This document shows positions 1 through 64,000 of a DNA stretch of 64,000 nucleotides, piece by piece (position 1 is the stretch's first letter; every line of letters begins with the position of its first letter). The position numbers and the translations under genes are program-made. The notes beneath the pieces are model-generated. The model saw only the letters and a program-made list of their open reading frames with translations. It searched no databases and was not told the DNA's origin. The stretch is from an uncultured Burkholderiales bacterium (GTDB lineage Bacteria; Pseudomonadota; Gammaproteobacteria; Burkholderiales; Thiobacillaceae): positions 1-64,000 of the forward strand of contig CALHRD010000110.1 in NCBI GenBank assembly GCA_938038385.1, read 5' to 3'.

Positions 1-230
1 GTGATATAGCGGCTCGCCTTGACACTGAAGACGAAGCCCGCAGGTGTCTGCTGCCGCCAGGCGGCGAAGACGGATCGGTCGGGCAGCCGGTAGAAACTGC
101 GGTTCACCTCCACGCTGGCGAGGTGCGCGGCGTAGTGGGCGAGCCAGGCCGATTCGTCCAGGTCGGCCGGGTAGAAGCGGCCGCGCCAGTGCGGATAGAC
201 CCAGCCGGAGGTGCCGATGTGTATGCGCAT
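1..230 (-). CDS. DUF72 (YecE-like) family protein, partial
   Basis: N-terminal 76 residues of a DUF72 family protein; the rest lies beyond the left edge. The start MRIHIGTSGW, followed by VYPHWRGRFYP and, at the visible end, FVFSVKASRYIT, is the typical opening of this TIM-barrel-like family (usual length about 240-300 residues). The biochemical role of the family is not firmly established. The ATG is at 230-228. The gene diverges from the SDR gene, leaving about 50 bp for both promoters. No frameshift is visible in the part present. Confidence 0.85.
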   Translation of the reverse strand, partial: MRIHIGTSGWVYPHWRGRFYPADLDESAWLAHYAAHLASVEVNRSFYRLPDRSVFAAWRQQTPAGFVFSVKASRYI

Positions 231-280
231 CCTGTCCCTGAGCGGATATGATGAGTATAGGTAAGCCGTGAGGTCCGAGC

Positions 281-976
281 ATGGAAAGCATCCTCGTCAC
301 CGGCGCCAACCGCGGCCTCGGCCTGGAATGGTGCCGTCAATACGCACTCGCCGGGTGGCGGGTCTATGCCACCTGCCGCCATCCCGAGACAGCCGAGGAC
401 CTGAATGCCTTGGCACAGGCACACACTCGGCTGAGCCTGCATCGGCTCGATGTCACCTCCGCCGAACATTGCGCCGCCCTGCGCGCCGAGCTGGGAGACA
501 CGCCCATCGACGTGCTGGTCAACAACGCCGGCGTGTATCTGGAGAAATACGCACCCGACAGCGCCATCCACTACGACGACTGGCTGCAGACGCTGCAGGT
601 CAATACCCTGGGGGCAGTGCGGGTGACCGAGGCGCTGGCGCACAATGTCGCCCGCAGCCAGCGCAGGCTGGTTCTGGCGATCAGCAGTCACATGGGGTCG
701 ATCGCCGACATCTCCGCCCCCGGCAGCTACTGCTACCGCTCCAGCAAGGCGGCGCTCAACGCCGCCATGAAGGGGCTCGCCTTGGCCTACCGGCCGCTGG
801 GCATCGGCGTGCTGATCCTGCACCCCGGCTGGGTCAAGACGCGCATGGGCGGCTGGGACGAGGCACCGCTCACGCCCGAGCAGAGTGTGGCCAGCATGCG
901 CCGGCTGGTCGACGCCTATGTGCCGCAGATGAGCGGGCGTTTCTTGCGTTATGACGGCAGCGAACTGCCCTGGTAG
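281..976 (+). CDS. SDR family NAD(P)-dependent oxidoreductase
   Basis: A 231-residue classical short-chain dehydrogenase/reductase. The Rossmann nucleotide-binding motif TGANRGLG is at residues 7-14, the NNAG structural motif at 81-84, a Ser in ISSHMGS near 135-136, and the catalytic YRSSK (Y152, K156). The PGWVKTRMGG segment after strand 6 matches the usual substrate-loop region. Length is normal for a soluble cytoplasmic SDR. A GAGG-type ribosome site lies about 7 nt before the ATG. The substrate cannot be read from sequence. The 3' end overlaps the convergent MBL gene by 28 bp. Confidence 0.9.
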   Translation: MESILVTGANRGLGLEWCRQYALAGWRVYATCRHPETAEDLNALAQAHTRLSLHRLDVTSAEHCAALRAELGDTPIDVLVNNAGVYLEKYAPDSAIHYDDWLQTLQVNTLGAVRVTEALAHNVARSQRRLVLAISSHMGSIADISAPGSYCYRSSKAALNAAMKGLALAYRPLGIGVLILHPGWVKTRMGGWDEAPLTPEQSVASMRRLVDAYVPQMSGRFLRYDGSELPW

Positions 977-1956
977 CCCACCTGCCGGGCGGCGGCGAGT
1001 TCCGCGCACAGCTCCGCTTCGCGCTGCCGGTAGATGGGCGAGAAGTGGAAAGGGACCACGATCTTCGCCCCCGCCGCACTTGCCAGGCGGCCAGCCTGGC
1101 CGGCGGTGAGGTGCTTCTTCTCGGCCGCGCGGTCCGCCAGTTCGTCCAGGAACACACATTCGATGAACAGCCAGTCGGCGTTACGTGCGAGTGACGTGAT
1201 GCGTGCCGCATTGTCGGCGTGGTACACCACGTCGGTGACATAGGCGAGCTTCAGCCCCGGCGTGATCTGGAGGCAGTCCAACAGCTCGCCCAGAGGCCGA
1301 TCGCCGGCGGGGGTGGCGATCAGCATGTCGGCGGCTGCCCCGGCCAGAACCGCAGCCTTCAGGCCCTTGAGCCAGGGGCCCACAGGCAGCCCCCGCTCCG
1401 CCAGGCGGTTCTTCCAGATGTTGACGTGTCGCTCTTCTTCCAGGGCATAGCCCAGACAGGGTGTGCCGTGATCCAGGAAGGCGGCGCGCACGCGAAAGCC
1501 GGGCTCGTCGAGCGCCACACCGTCGTGCATGGTGAGGGAGACCTCCTCCTCGCGGCGGAAGGCATGTTGCACCCGGAAGCTCGCCCGGTGCAGGGTGCCG
1601 TCCGGCTCCAGCTCGTGCACCGTCAGGCTGAAGTCGTTCGCGTAGCGCTGCACCAGGTTCCAGGTGTAGGCCGAGAGTTTGGCCTCGACCTGCGTGAGGA
1701 AGCCCGGCGGGCCGTACAGCCTCACGCCGCGGTCGCGGCCCAGGCAGATGCGCAGGAACCAGTCGAAGCCCATGAAGTGGTCCATGTGGCAGTGGCTGAC
1801 GAAGATGTCGGTGACGCGCAGGATCTTGCGCGGGGACAATGCGTGCAGGTCGCCCAGGTCGAACAGCAGGGCGCGGCCCTCGAACATCAGATCGACGAAC
1901 AGGGCCGGGTCGCCGAAGGGGTCGTTGACCAGCTCGGGCAGGAAGGCAGGGCGCAT
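949..1956 (-). CDS. MBL-fold hydrolase, ribonuclease Z-like
   Basis: A 335-residue metallo-beta-lactamase fold protein. The metal-binding motif HCHMDH is preceded by a beta strand (TDIFVS), and the later ligands are plausible in FLDHGTP, YVTDVVYH and PFHFSP. The overall pattern, with the final His in PFHFSPIY, resembles the ribonuclease Z/ElaC group rather than glyoxalase II. A phosphodiesterase activity on RNA is an inference from fold only. Its ATG overlaps the stop of the upstream NUDIX gene (ATGA), so the two are probably translationally coupled. Confidence 0.8.
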   Translation of the reverse strand: MRPAFLPELVNDPFGDPALFVDLMFEGRALLFDLGDLHALSPRKILRVTDIFVSHCHMDHFMGFDWFLRICLGRDRGVRLYGPPGFLTQVEAKLSAYTWNLVQRYANDFSLTVHELEPDGTLHRASFRVQHAFRREEEVSLTMHDGVALDEPGFRVRAAFLDHGTPCLGYALEEERHVNIWKNRLAERGLPVGPWLKGLKAAVLAGAAADMLIATPAGDRPLGELLDCLQITPGLKLAYVTDVVYHADNAARITSLARNADWLFIECVFLDELADRAAEKKHLTAGQAGRLASAAGAKIVVPFHFSPIYRQREAELCAELAAARQVGYQGSSLPS

Positions 1957-2390
1957 CAGGTAGTCTGCTCAAGCCGTTCGCATGCCCAGGCGAGGACGGG
2001 CTGCAGGCGCGGTGGCAGTAGCCGGGTCGCTTCGTTGGCGTTCACCCAGCGCCATTCGTGGTGTTCCGGGCGGCCCAGTTCGGGCGAGACGGGCAGCCGC
2101 ACACTGGCCTGGTCGGTCTCGGCGAGATAATAGCGGGCGATCTTGCGGCGCGTGCCGTAAGGGCCGACCTCGATGCAGACCTCGCCCCAGGGGAAGTCCA
2201 GACCGGTGAGTCCGGTCTCCTCCGCCGTCTCGCGCACGGCCGCCGCGAGTGGGGTCTCGCCCGATTCGATTCGTCCCTTGGGGAAGTCCCAGTCGCGCCA
2301 GGCGCGCAGCAACAACAGACGCCAACCGCCGCCGACTCGGCGGACGACCACGATGCCGGCGGAGTTGGGAGGGGTTTGCGCTGGGTTCAT
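1956..2390 (-). CDS. NUDIX hydrolase (Ap4A-hydrolase-like)
   Basis: A 144-residue NUDIX protein. The Nudix box is intact from the G of GRIESGE through RETAEETGL, matching GX5EX7REUXEEXGU. The N-terminal strand (AGIVVVRRV) and the DFPKGRIESGE context resemble bis(5'-nucleosyl)-tetraphosphatase-type enzymes, but the substrate is uncertain. I chose the ATG at 2390 because it begins right before the first strand; an upstream in-frame extension would run back into the divergent methyltransferase gene. First gene of a two-gene unit with the MBL hydrolase. Confidence 0.85.
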   Translation of the reverse strand: MNPAQTPPNSAGIVVVRRVGGGWRLLLLRAWRDWDFPKGRIESGETPLAAAVRETAEETGLTGLDFPWGEVCIEVGPYGTRRKIARYYLAETDQASVRLPVSPELGRPEHHEWRWVNANEATRLLPPRLQPVLAWACERLEQTT

Positions 2391-2409
2391 CGCGGCTATC
2401 ATAACCGCC

Positions 2410-3030
2410 ATGGATGCGGAAAAGTCGCGCCTCTGGGACGAGAAATACCAGACCGGCATGCCCGGCTGGGACCGGCGCGGAGTCAGTCCCGCCCTGCTGC
2501 ACTGGCTGGATGGCGGCATGCTGAATCCATGCCGCATCCTCATCCCCGGCTGCGGCCATGGTCACGAGGTGGTGGAACTGGCCCGGCGCGGCTTCTCGGT
2601 CTGCGCCGTGGACATCGCCCCCACGCCTCTGTCGCGCCTAAGGATGATGCTGACCAGGGAGGGGCTCGATGCCCGCCTGATCCAGGCCGACGTCCTGCAC
2701 TGGATGCCCGAGGCGCCCTTCGACGCCGTCTACGAACAGACCTGTCTGTGTGCCCTGGCGCCGGAGGAATGGCCCGCCTATGCGGCGCAGCTATACCGCT
2801 GGCTAAAACCCGGTGGTCTGCTGTTCGCCCTGTTCATGCAGACGGGACGCCCAGGTGGCCCGCCCTACCATTGTGATCCGGGCGAGATGCTGACCCTCTT
2901 CCCGTCCGAACCCTGGGAATGGGTGGAGCCGCCTCATCGCGAGGTGCCCCACCCCAACGGGCTGTTCGAATACGCGGCGGTTCTCCGGCGAGGCAACGCA
3001 TCCCAGCCTCACCCCCGCCCTTCGCCCTGA
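2410..3030 (+). CDS. SAM-dependent methyltransferase (thiopurine methyltransferase-like)
   Basis: A 206-residue class I methyltransferase. Motif I is ILIPGCGHGHEV, followed by the acidic strand-2 end AVDIAPTPL, the motif DAVYEQTCLCAL and the post-motif RWLKPGGLLFAL. The N-terminal WDEKYQTGMPGWD pattern and the EQTCLCAL segment are characteristic of the TPMT/TehB-like branch acting on thiols, metals or halides. The ATG at 2410 starts only 19 bp from the divergent NUDIX start, so the promoters must overlap. Confidence 0.85.
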   Translation: MDAEKSRLWDEKYQTGMPGWDRRGVSPALLHWLDGGMLNPCRILIPGCGHGHEVVELARRGFSVCAVDIAPTPLSRLRMMLTREGLDARLIQADVLHWMPEAPFDAVYEQTCLCALAPEEWPAYAAQLYRWLKPGGLLFALFMQTGRPGGPPYHCDPGEMLTLFPSEPWEWVEPPHREVPHPNGLFEYAAVLRRGNASQPHPRPSP

Positions 3031-3044
3031 GGGCGAGTTGGGGT
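3011..3044. terminator. Hairpin between convergent genes
   Basis: A palindrome pairs TCGCCC (3022-3027) with GGGCGA (3031-3036), with outer ACCCC and GGGGT arms. It spans the stop of the methyltransferase gene and the stop of the convergent gene at 3044. There is no T-tract, so it could be a bidirectional terminator or a mere 3' stabilising hairpin. Confidence 0.35.
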
Positions 3045-3544
3045 CATTGGGCCATGTCGAGGTCCATCTGGATGGCGTCCAGCCCCTTGCGCGCGCAGGC
3101 CTCGTCCTGGGCGCCGGTGGGGGCGCCCGAGACGCCCACGGCGCCGATGATGTTGCCGGCAGCCTCGATGGGCAGTCCGCCGGCGGAAAACACCAGGCCA
3201 TCGACCTTGCCCACGGAGAAGGGCTTGGTGAAGCGGTCCTCCAGCTCCGATAGGGGTGCGTTGAAGTTCACCGCGGTGTAGGCCTTCTGACGGCTCACCT
3301 CCAGGGTGACGGGCGGCGCCAGGGTGTCGCGCAGCACCGCCATCGGCAGCCCGCCCCGATCCACCACGGTCACACCGATCTGTATGCCCTCCTTGCGGCA
3401 GGCCATGACGGTGGCATGCGCCAGCTTCTCCGCCGCCTCCATGGTCATGCGGGGGATCTTGACGATGACCGGGATCTCGGCGGCGAGCACGGGCGAGGCC
3501 AGGGCAATGAGGGCGGTGGCGGCGAGGGTCTTGCTCAGTTTCAT
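3044..3544 (-). CDS. GlcG/HbpS family exported haem-binding-like protein
   Basis: A 166-residue protein with a Sec signal peptide (hydrophobic stretch after MKLSKTLAAT, AxA-type site near VLAAE). The mature part is a GlcG/HbpS (DUF336) domain: the MACRKEGIQIGVTVVD strand, the AYTAVNF segment and the C-terminal GNIIGAVGVSGA are typical. HbpS members bind haem, and others are cobalamin-adjacent; the function here is unproven. It overlaps the desaturase stop by 4 bp (ATGA) and is the last gene of the long minus-strand train. Confidence 0.85.
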   Translation of the reverse strand: MKLSKTLAATALIALASPVLAAEIPVIVKIPRMTMEAAEKLAHATVMACRKEGIQIGVTVVDRGGLPMAVLRDTLAPPVTLEVSRQKAYTAVNFNAPLSELEDRFTKPFSVGKVDGLVFSAGGLPIEAAGNIIGAVGVSGAPTGAQDEACARKGLDAIQMDLDMAQ

Positions 3545-4539
3545 GGTCTTGCTCCTTCTCCAGGCAAAAGTCGATGTTCGGGGATGGGCCCGCTGAATTG
3601 GTGCAGCAGCGCGCAGATCCAGTTCCCCTGGAACCCGCTACGACTCAGATGATGGTAATCCGCCAGCCGCCACCAGGGCAGGCCGGGCCGCTGGTGGTGC
3701 GCGCCGTGCAGGTTGAAATTCAGGATCAGGCGGCCGGCCCAGGTCGGCAGCGCCAGATTGCGCGCATATTTCGTGTCCTCCAGCGGCGTGCCGTAGTGGA
3801 AGGCATTGTCCACGACGCTGATCAGGAAGGCACGCCCCATCAGCGCCAGGACCAGCATCCAGGCGTATTCGCCGTAAAGGGCGAAGGCCAGGCCGTACAG
3901 CGTCAGGATCAGCCAGCCGTCCAGGCGCATGGCGCGCAGGGTGGCGGGATCGAGCAGCTTGTCGGTGAGGGTCGCGACGACATTGTGCTCGCTGGCCAGC
4001 CGCCTCGCTGCCCAGCCGATGACGGAGCGCGGCAGCAGGAAGATCAGGCTGCCCAAGACCTCGAACCAGTACAGGCCGCCGGTGAGCCTGAAGTAGTAGT
4101 TCAGCGCGAACCAAGCTCGGCCGTCCTCGCCGGCGACATAGACCTCGGAGCGTTCACGGCGGGTGCGGCTCAGGGCGTGGTGCAGCAGGTGGCCCCAGCG
4201 CAGCAGGTCGAAGGCGGCGCCGAAGAGGATGGCCTGTGCACGCCCGGCCAGGCGGTTGACCCACCTGGAGTCGAACAGGACACCGTGAATCGCCTCGTGG
4301 ATCAAGGCCCACCAGATATTGCTCGTGAGCACCGGCAGCAAAAGCAGCCAGCCCCAGGCCGGATCGGCAGGCAGAAGCCAGAGGGGCAGCACCAACCCCT
4401 GCAGCAGAGCGAGTGCAGCGAACAGCAGTAGCAAACCCGCGTTGAGCTTCGGGCCCAGTCTTTCCATGGCGGCGGTGGTCATGGCGTAACCAAGGACATC
4501 GGCTTGGCAGGCCGGATTGTGCAACGATCCGAGTGACAT
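3541..4539 (-). CDS. Membrane fatty acid desaturase family protein
   Basis: A 332-residue integral membrane protein with the three histidine clusters of membrane desaturases: HEAIHG, HLLHH and HGAHHQRP. Paired hydrophobic segments flank them (around residues 33-75 and 205-245). These clusters bind the di-iron centre that inserts double bonds (or oxygen) into acyl chains, here probably membrane lipids. The gene starts 3 bp after the stop of the V-ATPase D gene, so it looks like an operon member. An in-frame ATG about 19 codons inside is an alternative start. Confidence 0.85.
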   Translation of the reverse strand: MSLGSLHNPACQADVLGYAMTTAAMERLGPKLNAGLLLLFAALALLQGLVLPLWLLPADPAWGWLLLLPVLTSNIWWALIHEAIHGVLFDSRWVNRLAGRAQAILFGAAFDLLRWGHLLHHALSRTRRERSEVYVAGEDGRAWFALNYYFRLTGGLYWFEVLGSLIFLLPRSVIGWAARRLASEHNVVATLTDKLLDPATLRAMRLDGWLILTLYGLAFALYGEYAWMLVLALMGRAFLISVVDNAFHYGTPLEDTKYARNLALPTWAGRLILNFNLHGAHHQRPGLPWWRLADYHHLSRSGFQGNWICALLHQFSGPIPEHRLLPGEGARP

Positions 4540-4542
4540 GGG

Positions 4543-5160
4543 CTAGCGCTGGCCGGTGTGCAGCACCTTGATCTGGAACAGGGTGTTGCGCTCGTCTTCC
4601 TCCAGGGCCTGGCGGATGTGGTGCAGGGTGGCGTGATAGCGGGGGATGATGTTGTATTTCAGGGCATTGACCCGCTTCTGGGTCTTGCGGCTGGCGGCCA
4701 GCAGCCGCCACAGCGCATTCTCCGCCTCGCCCAGCCGGGCGAGCGTGACGGTGAGGCTGCGCAGCCGCAGGCGCGCCTCGTCGAAGCTGGCGTCGGTCCA
4801 CATCAACCCCACCGGCTGCAGCGGCAGGGCCTCCGCGCTGACACTGGGATATTCCACGCCGACGCTGGAGCGGGCGATGATCTTCATGGCCACGGCGGGC
4901 TTGAGCCCGACCGCCGCCTGCCTGAGCATCTGGCCGCCCATGCGCATCTGCACGATGCCCAGCCAATGGTAGGCTTCCCGGAGTTCCCGCGCTGCCAGGG
5001 TGCGCAGCTCGCGATACTGGGCGAGCCGCTCGTAGACCAGACGGGTGAGCAGGTCGCGTTTCTTCTCCAGCATCTGCTGCCCCTGCTCCAGAAAGCGCGC
5101 CTGGCGGCCGACCTGCAGCAGGGCGCTCTTGGTGGGGGGGACGGCGAGGCGTTTTTTCAT
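4543..5160 (-). CDS. atpD: V/A-type ATPase subunit D
   Basis: A 205-residue central-stalk subunit D of a V/A-type ATPase, forming the rotor shaft inside the A3B3 head. Long helices at both ends and the conserved C-terminal segment VNALKYNIIPRY identify the family, as does the N-terminal PPTKSALL. Length is normal (about 200-210). It follows the B subunit gene after a 94-bp gap that contains a 7-bp tandem repeat; D after B is a common order in V/A-ATPase operons. Confidence 0.93.
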   Translation of the reverse strand: MKKRLAVPPTKSALLQVGRQARFLEQGQQMLEKKRDLLTRLVYERLAQYRELRTLAARELREAYHWLGIVQMRMGGQMLRQAAVGLKPAVAMKIIARSSVGVEYPSVSAEALPLQPVGLMWTDASFDEARLRLRSLTVTLARLGEAENALWRLLAASRKTQKRVNALKYNIIPRYHATLHHIRQALEEDERNTLFQIKVLHTGQR

Positions 5161-5179
5161 GCTCGCTGCTCGTTCGTCT

Positions 5180-5210
5180 GGGGGATGGGGGATGGGGGAT
5201 GGGGGATGGG
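5180..5210. repeat. Heptanucleotide tandem repeat (GGGGGAT)4
   Basis: Four uninterrupted copies of the 7-mer GGGGGAT plus a partial GGG lie in the gap between the B and D ATPase genes. A related 7-mer array lies between the E and F genes. The position just upstream of the D ribosome site could influence translation, but this is inference. Confidence 0.85.
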
Positions 5211-5254
5211 AAAAAGCTGGCGGCCAGGTTGCATCCCATGCCCCATCCCCGCCA

Positions 5255-6652
5255 TCACGCCACCTCCACCGTCGGCTGCCACTTGTGGTAACGGGCGAGT
5301 TCCTCTTCGGTCACGCGGATGAGCTGTTCGGGCGGCAGCATGGACAGCAGGTCCCAGGCCAGGTTGAGGGTCTCGTAGATGCTGCGGTCCTCGTCCTCGT
5401 CCTGGCCGATGAAGCGGCGCTCGAAGGCGTCGGCGAACTCCAGGAAACGACGGTCCGCCTCGGACAGCTCCTCGGCACCGATGATGGCGGCCAGGCCCCG
5501 CACTTCCAGGGCCTTGGCATAGCTGGCGAAGAGCTGGCTGGCCAGGTGCGGGTGGTCCTCGCGCGTGTAGTTCTTGCCGATGCCGTCCTTCATTAGGCGC
5601 GAGAGCGAGGGCAGCACCGCTACCGGCGGGTAGACACCCTGGTTGTAGAGTTCGCGCGATAGCACGATCTGACCCTCGGTGATGTAGCCGGTGAGATCGG
5701 GGATGGGGTGGGTGATGTCGTCCGAGGGCATGGACAGCACCGGGATCATGGTGATCGAGCCGCGCCGCTCGCGGATGCGTCCGGCACGCTCGTAAATCTC
5801 GGCCAGGTCGGAATAGAGGTAGCCGGGGTAGCCCTTGCGCGCCGGCACGTCGCCGCGCAACACGGCCACCTCGCGCAGCGCCTCGGCGTAGGCGGTCATG
5901 TCGGTCATCACCACCAGGACGTGGTAGTCCAGGTCGTAGGCCAGGTATTCGGCCGCGGTCAACGCCGCGCGCGGCGTGAGCAGGCGCTCGATCACCGGTT
6001 CGTCGGCGAGGTTGAGGAACATCACCACCCGGTTCAGCACCCCGCTCTCCTCGAAGCTCTCCTGGAAGAAGCGGGCGTCCGTGCTCGACACCCCGAAAGC
6101 GGCGAACACCACGACGAAATCCGAGGCCTCCTCACCCAACAGCTTGGCCTGCCGCACGATCTGCGCCGCCACCCGGTTGTGCGGCAGGCCGCCGCCGGAG
6201 AACAGGGGCAGCTTCTGGCCGCGGGTGAGGGAATTCATGCCGTCGATGGCGGAAATTCCAGTCTGGATGAACTCCCGCGGATAGGCGCGGGCGGCGGGGT
6301 TGAGGGCCTCGCCGTTGATGTTGCGCCGCTCGCGCGAGATGATGGGCGGCCGGCCATCACGCGGCTGGCCGGCGCCGTTGAAGATGCGCCCCATGATGTC
6401 GCGCGACAGGGGGAGGGTGAAGGGCTCGTCCAGGAAACGCACCCAGGTGCGCTCCAGGTCCAGCGCCTCGGTGCCCTCGAACACCTCGACGAGGACGGCC
6501 TCGTCCGACACCCGGATGACCAGTCCGTTACGCAGGCGGCCGATGTGGTCGCGCAGGGCGACCCGCGTGCCGGCCGCCACGCCGGGCACGCCGCTCATGA
6601 CGATCAGCCCGCCCTGGGCGGAGGTGGCAGTGCGGTATTCGATGTTTTTCAT
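5255..6652 (-). CDS. atpB: V/A-type ATPase subunit B
   Basis: A 465-residue non-catalytic nucleotide-binding subunit B of the peripheral head. Diagnostic segments are IQTGISAIDGMNSLTRGQKLPLFSG split over residues near 150-175 and the later RERRGSITMIP, with PSLSRLMKDGIG towards the C-terminus. It lacks a Walker A GKT, as B subunits do. I placed the start at the ATG 6652-6650 (MKNIEYRTATS); the frame stays open further upstream but only inside the A subunit gene. It begins 14 bp after the A stop. Confidence 0.95.
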   Translation of the reverse strand: MKNIEYRTATSAQGGLIVMSGVPGVAAGTRVALRDHIGRLRNGLVIRVSDEAVLVEVFEGTEALDLERTWVRFLDEPFTLPLSRDIMGRIFNGAGQPRDGRPPIISRERRNINGEALNPAARAYPREFIQTGISAIDGMNSLTRGQKLPLFSGGGLPHNRVAAQIVRQAKLLGEEASDFVVVFAAFGVSSTDARFFQESFEESGVLNRVVMFLNLADEPVIERLLTPRAALTAAEYLAYDLDYHVLVVMTDMTAYAEALREVAVLRGDVPARKGYPGYLYSDLAEIYERAGRIRERRGSITMIPVLSMPSDDITHPIPDLTGYITEGQIVLSRELYNQGVYPPVAVLPSLSRLMKDGIGKNYTREDHPHLASQLFASYAKALEVRGLAAIIGAEELSEADRRFLEFADAFERRFIGQDEDEDRSIYETLNLAWDLLSMLPPEQLIRVTEEELARYHKWQPTVEVA

Positions 6653-6666
6653 GCTGTTCACTCTTG

Positions 6667-8445
<1,779 letters not shown>

Positions 8446-8485
8446 GATGTCCTCATCCCGGGAACGGCTTCATGCCTAATCCCTA

Positions 8486-9136
8486 TCACCCGTGCACCAG
8501 GGTCCCCAGATCCGGCGCGCTGGCGAACAGGCGCTCCATGACCACCTGGGCCATCTGGTCGCGCAGACGCTCCTGGCGCGCCTCGAAGGTCTGATCCACG
8601 CGCGCCCGATGATCGGCCAGACGCACCAGGATGCCGCCCACGCTCGGATGGCTCAGGGCACTCAGCTCCACCCTGCGTCCCGGCGCGGCCGCCGCAGCGA
8701 ACTCTTCCCATACAGGCTTGAGACGCTCGTAGTCCAGGGCGTTGACCTCTGCCACCAGATCCCCCGGTGGCAATTGCCGGGCTGCCTCGGCGAGCATGCC
8801 GGCGAGCACCGGTTTGTAACGGTCCATGTCCTGCACCAGGGCCTGCAGGGCGTTTTGCACCTGCGACAGCACCGCCTCGGTGAGCACCCAGCGCAGCCGG
8901 TCGAATTCCGCCGCCCGCTTTGTTTCCGCCGCCTGCAGACGCCGGCGCACCGTACGCTCGGCCTCGGCCTTGGCAGACAGGATCTCGCGCTCTTCGCGCA
9001 GCTTGATGTGCTCCTCGGTCTCCGCAAGGATGCGTCCGCGCGCGGCTTCCGCGTTTTTAAGCGCCTCGCGCGCCAGGCTCTCCGCCTGTCGGAGCAGGGC
9101 CTGTTCCAGTTGACTGACTTGTACGTCGGTTTCCAT
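8486..9136 (-). CDS. atpE: V/A-type ATPase subunit E (peripheral stalk)
   Basis: A 216-residue protein: about 110 residues of charged, heptad-like helix (LREEREILSAKAEAERTVRR), then a compact C-terminal domain ending in LSHPSVGGILVRLADHRARV and RLRDQMAQVVMERLF. This is the layout of the peripheral-stalk E subunit, which pairs with the H/G coiled coil and caps the head. It lies between the F and A genes. The assignment rests mainly on the C-terminal domain pattern and operon position. Confidence 0.85.
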   Translation of the reverse strand: METDVQVSQLEQALLRQAESLAREALKNAEAARGRILAETEEHIKLREEREILSAKAEAERTVRRRLQAAETKRAAEFDRLRWVLTEAVLSQVQNALQALVQDMDRYKPVLAGMLAEAARQLPPGDLVAEVNALDYERLKPVWEEFAAAAAPGRRVELSALSHPSVGGILVRLADHRARVDQTFEARQERLRDQMAQVVMERLFASAPDLGTLVHG

Positions 9137-9177
9137 GGTCTATTCCGGGATGAGGGATGGGGACAGGCACCCCCCGG

Positions 9178-9213
9178 CCCATCACCCATCACCCATCACC
9201 CATCACCCATCAT
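9178..9213. repeat. Heptanucleotide tandem repeat (CCCATCA)5
   Basis: Five copies of CCCATCA in the gap between the F and E ATPase genes. Read on the minus strand the array is GGGTGAT repeats; the F reading frame runs into it and stops inside it, so the last residues (MMGDG) and the stop codon are repeat-encoded. A second 7-mer array lies in the B-D gap. Confidence 0.9.
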
Positions 9214-9558
9214 CGCCTTCAACGCCTCCGGACCCAGCACCATGCGCACCACCTCGTCCACCGCCGGGGCATAGTCCTGCGGCGCAGCCAATGGCGGCAG
9301 CTCGGTGACGACGATGCGCCCACCCTCGTTGCGCAGGCGGTTGAGCCACTCCCCGCCACCGTGCGCCAGCCCCCCCTCCAGCAGCACGAGTGCCTCGGCC
9401 CCCTCCACCACCAGATTGGCAAGCACCTGTTCTACCGTGGCCTGGTCGGCATCCGGGTACACCTCGGCGCCGATCAGGCTGAAACCCTCGGTGAGCCCGG
9501 CGCTGCCCAGGACCACCAGACGCGCGCCCGATGCGGGGGTTTCCGCTGCCCGCCGCAC
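9196..9558 (-). CDS. atpF: V/A-type ATPase subunit F
   Basis: A 120-residue subunit F, the small central-stalk protein that binds D. Seen are the alternating strand/helix pattern (LVVLGSAGLTEGFSLIGAEV, then ALVLLEGGLAH and RIVVTELPPL) and a short C-terminal helix. The start is a GTG that overlaps the stop of the K gene (TAGTG), so coupling is likely. The C-terminus is encoded by a 7-bp tandem repeat, so it may vary between strains. Confidence 0.85.
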   Translation of the reverse strand: MRRAAETPASGARLVVLGSAGLTEGFSLIGAEVYPDADQATVEQVLANLVVEGAEALVLLEGGLAHGGGEWLNRLRNEGGRIVVTELPPLAAPQDYAPAVDEVVRMVLGPEALKAMMGDG

Positions 9559-10004
9559 TAGATCTTCCCGAGCAGCAGGATGGACATGACCAGGCCGTAG
9601 ATGGCGATCCCCTCGGCCAGACCCAGATAGATCAGGGTGCGGCCGAACATCTCCGGCTTCTCAGCGATCACCGCCAGGGCGGCCGAGCCCACCGGCCCCA
9701 GGGCGATGCCGGCGCCGATCGCGGCGAGCGCGGTCGGCAAGCCGACGCCGATGATGGCCAATCCCAGCCCGAGGGAGATCTCCCGTACGCCACCAGCGAC
9801 GACCTCCTGGGCCATGACCTGCTCCACGCCCAGGAACAGCACACCGGCCAGCCCGACACCGAAGGCCAGCACATTGGCCAGGACCCCGCCCTTCAGCCAA
9901 CGGGGCAGCGCCTTGGGCAAGGGGCGGGGGCGCAACTCCAGATACACCCCGGCAGCGATCAGACCCGCCACGCTCAATCCCATCAATGTGATCAGCCAGT
10001 TCAT
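9558..10004 (-). CDS. atpK: V/A-type ATPase rotor subunit K (proteolipid c-ring)
   Basis: A 148-residue proteolipid. The C-terminal hairpin carries the family signature: a glycine-rich helix (GVGLPTALAAIGAGIALG), a polar loop (AEKPEMFGR) and the ion-binding helix with one carboxylate in LGLAEGIAIYGLVM. Two more hydrophobic segments precede it (about residues 3-24 and 40-60), joined by an Arg/Pro-rich stretch and a second linker, so there are four helices but one visible ion-binding Glu, as in NtpK-type subunits. Whether H+ or Na+ is carried cannot be decided by eye. Confidence 0.9.
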   Translation of the reverse strand: MNWLITLMGLSVAGLIAAGVYLELRPRPLPKALPRWLKGGVLANVLAFGVGLAGVLFLGVEQVMAQEVVAGGVREISLGLGLAIIGVGLPTALAAIGAGIALGPVGSAALAVIAEKPEMFGRTLIYLGLAEGIAIYGLVMSILLLGKI

Positions 10005-10080
10005 GGATTCTCCTTTCTGTCGAAGCGGTGAAGGGTTAGGGCTGAGGGGTGTATGGATGCCCCCTCCGCACGCCCCACCC

Positions 10081-11985
10081 CTAACTCCTCACCCCCAACT
10101 GCTCACCACGCTGCAAGCTCAGTGGCGTGAACTCCACGCCGCTGCCGCTGAAAAAGCGGGAAAAGCCTTCGTAATACATCAACCGCAGTGCCTGGATGGC
10201 GACGATGCCGCCTTCCAGGACGATGATGACCACATTGCCGAGCAGGACGGTCAGCCAATGGCCCGCCGCCGACATGCCTGCTGCCAGGGTGAACACCGCC
10301 AGGGCCAGGGCGACGTGGTTCAGGCTGAAGGCCGCCACGCGCAGGAAGGACAGGGTGTTGGCAAACAGGTTGGTGGCGGTCTCCACGCTCTCGATGAGCG
10401 TGACCAGAAGACGCTCGCCGAAGGACGCAGGCGTTTCCACCCATTTGTAAACCGCCACGACGGCCAGCGCCACCGCGGCGACGAGGCTAGCGCCCGGTGC
10501 GACTCGACCGTCGGTGAAGAGTGCGTGCAGTCCGGCCACCGCGGCCAGATAGAACACCAGGCCGGCCAACCCGCCGCCGTCGAGCAGGGCGTCGGGCACG
10601 CGCCCGGCCATCAGCCGGTTGTAGGTATTGATCACCAACGTGACGCAGATGAAGCCCACACCCACCGCCACCGCCAGGACCAGCATGTGCGCCGGGTCGT
10701 GCAGGGGCGACTGCCAGAGGGGGTGGATCAGCTCCTCGTAGCCGAACACGCTGCCGTAGAGGAGGCCGAACGACACGGAGGCGGCGCCCGCGGTCATGCC
10801 CACCACCCGCAGCCAGTCCAACCTGCCGCGCAGGAACGAGGCGAGCAGCATGATCACCGCGCCATGGCCCACGTCGCCGAACATGGCGCCGAACAGCAGG
10901 ACATAGGTGACGGCGAACAGCAGGGCCGGGTCGAACTCGCCATAACGCGGCACGCCATAGCTGCGCACCAGGGGCAGGAAGGGCCGCAGCCAGCGTGGAT
11001 AACTCAGCAGGGAGGGCGCCTGATCCAGTTCTTCGCGGGTGGGTTCGCGCGCCGTCATCCAGTAACGGCCGTGAAAACGCGCTTCGAGCGCCGTCTGGAT
11101 CGCCGCCATGGCACGCCTGGGCACCCAACCGGTGAACACGGCCAGGTGGCGGCGTCCACGCACCCCCGCGCCGGCGGCCTCGGCCAGAGGCCGTGCCAGG
11201 CTGAGTCGGATATAGACATCGCGGACCCGCTCGGTGAAATGGGACAGACTTTCCGTGCGCTCCTGGCAGTGGATGCGGGACACCTCTTCCAGGTGCCGCT
11301 CCTGTTGCTCGATGTACTCGCGCGCGGCATCGGGGTGGGTCTGCAGCTCGGGCGGCACAGGGAGTTCGCGCCAGCCGGCCTGCGACAGCAGGTCGGCGAT
11401 CCCCTCCCCCTCACGACGCGGACCGGCCACGACGGCAAAGGTCTGCCCTTCGGCGTGGTCGAATGGCGATAGGACATAGCCGGCCAGGGCCAGGGCATCC
11501 CTGAGCCGTTTGACGTTGGCGCTGGGCACCAGGCCGAGGCGGGCATCGAGCAGGGAATCGGGCCTGAGCAGGCGCGAGAGGTCGAGGTTGAGCCGCTTGA
11601 GCCGCCCGTAGGTCTCCTTCAGGCTGGCAAGACGGCGTTTTTCCTCCTCCACCCGCAGCTCCGACTCCTTGCAGCGTGAGCATACCTGCCAGATCTCGCG
11701 CAGCCAGTCGTTGATCTCGTGAAGCTCCGTAAGATTGGGGGCAACGGCATCGGCGGGCAGGGTGATCTCGCCGCTCAGGCCGCATTGCTCCAGGATCCTC
11801 GACAGCCGCGCATCGGCCTCCAGAAAGACATCCCGATACGACTCTGCCGGGTTTCCCGGCAGGGCCGCGTCCTCCTGTGCCACCGGACTGAAGATGCCGT
11901 GTCGGGCGAGCAACAGGGCGGCATCCGGTGCCTCGCTGGCGAGGCACCAGAGCGTCACGCGGTAGAGGGGCTGGGCACGGAACAT
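10081..11985 (-). CDS. atpI: V/A-type ATPase subunit I (membrane stator a)
   Basis: A 634-residue subunit I/a. The N-terminal soluble half (about residues 1-310) is alpha/beta with coiled-coil (EEEKRRLASLKETYGRLKRL). The C-terminal half has about seven to eight membrane helices, starting at ALLFAVTYVLLFGAMFGDVGHG. The key Arg facing the c-ring is expected in SFLRVAAFSLNHVAL. It forms the ion half-channels and holds the peripheral stalks. The gap to the K gene (76 bp) holds degenerate TGAGGGG-type low-complexity DNA. Confidence 0.94.
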   Translation of the reverse strand: MFRAQPLYRVTLWCLASEAPDAALLLARHGIFSPVAQEDAALPGNPAESYRDVFLEADARLSRILEQCGLSGEITLPADAVAPNLTELHEINDWLREIWQVCSRCKESELRVEEEKRRLASLKETYGRLKRLNLDLSRLLRPDSLLDARLGLVPSANVKRLRDALALAGYVLSPFDHAEGQTFAVVAGPRREGEGIADLLSQAGWRELPVPPELQTHPDAAREYIEQQERHLEEVSRIHCQERTESLSHFTERVRDVYIRLSLARPLAEAAGAGVRGRRHLAVFTGWVPRRAMAAIQTALEARFHGRYWMTAREPTREELDQAPSLLSYPRWLRPFLPLVRSYGVPRYGEFDPALLFAVTYVLLFGAMFGDVGHGAVIMLLASFLRGRLDWLRVVGMTAGAASVSFGLLYGSVFGYEELIHPLWQSPLHDPAHMLVLAVAVGVGFICVTLVINTYNRLMAGRVPDALLDGGGLAGLVFYLAAVAGLHALFTDGRVAPGASLVAAVALAVVAVYKWVETPASFGERLLVTLIESVETATNLFANTLSFLRVAAFSLNHVALALAVFTLAAGMSAAGHWLTVLLGNVVIIVLEGGIVAIQALRLMYYEGFSRFFSGSGVEFTPLSLQRGEQLGVRS

Positions 11986-11994
11986 GATATGCGC

Positions 11995-13023
11995 TCAGGT
12001 GACACCGCAGGTCTGATGGCCCAGTGCCTGCTGGATGGCCTCGGCGGGCAGCCGCAGGTGGCGGCCGCGCAGGACCGCGCGCACGCCGCGCAGGTCGCGC
12101 TCCCTGAGGATGAGATAGGCATAGGCCCGCGCCAGCGGATAGGCGGCCGAACGCAGAATCTGGCGCGCCCGCCCGGCGGCCTCGGACTCCATGCTGCAGA
12201 ACACCTCGATGATGCTGCGCGCACCGCTCAGGGTCCGGCCCAGCGCGGGCGGCAGTGCGGCGATGACTGCCTCGATGCTGGTCTGGGTGACGAGCCGCTG
12301 CAGCACATCGGCCTGGAGCCGATAATGACCGCCGACGAGCAGGTAGTAGACACGGGCCGGCGGAAGGCCATAGTTGAAGCGGTAGCGCATGAGCCACACC
12401 AGGTTGATGCGGTCGATGATGGTGGCCATGAGATCGCGGAAGGGTTTGCCCGCCTCGGCTTCGATCGGTTTGGCCCGATGTACGAGTCCTTCGTAATAGG
12501 TGCGGTCCAGCGTGGCCTCGAGGATGAAGGGGTCATGACTCTCCTCGAAGGCACGCCGGGCATGACGCACGATGTCGGCATACGGGCTCTGTTCGAGGCG
12601 CCGGAACAGCTCTGTCACGTCCTCCGCGTGCATCAGGTCTTCCAGGTTCAGACGTGCGAAGGGCCCCATGTCGATGAGTCTGGGCGCCAGGCTGGCGTAA
12701 CGCTCGCCGGACATCTTGGCGCGTATCAGGGTCTTGACGTTGGAGACCTCGAAACGCTGGGTCCAGTAGATGATGAACTGGCGATCCGGGCCGGTGAGCG
12801 GCCGCACCAGCACCCGGGTCTCGTCCAGCAGTTGGGCGATGATCCTGCCCTCCAGCGACAGGGGATCGGAGCCGCCGTAGCCCAGCGCCAGTGCACCCAG
12901 TCCGCGTCGGGTCAGGTTTTCCGGCACCTCGGCATGGGGGGCGCGGATGAGCTGCGAGAACTGGTCGTCAGACCAAAGACGTTCGCTGTAGAGACTTACG
13001 CGGGTGTTCAGGTAGGCAGACAT
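11995..13023 (-). CDS. atpC: V/A-type ATPase subunit C (d)
   Basis: A 342-residue mostly helical protein matching the V/A-ATPase C/d subunit that sits on the c-ring as a socket for the central stalk. Seen are the opening AYLNTRVSLYSERLWSDDQF, three similar helical repeats (for example DVKTLIRAKMSG-type and INLVWLMRYRFNYGL) and a C-terminal ARAYAYLILRERDLRGVRAV. Length is typical. It lies 24 bp after the H gene and 9 bp before the I gene. Confidence 0.88.
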   Translation of the reverse strand: MSAYLNTRVSLYSERLWSDDQFSQLIRAPHAEVPENLTRRGLGALALGYGGSDPLSLEGRIIAQLLDETRVLVRPLTGPDRQFIIYWTQRFEVSNVKTLIRAKMSGERYASLAPRLIDMGPFARLNLEDLMHAEDVTELFRRLEQSPYADIVRHARRAFEESHDPFILEATLDRTYYEGLVHRAKPIEAEAGKPFRDLMATIIDRINLVWLMRYRFNYGLPPARVYYLLVGGHYRLQADVLQRLVTQTSIEAVIAALPPALGRTLSGARSIIEVFCSMESEAAGRARQILRSAAYPLARAYAYLILRERDLRGVRAVLRGRHLRLPAEAIQQALGHQTCGVT

Positions 13024-13047
13024 GAAAATAGCTGCCTTTCTTGTATG

Positions 13048-13365
13048 TCAGTGACGGGGGTCGAGCAGCAGGCTGAGCGCTGCGGCAATGGCCTCCTGTT
13101 CATGTCGCGCCGCCTGCTCGCGCAGGCTGCGGCTTCGTTCCTCGGATTTACGCAGCAATTCGGCGATGGCCTGTTCGGCGCGGGCCTCGGCCTCGCGGAT
13201 GAAGGGTGCGCGTATGTCCTCCCGCCGTTCCTCGAAGCGCGCCTCGGCCTCGCGGGCAGCCTGCAGGGCCTCGTTGATCAGCCGTTCCCGTTCGCGATTG
13301 GCCTCGTCGATGATGGCGTCGGCACGGGCCTCGGCGTCGAGCAGGCGTTTGAGTGCGTCTTCCAT
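13048..13365 (-). CDS. V/A-type ATPase peripheral-stalk coiled-coil subunit (H/G)
   Basis: A 105-residue protein that is almost all charged helix with strong heptad character (EARADAIIDEANRERERL, then RKSEERSRSLREQAARHEQE). Its small size, position as the first ATPase gene and coiled-coil nature fit the H (G) subunit that pairs with E in the peripheral stalk. Sequence identity in this family is low, so the call leans on context. It starts 61 bp after the hydrogenase large-subunit stop, with no visible terminator between. Confidence 0.75.
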   Translation of the reverse strand: MEDALKRLLDAEARADAIIDEANRERERLINEALQAAREAEARFEERREDIRAPFIREAEARAEQAIAELLRKSEERSRSLREQAARHEQEAIAAALSLLLDPRH

Positions 13366-13426
13366 TTCAGATCCGGGAGGTCAGACATGAGCGGTCAGGC
13401 GGCGCAAGACGACACCGCGAACGCTG

Positions 13427-15193
13427 TCACCCATTGCCTGTCACCTGGACCCGGACGAGTTCCTCGCCTTCCGGGTCGACCACATGCACGGCACAGGCGA
13501 TGCAGGGGTCGAAACTGTGGATGGTGCGCAGGATCTCGATGGGCTGTTTCGGGTCGTGCAGCTTGTGCCCCTTCAGGGCCGCCTCGTAGGCACCGTCCTG
13601 GCCCTGCGGATCGCGCGGCCCGGCGTTCCAGGTGCTGGGGACCACGGCCTGATAGTTGGCGATCTTGCCATTCTCGATGACGACGTAGTGGGCGAGCGCA
13701 CCGCGCGGCGCCTCCATGAAACCGGCGCCGCGGGCCTCGCGCTTCCAAGTCGAGGGATCCCAGAGCTTGTCGTTGAAGGTGGCCAGGTCGCCCGCCTTGA
13801 TGTTGGCGATGAGCCGGTCGTACATGCCCTGCATGGCGTCGGCGATGATCTTGGTCTCCAGGGTACGGGCGGCGGTGCGGCCCAGGGTGGAATAGAGGGC
13901 CGCGACCGGCACGTCCAGGGTCCTGAGCGTCATGTCCACCAGCGACTTGGTCTGCTCGTGGCCGGTGGCGTAGAGCATCAGCACCCGCGCCAGGGGCCCC
14001 ACCTCCATGGCCTTGCCTTTCCAGCGCGGCGACTTGAGCCAGGAATATTTGGCGTCCACGTCCAGGTGCTCGTAGGGTGGCTTGGGTCCGGTGTAGTCGA
14101 ACTCGGTCTCGCCGTCGAAAGGGTGCAGGCCCTTGTCGTCACCCACGCTGTACTTGTACCAGGAGTGGGTGACGAACTCCTGGATCTCGTTCTCGGCGTA
14201 CAGGTCCACCGGGTGGATGGTGGAGAGGTCGCGGTTCAGGATCACGCCGCGCGGGATGAGGAAGGACTTGGACGTCCAGATGTCCTCCTGCGGGAATTCG
14301 CCGTAGCAGAGGAAGTTGCCCAGGCCTTCGCCCTGGGCGCCCCAGTCCTTGTAAAAGCCGGCGATGGCCAGGGTGTCCGGCACATAGACCTGATCGACGA
14401 AGTCGCGCATCTTGTGGATGACGCTCTGCACCGTCTGCAGGCCCAGCATGTTGACCGCCGTGGCGTCCTGTCCGCCGCGCACGCCGGCCTGGGCGGTCTG
14501 CACCGAGATGGCGCTGGGTACGCCGCCGACGAGGAACATAGGGTGTGGGTTCTTGCCGCCGAAGATGGCATGCAGCTTGACCACGTCGCGCTGCCACTCC
14601 AAGGCCTCCAGATAGTGCGCCACGGCCATGAGGTTGGCCTCGGGCGGCAGCTTGTAGGCCGGGTGGCCCCAGTAGGCGTTGGCGAAGATGCCCAGTTGGC
14701 CGGCGTCGACGAAGTTCTGTACCCGCTTCTGCACGTCGGCGAAGTAGCCGGGGGAGGACTTGGGCCAGTTGCTGATCGACTGGGCGAGCTGTGAGGTGGC
14801 CTTGGGGTCGGCCTTCAGCGCCGAGACCACGTCCACCCAGTCCAGGGCGTGCAGGTGATAGAAGTGCATGACATGGTCGTGCACGAACTGGGCGGCAATC
14901 ATCAGATTGCGGATGATCTGCGCATTGGGCGGGATGGCGTAGTCCAGGGCATCCTCCACCGCGCGCACCGAGGCGATGCCGTGCACCAGCGTGCACACGC
15001 CGCAGATGCGCTGGGCGAAGGCCCAGGCGTCGCGCGGGTCGCGCCCGCGCAGGATGATCTCGATGCCGCGCACCATGGTGCCGGCCGAGGAGGCACGGGT
15101 GATCCGACCGGACTCGTCGGTTTCCGCCTCGATGCGCAGGTGGCCCTCGATGCGGGTGATGGGGTCGACGACGACGCGTTGTGCTGTGCTCAT
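13427..15193 (-). CDS. hynL: [NiFe] hydrogenase large subunit (HynL/HupL type)
   Basis: A 588-residue catalytic subunit. The proximal Ni-Fe ligands are in RICGVC (C64, C67) and the distal ones in DPCIACAVH (C564, C567), with the conserved RIEGHLR near residue 14. An 18-residue C-terminal extension follows H570; in this family it is removed by the HynD protease after metal insertion. The full motif set indicates an active H2-oxidising enzyme. It makes a heterodimer with HynS and is co-exported on HynS's Tat signal. It is separated from the small subunit gene by isp1, isp2 and a small unknown gene. Confidence 0.96.
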   Translation of the reverse strand: MSTAQRVVVDPITRIEGHLRIEAETDESGRITRASSAGTMVRGIEIILRGRDPRDAWAFAQRICGVCTLVHGIASVRAVEDALDYAIPPNAQIIRNLMIAAQFVHDHVMHFYHLHALDWVDVVSALKADPKATSQLAQSISNWPKSSPGYFADVQKRVQNFVDAGQLGIFANAYWGHPAYKLPPEANLMAVAHYLEALEWQRDVVKLHAIFGGKNPHPMFLVGGVPSAISVQTAQAGVRGGQDATAVNMLGLQTVQSVIHKMRDFVDQVYVPDTLAIAGFYKDWGAQGEGLGNFLCYGEFPQEDIWTSKSFLIPRGVILNRDLSTIHPVDLYAENEIQEFVTHSWYKYSVGDDKGLHPFDGETEFDYTGPKPPYEHLDVDAKYSWLKSPRWKGKAMEVGPLARVLMLYATGHEQTKSLVDMTLRTLDVPVAALYSTLGRTAARTLETKIIADAMQGMYDRLIANIKAGDLATFNDKLWDPSTWKREARGAGFMEAPRGALAHYVVIENGKIANYQAVVPSTWNAGPRDPQGQDGAYEAALKGHKLHDPKQPIEILRTIHSFDPCIACAVHVVDPEGEELVRVQVTGNG

Positions 15194-15203
15194 GACCGGT
15201 TTC

Positions 15204-15650
15204 CTATTCGTTCAGGAAGGCTTCCAGGATATGGTACTGCTGCTCGGCGGCGCGAGTTTCCGTGCCCTCGCCCCGCATCAGAGCGGCGAAGGTGGCCGCC
15301 ATGCGGGCATGCATGGCCGCGTCCCAGGCCAGGTTGCCGCCGGCGGAGGCGGGACGCACGCACGCGGTGGCCGCCTTGGCGATGAAGTGCGCGGTCTGGT
15401 CACACCAGTCGGTCTCGGCGCCACAGCGGGTCAGGCTCTCCACGCGGGCGCTGTTGGCCGCCTTGTACAGAACCTCCAGCTCAGCGTCCGTGACGCCTTC
15501 GCGGGCGGCCGCATCGATGGCCGCGCGCACCCGCACGTCGTCGGACAGGTCCGACACGAGCTGGACGAAACGGGCCGCCACGCGGCGTTGCCTGGCAACG
15601 GGCAGGGCCTCCAGCGCAGCCTTGAATTGCTTGTCGTTGGTGATGCTCAT
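15204..15650 (-). CDS. Unknown protein encoded between isp2 and hynL
   Basis: A 148-residue soluble, helical protein that I do not recognise. No signal peptide or membrane segment is visible. The N-terminal half is rich in Arg/Ala/Asp (SDLSDDVRVRAAIDAAAREG). The C-terminal half carries scattered Cys and His (LTRCGAETDWCDQTAHFI, TACVRP) and ends in EQQYHILEAF. It lies 3 bp from isp2 and 10 bp from hynL, so it is co-expressed with the hydrogenase. A role as accessory or maturation factor for the Isp1/Isp2-HynSL complex is inferred from position alone. Confidence 0.7.
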   Translation of the reverse strand: MSITNDKQFKAALEALPVARQRRVAARFVQLVSDLSDDVRVRAAIDAAAREGVTDAELEVLYKAANSARVESLTRCGAETDWCDQTAHFIAKAATACVRPASAGGNLAWDAAMHARMAATFAALMRGEGTETRAAEQQYHILEAFLNE

Positions 15651-15653
15651 GGC

Positions 15654-16937
15654 TCAGGCTCCTTTCCTGTCGCCATCGCCGGACTCCACCAGGTGCTCGG
15701 CGATGAGCTCGGTGAGGCCCAACACGGGAAGATCCATCTGGTAATGTTCCAGGCCTTCCTCCAGGGTGGTGCGGCACACTGCGCAGGCGGTCACCAGCCG
15801 GTCGGGCTTGACCGCCTCCAGTTGTGCCTTCTTCCGCTTGAAGGCCGACAGGCGCAGCTCGTCCGCCTCCTCGTTGGCCGACACGCCGCCGCCGCCGCCG
15901 CAACACCAGTTGTACTTGCCGGCATCGGGCATCTCGACGAAGTTGGCCGCCACCATCTGCATCAGATTGCGCTGCTGCTGGATGACACCGCCGCGACGGG
16001 TGATCTGGCAGGGATCGTGGAAGCTGAGGCGGTCGGTCTCCATGCCCTCGGTCTTGATCAGCCCCTGGGCGCGGAACTCGTCGAGCACCTCCAGGATGTG
16101 CTTGACCTGGAAGGTGAAGGGGCGGCCGATCAGGTTGGGGCCTTCCCAGCGGATGGCGGTGTAGGCGTGGCCGCACTCGGGACTGATGACGCACTTGACC
16201 TTGAGGCGTTCGGCCCCCTCCACGATGCGCGAGACGATGACCCGGGCCAGATCGGAGACGCCGATCTGGATGCCGGCGTTGGTCGCCTCGAAGCCGGTGG
16301 AGCACAGGGTCCAGGTCTTGCCCGCCTGCTTCATGATCCTGGCGACCGCGGACAGGTATTCCGGGAAGTTGATGATCTCCATGGAGGACAGCTGCACCAT
16401 GTACTCGGCGCCTTCCACGTCCAGGGGGATGGGGATGCCGGTTTCCGCCTCCACGTGCTTCATCTGCGCCTTCACGGCATGCAGCTTCACCCCCATGGGG
16501 CTGCCCAGCTCCACCGTGCGGCGGGTGGCCTCGATCACCCCGTTGGGCGCATGGCCCGAAATGGCCATACCCTCGCGCAGCTTGCGCACCATGTAGACGA
16601 TATCGTTGCCCACCGGGCAGACCAGCGAACAGCGCCCGCACAGGGTACAGCTGTTGTAGACCAGCTCCTGCCACTCGGCCAGCTCCGCATCGGTGATCGG
16701 CTTGGAGAGGTGCAACCATTTGGCGACGCGCCCGAGCAGGGTGTACTCCTGTTCGTAGACGCGGCGCAGCGGCTCCAGCTTGTGGATCGGGGTGTACTTG
16801 GGATCGCCGGTCTCGGTGTAGAACAGGCAAGCCTCGGCGCACAGCCCGCAATGCACGCAGCTGCTGAAATAACTGGCGATGGGGGCGTCGATGACTTCCT
16901 TGAGGACCCTGACACCCTTTTCGAGAGAGGCACTCAT
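15654..16937 (-). CDS. isp2: Hydrogenase-associated HdrD-like iron-sulfur protein Isp2
   Basis: A 427-residue cytoplasmic-type electron carrier related to heterodisulfide reductase subunit D and DsrK. Two [4Fe-4S] motifs sit near the N-terminus (CVHCGLCAEAC and CTLCGRCSLVCP). Two CCG-type domains follow, the second clear in WCCGGGGG and ACAVC. Together with Isp1 it is thought to pass electrons between the periplasmic HynSL hydrogenase and cytoplasmic or quinone partners, as described for hynS-isp1-isp2-hynL loci. It overlaps isp1 by 4 bp. Confidence 0.92.
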   Translation of the reverse strand: MSASLEKGVRVLKEVIDAPIASYFSSCVHCGLCAEACLFYTETGDPKYTPIHKLEPLRRVYEQEYTLLGRVAKWLHLSKPITDAELAEWQELVYNSCTLCGRCSLVCPVGNDIVYMVRKLREGMAISGHAPNGVIEATRRTVELGSPMGVKLHAVKAQMKHVEAETGIPIPLDVEGAEYMVQLSSMEIINFPEYLSAVARIMKQAGKTWTLCSTGFEATNAGIQIGVSDLARVIVSRIVEGAERLKVKCVISPECGHAYTAIRWEGPNLIGRPFTFQVKHILEVLDEFRAQGLIKTEGMETDRLSFHDPCQITRRGGVIQQQRNLMQMVAANFVEMPDAGKYNWCCGGGGGVSANEEADELRLSAFKRKKAQLEAVKPDRLVTACAVCRTTLEEGLEHYQMDLPVLGLTELIAEHLVESGDGDRKGA

Positions 16938-17593
16938 ACCGGCACTCCTTTATGACCGTTGATGGCGCCGTTGTACCAGCGCGAGCCGAACACGGTGAAG
17001 ACATGGAACAACTTGGTGAACGGGATGAACACCAACAGCAGCTCGGCGGAGAGGATGTGCAGCGCCAGCATGGTGGTATAAGGCAGAAACAGGTGCTTGA
17101 CCGCCAGATAGCCGGTAAGCACCGGCAGGAAGGTCAGGGCCCAGGTGAACCAGTCCTGGAAGGTGGACAGGTAGCGCTTGACCGGCTTGTTGATGCGATC
17201 CACCAGTACCACCACCATGGCCGCCAGGGTGACCACCGTGACGGCGTCGATCACCTGGGACGGCAGCCCCGGCCAGGACAGGCCGGTGAGCCCCTCGATC
17301 AGTTTGATGTGCGGGACGAACAGGAAGACGATGATGGCCAGACCCACGTGGAAGATGTAGCCGCCGATGTAGCTCACCGGTGAGCGTTTGACCATGCCCG
17401 GCGGTGGCAGGGAGCGGCGCAGGATGGTGTGCCAGCCCGAAGCCCCCGGCGCGTGGCGTGGGGCGGCCAGATCCTTCTTGCGGCCGAGGCTGTAGATCTC
17501 CATCAGACGCCAGAGCACGCCCAGCAGGAAGATGCCCAGGGCGATGTCCAGGCCGGGGCCGCGGACCCAGGTGAGGAATTGCAGCTCGTTCAT
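16934..17593 (-). CDS. isp1: Hydrogenase-associated cytochrome b-like membrane protein Isp1
   Basis: A 219-residue integral membrane protein of the NarI/DsrM-like b-type cytochrome group. About five hydrophobic segments can be traced (for example LDIALGIFLLGVLWRL, GYIFHVGLAIIVFLFV, AVTVVTLAAMVVVLV and ALHILSAELLLVFI), with His residues placed for haem b binding in the second and last. It anchors the hydrogenase electron path and contacts the quinone pool. It follows hynS after about 99 bp and overlaps isp2. Confidence 0.9.
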   Translation of the reverse strand: MNELQFLTWVRGPGLDIALGIFLLGVLWRLMEIYSLGRKKDLAAPRHAPGASGWHTILRRSLPPPGMVKRSPVSYIGGYIFHVGLAIIVFLFVPHIKLIEGLTGLSWPGLPSQVIDAVTVVTLAAMVVVLVDRINKPVKRYLSTFQDWFTWALTFLPVLTGYLAVKHLFLPYTTMLALHILSAELLLVFIPFTKLFHVFTVFGSRWYNGAINGHKGVPV

Positions 17594-17692
17594 CGATCGT
17601 CTCCGTTACGCAGTGGGGTGAGCGGTCAAAGGTCAGCGGCGAGGGATCCGTGCGTTGCGAGCACCCCGGCATGCCGACCTCGGGCCGCCGGA

Positions 17693-18778
17693 TCATTTCT
17701 CCAGATCCGCCAGGGTGGCGGTCTCGTGGGCGGCCTTGGCAGCGCCCTTCCTGGCCCGGTTGGCGATGGACACGGCCACGCCGACCGCCGCGCCGGCCAC
17801 GGCCGCCCCGGCCACGAACTTGAGGGGGTCGGCCGGCATGGACAAAGCCTTGTAGAAGCCGCCGGCATCCCAGAAATCGGGTTCCGAACAGCCGATGCAG
17901 CCGTGACCCGACTCGATCGGGAAGGAGGTGCCATCGTTCCACTTCACATGCGCGCAGGCGTTGTAAGTGACAGGCCCCTTGCAACCGAGCTCGAACAGGC
18001 ACCAGCCCTTGCGCGCCCCATCGTCGTCGAACGTCTTGGCGAACTTGCCCTGGTCGTAGAACGGCCGGCGGTAGCAGCGGTCGTGAATGGTCTCGCCGAA
18101 GAAGGCGCGGGGACGTCCCAGCCTGTCCAGTTCGGGCAGACTGCCGAAGGTGATGAAATGCGCCAGCACCCCGGTCATCACCACCGGGATGGGCGGGCAG
18201 CCGGGGATGTTGACGACGGGCTTGTCCCGGATGATGTCGGACACCGCCACGGCGCCGGTGGGATTCGGCTTCGCCTTCGGGATGCCACCGAAGGCTGCAC
18301 AGGAGCCCACCGCAACGATGGCCGCAGCCTTCGGCCCCACCTCGCGCAGCAGGTCCAGGTTGCTGCGCCCGGCGATGCAGGAATAGGCCCCGTCGAGACC
18401 GGTGGCCACCGAGCCGTCGATGATCAGCACGAACTTGCCCTCGTTTTCCGCCACCACCTTGTGCAGGACCTCCTCGGCCTGATGCCCGGCGGCGGCCATC
18501 AGGGTTTCCTGGTAATCCAGGGAGATGCTGTCGAAGATCAGGCCCTCGATGGAGGGCGAATGAGAGCGGGTGATGGACTCCGTGCAGCCGGTGCATTCCT
18601 GGAAGGGCAGCCAGATCACCGACGGCCGCGGGGCCCGGGCCAGGGCCTCGGCCATGGCCCGCCCGGCAGTGGGCGGCAGTGCCATGAGAGAGGCCAGGGT
18701 GGCACAGTACTTCAGGAAGCTGCGGCGGGAGATGCCCTGCCATGCGAGGTTTTCCAGAAGATTGCCATGCTTGTTCAT
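17693..18778 (-). CDS. hynS: [NiFe] hydrogenase small subunit (HynS/HupS type), Tat-exported
   Basis: A 361-residue small subunit. A twin-arginine signal is present (SRRSFLKYC, residues 17-25, then a hydrophobic run to about residue 44). The proximal cluster motif ECTGCTES follows (C62, C65), with further cluster Cys in GSCAAFGG, NIPGCPP, HVKWN-adjacent Cys and GCIGCSEP. The C-terminus has a Gly/Ala/Val-rich segment (FVAGAAVAGAAVGVAVSIAN) that looks like a membrane anchor. Three Fe-S clusters carry electrons from the Ni-Fe site to Isp1. It lies 41 bp after the hupH-like gene. Confidence 0.95.
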   Translation of the reverse strand: MNKHGNLLENLAWQGISRRSFLKYCATLASLMALPPTAGRAMAEALARAPRPSVIWLPFQECTGCTESITRSHSPSIEGLIFDSISLDYQETLMAAAGHQAEEVLHKVVAENEGKFVLIIDGSVATGLDGAYSCIAGRSNLDLLREVGPKAAAIVAVGSCAAFGGIPKAKPNPTGAVAVSDIIRDKPVVNIPGCPPIPVVMTGVLAHFITFGSLPELDRLGRPRAFFGETIHDRCYRRPFYDQGKFAKTFDDDGARKGWCLFELGCKGPVTYNACAHVKWNDGTSFPIESGHGCIGCSEPDFWDAGGFYKALSMPADPLKFVAGAAVAGAAVGVAVSIANRARKGAAKAAHETATLADLEK

Positions 18779-18819
18779 GGTGGACAGGCTCCTTGCAGTG
18801 AGTTCGTACAGGACCGATT

Positions 18820-19230
18820 TCAGTCTAGTTCATTTATCAGATTATTCAGACGTTCCAATCCGATTTTCACATCGTCCGGGTGGGCGGCCACCAGCTCGGG
18901 GATGCGCGCCACCTCGATGAGCTCGCTGACCCTGATGCCGGCCTCGTTGTGGTGGCTCACCCACCACACACCGGGGCAGGCCGTCTCGTTGAAGGTCGAC
19001 AGGCCGGCCGCCATGAGGCGGATCTCGACCTCCCCCCGACCCAGGCGCTGCTCCAGCCAGCTCCGGTCGGCGGGCGAGAAGGGCAGACTGGCCAGATCGA
19101 TGGCGCCACCCTCCCCTGTCGCCAGCATACGCTGCAGGAGGGCGGCGATCTCCCCCAACAGGGCCTGGGCATTGCCGGTCAGGTCCGCTGCGCCGGTCTC
19201 CACCGTGACGGGGATGTCTTCAAGCCCCAT
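18820..19230 (-). CDS. hupH: HupH/HyaF-family hydrogenase expression protein
   Basis: A 136-residue protein matching the C-terminal region of HupH/HyaF, with the diagnostic NETACPGVWWVSHHNEAG and SELIEVARIPEL segments. Family members of HupH are usually longer (about 280 residues), so this is a short form holding mostly the conserved C-terminal domain. The role is assistance in small-subunit/hydrogenase assembly, mechanism unclear. The ATG at 19230 overlaps the end of hynD by 11 bp; an upstream in-frame start inside hynD is possible. Confidence 0.8.
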   Translation of the reverse strand: MGLEDIPVTVETGAADLTGNAQALLGEIAALLQRMLATGEGGAIDLASLPFSPADRSWLEQRLGRGEVEIRLMAAGLSTFNETACPGVWWVSHHNEAGIRVSELIEVARIPELVAAHPDDVKIGLERLNNLINELD

Positions 19231-19693
19231 GCCGCCAGCGCTCCAACTGATCGCGCACAAGCCGGCAGGCCTCGGGTACTGCGGCCGCCACTTCGGGGCT
19301 GCAGGTCTCGCCCCAGTCGACCTCCTTGGGTTGGATCGCCACCAGCGCGCGCCGGCCTGGCCATCGCCCGGTCAGCTTGGCGATGGACATCAGGTCCGTG
19401 AGTCCGACCTCGTGCACGCTGGCCTTGCGATTGCCGCTGACGAAGGCATCCATCGCCTCACCCACCAGCACGCGCACCGTACCCGGCGGCGCCTGCAGCT
19501 GGGCCGCATCCACGACGATGAGTTGCTCGGCCTCTTCGATGGGGCCGGCCAGGGTGAAGGAGAGGGTGCCGCCATCCAGATAGTCCACCCCGTCCGCCGG
19601 GGGTGCGCTCTCCCAGAGCGCGCGTATGACATGAATGCCCACCCCCTCGTCCTTGAGTAAGGTGTTGCCTATGCCCAGCACCAAGGTCTTCAT
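19220..19693 (-). CDS. hynD: Hydrogenase maturation endopeptidase HynD/HupD
   Basis: A 157-residue HupD/HyaD family protease that trims the C-terminal tail of the large subunit. Seen are LGIGNTLLKDEGVG at residues 6-19 with the nickel-sensing E16, D62 in IVVDAAQ, and H94 in SVHEVGL, i.e. all three metal-binding positions. Its target is presumably the 18-residue tail of HynL encoded downstream. First gene of the minus-strand train; it diverges from hypC, with about 135 bp between the starts. Confidence 0.93.
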   Translation of the reverse strand: MKTLVLGIGNTLLKDEGVGIHVIRALWESAPPADGVDYLDGGTLSFTLAGPIEEAEQLIVVDAAQLQAPPGTVRVLVGEAMDAFVSGNRKASVHEVGLTDLMSIAKLTGRWPGRRALVAIQPKEVDWGETCSPEVAAAVPEACRLVRDQLERWRHGA

Positions 19694-19828
19694 GCGCTAC
19701 AACCTAGCAGGCGGCAGACAAATGGCAACCCCGCGCCGCGTGAGGCCGATCAAGGTGGCAAGCGGCGCGACGCAGGCGGGTAGCGAACCCTGCGCTATAC
19801 TGGATGCGTACCAACCCCCACCTTGCCC

Positions 19829-20098
19829 ATGTGTCTGAGCATCCCCATGTGCGTCGAAGCGGTCACCGGCCTGATGGCACGCTGCCAGGCCCTGGGCATC
19901 GAGCGGCAGGTGTCCCTCATTCTGCTCGAACACGATCCGCCCGCGGTGGGTGACTACGTCATGGTGCATCTGGGACAGGCCATGCAAAAGGTGGCCGAAG
20001 AGGAGGCCCGCCGGGCCTGGCAGCTCTATGCGCAGATCATGGCGGAGTTGGGCACTCCCCTGGCCGGGGAGCCCTTCGCGGCATCGACCGACGATTGA
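19829..20098 (+). CDS. hypC: HypC/HupF family hydrogenase maturation chaperone
   Basis: An 89-residue HypC family protein starting MCLSIPMCV. Cys2, the residue that carries the Fe(CN)2CO unit, is present only if the ATG at 19829 is used, so I chose it over the TTG two codons upstream. The C-terminal AWQLYAQIM helix is normal. Other hyp genes (A, B, D, E, F) are not in this window and must be elsewhere. A TATACT box at about 19796-19801 lies where a promoter -10 could be, but no convincing -35 is seen. Confidence 0.88.
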   Translation: MCLSIPMCVEAVTGLMARCQALGIERQVSLILLEHDPPAVGDYVMVHLGQAMQKVAEEEARRAWQLYAQIMAELGTPLAGEPFAASTDD

Positions 20099-20105
20099 AC
20101 CCGCG

Positions 20106-20414
20106 TCAGTCCAGCGCCGATCGGGCCTGGGCCTGGGCTTCGGCTTGCGCCTGACCCTCGGGGTCGGGGATGGCCTGCACCGCGTCCAGGGCATCCTTGA
20201 GCGTCTCGTCGGGCAGCGAATTGAGACTTTCCGCCAGCATCTCGGCGGCATCGATGGTGTCCTGTTCCTGCGGCAGCGTCTCGGTGTCGAGGTTTGCGAC
20301 CAGGACCGCGGCGGCGCCGGCCACCTGCAGCAGCCTGTGGCGTTCGTTCATGAGCAGTTCCAGTTCCTTGCGCAGCAGGGTGACTTCCTCGTTGTTCAGG
20401 GCTGTTAGGGGCAT
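20106..20414 (-). CDS. Small protein of unknown function
   Basis: A 102-residue acidic, helical protein; not recognised. The first half (NEEVTLLRKELELLMNERHRLLQ) reads like a coiled coil, followed by a hydrophobic AGAAAVLVANL run too short to be a sure membrane segment, and an Ala/Gln-rich tail. An AGAGG ribosome site 7 nt before the ATG at 20414 supports this start over the upstream one. It converges with hypC (7 bp between stops) and diverges from the HD-GYP-like gene. Confidence 0.6.
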   Translation of the reverse strand: MPLTALNNEEVTLLRKELELLMNERHRLLQVAGAAAVLVANLDTETLPQEQDTIDAAEMLAESLNSLPDETLKDALDAVQAIPDPEGQAQAEAQAQARSALD

Positions 20415-20482
20415 GGGTGACCTCTCGGCTGACGCGTTCCAGGTGGAATAATATCCGACGAACCTCTCGGACATAACACCTC

Positions 20483-21565
20483 GTGCTTCTGCGACCCGTC
20501 AGCCTGGATGAATCCGTCCTCGACCAAGCCTTGGCCTGGGACCTCTACACCGCCAGCGGCACCTTGCTGGCCACTGCCGGCACCCGCATCGAGACGCCGG
20601 AGCAGTGGCGCCGGCTCGCTGATCAGCCCCTCTTCCGCAAGCCCGACGGCGTGAACGCGGCGGGCAATCCGGCCAAACGTCTCCAGGAGGTGGCCGCATC
20701 TTTGGCCGCTCTGCTCACGGTCCCGCCCGAAACCGGGCTTGCGGCCTCTGTTCGGACGCAGGCGGCGGAGGTGCTGTCCCTCCATTTCCAGGACGCCGAG
20801 GCCGCCCTGGGGCTGGTCAGGCTGATCCCGCTGCAGGGCATGGCGCTGCGCCACTGTCTGCACAGCGCCCTGGTCGCCTTGGTCATGGGCGAGGCCCTGG
20901 GTTGGCCGGAGCAGCGGCTGCTGTCGCTCGCCTGTGCGGCCCTCACCATGAACCTGTCGGAGATGCAACTGCATGAGCATCTGGCCATGGGCGCACGCGC
21001 CCTGACCGATGCCCAGCGTCAGGCCATCCGGCGACATCCCGTGCGCAGCATGGAGGTCCTCGTCGCGGCAGGGGTGGAGGACCGCGATTGGCTGGCCGCC
21101 GTCCTGGCGCATCACGAGCATCTGGACGGCAGCGGTTATCCCTCCGGGCTCGCCGGTGAGGCGATACCGCTGCCGGCGCGCATCGTGCGGGTGGCCGACT
21201 ACTACTGCGCCAAGATCGGCGGCCGTCACTACCGGCCGCCGCGTTCCCCCGAACAGGCCATGCGCAGCCTGTTCGGCACGGAACGACAGCGACTGGATAT
21301 GCGGCTGGCGGCACATCTGCTGCGCCGGCTGGGACTCTACCCGCCGGGCAGTCTGGTGCGCCTGGCCAACAGGGAGACCGCCGTGGTGACCCGTTATCCG
21401 GGACGCCACAAGGCCCTCAGGCAGGTGGTGAGCTTCCTCGATTATCGCGGCCGGCCACACGAGCGGCCGCAGGTGCGGGACATCGGCCAGCATGCCATCG
21501 TCGGCCTGGCCGAGCCGGATGCCAAGTGGCCGCCCATCGTCTGGGAGCGACTGTGGGGATATTGA
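20483..21565 (+). CDS. Degenerate HD-GYP domain protein
   Basis: A 360-residue protein with an HD-GYP-like domain from about residue 120 to 250. The second half of the signature is intact (AHHEHLDGSGYPSGL, then ARIVRVADYY). The position of the metal-binding HDIGK reads LTMNLSEMQ instead, so the catalytic HD dyad is lost. Cyclic-di-GMP hydrolysis is therefore doubtful; a binding or scaffold role is inferred. A PilZ-like or unknown tail follows (residues 285-360). The start is a GTG with a poor ribosome site. Confidence 0.78.
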   Translation: MLLRPVSLDESVLDQALAWDLYTASGTLLATAGTRIETPEQWRRLADQPLFRKPDGVNAAGNPAKRLQEVAASLAALLTVPPETGLAASVRTQAAEVLSLHFQDAEAALGLVRLIPLQGMALRHCLHSALVALVMGEALGWPEQRLLSLACAALTMNLSEMQLHEHLAMGARALTDAQRQAIRRHPVRSMEVLVAAGVEDRDWLAAVLAHHEHLDGSGYPSGLAGEAIPLPARIVRVADYYCAKIGGRHYRPPRSPEQAMRSLFGTERQRLDMRLAAHLLRRLGLYPPGSLVRLANRETAVVTRYPGRHKALRQVVSFLDYRGRPHERPQVRDIGQHAIVGLAEPDAKWPPIVWERLWGY

Positions 21566-21583
21566 GTCCCGGCCAGCGTAACA

Positions 21584-21700
21584 CCTGAATCGGTGTCGAT
21601 GCCGACGAACGCCGTGTAGGTCGGGTTGCAGGTCGGGCTGTTGGTCGGGCTTCAGCCCGACAACCGACAAAAGCCCGATCCCCTGGATCTTGCGCTCGAT
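21584..21700. repeat. Dispersed palindromic repeat, family B, copy 1
   Basis: This intergenic copy starts CCTGAATCGGTGTCGAT, continues with GTGTAGGTCGGG and ends in the hairpin GTCGGGC-ttca-GCCCGAC (around 21644-21661). A second copy with the same left part lies at 31819-31915. It sits between the convergent ends of the HD-GYP-like gene and tcdA, so it may also stop transcription. Confidence 0.75.
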
Positions 21701-21717
21701 CTGCCCGGATCCGGGAA

Positions 21718-22527
21718 TCATTCCGTTCTTACGCCCAGCAGGCGGTCGAGCACACGTGCGGCGGCCAGCAGGCCGAAGGTGGCCGTCACGCACACCGAGG
21801 AGCCGTAGCCGGCGCAGTTGAGGCCGTGGATACGGCCGTCCTCGGGCCGTTCGTAACAGACACCGCCGTCTGCGCGCGGATAGACCAGCGGCTCGGTGGA
21901 ATGGACACACTCGACACCGAAACGCCGGCCCGGCTCGCGTGGAAAGCCATGCCGACGGCGGAGGTTGGCGCGCAGCTTGGCAAGCAGCGGGTCGTGGCTG
22001 GTCAGGGCGAGATCGCTCACGCGCACCCGCGCGGGATCGGTCCGCCCGCCGGCGCCGCCCACGCACATGAACGGCAGGCGCTGGCGCAGACAATGCACCA
22101 CCAAGGCGGTCTTGGCGCGGGTGTTGTCGATGGCGTCCACCACGTGGTCGTATCGATCAGCCAGCAGCCGTGCCACATTGTCCTCGGTGACGAATTCCTC
22201 CACACCGCGGACCTCGCAGGCCGGATGGATCTCACGGATGCGGCCCGCCATGGCCTGGACCTTGGCCATGCCCAGGCTGGCCTCCAGGGCGTGCACCTGC
22301 CGGTTGATGTTCGACTCCGCCACGTGATCCGGGTCGATCAGGGTGAGGCCCCCGACACCGCTGCGCGCCAGGGCCTCGGCCACCCAGGAACCCACGCCGC
22401 CGACACCGATCACGCACACGCGTGCGCATGCCAGACGCTCCAGGGCGTCGTCGCCATACAGACGGCGCACCCCACCGAAGCGACGCTCGGTGTCCACGGC
22501 ATGTTGGGCGGGATAGAGGTCGGTCAT
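21718..22527 (-). CDS. tcdA: tRNA threonylcarbamoyladenosine dehydratase
   Basis: A 269-residue E1-like enzyme of the TcdA (CsdL/YgdL) family, which cyclises t6A37 of ANN-decoding tRNAs in an ATP-dependent step. Seen are RRLYGDDALERL, the nucleotide motif VIGVGGVGSW, the DPDHVAESNINRQ segment with the ATP-contacting Arg, VVDAIDN and the C-terminal YGSSVCVTATFG. I chose the ATG at 22527 (MTDLYPAQH). A 261-bp region with no recognised gene separates it from the next gene upstream. Confidence 0.92.
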   Translation of the reverse strand: MTDLYPAQHAVDTERRFGGVRRLYGDDALERLACARVCVIGVGGVGSWVAEALARSGVGGLTLIDPDHVAESNINRQVHALEASLGMAKVQAMAGRIREIHPACEVRGVEEFVTEDNVARLLADRYDHVVDAIDNTRAKTALVVHCLRQRLPFMCVGGAGGRTDPARVRVSDLALTSHDPLLAKLRANLRRRHGFPREPGRRFGVECVHSTEPLVYPRADGGVCYERPEDGRIHGLNCAGYGSSVCVTATFGLLAAARVLDRLLGVRTE

Positions 22528-22788
22528 GGTCTGGCCGGGGCGTGAGGGGGTGGGATATGGTGCATGCCGAGCCGAGGCCCGTCCAGACAACAGGTTGACA
22601 AGGACAGAGGTCAGGCCGACAAAACATGCAGAGACGATTCAGGGATGATCCCAGATCTTCCATTAGACCGGCCCGTGCCTGCGATCGGGTCACCCGAAGT
22701 GCCGGCGATGTGGGCCCCCTATGCGGCTGGCAGTCACAGACTTGCCGCACCGCAGCGACCAATACCGGATGCATGACTGGATTGTCGG

Positions 22789-23229
22789 TCACCGGCCGCG
22801 CAACTCCATGCGTCGCATGGGCATGGCGTCGATGCGCCGAAATACCCTGTCGAGGTCGGCCTCGGTCAAGCCGGAGCGCAGCTTCTCGCCACCGTCCATG
22901 CCGATCAGGATGAGCAAGGCCTGGCTGGGTTCGACGTCAAAGCGGTGCCACAAGTACTCGTCGGCAACAGTCGACACGGCTGGATGGTCGGACGTTGGTC
23001 TGCTTTCGCGCACCACGCGATAGACCGCAACCAGCCTGTCATCCAGGTCCCGTGAGCGCTCCGCCAGCTCGCGCATCAGGCGTGTGTGATGTGGATCATC
23101 GACCGACGGCGTGAAGACCAACAAGACGCGTTGATGCCACAGATGTTGACTGAGATCGGCGGCAGACACGAGGCCTGTCATGGCCCCAGCCATGACGAGC
23201 ATCGCGAGCAGGCGAGGGATATCTTTCAT
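22789..23229 (-). CDS. Exported DUF4174 family protein
   Basis: A 146-residue protein with a signal peptide (MKDIPRLLAMLVMAGAMTG, cleavage near SAADL). The mature part has a thioredoxin-like outline: WHQRVLLVFTPSVDD as first strand, a helix with RLMRELAERSRDL, then LLILIGMDGGEKLR. No CxxC is present. This fits DUF4174, whose function is unknown. The ATG at 23229 was chosen because it begins the signal peptide. It lies about 80 bp downstream of the PDZ protein gene on the same strand. Confidence 0.75.
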   Translation of the reverse strand: MKDIPRLLAMLVMAGAMTGLVSAADLSQHLWHQRVLLVFTPSVDDPHHTRLMRELAERSRDLDDRLVAVYRVVRESRPTSDHPAVSTVADEYLWHRFDVEPSQALLILIGMDGGEKLRSGLTEADLDRVFRRIDAMPMRRMELRGR

Positions 23230-23311
23230 GCAAGCATCCATAGACACTGAGGGCATGTCAGCCGGGAGACGGTGAACACACACCCCCCGGCCGGCGGAGA
23301 ACTGGACCCGC

Positions 23312-23872
23312 TCAGGTCTGACGTCCCATTTTTCTGTACTCGTTGGGCAGTTCCTGCTTGACCGGGGCGACGACTTGCTGGGGGGTGACATTGAGAGTGA
23401 TGGTCTCTTTGTCGCGCAGCAGCTTGATCTCTACGGCCTTCCCCGTTTCGGCCCGATTGACCAGCCAGCGCAGGCGCTCGCCCGAAAAGACCGGCTTGCC
23501 GTCGAACTCGATGATGAGATCGCCGGAGCGGATACCCGCCTGCGCCGCGGCGCTGTCCGACTGCACCTTGCTGACCAGGATGGCATAGCCCAGTCCTCGT
23601 TCGTCCAGGGCGGCATTGGGCAGGCTGCTGACCATGACGCCCAGGGTCTTGGCGGGAGCTCTGGCCACGCCAGAGTTCATGTAGGGACAGCTTGAGGACA
23701 TACCTTGCATATCGTGCGGATGCCCGTGGCCATAGCCGTGATGAGCGTGGAAAGACTGGACCGGATGCACGTATGCATGACCGCTGCCCGCGACTGCAGG
23801 GGCGGCGAGGACCATGGTCAGGGCCAGGGTGGCGAGGGTGCGGCTGCGCATCGTGCGAGACTGGGTGTGCAT
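23312..23872 (-). CDS. Exported His-rich PDZ-domain protein
   Basis: A 186-residue exported protein: signal peptide to about residue 30 (AAPAVAG), then a His/Met-rich stretch (HAHHGYGHGHPHDMQGM) that could bind metal, then a PDZ domain (LGYAILVSKVQSDSAAAQAG, IRSGDLIIEFDGKPV). There is no protease domain, so it is a PDZ-only periplasmic protein. Three ATGs stand in a row; the third (23872) is 6 nt from an AAGGAG site and is preferred. Metal binding is inferred from composition only. Confidence 0.82.
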   Translation of the reverse strand: MHTQSRTMRSRTLATLALTMVLAAPAVAGSGHAYVHPVQSFHAHHGYGHGHPHDMQGMSSSCPYMNSGVARAPAKTLGVMVSSLPNAALDERGLGYAILVSKVQSDSAAAQAGIRSGDLIIEFDGKPVFSGERLRWLVNRAETGKAVEIKLLRDKETITLNVTPQQVVAPVKQELPNEYRKMGRQT

Positions 23873-24054
23873 CATCATCTCCTTCTCGGGTTGGCTGGAC
23901 AAAAAGACTGTAACCTGCAAGCTTTGGTCTGATCAGATTCAGAATCGTTCCACGCGCCGATCGTCACAGGGCTTGAAACCGCATGCATCTTTAGGCTTTA
24001 ACAAATAATTCACGCTCCATGGCGGAGTTTGTACGAACTCGAGCGTTTTTATTT

Positions 24055-24065
24055 TGTCCAGGACA
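24055..24065. promoter_or_regulatory. Palindrome TGTCCAGGACA upstream of fasciclin gene
   Basis: A perfect 11-bp palindrome in an AT-rich context (TTTTGTCCAGGACATA), about 60 bp before the fasciclin start. Very similar sites lie at 27167-27177 and 27756-27768, upstream of other genes of the same island. It may be an operator; the regulator is not identified. Confidence 0.4.
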
Positions 24066-24123
24066 TAGCCTGGACGCCATGCTCGGCTACAGGCCCCCAC
24101 CCACTGTACAAGGAGTCAGAGAA

Positions 24124-24663
24124 ATGAATCGCAAGACCTTCAAGGCCACCCTCATCACCACCTTGTCCGCGACGCTGCTGGCCGTCACGCCTGCCATCTC
24201 CATGGCCGGCATGGGCTACGGCACTGCATACGGCACCGCCCATGGCGAGAAACCCGCCAGCCGGGCAGACATCGTCGATACCGCCATCAGTGCCGGCCAG
24301 TTCAACACCCTGGCCAAAGCGCTGACCGTCGCAGGACTGGTCGACACCCTCAAGGGCGCGGGCCCGTTCACCGTGTTCGCCCCGACTGACGCCGCCTTCG
24401 CCAAGATCCCAGCGGACAAACTCAACGCCTTGCTGGCCGACAAGGCCGCCTTGACCAAAGTACTGACCTACCACGTGGTGCCCGGTCGAATCCTGGCCAG
24501 GGATGTAAAGAGTGGGGAGGTCAAGACCGCACAGGGCCAGGCCATCACCATCAAGGCGGGCAAGACCGGCGTCATGGTCAACGATGCCCGCGTGGTGCAG
24601 ACCGACGTGATGGCCTCCAACGGCGTCATTCACGTCATCGACACGGTGATCCTGCCCAACTGA
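24124..24663 (+). CDS. Exported fasciclin (FAS1) domain protein
   Basis: A 179-residue protein with a signal peptide (hydrophobic core [16 protein letters not shown]) and one FAS1 domain. The two conserved family boxes are present: [17 protein letters not shown] (H1) and [11 protein letters not shown], with the closing [13 protein letters not shown] (H2). FAS1 proteins act in adhesion or stress at the cell surface; the exact role here is unknown. AAGGAG lies 8 nt before the ATG, which fixes the start. A palindromic site lies about 60 bp upstream. Confidence 0.92.
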
Positions 24664-24857
24664 CATGCGCACTCCGCCCCGGCACAGACAGCCGTAGTTA
24701 CGGGCACATGGCGCGCACCGGCAGAGCGGTTCATAACCCAGTGCGCGCCGCACTGCCGACCACCCTGTCCAACCGCATTGCATTCAGACACAATCGGCGC
24801 TGCCGCAATCAAATTACTGGCGCCACCTACCTCGGGTTGAGCGCATGACCAGCGTCC

Positions 24858-25286
24858 ATGGATCAACTCGCCTACATCAGTTTGGCCACACCGGGTCTGA
24901 GCGAGGAAGATATCCGGTGCATCGTCGAGCAATCACGTCACAACAACCCTAAGCAACGCATCACCGGCCACCTGCAATGCTGCAGCGGCCATTTTTTCCA
25001 GGTCCTCGAGGGACCGGCGGCAGCCCTGGATGAGCTGCTGAGCCGCCTGCGCCAGGATCCGCGTCATTCCGACCTGCGTCTGCTTTTCCGGCACGAGCTG
25101 AAAGGACGCGAATTCGCCAACTGGAGCATGGGGTTCGGACCCTGCAGTCAGGATACCTTGTCGGCGGACATGAACCGCCGCTTCCAGGCCCTGATTACGG
25201 CGGGCACGGCCAGCCCGCAGCGCGTGCTGGCCCTGTTCTATGCACTGATGGCGCGTTCGGCGGACGCATCGGACGAACTCCCTTGA
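24858..25286 (+). CDS. BLUF-domain blue-light sensor
   Basis: A 142-residue protein that is essentially one BLUF domain (about residues 3-95) plus a short helical tail. The flavin-site residues are in place: Tyr6 in LAYISLA, Asn30 before RITGHL, Gln48 in FFQVLEG and Trp89 in NWSMGF. BLUF proteins bind FAD and sense blue light through the Tyr-Gln hydrogen bond. No output domain is attached, so it must signal by protein contact. It converges with the photolyase-like gene. Confidence 0.93.
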   Translation: MDQLAYISLATPGLSEEDIRCIVEQSRHNNPKQRITGHLQCCSGHFFQVLEGPAAALDELLSRLRQDPRHSDLRLLFRHELKGREFANWSMGFGPCSQDTLSADMNRRFQALITAGTASPQRVLALFYALMARSADASDELP

Positions 25287-25326
25287 GCGTCGGCGGCGGG
25301 AACAAACAGCGGCTTCATGCTGCCCG

Positions 25327-26526
25327 TCAGGTGCACAGCGCCGGGTTCTGACGGCACTGGCTCTTGAGCCAGGCGCTGTAGGAAGGCTTGCAGTCTTCCA
25401 GTTCCGGCAGTGCGGTAGGCTGCGGGGCCAGACAGCCACCGACGGCGAGGACCAGACCCTCGCGATAGCCGGGGTTCAGGGTCAGCACCGCGAGCAGCCG
25501 CTCAGTCGGGGCTAGGCCGGTGGCAATCGCGGCCAAGTCGCCCCAATGAATCCCGTCGCAGACGCACCCCATGCGTCCCAGCACGAAGGCCCACCGGCGG
25601 GCAGACCAGGGAAAGCGCCGATGGAATCCTGCGTCCAGGATACCCACCTGCCTGAGCTCGGGCACCCGGCCTTCCAGGGACCAGGGGTGGATGATGGCCG
25701 TCCACCTTTCCTGCCCCACCGGCGCTGCCTGCATCCGCTGCCAGGCGGGTGGTCGGTCGAGCAGGGGCGGCTCCTCGACCGGCACCGGCCGACGACCCTC
25801 CGGTCCGACGTCAGCACCGTTGCGGGCGATACGCGCCAGCTCGGCATAGCTCCGATCGATGGCCGTGCCGTGACTGTCGAGCTCCGGCGCGTAGCGGGCC
25901 ACATTGTCGGCATTGAACAGATAGGGCTTGCGGCTGAAGGTGCCGGCAACCCACTGCCAGGACAGGTGATTGCTGGCCAGGTCGCCATCCAACAGATGGC
26001 CATACATCCAGTCGGCGCCAGCGCGCCAGTGCACCTTGCGCAGGTGCACCACATAGCTGGCCAGCCACATGCGCTGATGGTTGTGCAGCCAGCCGGTCCC
26101 GTAGAGGCGACGCACCGTGGCGTCGATCGCCGGCACGCCGCTGGCGGCCTGACGGATGTCCTCGGGCAGCCGGTCGGCATAGCGCACCCCAGGCAGTCCC
26201 GGCCCGAGGTCGTGCAGGATGGCCTCACCGCGGTGATACCAGACGTGATGGTAAAACTCCCGCCATGCCAACTCGCCGAGCAGCTTGTCCCTGAGGCTCA
26301 ACCCCAGCCGGCGACGCCACAGGTCGAACAGCTCATCCGCCGGCAGCAGACCATGCGTGATATAGGGGGACAGGGCGGTGACGGCCCCGTCGAGGTGATT
26401 GCGGGTACGCGCGTAGTGGGCCGGATCGGCGCACAGGGCCCGCCGCAGGGCGGCAAAACGGCTGGGCGGAAAGTCCGCCTGCGTCGTGCGGCCAGGTGAC
26501 GACAACGGGCGTGTGAAGGCATCCAT
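25327..26526 (-). CDS. Photolyase/cryptochrome-like FAD-binding protein lacking the N-terminal antenna domain
   Basis: A 399-residue flavoprotein. Residues about 15-235 match the FAD-binding half of DNA photolyases: LSPYITHGLL, ELAWREFYHHV, the GTGWLHNHQRMWLA core and NHLSWQWVAGTFSRKPYLFN. The usual N-terminal alpha/beta antenna domain is absent. Instead about 150 residues follow at the C-terminus (from about 250) with an unfamiliar fold (ERWTAIIHPWSLEGRVPEL, RRWAFVLGRMG). DNA repair versus light signalling cannot be decided. The ATG at 26526 has a GGAGAGG ribosome site; it is 12 bp after the DUF3429 gene. Confidence 0.8.
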   Translation of the reverse strand: MDAFTRPLSSPGRTTQADFPPSRFAALRRALCADPAHYARTRNHLDGAVTALSPYITHGLLPADELFDLWRRRLGLSLRDKLLGELAWREFYHHVWYHRGEAILHDLGPGLPGVRYADRLPEDIRQAASGVPAIDATVRRLYGTGWLHNHQRMWLASYVVHLRKVHWRAGADWMYGHLLDGDLASNHLSWQWVAGTFSRKPYLFNADNVARYAPELDSHGTAIDRSYAELARIARNGADVGPEGRRPVPVEEPPLLDRPPAWQRMQAAPVGQERWTAIIHPWSLEGRVPELRQVGILDAGFHRRFPWSARRWAFVLGRMGCVCDGIHWGDLAAIATGLAPTERLLAVLTLNPGYREGLVLAVGGCLAPQPTALPELEDCKPSYSAWLKSQCRQNPALCT

Positions 26527-26538
26527 GAGCACCTCTCC

Positions 26539-26991
26539 TCAGATCAGGCGCGGCCAGGCCGCGAGCAGAGACAGGCTGGCGACACTGGTCAGGGCCAGGC
26601 GCAGGGGCAGAAACCAGGCGGGAAGGTTGATTTCACCGGCGAGACGGCGGTCCTGGGCGTAATGTCCCCAGAGACCCGCGTGCAAGACGGCCACCGCCCA
26701 TGCCGGCGGCAGCAGCAGCGCCAGCCAGGCGAGCAGGGCCGGCACCACGCTGCCCACGTAGAGCCTGCCGCTGCGCGTGTCTCGTGCGACTTGGGTGGAC
26801 ATGGCGATACCCCAATGCAGGGCACCGACGAAGGACAGGATGACGGCGGCGTAGGCCAGGAGCGCCTGGGCCGTCCAGGTCTGGTGACTGCCGGGGACCC
26901 AGATCAGAACCGCCAGGGTCACGAAGGGCAGGACTCCGGTCGCACCGAGCCACCGGGGGATAACCGGAACGGGACAGGCTGAAGGGGACAT
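26539..26991 (-). CDS. DUF3429 membrane protein
   Basis: A 150-residue membrane protein with four to five hydrophobic helices (VLPFVTLAVLIWVPG, ALLAYAAVILSFVGALHWG, VVPALLAWLALLLP, AVLHAGLWG). The LSFVGALHWGIAM segment and the LYVGSVVPALLAW helix fit DUF3429. Members often neighbour photolyase genes, as here, but the function is unknown. It is the first gene of a likely two-gene operon with the photolyase-like gene and diverges from the gene at 27244. Confidence 0.8.
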   Translation of the reverse strand: MSPSACPVPVIPRWLGATGVLPFVTLAVLIWVPGSHQTWTAQALLAYAAVILSFVGALHWGIAMSTQVARDTRSGRLYVGSVVPALLAWLALLLPPAWAVAVLHAGLWGHYAQDRRLAGEINLPAWFLPLRLALTSVASLSLLAAWPRLI

Positions 26992-27134
26992 GGTCTCTCC
27001 GTCATCGGGACAGGGTCGTGGTTGCTGATGACCTTCGGGCCGGTCTCCGGTTTCACCCCTGCACGGCCAGGAATGCGGGTACCCCGTCGGCCCCCTGAAA
27101 ACAGGGGCATCGCTGGCTGATTGAATCTTTTTAT

Positions 27135-27178
27135 AAGCAAAAAATTTGCTTGCATGGTCTCAGTTTTGTCCTAGACAT
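27135..27178. promoter_or_regulatory. AT-rich divergent control region with two inverted repeats
   Basis: Between the divergent DUF3429 and 27244 genes lie an inverted repeat AAGCAAA-aaa-TTTGCTT (27135-27151) and the site TTTTGTCCTAGACATA (27164-27179; palindromic arms TGTC/GACA). The second resembles sites at 24055 and 27756. The local base composition is much lower in GC than the surroundings, as expected for a promoter region. Confidence 0.4.
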
Positions 27179-27243
27179 ACTACATACGTCAGACATCGCT
27201 GACGTATTCCACGACACCTGTTTGACCACGAGAGGAGCAGACC

Positions 27244-27657
27244 ATGCAAAGCGTACACATCCATCACACCGGCACCGAACTGGACTTCACCGAGGCCAGC
27301 CGGCTGGCTCTGGCCGCGGCCAGGGAAAACCGCATGCTGGAGCCGACCATCGTCTCCTGGCACCAGCGCGGCAGCGACCGCATGTCGCCGAGCTACGATG
27401 GCGCCGACCCCGATTCGTGGTGGGCCAAATACGGCGAGGGCAACGGCGGTCGCCTGGGGGTGAACATTGGCGATGCGTTCGATTTCGTCATCATGGACAG
27501 CCGCGGCTTCGAGTCCGTAGACCAATTGCCGGTGCGCAACCTCACCGACGAGGAAGGCAACGAATACATCTGCATCGCAGCCATGCTGGGCGAGGGCTGC
27601 GCGCCGATCGACAAGGCCTGCATCCCGATCGACGAATGGGCAGCCAACCAGTACTGA
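27244..27657 (+). CDS. Conserved small protein, AF1514/DUF5619-like
   Basis: A 137-residue soluble acidic protein. It starts MQSVHIHHTGTELDFTEA and has a conserved-looking core (SWHQRGSDRMSPSYDG, WWAKYGEGNGGRLGVNIG) and a Cys-containing C-terminal part (GEGCAPIDKACIP). The layout resembles the AF1514 family of unknown function, a tentative call from memory of the family pattern. AGAGGAG lies about 6 nt before the ATG. A strong intrinsic terminator follows, so it is a single-gene unit. Confidence 0.6.
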   Translation: MQSVHIHHTGTELDFTEASRLALAAARENRMLEPTIVSWHQRGSDRMSPSYDGADPDSWWAKYGEGNGGRLGVNIGDAFDFVIMDSRGFESVDQLPVRNLTDEEGNEYICIAAMLGEGCAPIDKACIPIDEWAANQY

Positions 27658-27685
27658 TCGCACCGATCCTTACGCACCCTTGGCA

Positions 27686-27712
27686 GGCCCGCCGAACGGC
27701 GGGCCGTTTTTT
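27686..27712 (+). terminator. Rho-independent terminator
   Basis: A GC stem GGCCCGCC paired with GGCGGGCC over a GAAC loop is followed by a run of six T (27707-27712). It lies 29 bp after the stop of the 137-residue protein gene and is the clearest intrinsic terminator in the window. Confidence 0.9.
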
Positions 27713-27755
27713 GGCTTTGCCGCGACTGCGGGAACCCCGGTATGATTCGTCTGTC

Positions 27756-27768
27756 TTGTCCTGGACAA
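27756..27768. promoter_or_regulatory. Palindrome TTGTCCTGGACAA upstream of ABC1 kinase gene
   Basis: A perfect 13-bp palindrome 20 bp before the ABC1-kinase start codon. It shares the TGTCC/GGACA arms with sites upstream of the fasciclin gene and in the divergent DUF3429 region. A possible operator of an unidentified regulator. Confidence 0.4.
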
Positions 27769-27787
27769 CTTTGAAGAGCATCCCGCC

Positions 27788-29110
27788 ATGACCACCCGCC
27801 CCGCTGCCGTTCCCAGCCATCGCGCCAGCCGTCTGATGCACCTGGGTGGCCTTGCCGTCGGCCTGGCCGGCGGCATGTTCGCCGAGGGCGCGCGCCGCAT
27901 GGCCCAGGGGCAGCTGCCGCCGGTACGTGAGCTGTTGCTCACGCCGGACAACGCCGCGCGTCTGGCGGACAAGCTCTCCCGTCTGCGCGGAGCCGCCATG
28001 AAAGTGGGGCAACTGCTGTCCATGGAGGCGGGCGAGCTGCTGCCCCCGGAATTCACCGCCGCCCTCGCGCGCCTGCGCGAGGATGCCCACTTCATGCCGC
28101 TCGGCCAGCTGGCGGATGTGCTGGAGGCCAACTGGGGCAGCGATTGGGAACGGCGCTTCCAGCGCTTCGGTTTCACACCGCTGGCGGCGGCCTCCATCGG
28201 TCAGGTGCACGAGGCTGTGCTCAAGGACGGGCGCCGGCTGGCAGTGAAGGTGCAGTACCCCGGCGTGCGCCGCAGCATCGACAGCGATGTCGACAACGTC
28301 GCCGCCCTGCTGCGCGTGCTCCCCCTGCTGCCCGGCGAGGCCAGGCTCGATGAACTGCTCGCCGAGGCCAAGCGCCAACTGCACGAAGAGGCCGATTACT
28401 TACGCGAGGCCGAGCACATCCGCCTGTTCAACCGGCTGCTGGCGAACGAGCCGCACCTGATGCTGCCCGAGGTGGTGGACGAGCTGACCACGTCCGACGT
28501 CCTGGCCATGAGCTTCGTGCCCGGCGTTCCGGTGGAGAGCCTGGCCGGGGCGGAACAGGCCCTGCGCGACGGGGTCGCCGCACGGCTCGTGGAGCTGCTG
28601 TTGCGCGAACTGCTCGAATTCGGCGTGGTGCAGACCGACCCCAACTTCGCCAACTTCCGCTACGACCCGGACACCCGGCGCATCGGCCTGCTCGACTTCG
28701 GCGCCACCCGGGTCTATCCGCCGCAGCGCCTGTACCAGGTGCGCGCCCTCATGCAGGCCGCCTGTGCCGGCGATGCGCGGGGCGTCGAACGGGCCGCGCT
28801 GCATGCGGGCTACCTGGATGAGACCGATCCCCTGCCGCGCCGCCGTGCGGTGGCCGAACTCTTCCTGCTGGTGGCCGAGCCGGCCCGCCATACGGGCGCC
28901 TACGACTTCGGCCGGAGCGATCTGACCTTGCGCCTGCGGGATTCGAGCTACGCACTGGGCTTCGACCGGGGCCACTGGCGGCCGCCACCGGCCGACCTGA
29001 TCTTCCTGCACCGCAAGCTCGCCGGCTGCTTTCTGCTCTGCGCACGACTCGAGGCGCGGGTCGACGTGGCCGGTCTGATGGCCCGCCAACTCGACGGGTG
29101 GCCGGCATGA
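27788..29110 (+). CDS. ABC1/AarF (UbiB-like) atypical kinase family protein
   Basis: A 440-residue ABC1/ADCK family protein. The family-specific KxGQ motif is in AAMKVGQLLSMEAGELLPPEF, the Ala-rich nucleotide loop in LAAASIGQVHEAVL, the catalytic Lys in LAVKVQYPGV, and the metal-binding Asp pair in QTDPNFANFRYD and GLLDFGATR. No C-terminal membrane helices are visible, unlike UbiB proper. Family members act as small-molecule/lipid kinases or ATPases in isoprenoid-lipid metabolism. The stop overlaps the next start (ATGA). A palindromic site lies just upstream. Confidence 0.9.
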   Translation: MTTRPAAVPSHRASRLMHLGGLAVGLAGGMFAEGARRMAQGQLPPVRELLLTPDNAARLADKLSRLRGAAMKVGQLLSMEAGELLPPEFTAALARLREDAHFMPLGQLADVLEANWGSDWERRFQRFGFTPLAAASIGQVHEAVLKDGRRLAVKVQYPGVRRSIDSDVDNVAALLRVLPLLPGEARLDELLAEAKRQLHEEADYLREAEHIRLFNRLLANEPHLMLPEVVDELTTSDVLAMSFVPGVPVESLAGAEQALRDGVAARLVELLLRELLEFGVVQTDPNFANFRYDPDTRRIGLLDFGATRVYPPQRLYQVRALMQAACAGDARGVERAALHAGYLDETDPLPRRRAVAELFLLVAEPARHTGAYDFGRSDLTLRLRDSSYALGFDRGHWRPPPADLIFLHRKLAGCFLLCARLEARVDVAGLMARQLDGWPA

Positions 29111-29430
29111 GCGGGACCCTGAGCTTCACCGCCGTCACCTCGGGCGGCGTGGCCTACGACGTCGAATTCCCCCTGCACCCGCTAACCCGCTCGACCGAGG
29201 GGGTGTCGGACCTCCTGACCTCCCTGTTGGAGACCATCAGCCGTCACGTCGAAATGCACCGCGAGCTGAGCGACGGCGACATCCTGCAGGCCCTGTGCCT
29301 GGCTCTGGCGGTGCGTGCCCGTATGGTTGGCGCCACGCCCGAGTCGGCGCGCGAACTGGTGGTCGAGATCTTCGACACGGCACACCGGGCCGCCTGTGCC
29401 GCCATACCTTACGAGGCCGGCCGTGCCTGA
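29107..29430 (+). CDS. Small protein of unknown function, coupled to the ABC1 kinase gene
   Basis: A 107-residue protein, not recognised. It opens with two beta-like stretches (LSFTAVTSGGVAYDVEF) and continues helical (GVSDLLTSLLETISRHVEMH, DILQALCLALAVRARM). No signal peptide. Its ATG overlaps the ABC1 kinase stop, which implies translational coupling and a shared process. It is followed after 64 bp by another small gene in the same direction. Confidence 0.65.
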   Translation: MSGTLSFTAVTSGGVAYDVEFPLHPLTRSTEGVSDLLTSLLETISRHVEMHRELSDGDILQALCLALAVRARMVGATPESARELVVEIFDTAHRAACAAIPYEAGRA

Positions 29431-29494
29431 ACGCCACGACTGCCGCCAACCCACAGGTAACCTTCCCCCTCCCCCGCGATCCGAAAGAAAAACG

Positions 29495-29869
29495 ATGGAA
29501 ATGATGACCCTCAAGCTCAAAGGCCGCGACGCCGAGGGCAAGGAACGCTACCGCAGCTACTACCTGGTCACCGACGGCGGTCGCATGGCCGGGCGCGGGC
29601 GCGCCTCGGTGATCCCCATGTCCATCGGCGCCCCCATGCCCGAGGACGAGCACGTCGAGGTGGACCAGGGCGGCGAGGAGCACGCCCTGATGAAACTGGT
29701 CTCCACCCTGCTCGCGCTGCCCGGCAACGAGGGGCTGGTGGCGGAGCTAACGGACATGGCGACGCCACCCCAAAGCATGAATGTCGCCTTGTCCGTTCCC
29801 TCACCCCCAGCCCCTCCCCCAGCGGGGGAGGGGAGCTTCGTGAGCCGGCTGCGCCGGCTTTCACGCTAA
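29495..29869 (+). CDS. Small unknown protein whose C-terminus is encoded by a dispersed repeat
   Basis: A 124-residue protein, not recognised. Residues 1-84 look native (MMTLKLKGRDAEGKERYRSY, then an acidic stretch PEDEHVEVDQGGEE). From about residue 85 the frame runs through the family A repeat (29746-29869), giving a low-complexity tail rich in Pro and Arg that ends at the repeat's own TAA. The ancestral stop has probably been lost. Third gene of the ABC1 kinase unit by spacing. Confidence 0.6.
   Translation: MEMMTLKLKGRDAEGKERYRSYYLVTDGGRMAGRGRASVIPMSIGAPMPEDEHVEVDQGGEEHALMKLVSTLLALPGNEGLVAELTDMATPPQSMNVALSVPSPPAPPPAGEGSFVSRLRRLSR
29746..29869. repeat. Composite palindromic repeat, family A, copy 1
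   Basis: Starts and ends with GCTAA. It contains a hairpin ACGGACATGGCGAC / GTCGCCTTGTCCGT (one mismatch), a central CCCCTCCCCC / GGGGGAGGGG palindrome and a right-hand AGCCGG-ctgcg-CCGGCT palindrome. A longer copy with the same ends lies at 38936-39148. The copy is part of the coding frame of the small protein at 29495. Confidence 0.85.
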
Positions 29870-29889
29870 ACGTGCAGCCGCCACCCGGC

Positions 29890-30522
29890 TCAGTCCGGGA
29901 GGGCTGCCAGACTCTCCGCCGCAATCTCCCGCACCGCCGCGTCCGCATCGTCCAGCCTGGCCTGCAGGTGGCTACGGGCAGCGGCATCGCCGGTGAGCCC
30001 CAGATAGTGGCAGGCATCGGCCCTGACGCGGGCATCCTCATCGGTTGACAGTTCTGCCAGCCGCGGCAGCAGCGCCCGCAGGGCCGGCTGGCCGGCGAAC
30101 GCCTCCAATACCGCGCCGGCGCCGATACGGACGTTCAGGCTGGCCTCGGGATTGGCGACGATGGGCAGAACCGCGGCCAGGAGCTCCGGGGCTTTCCGCA
30201 CGGTCTCCAGGACCGTCGCGAGCTCGCCCTCCTTGAGCAGGGCGTGGAACCCGTCGGCCATACCCGTTTCACTGACCGCCATGGACGCCCACGACTCCAG
30301 TTCCTGCCGGCTGCGCAGGCCGGTGAGCTCGAAAGGACCGATCCTCACCCAGGGCACCGAGCGCACACCAAGCTCGCGCGCCGTCTCCGCGCGTTGTTCC
30401 ACATTCACCACCCGCAGCTCGCCGAGGCTGCCGGCCTTGACCATCTCCGCCAGCGCGGTGAGGACGGCCGGACAGTTCGGGCAATGGCCGGAGAGGCACA
30501 TGAGGGCGTCTGGGGCAGTCAT
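29890..30522 (-). CDS. Thioredoxin-like domain fused to HEAT-like repeats
   Basis: A 210-residue protein. Residues 1-75 form a thioredoxin-like domain with the dithiol CPNC (in SGHCPNCPAV), the strand LGELRVVNVEQR and the cis-Pro region VRSVPWVRIGPFEL. The rest (about 110-210) is helical with HEAT/PBS-type repeats (STDEDARVRADACHYLGLTG, LDDADAAVREIAAESLAAL). The ATG at 30522 is chosen because it starts right before the first strand. It diverges from the Old Yellow Enzyme gene, 67 bp apart. The redox partner is unknown. Confidence 0.8.
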   Translation of the reverse strand: MTAPDALMCLSGHCPNCPAVLTALAEMVKAGSLGELRVVNVEQRAETARELGVRSVPWVRIGPFELTGLRSRQELESWASMAVSETGMADGFHALLKEGELATVLETVRKAPELLAAVLPIVANPEASLNVRIGAGAVLEAFAGQPALRALLPRLAELSTDEDARVRADACHYLGLTGDAAARSHLQARLDDADAAVREIAAESLAALPD

Positions 30523-30589
30523 GCGGGTAGAATCGACACGATGACCCGTTCCGTCAAGTCCGACCCACCGCAAGCCGCCAGGAGCGCTC

Positions 30590-31669
30590 ATGCCCGACCT
30601 CTTCTCCCCCCTCCAGCTCGGTCCGGCCACCCTGCCCAACCGTCTGGTCATGGCCCCGCTCACCCGCAACCGCGCCGGCCGCGACGGCGTACCCACGGCG
30701 ATGATGGCGGAATACTATGCACAGCGCGCCAGTGCCGGCCTGATCATCAGCGAGGCCACCTGCATTTCGCCGCAGGGGGTGGGCTACCCGCTCACCCCAG
30801 GGATCTGGAACGGTGCGCAGGTTGGCGGTTGGGCGCCCATCACCCAGGCAGTCCACGCCAGAGGGGGGCATATCTATTGCCAACTCTGGCACGTCGGCCG
30901 CATCTCGCATCCCTCTCTGCAGCCGGATGGTGCCCTGCCCGTGGCCCCGTCGGCGGTCAAACCCGAGGGGGAGGCCTACACCTACGAAGGCATGCAGCCC
31001 TTCGTCACCCCACGGGCACTGGCCATCGAGGAGATCCCCGGTATCGTCGAGCAGTACCGCGTCGCGGCCAAGAACGCGGCGGCGGCCGGCTTCGACGGGG
31101 TGGAGGTGCACGCGGCGAACGGCTATCTGCTGGACGAATTCCTGCGTGACGGCAGCAATCGGCGTACCGACGCCTACGGTGGCAGCGTGGAAAACCGCGC
31201 CCGCCTGCTGCTGGAGGTCCTGGACGCCGTCTGCGCTGTCTGGGGCAGCCACCGGGTGGGCGTGCGCCTGTCCCCCATCCAGCCCTTCAACGACATGCGG
31301 GATTCCGACCCGGAGACGACCTTCAGCCGCGTGGTGGAATTGCTCAACCCCCTGAATCTGGCCTACCTGCATGTCACCCGGTTGGGCATGGACGCCCCCG
31401 GTGCCGCCGGCCCGTACTTCGATCTCACCAGACTGCGGCGGCTGTGGCAGGGGATCTACATGACCAACCATGGCTATGACCGCGCATCGGCCATGGCCGC
31501 CGTCGCGCAGGGCGAGGCAGACCTGGTGGCCTTTGGCACCCTGTTTCTGGCCAACCCGGATCTGGTCGAGCGGCTGCGGCGCGACGCTCCCCTCAACAGC
31601 CCGGACCCCTCCACCTTCTACGGCGGCGACGAACGCGGTTATACAGACTATCCCTTCCTGGATGGCTGA
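30590..31669 (+). CDS. Old Yellow Enzyme family flavin oxidoreductase (NemA-like)
   Basis: A 359-residue FMN-dependent ene-reductase of the OYE/NemA type. Seen are LPNRLVMAPLTRNRA at the N-terminus, QLWHVGRISHP, the substrate-binding HAANGYLLDEFLRDGSN with the family His-x-x-Asn pair, RTDAYGGSVENRARLL, and the FMN-phosphate site DLVAFGTLFLANPDL. It reduces activated C=C bonds, quinones or nitro compounds with NAD(P)H. AGGAG lies 6 nt before the ATG. It converges on the dtd remnant. Confidence 0.95.
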   Translation: MPDLFSPLQLGPATLPNRLVMAPLTRNRAGRDGVPTAMMAEYYAQRASAGLIISEATCISPQGVGYPLTPGIWNGAQVGGWAPITQAVHARGGHIYCQLWHVGRISHPSLQPDGALPVAPSAVKPEGEAYTYEGMQPFVTPRALAIEEIPGIVEQYRVAAKNAAAAGFDGVEVHAANGYLLDEFLRDGSNRRTDAYGGSVENRARLLLEVLDAVCAVWGSHRVGVRLSPIQPFNDMRDSDPETTFSRVVELLNPLNLAYLHVTRLGMDAPGAAGPYFDLTRLRRLWQGIYMTNHGYDRASAMAAVAQGEADLVAFGTLFLANPDLVERLRRDAPLNSPDPSTFYGGDERGYTDYPFLDG

Positions 31670-31674
31670 AAGGG

Positions 31675-31818
31675 TCAGGCCGCGGGGGGCACGGGCCTCA
31701 CCCTAAGGTGGAAGGTTACCGGTCCGTCGTTGACCAGGGCGATCCGCATGTGCGCGCCAAATACCCCCGTCGCCACGTGGGTATGATTGGCCCGTGCCTG
31801 GCGCAGGAGATACTCGAA
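31675..31818 (-). pseudogene. dtd: C-terminal remnant of D-aminoacyl-tRNA deacylase (dtd)
   Basis: The last about 47 codons match the C-terminus of D-aminoacyl-tRNA deacylase: FEYLLRQARANH, VATGVFGAHMRIALVNDGPV, then TFHLRV. The NDGPVTF motif is the family signature. The upstream two thirds (about 100 residues, including the N-terminal SQFTL-containing part) are missing. The match ends exactly where the family B repeat begins (31819), so the gene seems to have been cut at the repeat. The frame is open into the repeat, but a start and the active-site half are absent. Confidence 0.8.
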
Positions 31819-31915
31819 CCTGAATCCGTGTCGATCTCGACCAACCCTGTGTAGGTCGGACTTCAGGTTGGGTGTCGGGCTGAAGCCCGACCTACGGCCC
31901 GACCTACGGACCATT
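31819..31915. repeat. Dispersed palindromic repeat, family B, copy 2
   Basis: Shares CCTGAATC-GTGTCGAT-CGAC-AAC-GTGTAGGTCGG with the copy at 21584, followed by the hairpin GTCGGGCTGAAGCCCGAC and a second GCCCGACCTAC. The left end abuts the truncated dtd gene. Confidence 0.8.
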
Positions 31916-31982
31916 CCGCGTGAGGTGCACGGATTCTGCCATCGGCCATCGGCGGCGTCACCGTCAGTGCTGGAAAAATCCC

Positions 31983-32010
31983 TAAAGTTTTCATCCACGC
32001 CTGCCGATAA
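31983..32010 (+). promoter_or_regulatory. Sigma-28 (FliA)-type promoter
   Basis: TAAAGTTT (31983-31990) and GCCGATAA (32003-32010) match both FliA consensus halves at every base. The spacing from TAAA to the -10 is 16 nt against the usual 15. Transcription from about 32017 would start just upstream of the cyclic-di-GMP riboswitch. This ties the DUF1631/HDOD operon to the flagellar class III regulon (inference). Confidence 0.8.
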
Positions 32011-32030
32011 GGTTTCAAGCAGTTTAGCGT

Positions 32031-32122
32031 TGGTGCAACCTGCAAGGGCAAACGCGCCGAAAGGCGGGGACGCAAAATCACCGGTCTAAGGGGGTCACAC
32101 CCTATGACAGCGGGATTGCCAG
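32031..32122 (+). ncRNA. Cyclic-di-GMP-I (GEMM) riboswitch
   Basis: Matches the GEMM-I aptamer: P1 arms TGGTGCAA and TTGCCA, the AGGGCAAA element, a CGCC-GAAA-GGCG stem with GNRA tetraloop, the conserved GGGACGCAAA junction and a P3 stem with the 11-nt tetraloop-receptor halves (TCTAAGG and CCCTATG), then CAGCGGG. It lies about 15 nt downstream of the predicted sigma-28 start and about 140 nt upstream of the DUF1631 start codon. Expected to bind cyclic-di-GMP and control the DUF1631/EAL-HDOD operon; on or off direction is not readable by eye. Confidence 0.92.
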
Positions 32123-32129
32123 GAAACTT

Positions 32130-32154
32130 CGGAGGCGGTGTACATGCGCCTCCG
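32130..32154 (+). promoter_or_regulatory. Hairpin just after the riboswitch aptamer
   Basis: A perfect 8-bp stem CGGAGGCG / CGCCTCCG around a 9-nt loop begins 8 nt after the aptamer. No T-tract follows, so it is not a standard intrinsic terminator. It may belong to the expression platform, possibly as a Rho-related or structural switch element. Confidence 0.5.
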
Positions 32155-32264
32155 CCCTGCAACCCATCTCCCGTGCCTGCCCTGCCGATCGCCAGATGTC
32201 GAAATCCTCTCGACCTGGCCCGCCACCACGCTTTGCATTCCATCTGGACAGCAGGAGGCAGACC

Positions 32265-34634
32265 ATGCAGGAAGCGCGGAATGTCGTGGAATTCAGCCAG
32301 TCCCGCCGCACGGCCGGACCGGCAGGCAACCGTGTCCTGGACGACAGCGGCGAGCTGGCCGCAAACCGTCTCGTCGAGGCCCTGGGCAAGGCCCTGGAGG
32401 TATCCGGCAAGGAACTGCACCAGTTGGCCGCCCATACCCATCATCACGAGATGAGCATGCTCTATCTCGAGGGCATGGAATTCCTGCGCGACCGTGCCGC
32501 CGCCATCGAGGTCGGTTTTCGGCAAACCTTCTTCAAGGCTTACAAGCAGGGCTGCCGCAAGGCCCTCATGGCTGCTAACCCTGTAGCCCTGTCGGATTCC
32601 CAGCTCAGCCTCATGGAACCGGATGACCTCGAGGAGACCCTGGCTGTCAACAATCTGGCCAATGCCCTGCACAATGCCTGCGGCGAGGAACTGTTCGGGC
32701 TGAATCAGCGCATGGGGGTCCTGCTCGACCAGCGCGACCTCTCCTCCGAGGACAACCCCCTCGGTCCCGAGGTGATCGGCAAGGCCATCCTGGACACCTT
32801 CAAGGAACAGGACAGCGACCTCAAGGTGAGGCTGGTACTGGCGTCCATGCTGAACAAACAGCTGCCGGAACGGGTGAAGGAGGTCTACCAGACCTTGAAC
32901 CGCTTCCTGGTGGACAAGGGCGTCCTTCCCGCCATCCGCGTCGGACTCAAGAAGGCGCCAAAAGGCGGAGAGGCTGGATCGGTCGGGCAGGTCAATGCCG
33001 GCGGCCCGGTGCAAAACGCGGATCTGCTCACAGTACTACAGCAACTGCTGGCGTCGGGTGGGCGAGCGGCGGGCCCCCTGCTGGCCGGCGCTCCAGTGAT
33101 GCCCGGTATCCCTGTGCCTGCCAGCCTGGCCAGCGGCGGCCCATCCACGGGTACGGTCGCAGGTGCCATGCCCACTGGCGGGGTCGCCACCGCCACACCC
33201 GTATTCATGCACACCCTCACGCAACTGCAGCGTGGCCAGACCGAGGGCCTCAACCTGCAGGGCCTGGAAGCCGCCCATCTGGGCGACGGCCAGATCAATG
33301 TGTTGCGGGAGATCAAGAACGCAGGCGTGGCCGCGGGCATGGGCCAAGTCGATGCCATGACCCTGGACATCGTGGCCCTGATCTTCGACTACATCCTGGA
33401 CGACAGGCGCGTACCGGATGCGATGAAGGCGCTGATCGGCAGGCTGCAGATCCCGGTGCTGAAGGTGGCCATGCTCGACCGCAACTTCTTCTCCCAGAAG
33501 GCCCATCCCGCCCGCCGGCTGCTGGACACGCTGGCCGAGGTGTCCATGGGCTGGAACGCGGAGGAAGGCCACGAGAGCGGGCTCTACCGCAAGGTGGACG
33601 ACATCGTCCAGCGCATCCTGAACGACTTCGACGACAAGCTGGACGTGTTCCATGCCGCCCTGGAGGACCTGGAAGGCTATCTGGCCGAGGAAAAGCGGCA
33701 GATCGACGCCCATACGGCGCGCGGCGCCCAGCTCCTCTATACGCGGGAACAGCGTGAGCTCGCCGAGGTGGTCGCCTATGACACCATCCACACCCAGCTC
33801 TTCGGCCACTCCGCCCCTGCGCTGATCCAGGACTTCCTGCACGGGACCTGGCGGCAACTGCTCACCCTGGTCTACAGTCAGTCCGGCGAGGACAGCGAGG
33901 CATGGCGGGGGGCGGTCCAGACCATGTCCGATCTGATCTGGAGCGTGACACCCAAGACCAGCGCGGAAGAGCGCAAACTGCTGGTGCAGCGCCTGCCGGG
34001 CATACTCAAGCGAATGTCGGATGGCTTCAAGACCCTGGAGGTCCCCCAGGCGGAACAGGACAGATTCTTCGCCGCCTTGGTGAAGTGCCACGCCGAGGCG
34101 GTCAAGAGCGGCATGAAAGGAGCGACGGCGGAGACGGCCAACGAGCCCGCCGTCAGCCCCATCCCGGCTGCATCACCGCAGCCGGTGCCCCACGAACCAG
34201 CGGACTTCGAAGAGGTGCCGGTACTGAACGAGGCCGTGGAAGTGATGCCGACGCTACTGCAGGAGGTCTCCGCGCTGCCCATCGTCAGTCAGCATACCGA
34301 TACCGAGGAGATCACCCTGACTGACGTGAGCTGGCTGGCAGGGGGTGAGCCGGAGGATGACAAGTACGATGTCATGGTCCGGCAGCTCAAGCGCGGCAGC
34401 TGGATCGAATTTCGGCAGGAGGACGGCAATATGGCCCGGGCCAAACTGGCCTGGATCAGCCCGATGAAGGGCATCTATCTGTTCACCAACCGTTTGGGCC
34501 AGAGGGCCATGTCCATCCATGCCAGCGGTCTGGCAACCAAGCTGCGCGAGGGGCAGATCCAGCTAATCGACAGCGTGCCCCTGATGGACCGGGCTGTGGA
34601 TGCCCTGTTGAGCAAACTGCACAACACGGCCTAG
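32265..34634 (+). CDS. DUF1631 family protein, long form, under cyclic-di-GMP riboswitch
   Basis: A 789-residue largely helical cytoplasmic protein of the DUF1631 family. Seen are a helical N-terminal domain (FLRDRAAAIEVGFRQTFFKAY), a middle region (LDIVALIFDYILDDRRVPDAM, then LKVAMLDRNFFS), a helical VQDFL-type block (IQDFLHGTWRQLLTLVYSQS) and a C-terminal beta-rich PilZ-like segment (GSWIEFRQEDGNMARAKLAW, IYLFTNRLGQRAMSI) without an obvious RxxxR. AGGAGG 6 nt before ATG 32265 fixes the start. Function unknown; the leader carries a sigma-28 promoter and a cyclic-di-GMP riboswitch. A shorter paralogue is at 49116. Confidence 0.85.
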   Translation: MQEARNVVEFSQSRRTAGPAGNRVLDDSGELAANRLVEALGKALEVSGKELHQLAAHTHHHEMSMLYLEGMEFLRDRAAAIEVGFRQTFFKAYKQGCRKALMAANPVALSDSQLSLMEPDDLEETLAVNNLANALHNACGEELFGLNQRMGVLLDQRDLSSEDNPLGPEVIGKAILDTFKEQDSDLKVRLVLASMLNKQLPERVKEVYQTLNRFLVDKGVLPAIRVGLKKAPKGGEAGSVGQVNAGGPVQNADLLTVLQQLLASGGRAAGPLLAGAPVMPGIPVPASLASGGPSTGTVAGAMPTGGVATATPVFMHTLTQLQRGQTEGLNLQGLEAAHLGDGQINVLREIKNAGVAAGMGQVDAMTLDIVALIFDYILDDRRVPDAMKALIGRLQIPVLKVAMLDRNFFSQKAHPARRLLDTLAEVSMGWNAEEGHESGLYRKVDDIVQRILNDFDDKLDVFHAALEDLEGYLAEEKRQIDAHTARGAQLLYTREQRELAEVVAYDTIHTQLFGHSAPALIQDFLHGTWRQLLTLVYSQSGEDSEAWRGAVQTMSDLIWSVTPKTSAEERKLLVQRLPGILKRMSDGFKTLEVPQAEQDRFFAALVKCHAEAVKSGMKGATAETANEPAVSPIPAASPQPVPHEPADFEEVPVLNEAVEVMPTLLQEVSALPIVSQHTDTEEITLTDVSWLAGGEPEDDKYDVMVRQLKRGSWIEFRQEDGNMARAKLAWISPMKGIYLFTNRLGQRAMSIHASGLATKLREGQIQLIDSVPLMDRAVDALLSKLHNTA

Positions 34635-34637
34635 GAG

Positions 34638-35951
34638 ATGCCCTTGGAACGATCGTCGATCGCCGTCCGTCAGCCCGCTGAGACCGGTCAGCAGCAGCCT
34701 GCCGGCGCGCCCGGTGAGCTGAGCATCCCCGCCCATCTGCAGCGCTTCCTGGTCCGTCAGCCCATCCTCGACCAGCACTATCGTGTGGCCGGCTACGAGC
34801 TTGCCTTGCGTGAGCGGGTGCCCGTGCCTGCCCTGCCCGGCGCCCAGAGCCTGCAGCAGATGCGCGACGAGATGCTGCTCACCGCCGTCATCGACATGGC
34901 CTACCAGCGTGCCCTGGGTACCCGCCTCACCTTCCTGGCCGTGGCATCTGACACCCTGTTGAACCCGCTGGTGACGCAACTGCCCCCGGACAGGGTGGTC
35001 CTCTGCGTCACCGGTGCCGATCTCGTCCACGCCGGCGCACCCTTGCAGGAGGTCGTGGCCCAGGGTGGCATCCCGCTGGCCGTGGACGAACCGCCCCGGC
35101 AGCCGGGCATCACCAACCACTTGCGCCAGTCGCGCTATATCCGCCTCGATGTCACGCAACACGACGTGCCCAGTCTGATCGGCCAAGTGCAGGCGCTGCG
35201 ACGCTCACTCAAGGCGTGCATCATCGCCCGCAACGTGGATACGGAAGAGGCGCACGAGGCCTGCAGGAAGATGCAGTTCGACCTGTTCCAGGGCTATTAC
35301 TTCACCTGTCTGCAGCCCAGTTTCCGCAATCGCATCGACAGCAGCCGACAGCGCATCATGGAATTGCTCAATCTGGTCATGACCCAGGCCGAAGCCGCCC
35401 GGATCGAGGCCCGCTTCAAGACCGACGCCGGTCTGACCTATAAGCTGCTGCGCCTGATCAATTCACCCGCCTTCGGCCTGCGCGGTCCCGTAAAATCGAT
35501 CGGCCAGGCCCTCATGCTGCTCGGTTACGAACAACTCTACCGCTGGCTCACCCTGCTGCTGTTCACCCAGGGGCCGGCCGACCCCCGCGGCCAGGCCCTG
35601 CTCAGGAATGCCCTCATCCGCGCGCGTTTCGCGGAGCAACTGGGTGAATCGCGCCTGCCTGCCGGTGAACGGGGCGGGTTGTTCCTGGTCGGCATCCTCT
35701 CCACGCTGGATGCCCTGTTCAATGTACCGATGGATCAGGCCCTGGGCCAGCTTCGCCTGCCGGACGAGGTGGTCGCTGCCCTGACCCGCGGGGAAGGCAT
35801 CTACGCCCCCTATCTGCGGCTGGTGTTGGCCTGCGAGCATTTCGACCAGGAGAGCATCGCCCGGTTGGCCGAACTGATCGGGGCATGCGCTGACGAGGTC
35901 AACCTGGCCCACATCAAGGCCATGATCTGGGCGGAGGAGCTGGACACCTGA
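34638..35951 (+). CDS. Degenerate EAL-HDOD (YuxH-type) signalling protein
   Basis: A 437-residue protein with a vestigial EAL domain (about 35-215) followed by an HDOD domain (about 225-420). The EAL signature reads GYELALRE, and the catalytic acidic residues are largely gone, though FQGYYF remains at the domain end. HDOD is clear in LLNLVMTQAE, TYKLLRLINSPAFG and SIGQALMLLG. It is a binder or scaffold rather than a phosphodiesterase (inference). An AGGAG directly abuts the ATG; a TTG two codons later (34644) has better spacing and could be the true start. Paralogue at 50486. Confidence 0.88.
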   Translation: MPLERSSIAVRQPAETGQQQPAGAPGELSIPAHLQRFLVRQPILDQHYRVAGYELALRERVPVPALPGAQSLQQMRDEMLLTAVIDMAYQRALGTRLTFLAVASDTLLNPLVTQLPPDRVVLCVTGADLVHAGAPLQEVVAQGGIPLAVDEPPRQPGITNHLRQSRYIRLDVTQHDVPSLIGQVQALRRSLKACIIARNVDTEEAHEACRKMQFDLFQGYYFTCLQPSFRNRIDSSRQRIMELLNLVMTQAEAARIEARFKTDAGLTYKLLRLINSPAFGLRGPVKSIGQALMLLGYEQLYRWLTLLLFTQGPADPRGQALLRNALIRARFAEQLGESRLPAGERGGLFLVGILSTLDALFNVPMDQALGQLRLPDEVVAALTRGEGIYAPYLRLVLACEHFDQESIARLAELIGACADEVNLAHIKAMIWAEELDT

Positions 35952-35978
35952 AGGCAAGGCCGCCTCCCCCAAGAGGTC

Positions 35979-36020
35979 ATGTCGGGCTATAGCCCGATCT
36001 ACCGCCCGACCTTGAGCCGG
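35979..36020. repeat. Short palindrome related to repeat family B
   Basis: TCGGGCTATAGCCCGA (35982-35997) followed by a further CCGCCCGACC, lying 30 bp after the EAL-HDOD stop. It shares the GTCGGGC/GCCCGAC core with the larger copies at 21584 and 31819 and may serve as a transcript 3' hairpin. Confidence 0.55.
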
Positions 36021-36091
36021 ACCTCCAAGCTCTGCAGCGGCGGCGGTCATGGACGAGACGCTGGTCCCGGCCATCGGCATACTATGCAGGT

Positions 36092-36724
36092 ATGCGTTAC
36101 CGCGTCCTCCCCGTTACCCCTTTCGAACAGAACTGCTCCCTGATCTGGTGCGAGGCCACCGGACAGGCGGCATTGATCGATCCGGGCGGCGAGGCGGACC
36201 ACCTGCTTGCGGCGGCCGCCGCCGAGGGTGTCGCGCTGGAGCGGTTACTCCTTACCCATGGCCATCTGGACCATGTCGGGGCGGCACTGGAACTCTCGGA
36301 GCGGCTCGAACTGCCGATCGAGGGACCGCATGCGGCAGATGCCTTCTGGCTGCGTCAACTCCCGGAGCAGGCGGCCCTGTTCGGCTTTCCGCCCGCCCGC
36401 CCCTTCGAGCCTCACCGCTGGCTCGCGGACGGGGACACGGTATGTGTCGGTGAACAGACCCTGGAGGTGATCCACTGCCCCGGACACACCCCGGGCCACG
36501 TGGTTTTCTTCCACCGCACCGACCGATTGGCCTTCGTCGGCGATGTCCTGTTCCGCGGCTCGGTGGGCCGCACCGACTTCCCGCTCGGCGATGCGCGCGC
36601 CCTGCAGGCATCCATCCGGAACCGTCTCTTTCCCTTGGGCGATGATGTGGCTTTCGTGCCAGGGCATGGCCCGATGTCCAGCTTCGGCGTGGAGCGACAG
36701 CACAACCCCTATGTCGGCGACTGA
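36092..36724 (+). CDS. MBL-fold hydrolase, glyoxalase II-like (YcbL type)
   Basis: A 210-residue metallo-beta-lactamase protein of the short glyoxalase II-like group. Metal ligands are in THGHLDH, HCPGHTPGH, FVGDVLF (bridging Asp) and the final VPGHGP. The GSVGRTDFPLGD loop is typical of YcbL-like enzymes, which hydrolyse S-acyl glutathione or related thioesters. It ends 3 bp before the next start, forming a two-gene unit with the methyltransferase. Confidence 0.92.
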   Translation: MRYRVLPVTPFEQNCSLIWCEATGQAALIDPGGEADHLLAAAAAEGVALERLLLTHGHLDHVGAALELSERLELPIEGPHAADAFWLRQLPEQAALFGFPPARPFEPHRWLADGDTVCVGEQTLEVIHCPGHTPGHVVFFHRTDRLAFVGDVLFRGSVGRTDFPLGDARALQASIRNRLFPLGDDVAFVPGHGPMSSFGVERQHNPYVGD

Positions 36725-36727
36725 TCG

Positions 36728-37507
36728 ATGATGCACAACACGCATACAAGCCAAGCCCGCCGCAACAAGGGTCTACCCCCCACGAGGAGCGGTGCGGGTG
36801 CTTTTTCCGGGCAGGGGGCACAATGCCTCCGTCGACTGTTGCAGCTGCTCCTCCTGTCCCTTGCGCTGGTCGGCCTTTCCGCAGCAGCACTGGAGTCCAG
36901 TGTCAGGCCGGGGATCAACGCCCCTTTCGAGAATCCCGAGCTCACGCAATGGATCGAGGCCTTCGAGCGGGAGGGCCGCGAGATCTGGGACAAGCGGCAG
37001 GAGATCGTCGCCGCCCTCGATCTGAGACCGGGCATGGCGGTGGCCGATATCGGCGCGGGCACGGGCTTTTTTGTGCGACTGCTGGCGCGGGAGGTGGGAG
37101 CCGATGGCAGGGTATATGCCGTCGACATCGCCCGCAACTTCGTCGAGGCGATCGAACGGCGTGCCCGCCAGGACGGGCAGGACTGGATCCGCGGCATCGT
37201 CAACCCGCCCGACAGCAGCGGTCTGGGTGAGGCCAGCGTCGATCTGGTCTTCACCTCCGACACCTACCACCATTTCGAGTACCCCCAGAGCATGCTGGCC
37301 TCCATCCATCGAGCCCTGAGACCGGGCGGCAGTCTGGTGATCATCGACTTCGAGCGCATCCCCGGCGTATCGTCGGCCTGGGTGTTGAGCCATGTTCGGG
37401 CCGGCAAGGAGACCGTGATCGGCGAAGTGGAGGCGGCGGGCTTTCGACTGGAGAAAGAGATCCCGCTGCTGCGGCAGAACTACATGCTGCGTTTCCGCAG
37501 ACCCTGA
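36728..37507 (+). CDS. Class I methyltransferase-like protein with an N-terminal export signal
   Basis: A 259-residue protein: a basic N-terminus, one hydrophobic stretch (LLQLLLLSLALVGLSAAALE, about residues 38-57), then a methyltransferase fold with motif I VADIGAGTGFFVRLLA, acidic YAVDIARNF, LVFTSDTYHHF and post-motif RALRPGGSLVIIDFER. The hydrophobic stretch looks like a signal peptide, which is odd for an enzyme that needs cytoplasmic SAM; it might instead be a membrane anchor, or SAM may not be the ligand. Two adjacent ATGs offer the start. Confidence 0.8.
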   Translation: MMHNTHTSQARRNKGLPPTRSGAGAFSGQGAQCLRRLLQLLLLSLALVGLSAAALESSVRPGINAPFENPELTQWIEAFEREGREIWDKRQEIVAALDLRPGMAVADIGAGTGFFVRLLAREVGADGRVYAVDIARNFVEAIERRARQDGQDWIRGIVNPPDSSGLGEASVDLVFTSDTYHHFEYPQSMLASIHRALRPGGSLVIIDFERIPGVSSAWVLSHVRAGKETVIGEVEAAGFRLEKEIPLLRQNYMLRFRRP

Positions 37508-37670
37508 ATCGCGCAGCGGGGCGCAGGGTCCCCGAGCCCCCTGACCGACGCCCGCCAATCGGCGGATGTCGTGGCGCGCCTTACCCGGACATCACCATCC
37601 AGAAATCTCTGGCATTTCTCCCCTGGGCACAGTAGCATTTTCCACGTCTGACAACGTTTCCGGCACTGCC

Positions 37671-38819
37671 ATGCACAAGTCCGTCCCGCTTCTTATCGTC
37701 ACCCTCATTCTTGCCGCCTGCGGACGCGAACAGGCGCCCCCGGTTCGCCCGGAATCACCCGCGGCTCAGGCCGACGCGGCCGCAGGCCGTGTCGTGGCGG
37801 AAGCCAAGTGCAGCAACTGTCACGGCCTCGACGGGCGCGGCACCGAACCCCTGATCCCGCATCTGGCCGGGCAGAAACTGGAATACCTGCAGCTCGCCCT
37901 GCGTGAATACCGCAGCGGCGAGCGAACGCACGCCGCCTTGCGGCAACTGTTTTCCGAGCTGTCCGAAACGGATCTGAACAACGTCGCGGCCTTTTATGCC
38001 GGCCTTCCTGCCATCGCCCCGGCGGGCGGCACCGCCGCGCAGGCGACCACCGCCGATGCCATGGCCGCCGGCCGTTCGGCTGCCGCCGCCTGTGCCGCCT
38101 GCCATGGTGCCGATGGCAATGCCGTCATGCCCGGCATGCCCAGCCTGGCCGGACAGCATCGTGATTATCTCGTCGCCGCGCTGCAGTCCTACAAGGATGG
38201 AACGCGCAAGCATGCCGTGATGAACGTCCAGATGTCGGCGGTGGACGCCGTCACACTGCAGAACCTCGCGACCTACTATGCCGCCCAGCCCGTCAGGACC
38301 CAGGACAGAAAGGCCACTGGCGATACCGTCGCGGGCGAGCGGCTGAGCGCAGGCTGCGGTGGCTGTCATGGCCTGCGGGGTCAAACCCTCGATGCCCATA
38401 CTCCCGCACTGGCCGGACAGGACCCGCAGTATCTGGTCACCAGCATGAAGGCCTATCGGGACGGCAGCCGCCGGCACGAGGAGATGAAGGCCCTGCTCAT
38501 CCCCATGAGCGAGACCCAGCTCGGGCACATCGGGGCCTATTACGCCGCCCAGTCACTGCGCCAGGACCAGGCCCCGGCCACCCTCACCGCGCGTGAATGG
38601 GCCGAACGCTGCGACCGCTGTCATGGTACCGGTACCGAGAATCCAACCATGGTGGTCCCACGCATCGAGGGCCAGCACAGCGAATACCTGGCCCATGTCC
38701 TGCGCGACTATCGCGACGGCAAGCGGCATCAGTCCACCATGCATGCCATGGGCATGCCGCTGACCGACGCCGACATCGAGGCCATCGCCGAGCACTACGC
38801 GGCGCTGCCGCCGCGTTGA
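37671..38819 (+). CDS. Tetrahaem c-type cytochrome lipoprotein
   Basis: A 382-residue exported cytochrome with four class I-like c domains, each with one CxxCH: CSNCH (C47), CAACH (C141), CGGCH (C229), CDRCH (C314). The domains look like tandem duplicates, with shared segments such as LAGQ..YL and Y.DG.R.H, so the protein arose by repetition. The leader ends in the lipobox LAAC (C17), so it should be membrane-anchored. It resembles c4/c553-type cytochromes that pass electrons in the periplasm. The ATG 37671 is chosen because it starts the signal peptide. Confidence 0.92.
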   Translation: MHKSVPLLIVTLILAACGREQAPPVRPESPAAQADAAAGRVVAEAKCSNCHGLDGRGTEPLIPHLAGQKLEYLQLALREYRSGERTHAALRQLFSELSETDLNNVAAFYAGLPAIAPAGGTAAQATTADAMAAGRSAAAACAACHGADGNAVMPGMPSLAGQHRDYLVAALQSYKDGTRKHAVMNVQMSAVDAVTLQNLATYYAAQPVRTQDRKATGDTVAGERLSAGCGGCHGLRGQTLDAHTPALAGQDPQYLVTSMKAYRDGSRRHEEMKALLIPMSETQLGHIGAYYAAQSLRQDQAPATLTAREWAERCDRCHGTGTENPTMVVPRIEGQHSEYLAHVLRDYRDGKRHQSTMHAMGMPLTDADIEAIAEHYAALPPR

Positions 38820-38935
38820 CGGACTCGCGTCGCTGCCGCCGCGTTGGCCTTCCCGCGACGCTGCCGCCACGCTGAGTCTCCCGCGCTGCGGCCTTGTCAG
38901 AGCCCGCTGCGTCTGCACGCGCTGGCAAATGCTGC

Positions 38936-39148
38936 GCTAACGGACATGGCGACGCCACCCCGAAGCATGAATGTCGCCATGTCCGTTCCCTCACCCCCTC
39001 TCTCCCGACCTCTCTCCCTGGGGGAGAGAGGAGGGTCGAGCCTCCCCTCCCCCATGGGGGGAGGGGTCGGGGGTGAGGGGGGGAGGGGTCGGGGGTGAGG
39101 GATGGGGAGGGGAGCTTCGTGAGCCGGCTGCGCCGACTTTCACGCTAA
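38936..39148. repeat. Composite palindromic repeat, family A, copy 2
   Basis: A longer copy of the repeat at 29746, again bounded by GCTAA. The left hairpin is perfect here (ACGGACATGGCGAC / GTCGCCATGTCCGT). The middle has grown by tandem GGGGAGGGGTCGGGGGTGAG units and a CTCTCTCCC/GGGAGAGAG palindrome, while the right AGCCGG/CCGGCT-like part is kept. It fills most of the 350-bp gap between the cytochrome and lhr genes; nothing else was seen in that gap. Confidence 0.88.
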
Positions 39149-39172
39149 GCTGACGACCTGCCCTCGTCAGTC

Positions 39173-42100
39173 ATGAGCGTTGTCTTTTCCCCACCCACCA
39201 CTGCCTGGTTCGAGGCCGCCTTCCCCACCCCAACCGAGGTGCAAAAGCGCGGCTGGGAAACGACCGCCAGCGGCCGCCATGCCCTGCTGATCGCCCCCAC
39301 CGGCAGCGGTAAGACCCTGGCTGCCTTCCTGGCCGGCATCGATCGCTGCCTGCAACTCCCGCCGGACGCGCCGGCAGGGGTACGTGTACTCTACGTCTCG
39401 CCGCTCAAGGCCCTCGCCTACGACGTGGAGCGCAACCTGCGCGCCCCTCTGCTTGGCATACGCAGACTGGCCGAGGGCGAAGGCATGGCGACACGGGCTG
39501 TGTCGGTGGACGTGCGCACGGGCGACACCCCGACACAGGCGAGGCGCCAACAGGCACGCCATCCGGCCGACATCCTGGTGACCACGCCGGAGTCGCTGTT
39601 TCTCCTGCTCGCCTCGCAGGCACGCGATACCCTGAGGACGGTGCATACCGTCATCGTCGACGAGGTGCACGCCCTGGCGCCGTTCAAGCGCGGCAGCCAC
39701 CTGGCGTTGTCCCTCGAATGGCTGGCCGAGGTGGCCGCCTCCGACCCGCAGCGCATCGGCCTCTCCGCTACCGTGCGTCCGGCGGATCAGGTGGCGGCCT
39801 GGCTGGGGGGCAGCGGCCGCCCGGTGACGGTGGTGGACACCTCACGACCGCCAGCGCTCGACCTGCGTATCGTGCTGCCGGCGCCAGGACCGGCCAGCGC
39901 GGCCGCTACCCAGGGAAGCGGCGGGACGCATGCGGAGACTGCAGCCTCGGCCCCTCCGCCGGCAGCGCCTGGCGGCTCCATCCTGGGTGCACTCTACCGG
40001 CAGGGGGTTGCCCTGCGCGACGCCGGCGACCCGTGCGCGAGGGGCGGACTGTGGCCGCTGCTCAACCCTGCCCTGCTGGCCGAGATCCGCGGCGCCCGAT
40101 CCGCCATCGTCTTCGTCAACAGTCGGGGACTGTGCGAACGCCTGGCCAACCAGCTCAACGAACTGGCCGGTGAGATCATCGCCCACGCGCATCACGGCAG
40201 TCTGTCGCGCGAGCGGCGCCTGGAGGTCGAGGATGCCCTCAAGGCCGGACGCATCCGCGCCATCGTCGCCACCAGTTCCCTGGAACTGGGTATCGACATG
40301 GGGACGGTGGACATGGTGCTGATGGTCGAGTCGCCGGGTAGCGTGGCGCGCGGCCTGCAGCGCGCCGGCCGCGCCGGGCACGGCGTCGGCGAGGTGAGCC
40401 GCGCCCGCATCTACCCGAAGTTCCGTGGCGACCTGTTGGAATGCGCCGTGCTGGCTGGACGCATGCTGCGCGGCGAGATCGAGGCCGTGCGTCTGCCCAA
40501 CAACCCGCTGGACGTGCTGGCGCAGCACCTGGTGGCCTGGGTCGACGCCCAGCCGATGGCGGCCACGGCCATGCTGGAGCGCTGCCGCCGTGCCCACCCG
40601 TTTCGGGAATGCGCGTCTAACCTGCTCGACAAAGTGTTGGACATGCTCAGCGGTTCCTATCCGGCGGGCGATTTTGCCGAACTCCGGCCTCTGCTCACCT
40701 GGGACCGGACACGCGACCAGGTCGCCGCCCGCCGCGGCGCGGGCATGACCGCACGCATGAACGCCGGCGTCATCCCCGACCGCGGCCTCTACGCCGTGTA
40801 CCTCGGCGAGGGTGGCCCCCGCGTCGGCGAGTTGGACGAGGAGATGGTGTACGAGTCGCGCAAGGGCGACGTGATCCAGCTCGGGGCCAGCAGTTGGCGC
40901 ATCGAGGAGATCACCCGCGACCGCGTCCTGGTCTCCGCCGCACCGGGCGAGGCGGGCAGGCTGCCGTTCTGGCGCGGTGACACCCCCGGCCGCAGCCTGG
41001 AACTCGGGCGCGCCCTGGGCGCGTTCCTGCATGCGGCCGGCGGCCGCAGGCAGGAGACGTTGCCGGACTGGCTGCGGGCAAATGCCCCGCTGGACGAAAC
41101 CGCCGCGCGCGACCTCGCTGCCTACATCGGTGAACAGCGCCAGGTCTCCGCCCTGCCCACCGACCGGATCCTGGTGCTGGAGCGTTTCCGCGACGAGCTC
41201 GGCGATTGGCGCGTGTGTCTGCTCTCCCCGTTCGGCGCCCGCATCCACGCCCCCTGGGCCATCGCCCTGCAGCAGATCCTGTCGGCACGTGCCGGCTTCG
41301 AGGTGCAGGTCATGTACACCGACGACGGCATCGTGCTGCGCTTCGCCGACACGGACGAGTTGCCGGACCTGGCGGCCCTCTTGCCCGACCCGGAGGAGGT
41401 GACCCGGCTGATCACCGACCAACTGCCCCACACTGCCCTGTTCGCCGGACTCTTCCGCGAGAACGCGGCGCGGGCCCTGCTCATGCCGCGGCGTCACACC
41501 CAGGGCCGGCGGCCGCTGTGGGCACAGCGCCTCAAGGCACAGCAACTGCTGGCCACGGTGAGTCGCTATCCGGACTTTCCCATCGTCCTGGAGACCTACC
41601 GCCAAGCCCTGTCGGATCTGTTCGACCTGGACGGTCTGCGCCGCATCCTCGCCGACTTGCACGCCGGGCGCATCCGCGTGCGCGAAGTGGATACCCCTGG
41701 TGCCTCGCCTTTCGCCCGCTCGCTGGTATTCGCCTATGTCGCCGCCTATCTCTACGAGGGCGACATGCCGCTGGCGGAAAAGCGCGCCCAGGCCCTGACC
41801 CTGGACCGGCGCATGCTGGCCGAACTGCTGGGCGAGGCTGAACTGGCGGAACTACTCGATGCCCAGGCCATTGCCGAGGTGGAGGCGGTGTTGCAGCGCC
41901 TGGCCCCCGATCACCAGGCCACGGACGCCGACACTCTGCATGACCTGTTGCGCACCGTGGGCGATTTGACGACGGAGGAGATCGCCCTGCGCTGTGCCAT
42001 CGCCGCTAACGGCAATGAAGAAGGCTGGCAGCAATGGCTCGCCGTCCTCGCCTCGGCACGCAGGGCGGTGGCGGTCCGCGTCGCGGGCGAGACACGCTGG

Positions 42101-43681
42101 ATTGCTGCGGAGGATGCCGGTCTGTATCGGGATGCGCTCGGGGTGCCGCACCCGCCCGGACTGCCCGCGGCCTGCATCGATCCGGTCGACGATGCCCTGA
42201 TCCGGCTGCTGCGCCGCTGGGTCAGGCGTAACGGCCCTTTCCCCACCGAGCTTCCGGCCCGACGCTTCGGCCTGGCCCCCGCTCAGGTAGAGCCGGTGCT
42301 GCGGTTGTTCGAGCGCGACGGCCATCTGCAACGCGGCCGTATCCGGCCGGGAGCGCACGGCGACGAATGGGTGGATGCCGAGGTCCTGAAGCGGCTTAAG
42401 CGCGCCAGCCTGGCCCGCCTGCGCCATCAGACGGCGCCCCAGGAAGCCGTCGCTCTCGGCCGCTTCCTGCCGGGTTGGCAAGGTTTGCCGGGCAGCAGGC
42501 GCCATGAACCCTGGGGACCGCCGACACCCGAGCGGCTGCTGGAGGCCCTGCTGCCCCTGGAGGCCCTGGCGCTGCCCTGGAGCACCTTGTCCCTCACCCT
42601 ACTGCCCATGCGCCTGCCAGGCTTCACGCCAGATTTGCTGGACGTGCTGGCGACATCGGGCATCCTGGTCTGGGTGGGGGTGGCGCCGTTGGGTCCGCGC
42701 GACGGCAAGGTGATGCTGCTGCGCCGCGATCAGGCGGCCCGTCTCCTGAGCAGCACCGACTACGACCCGCCAACGCCTCTGCATGCCGGCATCTTGGCGC
42801 ATTTGGCCGCCCGCGGGGCATCTTTCCTGACCGAGCTGGAGAACGCTGTGCGACAGCGTCTGCCCGACCGCGATACACGTGAATTCGAAGCCGCGCTGTG
42901 GGACCTGGTTTGGGCCGGGCGTGTGAGCAACGACAGCTTCGCACCTTTGCGGCAATGGCTGCGCGGCGCCGGACGCAGCGGTGGTCCAACGCGCCGCTTG
43001 CAGCAGACCCTGGCGGGCGGGCGCTGGTCGCTGGTGACCGACCTGCTGCAACCAAAGGCCGGTGTCACTGGGCAGGCCGTGGCCTGGGCGGAGGTCCTGC
43101 TCGGCCGCTATGGCATCGTCAGCCGTGAGGCGGTCCGGGCCGAGCAGCCGGCACCGGGCTGGCCGGCCATCCGCCTGGCGCTGCGGGCGATGGAGGAAAG
43201 CGGGCGGCTGCGCCGGGGCTATTTCATCGAGGGTCTGTCCGGTGTGCAGTACGCCCGCCCCAGTGCCCTGGAGCGTCTGCGTCCTCGTGACGAGGAACAA
43301 GGCGTGCAGATTCTCGCCGCCGTGGACCCGGCCAATCCCTACGGCACCCTGTTGCCCTGGCCCGAGGCAGGTGAGGGCGAGACCAGGCCGCGCCGCGTAC
43401 CCGGTGCCTGGGTCGTGCTGGTCGATGGTCGCCTCGCCCTGTATCTGCAGCCTGGCGGGCACGGTTTGCTGACCTTTCCCGGTCAACTGCCCGATCCGGA
43501 GACCCAGCTCGCTCCGGCCCTCGCTGCCCTCGCCCATCTGCCGCCCGGCGGGCGGCGCCATTTCGTTCTGGCGCGGGTGGACGGCTTACCGGTACAGGAT
43601 TCCCCACTGTATGCGACGCTGATCGAGCTGGGCTATACGCTGGAATATGGCGGTTTGAGCCCCGGCCAAGTCGAGAAGTAA
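39173..43681 (+). CDS. lhr: Lhr-like large ATP-dependent helicase
   Basis: A 1502-residue superfamily 2 helicase of the long Lhr type. Motif I is APTGSGKT (residues 41-48), motif II DEVH (near 162), motif III LSATV, and in the second RecA domain IVATSSLELGIDMG (motif V) and QRAGRAGHGVGE (motif VI). A long C-terminal extension follows (winged helices and the Lhr-C region). Lhr proteins are 3'-5' helicases linked to DNA repair. It is slightly distinct from E. coli Lhr in having a Gly/Ser-rich insert near residue 240-265. ATG at 39173, just after the repeat. Confidence 0.93.
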   Translation: MSVVFSPPTTAWFEAAFPTPTEVQKRGWETTASGRHALLIAPTGSGKTLAAFLAGIDRCLQLPPDAPAGVRVLYVSPLKALAYDVERNLRAPLLGIRRLAEGEGMATRAVSVDVRTGDTPTQARRQQARHPADILVTTPESLFLLLASQARDTLRTVHTVIVDEVHALAPFKRGSHLALSLEWLAEVAASDPQRIGLSATVRPADQVAAWLGGSGRPVTVVDTSRPPALDLRIVLPAPGPASAAATQGSGGTHAETAASAPPPAAPGGSILGALYRQGVALRDAGDPCARGGLWPLLNPALLAEIRGARSAIVFVNSRGLCERLANQLNELAGEIIAHAHHGSLSRERRLEVEDALKAGRIRAIVATSSLELGIDMGTVDMVLMVESPGSVARGLQRAGRAGHGVGEVSRARIYPKFRGDLLECAVLAGRMLRGEIEAVRLPNNPLDVLAQHLVAWVDAQPMAATAMLERCRRAHPFRECASNLLDKVLDMLSGSYPAGDFAELRPLLTWDRTRDQVAARRGAGMTARMNAGVIPDRGLYAVYLGEGGPRVGELDEEMVYESRKGDVIQLGASSWRIEEITRDRVLVSAAPGEAGRLPFWRGDTPGRSLELGRALGAFLHAAGGRRQETLPDWLRANAPLDETAARDLAAYIGEQRQVSALPTDRILVLERFRDELGDWRVCLLSPFGARIHAPWAIALQQILSARAGFEVQVMYTDDGIVLRFADTDELPDLAALLPDPEEVTRLITDQLPHTALFAGLFRENAARALLMPRRHTQGRRPLWAQRLKAQQLLATVSRYPDFPIVLETYRQALSDLFDLDGLRRILADLHAGRIRVREVDTPGASPFARSLVFAYVAAYLYEGDMPLAEKRAQALTLDRRMLAELLGEAELAELLDAQAIAEVEAVLQRLAPDHQATDADTLHDLLRTVGDLTTEEIALRCAIAANGNEEGWQQWLAVLASARRAVAVRVAGETRWIAAEDAGLYRDALGVPHPPGLPAACIDPVDDALIRLLRRWVRRNGPFPTELPARRFGLAPAQVEPVLRLFERDGHLQRGRIRPGAHGDEWVDAEVLKRLKRASLARLRHQTAPQEAVALGRFLPGWQGLPGSRRHEPWGPPTPERLLEALLPLEALALPWSTLSLTLLPMRLPGFTPDLLDVLATSGILVWVGVAPLGPRDGKVMLLRRDQAARLLSSTDYDPPTPLHAGILAHLAARGASFLTELENAVRQRLPDRDTREFEAALWDLVWAGRVSNDSFAPLRQWLRGAGRSGGPTRRLQQTLAGGRWSLVTDLLQPKAGVTGQAVAWAEVLLGRYGIVSREAVRAEQPAPGWPAIRLALRAMEESGRLRRGYFIEGLSGVQYARPSALERLRPRDEEQGVQILAAVDPANPYGTLLPWPEAGEGETRPRRVPGAWVVLVDGRLALYLQPGGHGLLTFPGQLPDPETQLAPALAALAHLPPGGRRHFVLARVDGLPVQDSPLYATLIELGYTLEYGGLSPGQVEK

Positions 43682-43723
43682 AGGGCTGCGGGGCCATCAT
43701 GCGTTGCCAGGGCTCGAAAATCC

Positions 43724-43750
43724 TAAAGAGATTCGCAGCGGGGCCGATAT
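43724..43750 (+). promoter_or_regulatory. Sigma-28 (FliA)-type promoter
   Basis: TAAA (43724-43727), exactly 15 nt, then GCCGATAT (43743-43750), one base off the FliA -10 consensus. Transcription from about 43757 leads into the HDOD-kinase gene, which supports the start at 43788 over upstream in-frame codons. Confidence 0.7.
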
Positions 43751-43787
43751 AGAGCCGTTGACAGCGAAAAAAACGACCGCGCGCCCC

Positions 43788-45905
43788 ATGGTCACGAGCC
43801 CAGAGCTACAGGAGAACATCCGCCACAGGCTGGCCTCGGCCCAGCTACCTGCCCTGCCTCAGGTCCTGCTGCAGGTGATGCAGCAGTGTGAAGCCGAGGA
43901 CAGCGGCCTGGCCGAGATCGCCGAGGTGGTGCGCCGTGACGCCGCCATTGCCGCGCGCATCCTGAGCATCGCACGCTCCCCTTACTACAACCGTGGCCGT
44001 AGCGTGGAAGCCCTCAGCCAGTGCCTGGCCGTGCTGGGCACCCGGACCGTTCGTCGCATCGCGCTGAACCAGGCGGTCCTGGACCTGTTCGGACGCTTCC
44101 AGGGCGCAGGCAGGTCCGACCTGGCCGCCTTCTGGTGCCATGCCCTGCTCACCGCCCTGCTGGCCCGGCAACTGGCCGAACACCTCGACTACCCCCACAC
44201 CGAGGAGGCCTACCTGGCGGGACTGCTGCACGACGTCGGTCGGCTCGCCCTGCTGGCCGCCCTGCCCGAAGACTACGGCCCCCTGTTCGAGGCTGCGCTG
44301 GACGAGACCGCGTTGATCGGGCAGGAACGCACGCGCTTCGACCTCGACCATGCCGAGGCCGGTGCCTGGCTGGCGGAGCGCTGGCAGCTCGATCCGCTGT
44401 TCTGCGACAGCCTGCGCTACCACCACGAAAGCGTCGGGCGGGTGAACGACGCCCACCTCCTGGTGCGCATCGTCGCCCTGGCCGACCGTCTCGGTAGCGG
44501 TGGCTGGACGGGCGAGGATGCCGCGGCCTGGGGCCTGGAGACCACCCGGGCCGAGGCCATGCTGGTTCAGGCGCACGAGGACCTGAAGGCGATCGCGGGT
44601 CAATTCGGCATCCCGGTGCCGGATCAGCCCGGCCCGGCCGTGGCGACCGGACCTGCCGATCAGAGCGTCATCGTACGTCTGGCCCAGGCCACCTCCAGCC
44701 GGCTGCTGGCGGCAGGTGCCCTCGATGAGGCGCCATGTCCTTCGGGTGTCGGTCAGGCTTACGAGGCCCTGGTCCGCGGTGCGCAGCTCCTCTTCGGCAC
44801 ACGCAAAGCGGCCCTCTTCCTGCCGGAAAACGACGGCCTGCGCGGGGTCAGCCCCGACCGGCAGGATCCCCGCGTGGAGGAGATACGCATCCGCCTGCCT
44901 GCGGTCGACTCGGCCATCGGCCGCGCGCATGGCGGCCGGCCGGAGATCCTGCGGCCGCAGGCCGACCGCGACAGCCTGGTGGACATGCACCTCTGCCGGC
45001 TGCTGGGCGCCGAAGCCCTGGTCTGCCTGCCGCTCGTCCATGCCGGCCTGGCCATGGGAGTCCTGGCCCTGGGCATCGACAGCGCCGGGGCCGTGGGGCT
45101 GCGCGCCCGGCAGGGTCTGCTCGCGGTCTATGCGACAGAGGCGGGGCGCCAGTTCCACCAAGCCCGAATCCAGGCCGGGGCCCTCAGCCAGGCAAGGCAG
45201 ACGGTCGCCGACGAATACCTGCTCAAGGCGCGTCAGGTCATCCACGAGGTGGGCAACCCCCTGGGGGTGGTGCACAACTATCTCGCCATCCTGCGCGATC
45301 GTCTGGCAAACATCCCCGAGTCGGTGCAGGAAATCGACCTCATGCGCGAGGAGCTGCGGCGCGTCGGCGGCATCCTGCAGACGCTCAGGCAGGCCGGGCC
45401 CTCCCAGGAGGCTGCAGCAGAACGCGTCGACATCAACGCCCTCATACGCCAGGTCATCGAGCTTTGCCACAAGGGCAGACCCGGGATGGCCCGCGTCCAA
45501 ACGGAATTCCAGGCCGACGAGGGCTTGCAACCGCTCACCCTCGACCGGGACAAGCTGAAGCAGGTCCTGATCAACCTGATCTTCAACGCTGTGGAGGCCA
45601 TGCCGGATGGCGGCCGCCTGAGCCTTTCCACCGCCCGTTGGCATAGCGGGACGGGGGAGGAGAGTGTGGAGATCACCGTGCAGGATACCGGCCCGGGCCT
45701 CCCCACCGTGGTCCTGGAGCGGCTCTACGCCCCGGTGGCCAGCCGCAAGGGCGGCGATCACGCCGGGCTGGGTCTGTCCATCGTCGGGCGGCTGGTGGAG
45801 GAACTGGGTGCGGTGATACAGTGCCAGAGCACGTCGGCTGGGACACGCTTCAAGCTCGTGCTGCCGGGAGAGGTCAGGAAAGGCGCGGGGGGTAAGATTT
45901 CATGA
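43788..45905 (+). CDS. HDOD-domain sensor histidine kinase
   Basis: A 705-residue fusion. An HDOD domain comes first (LPALPQVLLQVMQQCEAEDS, then ILSIARSPYYN, with an HD-like LLHDVGRLALL). A GAF-like middle follows (about 330-470, ALVCLPLVHAGLAMGVLALG). The C-terminal kinase has an H-box VIHEVGNPLGVVHNY, N-box LINLIFNAVEAM, G1 DTGPGLP and G2 GLGLSIVGRL. No membrane segment, so it senses cytoplasmic cues. It shares ATGA with the response regulator gene downstream. The start ATG 43788 has no strong ribosome site. Confidence 0.88.
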   Translation: MVTSPELQENIRHRLASAQLPALPQVLLQVMQQCEAEDSGLAEIAEVVRRDAAIAARILSIARSPYYNRGRSVEALSQCLAVLGTRTVRRIALNQAVLDLFGRFQGAGRSDLAAFWCHALLTALLARQLAEHLDYPHTEEAYLAGLLHDVGRLALLAALPEDYGPLFEAALDETALIGQERTRFDLDHAEAGAWLAERWQLDPLFCDSLRYHHESVGRVNDAHLLVRIVALADRLGSGGWTGEDAAAWGLETTRAEAMLVQAHEDLKAIAGQFGIPVPDQPGPAVATGPADQSVIVRLAQATSSRLLAAGALDEAPCPSGVGQAYEALVRGAQLLFGTRKAALFLPENDGLRGVSPDRQDPRVEEIRIRLPAVDSAIGRAHGGRPEILRPQADRDSLVDMHLCRLLGAEALVCLPLVHAGLAMGVLALGIDSAGAVGLRARQGLLAVYATEAGRQFHQARIQAGALSQARQTVADEYLLKARQVIHEVGNPLGVVHNYLAILRDRLANIPESVQEIDLMREELRRVGGILQTLRQAGPSQEAAAERVDINALIRQVIELCHKGRPGMARVQTEFQADEGLQPLTLDRDKLKQVLINLIFNAVEAMPDGGRLSLSTARWHSGTGEESVEITVQDTGPGLPTVVLERLYAPVASRKGGDHAGLGLSIVGRLVEELGAVIQCQSTSAGTRFKLVLPGEVRKGAGGKIS

Positions 45906-48088
45906 TCTACTGGGGCGACAAGGGCAAGTCTGAGGACCGGGCGATGGACGACGAGCGCGTCCGCATCCTGATCATCGAGGACGACACCCGTTTCGCCCAG
46001 AGCATGGCTTCCCTGCTCTGTAACGCCGGCTGGTCGGCAGAGACCTGCCTGACCGGCGTCGCCGGCCTGGGCCGTCTGGCGACGGAACCCTACGATCTCG
46101 TGCTGGTGGACATCAACCTGCCCGACATGTCCGGGCACGAAGTGGTGCGAGTGGTGCGGGAGCGGGGTGAAAACCTGCCAGTCATCGTGGTCAGCGGCGA
46201 GACCCAGATCGATGCCGCCATTCAGGCCCTGCGCCTCGGGGCCGCCGATTTCGTGCGCAAGCCGATCGAGCCGGACTTTCTGCTGCATCGTATCCGCGGC
46301 GTCCTCAGGCAGCGCTGGCTGGAGCGCGAATACAAGTCGTTCCAGCATCTGGTGAACCAGTCGGAACGGCTGCACCGTTTCCTGGTGGACAACTCGCCCG
46401 ACATCATCTTCACCCTGGACGAGGACAACCGCATCACCTTCATCAACGACCGCGTGCAGGAAAGCCTGGGCATCGCCCGGCAGGATCTGCTGGGTCGGCC
46501 CATGGTGGACCTGGTCTATGCCGACGACCGGGAACGGGCACGCTATGTGCTGAGGGAACGCCAGAACGAGAACCAGCCGCCGCAGACCGTCGAGCTGCGC
46601 CTCACGAGCAGTCAGGACAGCAAGGGTTACCGTATCTTCCAGACCTATTTTTCCTCGATCACCGAGGCCAACTGTTCGTCCCTGCACCCGCCGCAGCCCT
46701 GGGAGACCGAGGGATCCTGCTGCTATGGCGTGGCGCGGGACATCACCGACCAGCGCGAGGCCACGCAATGGGCCACCTACCACGTCAACCATGACGCACT
46801 CACCGGACTGCCCAACCGACAGCTCTTCCGCGACCGCCTGGGTCTGGCCATCACCCAGGCCATGCGCAATCGCGAGCGCTTCGCGGTGATCCACCTCAAT
46901 ATGGACCGTTTCAGTGCGATCAACAGCCTATACGGCCATGCGCGGGCGGACGAGGTGCTGCGCCAGATCTCCGAGCGCATCCAGCGCTGTCTGCGCGGCG
47001 GCGACACCCTGGCGCGGCTCGCCGCGGACGAGTTCCTGCTGCTCAACCTCCCCATCCGCAGCGAGGATGACGTGCAGGCGGTACTCGAGCGCATCGCCCA
47101 GGAACTGGCCGAGCCTTTCATGATCGATGACACCCCGCTCAAGCTCACGGCCAGCGCCGGCGTCGCCCTCTACCCGGAACATGGGGACAGCCCCGAAGCC
47201 CTGATCCGGCACGCCAATATCGCCCTCTATCACGGCCGGCGCGCCGGCGGCGGCAGCCATGCCTTCTTCCAGGAGGCGATGCGGGCAGACGCGGACCAGC
47301 GTCTGCACATAGAACACCAGCTGCAACGTGCCATCGAGCTGAAGCAGTTCGAGCTGCATTTCCAGCCCCAGGTGGACATCGCCAACCGCCGCATCCGTGG
47401 CGTGGAGGCCCTGCTGCGCTGGAACCACCCCGAACGGGGCCTGCTCTCTCCGAACGAGTTCATCGGCGTGGCCGAGGAGACCGGACTGATCGTGCCCCTG
47501 AGCAAATGGGTGCTCGACGAATCCTGCCGCCTGCTGCGGCAATGGATCGACCTGGGTATCGCACCGCCGCGCGTCGGCATCAATCTCTCGCCGCGCTGCC
47601 TGGATCTGCCGACCTTCGTCGACTGTTTCATGTCCAGCCTGGACCAGCACGGCGTGCCTGCCGAACGCATCGAGGTGGAGATCACCGAAAACCTGTTCAT
47701 CCACGACCCCGCCATGGCCGTGTCGAAGCTCAGGGACCTCACCATCAGGGGTGTGCGCATCGCCATCGACGACTTCGGCACCCAGTATTCCTCCCTCGGT
47801 TATCTGCAGAAATTCCCCATCCACACGCTCAAGATCGACAAATCTTTCGTCTGGGAGATCGACCGCGACGTGAGCCAGCACACCATCATCAAGGCCATCA
47901 TCTCCATCGGCCATGGCCTGGGGCTGAATCTCATCGCCGAGGGTGTGGAGACGGAGGCGCAGTTGCGTTTCCTGCGCGAACAGGGCTGCAGCGAGATCCA
48001 GGGCTTCCTCATCAGCCGGCCGCTACCCGGCAGGAAACTGGAGCAATGGTTGGCGCGGGGCGCTCACCCGCCGACACTCAACGCCTGA
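45902..48088 (+). CDS. Response regulator with PAS, degenerate GGDEF and intact EAL domains
   Basis: A 728-residue protein. The receiver domain has acidic EDD at 26-28, the phospho-acceptor D70 in LVLVDINLPDMSG and the Lys in VRKPIEP. PAS follows (about 155-290). The GGDEF-type domain has AADEF in place of GGDEF, so no cyclase activity is expected. The EAL domain keeps VEALLRW, NLSPR, EITENLF, IDDFGTQYSSLGYL, KIDKSF and AEGVETEAQ, so it should be an active cyclic-di-GMP phosphodiesterase. It is the likely partner of the HDOD kinase. A later ATG at 45944 is an alternative start. Confidence 0.92.
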   Translation: MIYWGDKGKSEDRAMDDERVRILIIEDDTRFAQSMASLLCNAGWSAETCLTGVAGLGRLATEPYDLVLVDINLPDMSGHEVVRVVRERGENLPVIVVSGETQIDAAIQALRLGAADFVRKPIEPDFLLHRIRGVLRQRWLEREYKSFQHLVNQSERLHRFLVDNSPDIIFTLDEDNRITFINDRVQESLGIARQDLLGRPMVDLVYADDRERARYVLRERQNENQPPQTVELRLTSSQDSKGYRIFQTYFSSITEANCSSLHPPQPWETEGSCCYGVARDITDQREATQWATYHVNHDALTGLPNRQLFRDRLGLAITQAMRNRERFAVIHLNMDRFSAINSLYGHARADEVLRQISERIQRCLRGGDTLARLAADEFLLLNLPIRSEDDVQAVLERIAQELAEPFMIDDTPLKLTASAGVALYPEHGDSPEALIRHANIALYHGRRAGGGSHAFFQEAMRADADQRLHIEHQLQRAIELKQFELHFQPQVDIANRRIRGVEALLRWNHPERGLLSPNEFIGVAEETGLIVPLSKWVLDESCRLLRQWIDLGIAPPRVGINLSPRCLDLPTFVDCFMSSLDQHGVPAERIEVEITENLFIHDPAMAVSKLRDLTIRGVRIAIDDFGTQYSSLGYLQKFPIHTLKIDKSFVWEIDRDVSQHTIIKAIISIGHGLGLNLIAEGVETEAQLRFLREQGCSEIQGFLISRPLPGRKLEQWLARGAHPPTLNA

Positions 48089-48104
48089 GCGGCCGCACTC
48101 TGGC

Positions 48105-48920
48105 ATGCCGGAAGGCGATACCGTCCACAAGCTGGCAGCCTACCTGTCCCCCCTGCTCACCGGTCAGTGCCTCACCCTGGCCCGCATCCGCAATCACCCC
48201 GAAGTCGAGCTCGCCGGACACCGTATCACCGGCGTGAGCACCCATGGCAAACACCTGTTCATCCACCTTGACGACGGCAGGCTCCTGCGCAGCCACTTGG
48301 GCATGCGCGGCACCTGGCACCACTACCGCGCCGGCGAGGCCTGGGACAAACCTGCCTATCAGGCGGCCATCGAGCTGCACATCCGTGGGCAAGTGCTGGT
48401 CTGTTTCAACCCAAAGGAGGTGGCGTTGGAGCGCAGCCGCGGCCCGCGCCTGCGGGCGCTGGCCGCGCATCTCGGGCCCGATCTTCTGGCCCCCGCCTTG
48501 GATCCCGACCGCATCGTGGAGCGTGCCCATAACCTGCTGAGCCCCGACACCACGCTGGCGGACGTCCTGCTCGACCAGCGCGTGGCGGCAGGCATCGGCA
48601 ACGTCTACAAATCCGAGACCCTGTTCCTGATGGGCCTCCCTCCCGGGCAGACCCTGGCGCAGACCCCGGATGCGACCCTGCGCGCGACCTATGTCGAGGC
48701 CGCGCGGCTGCTCAGGTCCAACACCCGGCCGGGCCGGCGCGTGACGCGACACAGCGCGGATGCGGCCGGCATCCTGTGGGTCTACGGGCGCAAGGATCAG
48801 CCCTGCCACCGCTGCGGCACCCCCATACGCCAGGCCCGGCTGGGCAGGCATCTGCGGCCCACCTACTGGTGCCCGATGTGCCAGGCGGGTGCGGGTGGCA
48901 GCGGAAATTCCGGCGTTTGA
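48105..48920 (+). CDS. nei: Fpg/Nei family DNA glycosylase (endonuclease VIII-like)
   Basis: A 271-residue base-excision-repair glycosylase. It begins MPEGDTVHKLA; after removal of Met, Pro2 is the catalytic nucleophile and Glu3 the helper, and the PEGD form points to the Nei rather than the Fpg (PELPE) branch. The helix-two-turn-helix is in VAAGIGNVYKSE, and the C-terminal zinc finger has CHRCG and CPMC. It excises oxidised bases and cuts at abasic sites. The gene follows the EAL gene by 16 bp. Confidence 0.93.
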   Translation: MPEGDTVHKLAAYLSPLLTGQCLTLARIRNHPEVELAGHRITGVSTHGKHLFIHLDDGRLLRSHLGMRGTWHHYRAGEAWDKPAYQAAIELHIRGQVLVCFNPKEVALERSRGPRLRALAAHLGPDLLAPALDPDRIVERAHNLLSPDTTLADVLLDQRVAAGIGNVYKSETLFLMGLPPGQTLAQTPDATLRATYVEAARLLRSNTRPGRRVTRHSADAAGILWVYGRKDQPCHRCGTPIRQARLGRHLRPTYWCPMCQAGAGGSGNSGV

Positions 48921-48935
48921 CGCAGCACCCGCCCG

Positions 48936-48953
48936 GTCGGGCCTCAGCCCGAC
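48936..48953. repeat. Short palindrome related to repeat family B
   Basis: GTCGGGC-ctca-GCCCGAC, 15 bp after the nei stop. It shares the core stem of repeat family B and may work as a transcript 3' hairpin. Confidence 0.55.
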
Positions 48954-48985
48954 ATGACACGACCGGATGTCCCGGCTCCCGGCCT

Positions 48986-49012
48986 TCAAGTTTTGCATGC
49001 CGGCTCCGATAA
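48986..49012 (+). promoter_or_regulatory. Sigma-28 (FliA)-type promoter
   Basis: TCAAGTTT (from 48986), 15 nt between TCAA and TCCGATAA (49005-49012): one base off the consensus in each half with ideal spacing. It lies about 100 bp before the short DUF1631 gene. Third such promoter in the window ahead of an HDOD-linked locus. Confidence 0.65.
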
Positions 49013-49115
49013 TCCTCCCATGAAGCGTGCCCGATTTCCCCTGCCCGTCTGGCTCCGCCCCAACCCTGGGTGGACACGGTCCCCGCGCGGGTCTTGAATA
49101 CCCGGCCCAGCGCGT

Positions 49116-50477
49116 ATGACCAGGCAATTGACCCTGCTGTCCGCAAACGCAGGCGGCGCCGACCCCTACGCCGGACTACCCGCCGCGGAATTGCTGCGGG
49201 AGGTGGGCGAGATCGTCAGCGTGCGCATGGCCCAGCTGCTGCCCCAGGCGCTGGAACGGGCGGCCGGCAGCCTCTACCGTCAGGCCGAACAGGCCATCGA
49301 CATGGAGAAACGCCTGCTCAACATGGAGGCGGGCCAGCTGGCACAACATCGCCTGGTCCACCTGCCGGCAGACTTCCGCCGTCACTTCGAGCGCCGCTTC
49401 CCCGCCGCCTGCAGGCGTGACCCCCTGCGCCGTCATGGCCTGATGGACAGCGTCGATCCAACGCAACTGCGCATCGTAGACGAGACCCGCCTGGAGGCTG
49501 CCCTGGATGTCACCGACCTGACCCGGGCGCTGGAGGACGGCTGCCAACAATCGCTGTATGGCCTCCTGCACCAGTTCCGCCAGTTGCTGCAGGACCCCGA
49601 CCTGCCGCCCGCCCAGCTCCCCCTCGGCCCACGGGTGCTCGCCCAGGCCCTGGCACAGGCCCTGGGCGAGCATCCCTCTGCGCGGGTGCCCAAGCTCAAG
49701 GTGCTCCAAGCCCTGGCGCTGCACCTGCCCGCCCTGCTCCAACCCCTCTACCGGGACATACACAGTTACATCGACCAGCACCACAGCCCGGCCGAGGCCA
49801 CGGCCATCGTGCTGGATACGCTGCCCGAATTACCCGAGCCGACCCTGCCGGGCGGCTGCACTGGTAACACCGATACAACGACTGGCACGGCCGCCCCCCC
49901 TGACCCCGGGCAGAGCAGCGATGCCCCGGCAGCGACCATGGACCCCTCCCTGCAGTGCGCGCGCGAGGAGGTCGCGGCGCGGCTGGCCGGACAGCCTTTG
50001 CCCGAGGCAGTGCAGGACTTCCTGCAGCGCTACTGGCAATCCTGGCTTGCGGACTGTCATCGCTGCCACGGCGCCGAGAGCGACGCATGGCAGATGGCAT
50101 TGGCCACCATGGACGAGGTGATCCTCGCCCTGACCCCGCAACCGGTGCTGTCGGCCCAGGCCCGCCTGAGGCGGCTGCCGGCCGTGCTCGGCCGCCTGCG
50201 TGCGGGCATGGCCGCCGTCGGCATCCCGGCCGAGGCGCGCGACCGCTTCCTGGTGCAATGGATGCAGGCCCAGGCCCAACTCCTCGAGGCGGGCAGCTCA
50301 TCCCTCCAGGCTGCCGGACAGGCTGAGCCGGCACTTCGCTCCGCTCCGGACATGAGTTCCCCGGATGCACGCCGGGCCGCCCCAGGTGTTTCCTGCAACC
50401 CCTCGGGCGTCGGGTTGGGCGCAGCCGAGCCCCGGGGGGTCACCTCCACTCTCAATCAGGCCGTACGCACCCGCTGA
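49116..50477 (+). CDS. DUF1631 family protein, short form
   Basis: A 453-residue helical protein, a paralogue of the 789-residue DUF1631 protein at 32265. Matching blocks are ALEDGCQQSLYGLLHQFRQL with the N-terminal block and VQDFLQRYWQSWLADCHRCH, SDAWQMALATMDEVILALTP and RFLVQWMQAQAQ with the later block. The middle region of the long form and its C-terminal PilZ-like segment are missing, and a Pro/Thr-rich linker replaces part of it. No riboswitch is seen in its leader. It is followed after 8 bp by an EAL-HDOD gene, as in the first locus. Confidence 0.75.
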   Translation: MTRQLTLLSANAGGADPYAGLPAAELLREVGEIVSVRMAQLLPQALERAAGSLYRQAEQAIDMEKRLLNMEAGQLAQHRLVHLPADFRRHFERRFPAACRRDPLRRHGLMDSVDPTQLRIVDETRLEAALDVTDLTRALEDGCQQSLYGLLHQFRQLLQDPDLPPAQLPLGPRVLAQALAQALGEHPSARVPKLKVLQALALHLPALLQPLYRDIHSYIDQHHSPAEATAIVLDTLPELPEPTLPGGCTGNTDTTTGTAAPPDPGQSSDAPAATMDPSLQCAREEVAARLAGQPLPEAVQDFLQRYWQSWLADCHRCHGAESDAWQMALATMDEVILALTPQPVLSAQARLRRLPAVLGRLRAGMAAVGIPAEARDRFLVQWMQAQAQLLEAGSSSLQAAGQAEPALRSAPDMSSPDARRAAPGVSCNPSGVGLGAAEPRGVTSTLNQAVRTR

Positions 50478-50485
50478 GGTAAGCC

Positions 50486-51790
50486 ATGCACGACATCGGA
50501 CAACTGTCACCACGCCCCCTGACCGCCACTGCCAAGACACCTTCACCCAGCCCTGTCGGGTCTGAGGACAGCGTCCTGGACGGACTGCCCATCGGGCGCT
50601 TCATCACGCGCCTGCCCCTGCTCGATGCCGACTGCCGCATCGTCGGGTATGAACTGCAGATCCGTCCCCAGGCCCCCCTGCCCGTCCTGCCCGGCGCCAC
50701 CAGCCCGAACCAGATACAGGACGAAGCCCTGCTGACCACGGTCATCGACCTGGACTACCAGCAGGCCCTGGGCGACAAGTTGACCCTGCTCAGCCTGGAC
50801 GCCGCCACCCTGGGCAACCCGCTCCTGCAAATGCTCAAACCGGAACGCACCCTGCTGCTCCTGCCGGCCGGCTGTTCCCGGGAGGCGGCGGACCAGGCTG
50901 CGGCGCTCGCCCGGCAGGGCTTCGGCCTGGTGTGGGACGACATGGCCGAAGCGCAGCCCATCCAGGTCCCTGGCCACGTGCGCATAGACACGCGCCAGCA
51001 CAATGCCATGAGCCTCGGCCACCGCGCCATCACGGCACGGCAGCGGGACGCCGGCAAGTTGATCGCCGCTCACGTCGATACCGCGGAGACCTTAGAGGCC
51101 TGCAAGCGCCTGTCCTTCGACCTCGTGCAGGGCTATTTCTTCTCACAGACCCTGGCCACTCCGGGTCGCGAGCTGCAGGCCGGCCGACTGGTGATCATGG
51201 ACCTGCTCAACCTGGTCATGGGGCATGCGGATTTTCCCGCCATAGAGGCCAGGTTCAAGCAGGACGCAGCCTTGTCCTACAAGCTGCTGCGCTTCATCAA
51301 TTCGCCTGCGGTCGGCCTGCGCTACCCCATCAAGTCCATCGGCCAGGCGCTGGTCATGCTGGGTCACGACCAGCTCTACCGCTGGCTGACCCTTTTGCTG
51401 TTTACGCACACACAGGGCGACCCGCGCAGCCGCGCCCTGCTCAGGCACGCCGTGGTGCGCGCCCGCCTCACCGAGACCCTGGGCGAGCAACGGCTCAGCC
51501 GGGAGGAACGCGGCGGCCTGTTCATCGCCGGCATCCTGTCCATGCTCGATGCCCTGCTGGGGCTGCCGCTGGCCGAGGCCCTCGACCGGCTGAAACTGCC
51601 CGATACCGTCGTCGCGGCCCTGAGCACCGGTACGGGTCCTTACGCCGTCTATCTCCAGCTCGCCCAGGCCTGCGAGCAGTTCGACCAGACGCGCATCGCC
51701 CGCCTCAGCACCCAGGCCGGGCTCACGCCGGACGCGGTCAACCTGGCCCATGTCAATGCCCTGATCTGGTCCGAGGGGCTGGAGGATTGA
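50486..51790 (+). CDS. Degenerate EAL-HDOD signalling protein, second copy
   Basis: A 434-residue paralogue of the protein at 34638 and nearly colinear with it. The EAL signature is more decayed here (GYELQIRP), FDLVQGYFF ends the domain, and the HDOD part is well kept (MDLLNLVMGH, SYKLLRFINSPAVG, SIGQALVMLGHDQLYRWLTL). Cyclic-di-GMP hydrolysis is not expected. A GAGG ribosome site lies about 7 nt before the ATG. Last gene of the second DUF1631 unit; it converges on the secretion operon. Confidence 0.88.
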   Translation: MHDIGQLSPRPLTATAKTPSPSPVGSEDSVLDGLPIGRFITRLPLLDADCRIVGYELQIRPQAPLPVLPGATSPNQIQDEALLTTVIDLDYQQALGDKLTLLSLDAATLGNPLLQMLKPERTLLLLPAGCSREAADQAAALARQGFGLVWDDMAEAQPIQVPGHVRIDTRQHNAMSLGHRAITARQRDAGKLIAAHVDTAETLEACKRLSFDLVQGYFFSQTLATPGRELQAGRLVIMDLLNLVMGHADFPAIEARFKQDAALSYKLLRFINSPAVGLRYPIKSIGQALVMLGHDQLYRWLTLLLFTHTQGDPRSRALLRHAVVRARLTETLGEQRLSREERGGLFIAGILSMLDALLGLPLAEALDRLKLPDTVVAALSTGTGPYAVYLQLAQACEQFDQTRIARLSTQAGLTPDAVNLAHVNALIWSEGLED

Positions 51791-51853
51791 CAGCGGGGCG
51801 GGCAGGCCGGCGGCAGGGAACACCCGACCTGCGACCTTTGTGACCCTGTCTGC

Positions 51854-52504
51854 CTATTGATCCGCGTCATTGTCACTCACCGCGCCTCGGGTAGGCCGTG
51901 GTCTCGGGGCGCGCTGCCCGGCAGCCGCCTGGCGGTCGGTGCTTTCCTCCTCTGCTGCCTGCTGCGCCGACGCACGCGCCTTGAACACCCACTCCCGATA
52001 GCTGGTTGCCGCCTCGAACCCCTCCTGATCGGGGCTGAAGCCGGCGGTCTTCATCGGTGCGCCCTCGGCCAGACTATGCACGCCGACGATGCCGCCCTCG
52101 GCATCGCGCACCAGTCCCCATTCCGGCCGGCCGGTCATGGGGTCGGGGTAGAGCCGGCGCAAATGGCGCACCGGCATGGGGAAACGCCGGTCCTCCAGCA
52201 GCGCTTCGAGCGTGGGGGGATAGGGTTTTTCGCTGCCGGGACCGCGCAACTGATAGGACTCGATGGCACGCCGGTACTGCTCGCCGACGAACAGAAGCTC
52301 CGCCTCCTTCTCGCGCTGGGCGACGGTGGTCCAGAGCGTCCCCACGGCCGCCATGCCTGCCCCCAGTGCGGCCAGGATGAAGAGCAGGGCGAGCAGCATC
52401 CAACCGCCCTGCCCTTTGCCCCTGGCGTATGCCCCCGTGGGTACGGCGCGTGCGGGGCGGATGGTGACGGGTATAAGGCGGGGAGACGGACGGGATACGC
52501 TCAC
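51854..52504 (-). CDS. Type II secretion-like pseudopilin with hydrophilic tail
   Basis: About 216 residues; last gene of the secretion operon. A pseudopilin-like N-terminal helix (GGWMLLALLFILAALGAG) is followed by an EKEAELLFVGEQYRRAIESY helix and a beta-rich part with LRRLYPDPMTGRPEWGLV, similar to the two neighbouring pseudopilins. The Glu5 of classical pilins is absent. An Ala/Gln/Arg-rich hydrophilic tail (residues 170-216) is unusual. The start is unsure: the GTG at 52504 is the nearest credible codon before the helix, giving a long leader. Confidence 0.65.
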   Translation of the reverse strand: MSVSRPSPRLIPVTIRPARAVPTGAYARGKGQGGWMLLALLFILAALGAGMAAVGTLWTTVAQREKEAELLFVGEQYRRAIESYQLRGPGSEKPYPPTLEALLEDRRFPMPVRHLRRLYPDPMTGRPEWGLVRDAEGGIVGVHSLAEGAPMKTAGFSPDQEGFEAATSYREWVFKARASAQQAAEEESTDRQAAAGQRAPRPRPTRGAVSDNDADQ

Positions 52505-52625
52505 ATCGCAAGGCGGTCGTAGCGGGCTCACGGGCCTGTTGCTGCGCAATGTACACACCCCCTCTTCCCCCCTTTCCCCTCCAGGGCAGGGAGCGAAATC
52601 GATCCGTCCCGGTTCGTGACGCCGC

Positions 52626-52997
52626 TCACCATTCCGAATAAGACGTGCCATCGAGACCGACGCCCTCTGCCCCACTGCGCACATCCTGCACACCGGCCTC
52701 CCCGGGCGGCGGCACCTCGATCCAGGTCCGGCTGCTCTCGGTGATGGGGTCCAGCGGCACGGCGCGCAGATAGCGCCTGTCCACCAGTGCCGTCAGGCTC
52801 GCCGGCCACTTGCCGGTATCGGCGTGGTACTGGTCGATGGCATCGCGCATGGTGGCCAGGTTTTCGCGCAGCACCGCCTCCCGCGAGCGCTCGACGTGCT
52901 GAAAGTAGCGCGGCGCGGCGAGCGCGAGCAGGGTGGCGATGATGGCCAATACCACCAGCAGCTCGACCAGCGTGAACCCCCGCGCCCTTGTATGCAC
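52626..52997 (-). CDS. Type II secretion pseudopilin
   Basis: A 123-residue pseudopilin. Short leader MHTRARG, cleavage before FTLVELLVVLAIIATLLALA with Glu5 of the mature protein present, then AAPRYFQHVERSREAVLREN and a beta part with AVPLDPITESSRTWIEV. This fits a GspG/GspH-like minor or major pseudopilin. 10 bp after the preceding pseudopilin gene. Which of the three extra pseudopilins is which (H, I, J, K) cannot be assigned safely. Confidence 0.85.
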   Translation of the reverse strand: MHTRARGFTLVELLVVLAIIATLLALAAPRYFQHVERSREAVLRENLATMRDAIDQYHADTGKWPASLTALVDRRYLRAVPLDPITESSRTWIEVPPPGEAGVQDVRSGAEGVGLDGTSYSEW

Positions 52998-53007
52998 GCC
53001 CCGGCCC

Positions 53008-53484
53008 TCACCATTCCCGATACGGCACGCCGTTCAGACCGACGCGCTCGGACAGGGAATGGACGTCGAAAACGTCCGCCCCCTCCTGCGGTTCGTCCGG
53101 CGGACTGGCATAACTGCGCTTGCCCCAGGTCTCGGCGGCGGGGACGCTGCCGTCCGGATACATGGGGTCCCTCGGCAGCCGGCGCAGAAAATGGATCGGC
53201 CGGCGTTCCGGCCGGGTGATGTCGGGCACGCCGGCGACGAGGGCCTCCAGGTCGGGCGGATAGCCGCTGGCGTCGGCCGGCGCCTCGATCTTCTTGTCCA
53301 GCACGGCCTGGTGATAGGCGTCGATGGCGCCACGGATCTGGCGCAGCGCCAGCCTCAGTTCCGCCTCCTTCTGGCGCTGGGCCGAGACCTCCAGCAGCGG
53401 TGCGGCCAGCCAGGCCAGCACGCCGACGATGGCCACGGCGATGACCAGCTCGATGAGGGTGAAACCGCGCTCGCCGTGGCTCAT
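53008..53484 (-). CDS. Type II secretion pseudopilin
   Basis: A 158-residue pseudopilin. Leader MSHGERG, then FTLIELVIAVAIVGVLAWLA with Glu5 present, and a GspG-like LRLALRQIRGAIDAYHQAV helix. The beta part has FLRRLPRDPMYPDGSVP and ends in SERVGLNGVPYREW, very like the ending of the next pseudopilin (VGLDGTSYSEW), which suggests gene duplication. It overlaps the secretin stop by 4 bp. Confidence 0.85.
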   Translation of the reverse strand: MSHGERGFTLIELVIAVAIVGVLAWLAAPLLEVSAQRQKEAELRLALRQIRGAIDAYHQAVLDKKIEAPADASGYPPDLEALVAGVPDITRPERRPIHFLRRLPRDPMYPDGSVPAAETWGKRSYASPPDEPQEGADVFDVHSLSERVGLNGVPYREW

Positions 53485-55433
53485 GGCCGCGCGTTCGGGA
53501 GCCCCGGTATGGCCGGGCTGGGCAGCTCGCCCGGCGCGGCCCCCGGTATCTCCGCTGCCGGGGTCTCGATCTGCGGCGCCTCCGGGGCAGGCACGCCGGC
53601 GCGCGGTGCCGTTTGTCCCGGCCGCAGCAGCAGCGGTCGGTCGGATACCGCGCCTTCGGTACCGGCGAAGAACTCGGCCTGGCCGAGCTCCGGCCGCTCC
53701 AGGTTGCGCAGGATGCGCGGTGTGATGAGCAGCACGATCTCGGTCTTGTTCTTGTCGTCGCGCTGGGTGGAGAACAGCCGCCCGAGGAGCGGCAGTTCCG
53801 CCAGACCGGGCAGGCCGCTGACGCCCTTGCGTTCCTCATCCGAGATCAGGCCGGCCAGCACCTGGGTCTCACCGTCCTTGAGCCGCAGGACGGTGTTGGC
53901 ATTGCGGCTGCCGAGCTGGTAGGTCAGGCTGCCGCCGGCACTCTTGACCTGCTGCACGATGCTCGAAACCTCCATGCCGACCTTCATGGCCACCTCGCCC
54001 TGCAGGTAGACCTGGGGCTCGACGTCGAGCTTGAGGCCCACGTCGAGATAGGACACCGACTCGGAGGTCACGCCGGTGGCGGTGACGTTGGAGGTGATCA
54101 CCGGCACCTTGTCGCCGATGTGGATCCTGGCCTTTTCCTTGTTGCGCACCCGGATGCGGGGGTTGGCGAGTATGCTCACGTCCCCCATCGTCCGAGCCGC
54201 CGTGATAGCTGGGGTTGGGCTGATGGCGATCCTGCCTGCATCGTCCGGGCCGATCCCTTTGAGCAGTTCCAGCGTGAGGGGCACGTCGATGTAACGCGTG
54301 GTTTGCGAAATGACGTTCCCGCCGGAGTCAAGCACCTTGTCGATGATCCGCTCCTTACCGAGCAGGCTCAGTTGCGTCGGCCACTGCACCCCCAGATCGA
54401 GCAGCCGGCTGCGCTTGACCTCCAGGATCTCCACCTCCAGCATCACCTCCGGCTCGGCCTGGTCGGCCACGGCCAGGATCTTTTCCACCAGGCGGATGGC
54501 GTCGGGGGTGTCGCGCACGAACAGCAGGTTGAGCTTCTCGTCGACGTAGACGTCGCGCGACTTGGTCAGGGTCTTGACCAGGGTGAGCGCGCCCTTGGCC
54601 TCCAGGTTGGACAGGAAGAAGGCGCGCACCACCAGCTCCTCGTATTCACGCAGCTTGGCCGGCTGGTTGGGGAAGACGAGCAGCGTGTTGGCGTTGAGCG
54701 CCTTCTTGTTGAGCTGGCTGGTGGCCAGGATCATGTCGATGGCGTCGGCAATGGCCGTGTTGCGGGCGAAGACGGTGGTCTTCACGTCGGTGCGCACATC
54801 CTTGTCGAACACGAAATTGATGCCGGACTGGCGCGACAGTGCGTCGAACACGCTGCGGATGGGGGCATCGCGGAACTCCAGGGTGACCGTGCGACGGTGG
54901 CCGGGGGCGAGCTGCGGGATCTGCACCCCCTGCGGCCGGCCGGCCTTCTCGTCCACCTGTTTGAGCAGCGCGCCCGCGCGGGCATGCCCCGGCTCCTGCG
55001 TCAGCACGGCACGCAGCCGCAGACGCGCCGCCTCGTATTCCTCCCGCCCCATGGCTGCCTCCGCCTCGCCGATCAGGGCCTCGTTGCGGCGCACCATCTC
55101 CACCGCCGCCAGACCGGCGGGGGCGCGCGCATTCTCGGGATGCAGGCGCAGCACGTCGCGATAGCGGGCCTGGGCATCATCGAGCCGCCCCGCCCTGAGT
55201 GCGGCGTCGCCCTCCAGCAGCAGGCGGGCGATGTGGACCTCGCGGCTGCGGATGTAGGCGGTGCGGAACTGGACGTTGCCGGGCTGTGCCTTGACGGCCT
55301 GCTCCATCTGCCTGAGGCCATCCTCGGTCCGCCCCTCCTGGATCATGCGCTCACCTTCGCGGAAGGCCTGATCCGTGGCACAACCGACGAAGAGCAGGGC
55401 AAGCAGGGACGATAGCAGCAGGCTACGGATCAT
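53481..55433 (-). CDS. gspD: Type II secretion secretin (GspD-like) lipoprotein
   Basis: A 650-residue outer-membrane secretin. Signal peptide with lipobox (LLFVGC, Cys about 18), a TPR-like region (residues 25-165; PENARAPAGLAAVEM), an N0/STN domain (VTLEFRDAPIRSVFDALSRQ), ring-building N domains (SRDVYVDEKLNLLFVRDTPD) and the secretin core (VPVITSNVTATGV, LDVEPQVYLQGEV, TVLRLKDGETQVLAGLISDE, KTEIVLLITPRIL). A Pro-rich tail follows. The TPR-like N-terminus and absence of several N1-N3 copies resemble type IV pilus-type or variant T2SS secretins. Confidence 0.93.
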   Translation of the reverse strand: MIRSLLLSSLLALLFVGCATDQAFREGERMIQEGRTEDGLRQMEQAVKAQPGNVQFRTAYIRSREVHIARLLLEGDAALRAGRLDDAQARYRDVLRLHPENARAPAGLAAVEMVRRNEALIGEAEAAMGREEYEAARLRLRAVLTQEPGHARAGALLKQVDEKAGRPQGVQIPQLAPGHRRTVTLEFRDAPIRSVFDALSRQSGINFVFDKDVRTDVKTTVFARNTAIADAIDMILATSQLNKKALNANTLLVFPNQPAKLREYEELVVRAFFLSNLEAKGALTLVKTLTKSRDVYVDEKLNLLFVRDTPDAIRLVEKILAVADQAEPEVMLEVEILEVKRSRLLDLGVQWPTQLSLLGKERIIDKVLDSGGNVISQTTRYIDVPLTLELLKGIGPDDAGRIAISPTPAITAARTMGDVSILANPRIRVRNKEKARIHIGDKVPVITSNVTATGVTSESVSYLDVGLKLDVEPQVYLQGEVAMKVGMEVSSIVQQVKSAGGSLTYQLGSRNANTVLRLKDGETQVLAGLISDEERKGVSGLPGLAELPLLGRLFSTQRDDKNKTEIVLLITPRILRNLERPELGQAEFFAGTEGAVSDRPLLLRPGQTAPRAGVPAPEAPQIETPAAEIPGAAPGELPSPAIPGLPNARP

Positions 55434-55948
55434 GGCGTCAACCTCAGGGTGCGTCGTTCGTTCAGGGGGACATAAGTGAAGACGAGCCGGCCCGGTGCCG
55501 TCTCGTCCAGGCGCCAGGGCCCGACCGTCTCGCCCCGTTTCAGGGTGAGCACCTGCTGGCCCTGGGTCACGAAGTACACCTCCTCACCGCCTTCCTGCCA
55601 ACGGCCGAGGAACTGGAACGGCAGCGGTGGCGCCGTCGGCGGCGGTGGCGGCGGCGGTGGCGGCGGCGGTTCGGGGGGCGGTGGTGGCGGCGGCTGCCAG
55701 CTGTGGACGGGAAAGAGGTCGGGGCCCAGGGCCTGGAAGCGCGCCTCCCGCTCCGCTGCCTTGGCGGCAGGACTTGCCGAGGCCTCGTGCGTAACGGTCG
55801 GCTGCCCAGAACCGGGCGGGGGTGCGGCGCGGCGCACGCTGGCCACCGGGGCATCCGCCGCCTCCTCCGATGCCCGTTGCTCCACCCACCAGACGGCGGC
55901 CAGGGTCGCGGCCAGTGCGGCCATCAGCACGATCAGCCGTACGTTCAC
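55430..55948 (-). CDS. GspC/PilP-like inner-membrane linker with polyproline stretch
   Basis: A 172-residue bitopic protein: membrane helix at residues 5-20 (LIVLMAALAATLAAVWWV), a long linker with a striking polyproline region (two runs of 7 and about 12 Pro, residues 87-108), then a small beta domain (FQFLGRWQEGGEEVYFV, TLKRGETVGPWRL). This layout fits a GspC/PilP-like link between inner-membrane assembly and secretin. Its stop overlaps the secretin start (ATGA). A GspC homology region is only weakly visible. Confidence 0.65.
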   Translation of the reverse strand: MNVRLIVLMAALAATLAAVWWVEQRASEEAADAPVASVRRAAPPPGSGQPTVTHEASASPAAKAAEREARFQALGPDLFPVHSWQPPPPPPPEPPPPPPPPPPPTAPPLPFQFLGRWQEGGEEVYFVTQGQQVLTLKRGETVGPWRLDETAPGRLVFTYVPLNERRTLRLTP

Positions 55949-56478
55949 GGCGCCGCCCCCGCGTCCAGATAGAGGGTGAAACGCAGCATGGCCTTGAGTT
56001 CACCGGTCTCCACCCGGTCGCGGTTCAGGTTGAGCCCGTCCAGCGCCAGCGCGGGGTTGGCGTTGAGCGCGTCGGCCAGAAAGCTGCGCAGTACAGGGTA
56101 GCTCGCCTCGGCAGGCAGGACGATCTGATAGCGCAGCAGGCCGACGCCGCCATGTCCGCCCTGCAGCCGGTATTCACCCTGCTCCAGGGCCAGACCCGCG
56201 CGCGCGGCGGCCTTGAACAGGCGCCCCACCGCCGCGGGGGTCTCACGCGGATCGGTGAGGCGATCGAGGGCATCGACGCGCTGCGGTTCCTCCGTCTGCC
56301 TGGCCCGGCGCGCCTCCAGGGTCGCCGCCTCGGCCGCCAGGGCGGTCGTCCTGATGGACAGGTCAGGCAACACCCACTGGTGCACCATGGCGGCCCCGAG
56401 CAGCAGCACCAAGCCGATGAGGCCCGGCCAGCCCAGGCGGGCGGCCAGCCATGCCAGCCAGTCCGTCGCCCTACTCAC
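55945..56478 (-). CDS. GspM/PilO-like inner-membrane protein
   Basis: A 177-residue bitopic protein with a membrane helix (WPGLIGLVLLLGAAMVHQW), a helical stretch rich in Ala/Glu/Arg and a ferredoxin-like periplasmic domain (YQIVLPAEASYPVLRSFLAD, MLRFTLYLD), as in PilO/GspM. The start is a GTG that overlaps the stop of the preceding gene by 8 bp (GTGAGTAG). Assembly-platform component. Confidence 0.72.
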   Translation of the reverse strand: MSRATDWLAWLAARLGWPGLIGLVLLLGAAMVHQWVLPDLSIRTTALAAEAATLEARRARQTEEPQRVDALDRLTDPRETPAAVGRLFKAAARAGLALEQGEYRLQGGHGGVGLLRYQIVLPAEASYPVLRSFLADALNANPALALDGLNLNRDRVETGELKAMLRFTLYLDAGAAP

Positions 56479-57016
56479 GCCCGTTCCCCCCAGCCGCAGC
56501 CGGCTGGCCCCAGCGTCCGCGCAGGATGAAGCGCACGGGCCGGGCATTGCCGTCGTCCTGGAAGCCGTGCTGGGCCAGGCTCACGTCCGCCAGTCCGGAC
56601 GTGGACTGCAGTTGCGCGTAGTAGTCGATCATGGTGGGATAGTCGCGCGCCTCGGCGGTGAGGTTGAGGGTACCCCGGCGGGCATCCGCCTCCAGTCCGA
56701 GCAGGGCGATGCCCTGGGGGCGGGTGCGCTGCAGGGTGGCAAGGAGCTCGCCCCAGGGCGCATCCAGCGCCCGGCGGGCCTCGGCACGGGCAGCCTGCTC
56801 CGCCTCCGCAGCAGGATCGCGGCGCTGGACACGGGCCGGCGGCGTGCGCGCCTGCAGGCCCTGCAACCGGTTTTGGGCCGACGCCAGTTCACGCTCGGCC
56901 AGACGGTACTGCTGTCCAACCCACAGGGCCGCGGCCAGCCCTGCAGCGAGCAACGCCCATGCCCACCACGGTGCACGCGGACGGGGACGGGCGAAATCGA
57001 GGCCGAGACGGCTCAT
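56471..57016 (-). CDS. PilN/GspL C-terminal-like inner-membrane protein
   Basis: A 181-residue bitopic protein: short cytoplasmic N-terminus (MSRLGLDFARPRPRAP), membrane helix WWAWALLAAGLAAALWVG, a coiled coil and a periplasmic ferredoxin-like domain (LNLTAEARDYPTMIDYYAQL). This is the PilN arrangement, equal to the C-terminal half of GspL. The ATG at 57016 is preferred; the upstream frame lies inside the preceding gene. In this operon GspL is therefore split into a PilM-like and a PilN-like gene. Confidence 0.75.
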   Translation of the reverse strand: MSRLGLDFARPRPRAPWWAWALLAAGLAAALWVGQQYRLAERELASAQNRLQGLQARTPPARVQRRDPAAEAEQAARAEARRALDAPWGELLATLQRTRPQGIALLGLEADARRGTLNLTAEARDYPTMIDYYAQLQSTSGLADVSLAQHGFQDDGNARPVRFILRGRWGQPAAAGGNGRE

Positions 57017-57026
57017 GGTCGATGCC

Positions 57027-57773
57027 TCACGCCAGCAGCGCCAGGCCGGGATCGGAGGGGCCGGCCAATTCGTGCACCCGCCAGTTCGGACCGATGGCCT
57101 GGAGGTCGGGGATAGGTCCGGCATGTTCCAGCCAGACCTCGCCCTGCGTCGGCGTGCCCGCCAGCAGGGACTCACGCTGCAGCATGCCGGCGAGATCGGC
57201 GGCCACGTCGGCGCCGAGATGGCGCTGGCGCAGGCGGCTGATGCGTCCGCGCACGAGCCGCAGCAGGCTCGCCATGCCCGGTTCCAGCAGGGCATACCAG
57301 CCGGTGCCGCGCGCAAGCTGGCGCTGTCGACGGGACCAGATCGCGTCCAGCCACGGGCGGATGTGGCGGGGACGGCTGCCATGCCGGGCGAGCAGCACCT
57401 GCAGTTCGTCGAGCCGGTCGGCCGGGATGGCACAGACCGGCACCGGCCGTCCGGGCGGGGTGTCAGACCAGACACGATGCCACGCATCGACATCGCCGAG
57501 GCTGTCGGCCAACTGTTCGGACAGCCAGGCCTCCATCTCCGCACGTCGCAGCCAGGTGGGCGGCGGATCGAGCAGGAACAGACGCAGGAAGTGGTGCGAG
57601 AGGGTCACGCTGACACGACCGGAACGTTGTCGTGCGAGCAGGTCCTGCAGGGCGGCCAGTGCCCCCTCCCAGCTCGTCTCCGCCTCGGCCGAGTCCGCCG
57701 CCTCCCGCCCGCTGGCCAACACGGCGCGTCCGGGCAGGAGGGCGATGCGCGTCTCACTCCACGAAGGTGACAC
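57027..57773 (-). CDS. PilM/GspL cytoplasmic-domain-like protein
   Basis: A 248-residue soluble protein without membrane helix. Its outline (RVSVTLSHHFLRLFLLDPPP, then RAEMEAWLSEQLADSLGDVD, VPVCAIPADRLDELQVLL and RPWLDAIWSRR) is that of the actin-like GspL/PilM cytoplasmic domain that contacts the GspE ATPase. It overlaps the gspE stop by 20 bp. Conservation is low, so the call leans on position and outline. Confidence 0.65.
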   Translation of the reverse strand: MSPSWSETRIALLPGRAVLASGREAADSAEAETSWEGALAALQDLLARQRSGRVSVTLSHHFLRLFLLDPPPTWLRRAEMEAWLSEQLADSLGDVDAWHRVWSDTPPGRPVPVCAIPADRLDELQVLLARHGSRPRHIRPWLDAIWSRRQRQLARGTGWYALLEPGMASLLRLVRGRISRLRQRHLGADVAADLAGMLQRESLLAGTPTQGEVWLEHAGPIPDLQAIGPNWRVHELAGPSDPGLALLA

Positions 57774-59415
57774 GGTTGATCTCCTCCAGGGTGGTCTCGC
57801 CGCGCCGCACCAGGTCCAGAGCCGCCTGACGCAGGCTCACCGCGCCGGCACGGGCCGCAGCCTCCTTGACCTGACGGATGGGGGCGCGGGCGACGATCAG
57901 TTCGCGCAGCTCGTCGTTGAGCAGCATCATCTCGGCGATGGCCTTGCGTCCCCGGTAGCCGCTGCCGCGGCAGTGGCCGCAGCCGCGGCCGGCGTGGAAA
58001 TCGAATCCAGCCGCCTGCGCCGGGCTGAGACTGGAGTCGGCGAGCAGCTGCGGCGTGGGCACAGAAGGCGCCAGGCAGTGCGGGCAGTTCACCCGCACCA
58101 GGCGCTGCGCGAGGATGCCGTTCAGGGCCGAGACGAAGCTGTAGGGGTCCACCCCCATGTGCATGAAGCGGCCGATCACGTCATAGACGTTGTTGGCATG
58201 CACGGTGGTGAACACCAGATGGCCGGTCAGCGCCGACTGCACCGCGATCTGGGCGGTCTCCGGGTCGCGGATCTCGCCCACCATGATCTTGTCGGGATCG
58301 TGGCGCAGGATGGAGCGCAGCCCGCGGGCGAAGGTGAGGCCCTTCTTCTCGTTCACGGGGATCTGCAGGATGCCCTGCAGCTGGTACTCCACCGGATCCT
58401 CGATGGTGATGATCTTGTCGCGGCCGTTGTTGATCTCGGAGATGGCGGCATAGAGGGTGGTGGTCTTGCCCGAGCCGGTGGGACCGGTGACCAGGAACAT
58501 GCCGTAGGGTTCGTGCGACAGGCGGCGGATACGGCCGAGCGTGGCGGCGTCGAAACCGAGCCGGTCGAGCGTGATGCCTTTCAGTTCGTCGGCCAGCTGC
58601 TGGCGGTCGAGGATGCGCAAGACGGCGTCCTCGCCGAACACGCCCGGCATGATGGAGACCCGCAGATCGATCTCGCGGCCGCGCATCACCACCTTGAAGC
58701 GGCCGTCCTGCGGCACCCGCCGTTCGGCGATGTCCAGTTCGGCCATGACCTTGATGCGCGAGATCACCTGCTCGGCCATCTCCCGGCCCGGCGGCTGGGC
58801 GATGGTGTTGAGCACGCCGTCGATGCGGTACTTGATGGTGAGCCCCAGCGCATCGTTTTCCAGATGGATGTCGGAGGCGCCGCTGGCCACGGCGTCGTAC
58901 AGGGTGGAGTGCACCAGCTTCACCACCGGCGAGGCGTCCGCCCCGATGACGGCGAGCGAGATCTCCTCGGCGCGGTCGTCGCTGCGCGCCTCGCCGGTCG
59001 GGGCGAGCACCCCGTCCATGGCCTTGAGGTCCGCCTCCAGCCGGTGCAGCCAGGCCAGCAGGTCGTCGCGCAGGGCCAGTGCCGGCGTGAACGGTTCGGC
59101 GATCACCCGCTCGGCCCAGTCCAAGAGCCCGACGTCCAGCGGATCGGCATGCACCAGCCAGAGACGGCCACCCTTGTCGCGGCCGGCGGCGCACTCCCGC
59201 GCCAGCGCCTGGGCGAAGGGCAGCCGATCGAAGGCGGGCTGCAGGTCACGCAGGGCGGCCATGTCGAACACCGGGTAGGCGAAGGCGCGACCGAGCTCAC
59301 GCAGGAAGGCCGCGTCGTCCAGGCCGGCCGCCGCCTGCAGGGTCTTGAGTGCGGTCGGCCCGCGGCCCTGGGCCAGGGCGGCCCGTACCATCTCGGCACT
59401 GATCCCGGCGCTCAT
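57754..59415 (-). CDS. gspE: Type II secretion assembly ATPase GspE
   Basis: A 553-residue secretion ATPase. An N-terminal GspE/MshEN-like domain precedes the ATPase core: Walker A GPTGSGKTTTLY, Asp box ITIEDPVEYQL, Walker B ILRHDPDKIMVGEIRD and His box LTGHLVFTTVHANN. A zinc-binding tetracysteine element (CPHC and CGHCRGSGYRG) follows, as in GspE/PilB. It powers pseudopilus assembly. The start overlaps the gspF stop by 4 bp. Confidence 0.95.
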   Translation of the reverse strand: MSAGISAEMVRAALAQGRGPTALKTLQAAAGLDDAAFLRELGRAFAYPVFDMAALRDLQPAFDRLPFAQALARECAAGRDKGGRLWLVHADPLDVGLLDWAERVIAEPFTPALALRDDLLAWLHRLEADLKAMDGVLAPTGEARSDDRAEEISLAVIGADASPVVKLVHSTLYDAVASGASDIHLENDALGLTIKYRIDGVLNTIAQPPGREMAEQVISRIKVMAELDIAERRVPQDGRFKVVMRGREIDLRVSIMPGVFGEDAVLRILDRQQLADELKGITLDRLGFDAATLGRIRRLSHEPYGMFLVTGPTGSGKTTTLYAAISEINNGRDKIITIEDPVEYQLQGILQIPVNEKKGLTFARGLRSILRHDPDKIMVGEIRDPETAQIAVQSALTGHLVFTTVHANNVYDVIGRFMHMGVDPYSFVSALNGILAQRLVRVNCPHCLAPSVPTPQLLADSSLSPAQAAGFDFHAGRGCGHCRGSGYRGRKAIAEMMLLNDELRELIVARAPIRQVKEAAARAGAVSLRQAALDLVRRGETTLEEINRVTFVE

Positions 59416-60599
59416 TGCAGCGTCCCCGCCAGGTCGAAGATGGGCATATACAGCAGCACGACGATGGCACCGATGAGCAGGCCGATCAGCACCATCAGCA
59501 CGGGCTCGACGAGCCGCGTGAGCCAGTCCACCGCACGCGACAGCTCCTCGTCATAAAAGGCGGCGATGGATTCCATCATCGCCCCCATGCGTCCGCTCTT
59601 CTCCCCCACGCGCAGCATGCGCAGCGCCACCGGCGTGGTGAGCCCCGCCTGTTCCAGGCCATGGGAGATCGACTTGCCCTCGCGGATGTCGCGTGTGGCC
59701 GAGGCGAGCCGCTGACGCAGCTCGGGATGCAGCAGTCCCTCGGCCATGGAGAGCGCCGTCACCACCGGTATGCCGCCGGAGAGCAGCATGCCGACGGTGC
59801 GGTAGAAGCGCGTGAGCTGGAAGACACGCAGTCGCTCCCCCAGGGTGGGGATGCGCCACAGCAACCGCGACACGGCCGCCCGCACCGGTGCCTGGCGCAG
59901 GGCATAAACCGCAGCGGCGACGATGGCCAGCAGCGTCAGCCCGACCAGATGGGCATGCGCCTGGATGAAGCCGCCCCACGCCATCAGCAGCCGTGACCCC
60001 AACGGCAGCTGCGCCAGATTGTCGGCATAGATGCCGGAGAAGCGCGGCACCACCCAGCCCATCAGATAGATCGCCACCAGGCTCCCCACGGTGAGCAGCA
60101 GGGTGGGATAGACCGCAGCGGCGGCCACCTTCTTGCGGATCGCCTCCACCTGCTCCTGGTAGGCCACGTAACGCGTCAGGGCCTCGGGCAGGTCGCTGGT
60201 CTTCTCCGAAGCGCGCACCGTGGCCACGTACAGCGCCGGGAAGGCGTCGGGATAGTGGGCGATGGCGGCGGAGAAGGATTCCCCCTCGTACAGATGCGCC
60301 AGCACCTGGGTAAGCAGCTTGCGCGTCTCGCTGCGCGACTCCTTTTCCGCCAGGGTCTGCAGGGCCTCGACCAGGGAAAGGCCGCTGCCGAGCAACGCGA
60401 GCAGCTCGCGCGAGAACAGGGTGAGCGGGAAACGGTAGCGGCGCGCCGGCCAGGCGAGGGACAGGCTGCCCCTCGGCCGTACCGCGAGCACCGTCAGGCC
60501 CATGCGCCGCACCTGAGCGGCGGCTTCATCCGCGTGTGCGGCCTCGAGGCGCAGATGCCTGCGGCCGTTGCCGGACAGGGCCGTGACCTGGTACTGCAT
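59412..60599 (-). CDS. gspF: Type II secretion inner-membrane platform protein GspF
   Basis: A 395-residue polytopic protein with two homologous GspF domains, each with FSRELLALLGSGLSLVEAL- or LTRFYRTVGMLLSGGIPVV-type motifs, and three membrane helices (around 165-190, 215-235 and 365-390). The final VEPVLMVLIGLLIGAIVVLL segment is typical. It is the rotor or platform that GspE acts on. Length is standard (about 400). Confidence 0.94.
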   Translation of the reverse strand: MQYQVTALSGNGRRHLRLEAAHADEAAAQVRRMGLTVLAVRPRGSLSLAWPARRYRFPLTLFSRELLALLGSGLSLVEALQTLAEKESRSETRKLLTQVLAHLYEGESFSAAIAHYPDAFPALYVATVRASEKTSDLPEALTRYVAYQEQVEAIRKKVAAAAVYPTLLLTVGSLVAIYLMGWVVPRFSGIYADNLAQLPLGSRLLMAWGGFIQAHAHLVGLTLLAIVAAAVYALRQAPVRAAVSRLLWRIPTLGERLRVFQLTRFYRTVGMLLSGGIPVVTALSMAEGLLHPELRQRLASATRDIREGKSISHGLEQAGLTTPVALRMLRVGEKSGRMGAMMESIAAFYDEELSRAVDWLTRLVEPVLMVLIGLLIGAIVVLLYMPIFDLAGTLQ

Positions 60600-60601
60600 G
60601 T

Positions 60602-61033
60602 CTACCAGTTGGTGATGTCGGCCGCCAGGTCGGTGCCGCCCGGCTGCCCGTCCTTGCCGAAGGATAGGATGTCCACCTCGCCGTGCTCGCCGGGGGAACG
60701 GTATTGATACGGGTTGCCCCAGGGGTCTGCAGGCACCGCCTTTTTCAGATAGGGCCCCTGCCAGCGGCTCTCGCCCTGGGGTTGGGCCGTGAGGGCAGCC
60801 AGACCCTGCTCGGTCGTGGGATAGCGCCCCACGTCCAGCCGGTACTGGTCGAGCGCGTCCTCGAACGCCTTGATCTGCGCGCGCGCCGTCTTGATCTTGG
60901 ACTTGTCCTCCTGCTTGAAGTAGTTGGGCGCCACATAGCCGATGAGCAGGCCCAGGATGACCAGAACGATGAGCAATTCCAGCAGGGTGAAGCCGGCGGC
61001 GCGACCGACCCGCAAAGCGCCTGATATCTGCAT
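60602..61033 (-). CDS. gspG: Type II secretion major pseudopilin GspG
   Basis: A 143-residue major pseudopilin. Leader MQISGALRVGRAAG, then FTLLELLIVLVILGLLIGYV with Glu5 present, followed by the GspG hallmarks APNYFKQEDKSKIKTARAQI, DVGRYPTTEQGLAAL and the calcium-site region DPWGNPYQYRSPGEHG with DILSFGKDGQPGG. This is the first gene of the secretion operon. An ATG 13 codons further upstream (61072) is an alternative start giving an unusually long leader. Confidence 0.95.
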   Translation of the reverse strand: MQISGALRVGRAAGFTLLELLIVLVILGLLIGYVAPNYFKQEDKSKIKTARAQIKAFEDALDQYRLDVGRYPTTEQGLAALTAQPQGESRWQGPYLKKAVPADPWGNPYQYRSPGEHGEVDILSFGKDGQPGGTDLAADITNW

Positions 61034-61243
61034 GCTGGCGATTCCGTTTCCGTGTGCACGACGTCGATTCATATCACATTCGTGTTAACGGCCCAACAGG
61101 GCGGGGTCTGAAGGCCGTGCCAGTCATCCCATCCCCCATCCCCCGCCCATGCCAACGCACCACAGGTGTCTTACCCGACGTCGAGCCATGGGTATCTGCC
61201 ACGGTTATCATGGTGCCCATTTTCGTGACACCCCATCTCGATC

Positions 61244-62522
61244 GTGCCCAACCTGCCTCCAAGCGCCCTCATCGCCGCCCCCCTCCTCCTCATCCTCGGC
61301 ATCTGGCTGGCCAGCCTGGCACCGAGCGCGGAGGTGGCGTGGGTGCTGGGCCTGCTGCTTCTGACCGTCTATCTCTTCGCCTTCGAGGTCCTGCGTGTGG
61401 ACGTGGCGGCGGTGGGCATCCTCGTGCTGCTCGGGTTGCTGAGCAGCGCCCATGACCTCATCGGCCTCACGCGGCCGCTGGTGCCTGCCGCGGAGCTTTT
61501 CCAGGGCCTTGCCAGCAACGCGGTGGTTTCCATCATCGGCGTCATGATCATCGGCGCCGGTCTGGACAAGACAGGGCTGATGAACCAGGTGGCCGGGGCG
61601 ATGCTGAAGCTGGCCGGGCGGACCGAGGCGCGCATCATCCCGGCGGTATCGGGCACGGTGGGTCTCATCTCTGGTTTCATGCAGAACGTCGGCGCGGCGG
61701 CGCTCTTCCTGCCGGTGGTGGGCCGCATCGCCGCGCGCACCGGCATCCCCCTGTCGCGCCTGCTCATGCCCATGGGTTTTTGCGCCATCCTCGGCGGTAC
61801 GCTCACCCTCGTCGTCTCCAGCCCGCTCATCCTGCTCAACGATCTGCTCCTGTCCTCCAACAAGGCCCTGCCGCCGGAGCAGCAGATAGCGACCTGGTCG
61901 CTGTTCTCCGTCACCCCCATCGGACTCGCCCTGCTCGCCAGCGGCATCGCCTATTTCGTCGTCGCCAGCCGCTACGTCCTGCCAAGCCGCCGGCATGAGG
62001 AGATCACCCGCGCCACCGGCACCCTGCATTATTTCCAGGAGCTCTATGGCCTGGACTATGCCCTGAGCAAGGTGTTGGTCCCCGCTGGCGCCCCGCTGGT
62101 CGGTCAGACCCTGGATGAGGTGGAACGGGCCTATCGCATCCGCGTCATCGCCGTGCGGCACGGCGGCCTGGATCGCCGGGCGGACCCTTGCCGCGCTCGG
62201 CGACGTCGCGGTCTGGGGTCTGCAGCTCGCCATCGCCGTACTGGCCACCGTCTTCACCCTGGTCATGTCCAACGTCGGCGCGACGGTATTGCTGGTGCCG
62301 CTGGCGGTCAACATCGCCTTCACGGCGGGCGCGAACCCTGCCGTGTTCGCCCTGACCGTGGCGCTCGCCACCTCGAATGCCTTTCTTTTGCCGACGCATC
62401 AGGTCAATGCCCTGATCATGGGCCCCGGCGATTACCGTGTGGCCGACTTCCTGCGTGCCGGCGGCATCATGACCGTGTTGTTCATCGCGGTGATGATGCT
62501 GATGCTCAACCTGCTCTACTGA
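61244..62522 (+). pseudogene. SLC13/ArsB-NhaD-type permease, broken by internal deletion and frameshift
   Basis: The N-terminal half (from GTG 61244, about 307 residues) has clear transporter helices (IAAPLLLILGIWLASLAP, SIIGVMIIGAGLDKTG, ISGFMQNVGAAALFLPVVG) and the start of a TrkA-C/RCK domain (YALSKVLVPAGAPLVGQTL, IRVIAVRHGG). Near 62160 the homology jumps to another frame and resumes deep in the C-terminal membrane half (VLATVFTLVMSNVGATVLLV, NAFLLPTHQVNALIMGPGD), ending LLY at 62522. Roughly 170 residues of RCK and membrane sequence are missing. Substrate unknown; function should be lost. Confidence 0.8.
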
Positions 62523-62542
62523 CCTCGGCCGCCGGCGCCAGG

Positions 62543-64000
62543 ATGACGACCGACCTGCCCCCGCGCACCCTGGCCGGCCTGCTGGGCCTGCTGCTTGTCT
62601 TCCTGCTGGTCACGCCGAGCGGCATCCACGCCGATGACCGTCCCCAACCCGAACTGGCATCGGGCTTCACGCCCAGACCGGTCACCGTCGGCAAGCGCTA
62701 CATGGCCGTCACCGCCAACGCGCACGCGACGCAGGCGGCAGTGGAGATGCTGGCACGCGGCGGCTCGGCGGTGGATGCCGCCATCGCCGCACAGCTCGTG
62801 CTCAACGTCGTCGAGCCGCAGTCCTCGGGCATCGGCGGCGGCGGCTTCCTGCTCCATTACGACCGCGGCAGCGGCCAGATCCTGGCCTATGATGGGCGCG
62901 AAACGGCCCCGGCGACGGCACGGCCGGACCGGTTCCAGCGCGCGGAGGGCCAGCCCCAGCCCTTCGGAGCGGCGGTGACCGGCGGCATGGCGGTGGGTGT
63001 GCCGGGTCTCGTCGCCATGCTGGCGCAGGCGCACGCGGCGCACGGCCGGCTGCCATGGGCGGACCTTTTTGCCCCCGCCATCCGACTCGCCGAGGCGGGT
63101 TTTCCCGTCTCGCCGCGGCTCAACCACCTGCTCGCCAGGGATGCAGCCCTGCCGCACGACCCGCAGGCCCGGCGGCTGTTCTATGACGCGGCCAGGCGTC
63201 CCCTGCCGGTGGGGGCGCGGCTGCGCAATCCAGAACTGGCCGGTGTCCTGCGCCGGATCGCTGCCGGGGGCGCGTCGAACTTCTATGCCGGCGAGCTGGC
63301 CCGGGACATCGTCGCGACCGTGCGCAACGCCCCCAGTCACCCGGGCGACCTGACCATGGCGGACCTGGCGGCCTACCGGCCCAAAGCGCGCGCGCCGGTC
63401 TGCACGCCCTACCGGGGTTTCCGGGTCTGCAGCATGCCACCACCGGCAGGCGGGGTGACGCTGCTGCAGATCCTGGGCTTGCTCGATCACTTCGAGCCAC
63501 GCCACCCCGAGGACGCTATGGCGGTGCACCGCTTCGCCGAGGCGGGTCGATTGGCCTACGCCGACCGTGCCCACTACCTTGCCGACCCGGATTTCGTCGC
63601 CGTACCGGTGGCCCGCCTGCTCGACCCGGGCTATCTCGCCACCCGCGCCCGTCTGATCCGCGACGAGGCCAGCCTGGGTCGCGCCGCGCCGGGTGAACTA
63701 CCGGCAGCGTCCGCGACCGCAGGCGCAGGCATCGAGCGCCCGGCCACCACCCATCTGTCCGTGGTCGATGCCGACGGCAACGCGGTGGCCCTGACCAGCT
63801 CCATCGAGGACGCCTTCGGCAGCCGCCTGATGGTGCAGGGCTTCCTGCTCAACAACCAGTTGACCGACTTTGCCTTCCGCCCGGTTGAGGCGGGACACGC
63901 GGTGGCGAACCGGGTCGAAGGCGGCAAGCGGCCGCTCTCCGCCATGAGCCCAACCCTGGTGTTGGATCGCGAGGGCAGGCTCTACGCGGTGCTGGGCTCG
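62543..64000 (+). CDS. ggt: Gamma-glutamyltransferase, partial
   Basis: The first 486 residues of an exported gamma-glutamyltransferase; the 3' end lies beyond the window. Signal peptide with core LLGLLLVFLLVTPSG and cleavage near IHADD. Substrate region SSGIGGGGFLLHYD and DGRETAPA. The autocleavage site with the nucleophilic Thr is ATTHLSVVDADGN, so maturation into two subunits should occur. It acts in the periplasm on glutathione and gamma-glutamyl compounds. The ATG lies 20 bp after the broken permease gene. Confidence 0.93.
   Translation, partial: MTTDLPPRTLAGLLGLLLVFLLVTPSGIHADDRPQPELASGFTPRPVTVGKRYMAVTANAHATQAAVEMLARGGSAVDAAIAAQLVLNVVEPQSSGIGGGGFLLHYDRGSGQILAYDGRETAPATARPDRFQRAEGQPQPFGAAVTGGMAVGVPGLVAMLAQAHAAHGRLPWADLFAPAIRLAEAGFPVSPRLNHLLARDAALPHDPQARRLFYDAARRPLPVGARLRNPELAGVLRRIAAGGASNFYAGELARDIVATVRNAPSHPGDLTMADLAAYRPKARAPVCTPYRGFRVCSMPPPAGGVTLLQILGLLDHFEPRHPEDAMAVHRFAEAGRLAYADRAHYLADPDFVAVPVARLLDPGYLATRARLIRDEASLGRAAPGELPAASATAGAGIERPATTHLSVVDADGNAVALTSSIEDAFGSRLMVQGFLLNNQLTDFAFRPVEAGHAVANRVEGGKRPLSAMSPTLVLDREGRLYAVLGS

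Follow-up and report, generated by a model that had tools for sequence, protein, structure and literature searches.

Upstream of a DUF1631 gene with its start codon ATG at 32265, a FliA-like promoter, a full c-di-GMP-I riboswitch aptamer and the Shine-Dalgarno sequence AGGAGG follow one another in that order over positions 31983-32264 of the window, the whole 64-kb stretch of betaproteobacterial DNA that was analysed. The arrangement of promoter, aptamer and gene is conserved across many related genera and, judged from sequence, looks like a real circuit. The reading we prefer, to which we give a probability of about 0.5, is that FliA makes the transcript and that c-di-GMP, through the riboswitch, turns its translation off. 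We are considerably more confident that the aptamer, the box, the gene pair and their conserved co-occurrence are real.

Promoter, aptamer and gene pair

The features of the locus, all on the forward strand, are as follows.

31983-32010, forward strand: FliA (sigma-28)-like promoter, TAAAGTTT-N12-GCCGATAA, score 13/13, kept 5' of the aptamer in relatives
32037-32123, forward strand: c-di-GMP-I (GEMM-I) riboswitch aptamer, identified by cmscan with RF01051 and by covariation
32124-32264, forward strand: leader and putative expression platform, with the Shine-Dalgarno sequence shortly 5' of the ATG
32265-34634, forward strand: DUF1631 gene, 789 aa (PF07793, E 7.8e-182, 607 bits against a cut-off of 33.7)
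34638-35951, forward strand: EAL-HDOD gene, 437 aa, with a degenerate EAL domain (HDOD, E 1.4e-12)

FliA sites were scored by their matches to TAAAG (5) and GCCGATAA (8), and a spacer of 14-17 was allowed between TAAA and GCC. The earlier note had reported both consensus halves at 31983-32010, and both half-sites, TAAAGTTT and GCCGATAA, are indeed present there at a permitted spacing, with all 13 positions matched. This is the top-scoring site of the window; shuffled sequence gave no site of score 13, and TAAA-N15/16-GCCGATAA occurred once in the window and never in 100 shuffles. The spacer is 16, one base above the usual 15. Transcription would start a few bases past 32010, where the box ends. 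The genome encodes FliA (TIGR02479, 275 bits), and its motA is preceded by the same kind of box, TAAAG-N14-GCCGATAT.

The aptamer matched RF01051 with 77.4 bits (gathering score 35, E 1.8e-13) over model positions 1-87 of 87 with all helices, which bears out the complete GEMM-I aptamer that had been claimed and places its start at 32037. The Rfam scan gave no other match in the 64-kb window. Over 49 distinct rows, 96.8% of the cells were paired and 16 of the 22 aptamer pairs showed two-sided changes, a value as high as this being reached in none of 500 shuffles. GGG at 32046-32048 is invariant across the 14 aligned aptamers. A G at the position of G20 in Vc2 marks specificity for c-di-GMP rather than cGAMP, and this GGG may include it.

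The two genes are as the earlier note described them. The EAL-HDOD gene begins after a gap of 3 nt and is probably the second gene of a DUF1631 operon. Its EAL domain scored 22 bits, under the Pfam cut-off of 31.3, and compared with the intact EAL of the gene at 45902-48088 the NLS, ITE, DDFG, KIDKSF and AEGVE positions are replaced or absent. As most of the catalytic positions are lost, phosphodiesterase activity is unlikely. The AlphaFold model of the DUF1631 protein is long and helical (mean pLDDT 83) and ends in a small C-terminal beta barrel. Modelled by itself, this barrel is similar to Tudor/SH3-like domains and to a TraI domain, with Z values of up to 8.9 (rmsd 2.3 over 66 aligned residues). 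Such a predicted fold is a common arrangement and shows no function. There was no PilZ chain among the structural matches listed for the C-terminus, and no Pfam PilZ match.

Conservation in relatives and further boxes in the window

A DUF1631 alignment was used to scan a genome collection, and 80 named loci resulted. Those whose title gives an affiliation are all proteobacterial, and most are from Beta- or Gammaproteobacteria. A covariance model of 14 aptamers placed a same-strand GEMM directly upstream of DUF1631 in 48 of the 80, as well as in the window. The distance from aptamer to gene is mostly about 90-220 nt in the relatives, and a long open gene follows. An EAL-HDOD gene stands directly after DUF1631 in just 19 of the 80 loci, so the riboswitch belongs with DUF1631 first.

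The FliA box goes with this pairing. Among 78 distinct GEMM-DUF1631 leaders, 34 have a box that lies no further than 120 nt from the aptamer and scores 11/13 or better; shuffles would lead us to expect 0.26, and reversed and reverse-complement controls of the 78 leaders have none. Of these 34 boxes, 27 have a spacer of 15 and six, the window's included, one of 16, and all but two have 17-43 nt between their end and the aptamer. At least one boxed leader occurs in eight of the 14 genera that have GEMM-DUF1631 leaders, and the signal is therefore not one lineage counted repeatedly, though the loci are still not independent. Within the 80 named loci, a box was present in 18 of the 48 with a GEMM and in one of 29 without (p 7e-4). 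A second set, partly overlapping the first, drew 80 GEMMs from genomes related to this one: 37 before DUF1631 and 43 before other genes, which from their translations often encode type IV pilin-like or secreted proteins. Here the box preceded 21 of the 37 but only three of the 43 (Fisher p 1.3e-6).

The riboswitch might be real and yet transcribed from another promoter, with the FliA-like box incidental at this locus. Fewer than half of the GEMM-DUF1631 leaders are boxed, and a spacer of 16 is unusual, as this explanation would allow. However, no sigma-70-like site was found in 31670-32300, and the box at 31983 is the best of the window and is kept at a steady distance in relatives while the controls give zero. 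We consider transcription from another promoter improbable.

The presence of fliA was also tried as a predictor of the box and was not decisive: where the genome has fliA, 19 of 31 GEMM-DUF1631 loci carry a box, and where it has none, two of six do. Both of these two are in G080, a 98% complete genome that has two strong boxes and no fliA match above the cut-off. All the other genomes of the second set that have a strong box have fliA.

Four FliA-like sites in the window score at least 11, against 0.8 expected. Two of the others, with the genes that follow them, are listed here.

43724-43750, forward strand: FliA-like box, score 12, before HDOD-histidine kinase and response regulator-PAS-GGDEF-EAL genes (43704-48088)
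48986-49012, forward strand: FliA-like box TCAAG-N14-TCCGATAA, score 11, before a second DUF1631/EAL-HDOD pair
49116-50477, forward strand: short DUF1631 paralogue, 453 aa (PF07793, E 3.1e-42)
50486-51790, forward strand: EAL-HDOD paralogue, 434 aa, 48% identical to the first EAL-HDOD

The HDOD-kinase/GGDEF-EAL operon is a possible member of the regulon, and a congener, G003, has a box of score 13 before the same genes. The response regulator-PAS-GGDEF-EAL gene (45902-48088) is the one that encodes the intact EAL, 10 kb from the first DUF1631/EAL-HDOD pair. Orthologues of the second pair have boxes of score 11 in two congeners, G002 and G003. The Rfam scan of the window found no GEMM before this second pair; short DUF1631 genes of other genera do carry one (loci L139 and L153).

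The sign of the switch

No intrinsic terminator was found in the leader, including 3' of the aptamer (31670-32300). Pairing between the 3' strand of the aptamer and the linker was considered as a general terminator/antiterminator and dropped, as it showed no excess over shuffled linkers (mean z -0.13). A hairpin 5' of the aptamer is present in many relatives (mean z -1.0) and absent in the window.

A close parallel in motility is Cd1 of C. difficile, a GEMM-I riboswitch on the flgB operon through which c-di-GMP lowers expression (PMC5386303). Cd1 acts by termination, whereas no intrinsic terminator was found in the leader described here. The hierarchy also differs: in C. difficile the riboswitch lies under a sigma-A promoter, and together they govern the early flagellar operon and through it sigD, whereas here the sigma-28-type promoter is upstream of the riboswitch.

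A further parallel is merRNA of Bdellovibrio bacteriovorus, a riboswitch RNA for c-di-GMP whose expression belongs to a programme dominated by FliA (PMC3627812), and the leader could likewise act mainly as an abundant c-di-GMP-binding RNA rather than as a switch in cis. merRNA has no downstream gene and is not marked as a FliA-promoter RNA in Table 2 of that paper (PMC3627812). With a long open gene after the aptamer, here and in relatives, and no terminator found 3' of the aptamer, such a role is very improbable.

Accessibility of the Shine-Dalgarno sequence was modelled with the aptamer free or enforced in 71 distinct GEMM-DUF1631 leaders. The modelling folds leaders of about 250 nt by energy alone, which is unreliable, takes no account of co-transcriptional folding and uses 71 leaders that, coming from related species, are not independent. 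Within these limits, enforcing the aptamer lowered accessibility from 0.43 to 0.30 (Wilcoxon p 4e-6). Controls with dinucleotide-shuffled linkers went from 0.39 to 0.37. The drop exceeded 0.2 in 30% of the leaders and no leader showed a rise of that size. In the free state an anti-Shine-Dalgarno stretch paired with the aptamer at 0.31, against 0.14 in controls. GEMMs before other genes gave no significant fall in accessibility. This suggests that folding of the aptamer hides the ribosome-binding site in GEMM-DUF1631 leaders, and we lean to a translational OFF switch. The window's own leader changes little, from 0.22 to 0.17, and the OFF sign proposed for the 31983 locus is thus drawn from its relatives.

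The same architecture would serve an ON switch, in which binding of c-di-GMP permits synthesis of the DUF1631 and EAL-HDOD proteins in flagellated cells whose c-di-GMP is rising, as on surface contact or in the change from motile to sessile life. RNA biology permits either sign, the window's leader does not discriminate between them, and in a few leaders the 3' strand of the aptamer has a complement further downstream, such as GGGATTGCA/TGCAATCCC in L010. Across loci, however, this complementarity is no greater than in shuffled linkers, and of the 71 leaders none gained more than 0.2 in Shine-Dalgarno accessibility when the aptamer was enforced, while almost a third lost as much. An ON switch is a serious rival, if on balance an unlikely one.

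A candidate gate in motile cells

FliA activity begins only after the flagellar hook-basal body is complete (FliA/FlgM). RNA polymerase with FliA would start a transcript just 3' of 32010 that carries the c-di-GMP-I riboswitch leader, DUF1631 and EAL-HDOD, and as FliA is active only from that stage the production of this mRNA would be limited to flagellated cells. In the OFF reading, rising c-di-GMP would cause the aptamer to form and so release a CU-rich anti-Shine-Dalgarno stretch otherwise paired with it. The released stretch would cover the ribosome-binding site and translation would fall. Both inputs, a finished flagellum and low c-di-GMP, would say 'motile', making this a coherent feed-forward gate, one that could be shut in motile cells without waiting for FliA activity to decay. 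That the promoter is used in vivo, which ligand binds, which sign the switch has and what the proteins do at this locus are all inferred. The DUF1631 and EAL-HDOD proteins probably act as scaffold or signalling partners in the motile state.

The earlier note had seen two layers of control that together formed a feedback module. The two layers, sigma-28 and a c-di-GMP-sensing leader, are well supported by conservation. Feedback would require the EAL-HDOD or DUF1631 product to alter c-di-GMP and act back on its own riboswitch. The EAL-type remnant hints at this, as does the intact GGDEF-EAL gene 10 kb from the pair, which has a FliA-like box of its own. Proteins of the EAL-HDOD kind, Vibrio CdgJ and its kin, likewise have a degenerate EAL domain with HDOD after it. 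CdgJ is reported to be a phosphodiesterase that affects motility and attachment (PMC4624765), whereas here the EAL match is under the Pfam cut-off, most catalytic positions have been replaced and the gene stands behind DUF1631. EAL-HDOD is moreover missing beside most DUF1631 loci, and the Tudor/SH3-like C-terminus of DUF1631, with no PilZ among the matches listed, lends feedback no support. We think feedback improbable; a feed-forward gate in the motile state fits better.

Each part of this system is already known. The aptamer, full-length and with all helices, is like other members of RF01051, from which it differs in sitting between a sigma-28-type promoter and DUF1631. It is the combination of sigma-28, GEMM and DUF1631 that is, provisionally, new: in the literature searched, a partial coverage with the original GEMM surveys outside it, no account was found of a GEMM leader transcribed from a sigma-28 promoter or of a GEMM-DUF1631 pairing, and within the same partial coverage no study of DUF1631 was found.

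More generally, and more tentatively than for the locus itself, a two-input leader of Betaproteobacteria (sigma-28 and a c-di-GMP OFF switch) may restrict DUF1631, whether or not EAL-HDOD accompanies it, to flagellated cells low in c-di-GMP, and DUF1631 proteins may be effectors of the motile state that form a new class. One transcript would then bring together a second messenger and the status of flagellar assembly, by a wiring that recurs across many genera. For the large DUF1631 family this is a first hint of function that can be tested: motile-state proteins that may be under the control of c-di-GMP.

Surroundings of the DUF1631/EAL-HDOD promoter

Beside the promoter of the main locus, a D-aminoacyl-tRNA deacylase gene is represented by a C-terminal piece (31675-31998, minus strand). 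The match covers just the final 39 positions of the Pfam model, and the piece looks like a remnant. Palindrome-like repeats (GTCGGGCT..AGCCCGAC), spotted by eye, are intergenic at 31851-31912, 35981-36013 and 48935-48956.

Other FliA-like boxes and their genes

Two further sets of genes in the window have FliA-like boxes:

43724-43750, FliA-like box at the kinase/GGDEF-EAL genes
43704-48088, HDOD-GAF-histidine kinase gene, then response regulator-PAS-GGDEF-EAL gene
48986-49012, FliA-like box of the second DUF1631/EAL-HDOD pair
49116-51790, second DUF1631/EAL-HDOD gene pair

The second pair lies about 15 kb downstream of the first, and the Rfam search of the window found no riboswitch with it. 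The response regulator-PAS-GGDEF-EAL product has AADEF in place of the GGDEF motif; its EAL domain looks intact. Elsewhere in the same genome, a FliA box scoring 13 of 13 (L036, G000:C79:24227-24252) lies about 290 nt upstream of a gene for a 403-aa protein with zero Pfam matches.

Riboswitches elsewhere and in relatives

The genome's other c-di-GMP-I riboswitch (L002, G000:C83:10117-10199), which the GGC variant RF03167 matched as well, is upstream of type IV minor-pilin-like genes. Some relatives (L014, L015, L016, L017) carry a c-di-GMP-I-GGC riboswitch (RF03167) upstream of DUF1631, and three of these four riboswitches have a GCGA-type tetraloop. At five loci of genus g7 (L185, L196, L197, L199, L201), some of them upstream of secreted-looking proteins, a TAAAG/TCAAG...CGTTA-type box lies just 7-9 nt from the GEMM aptamer.
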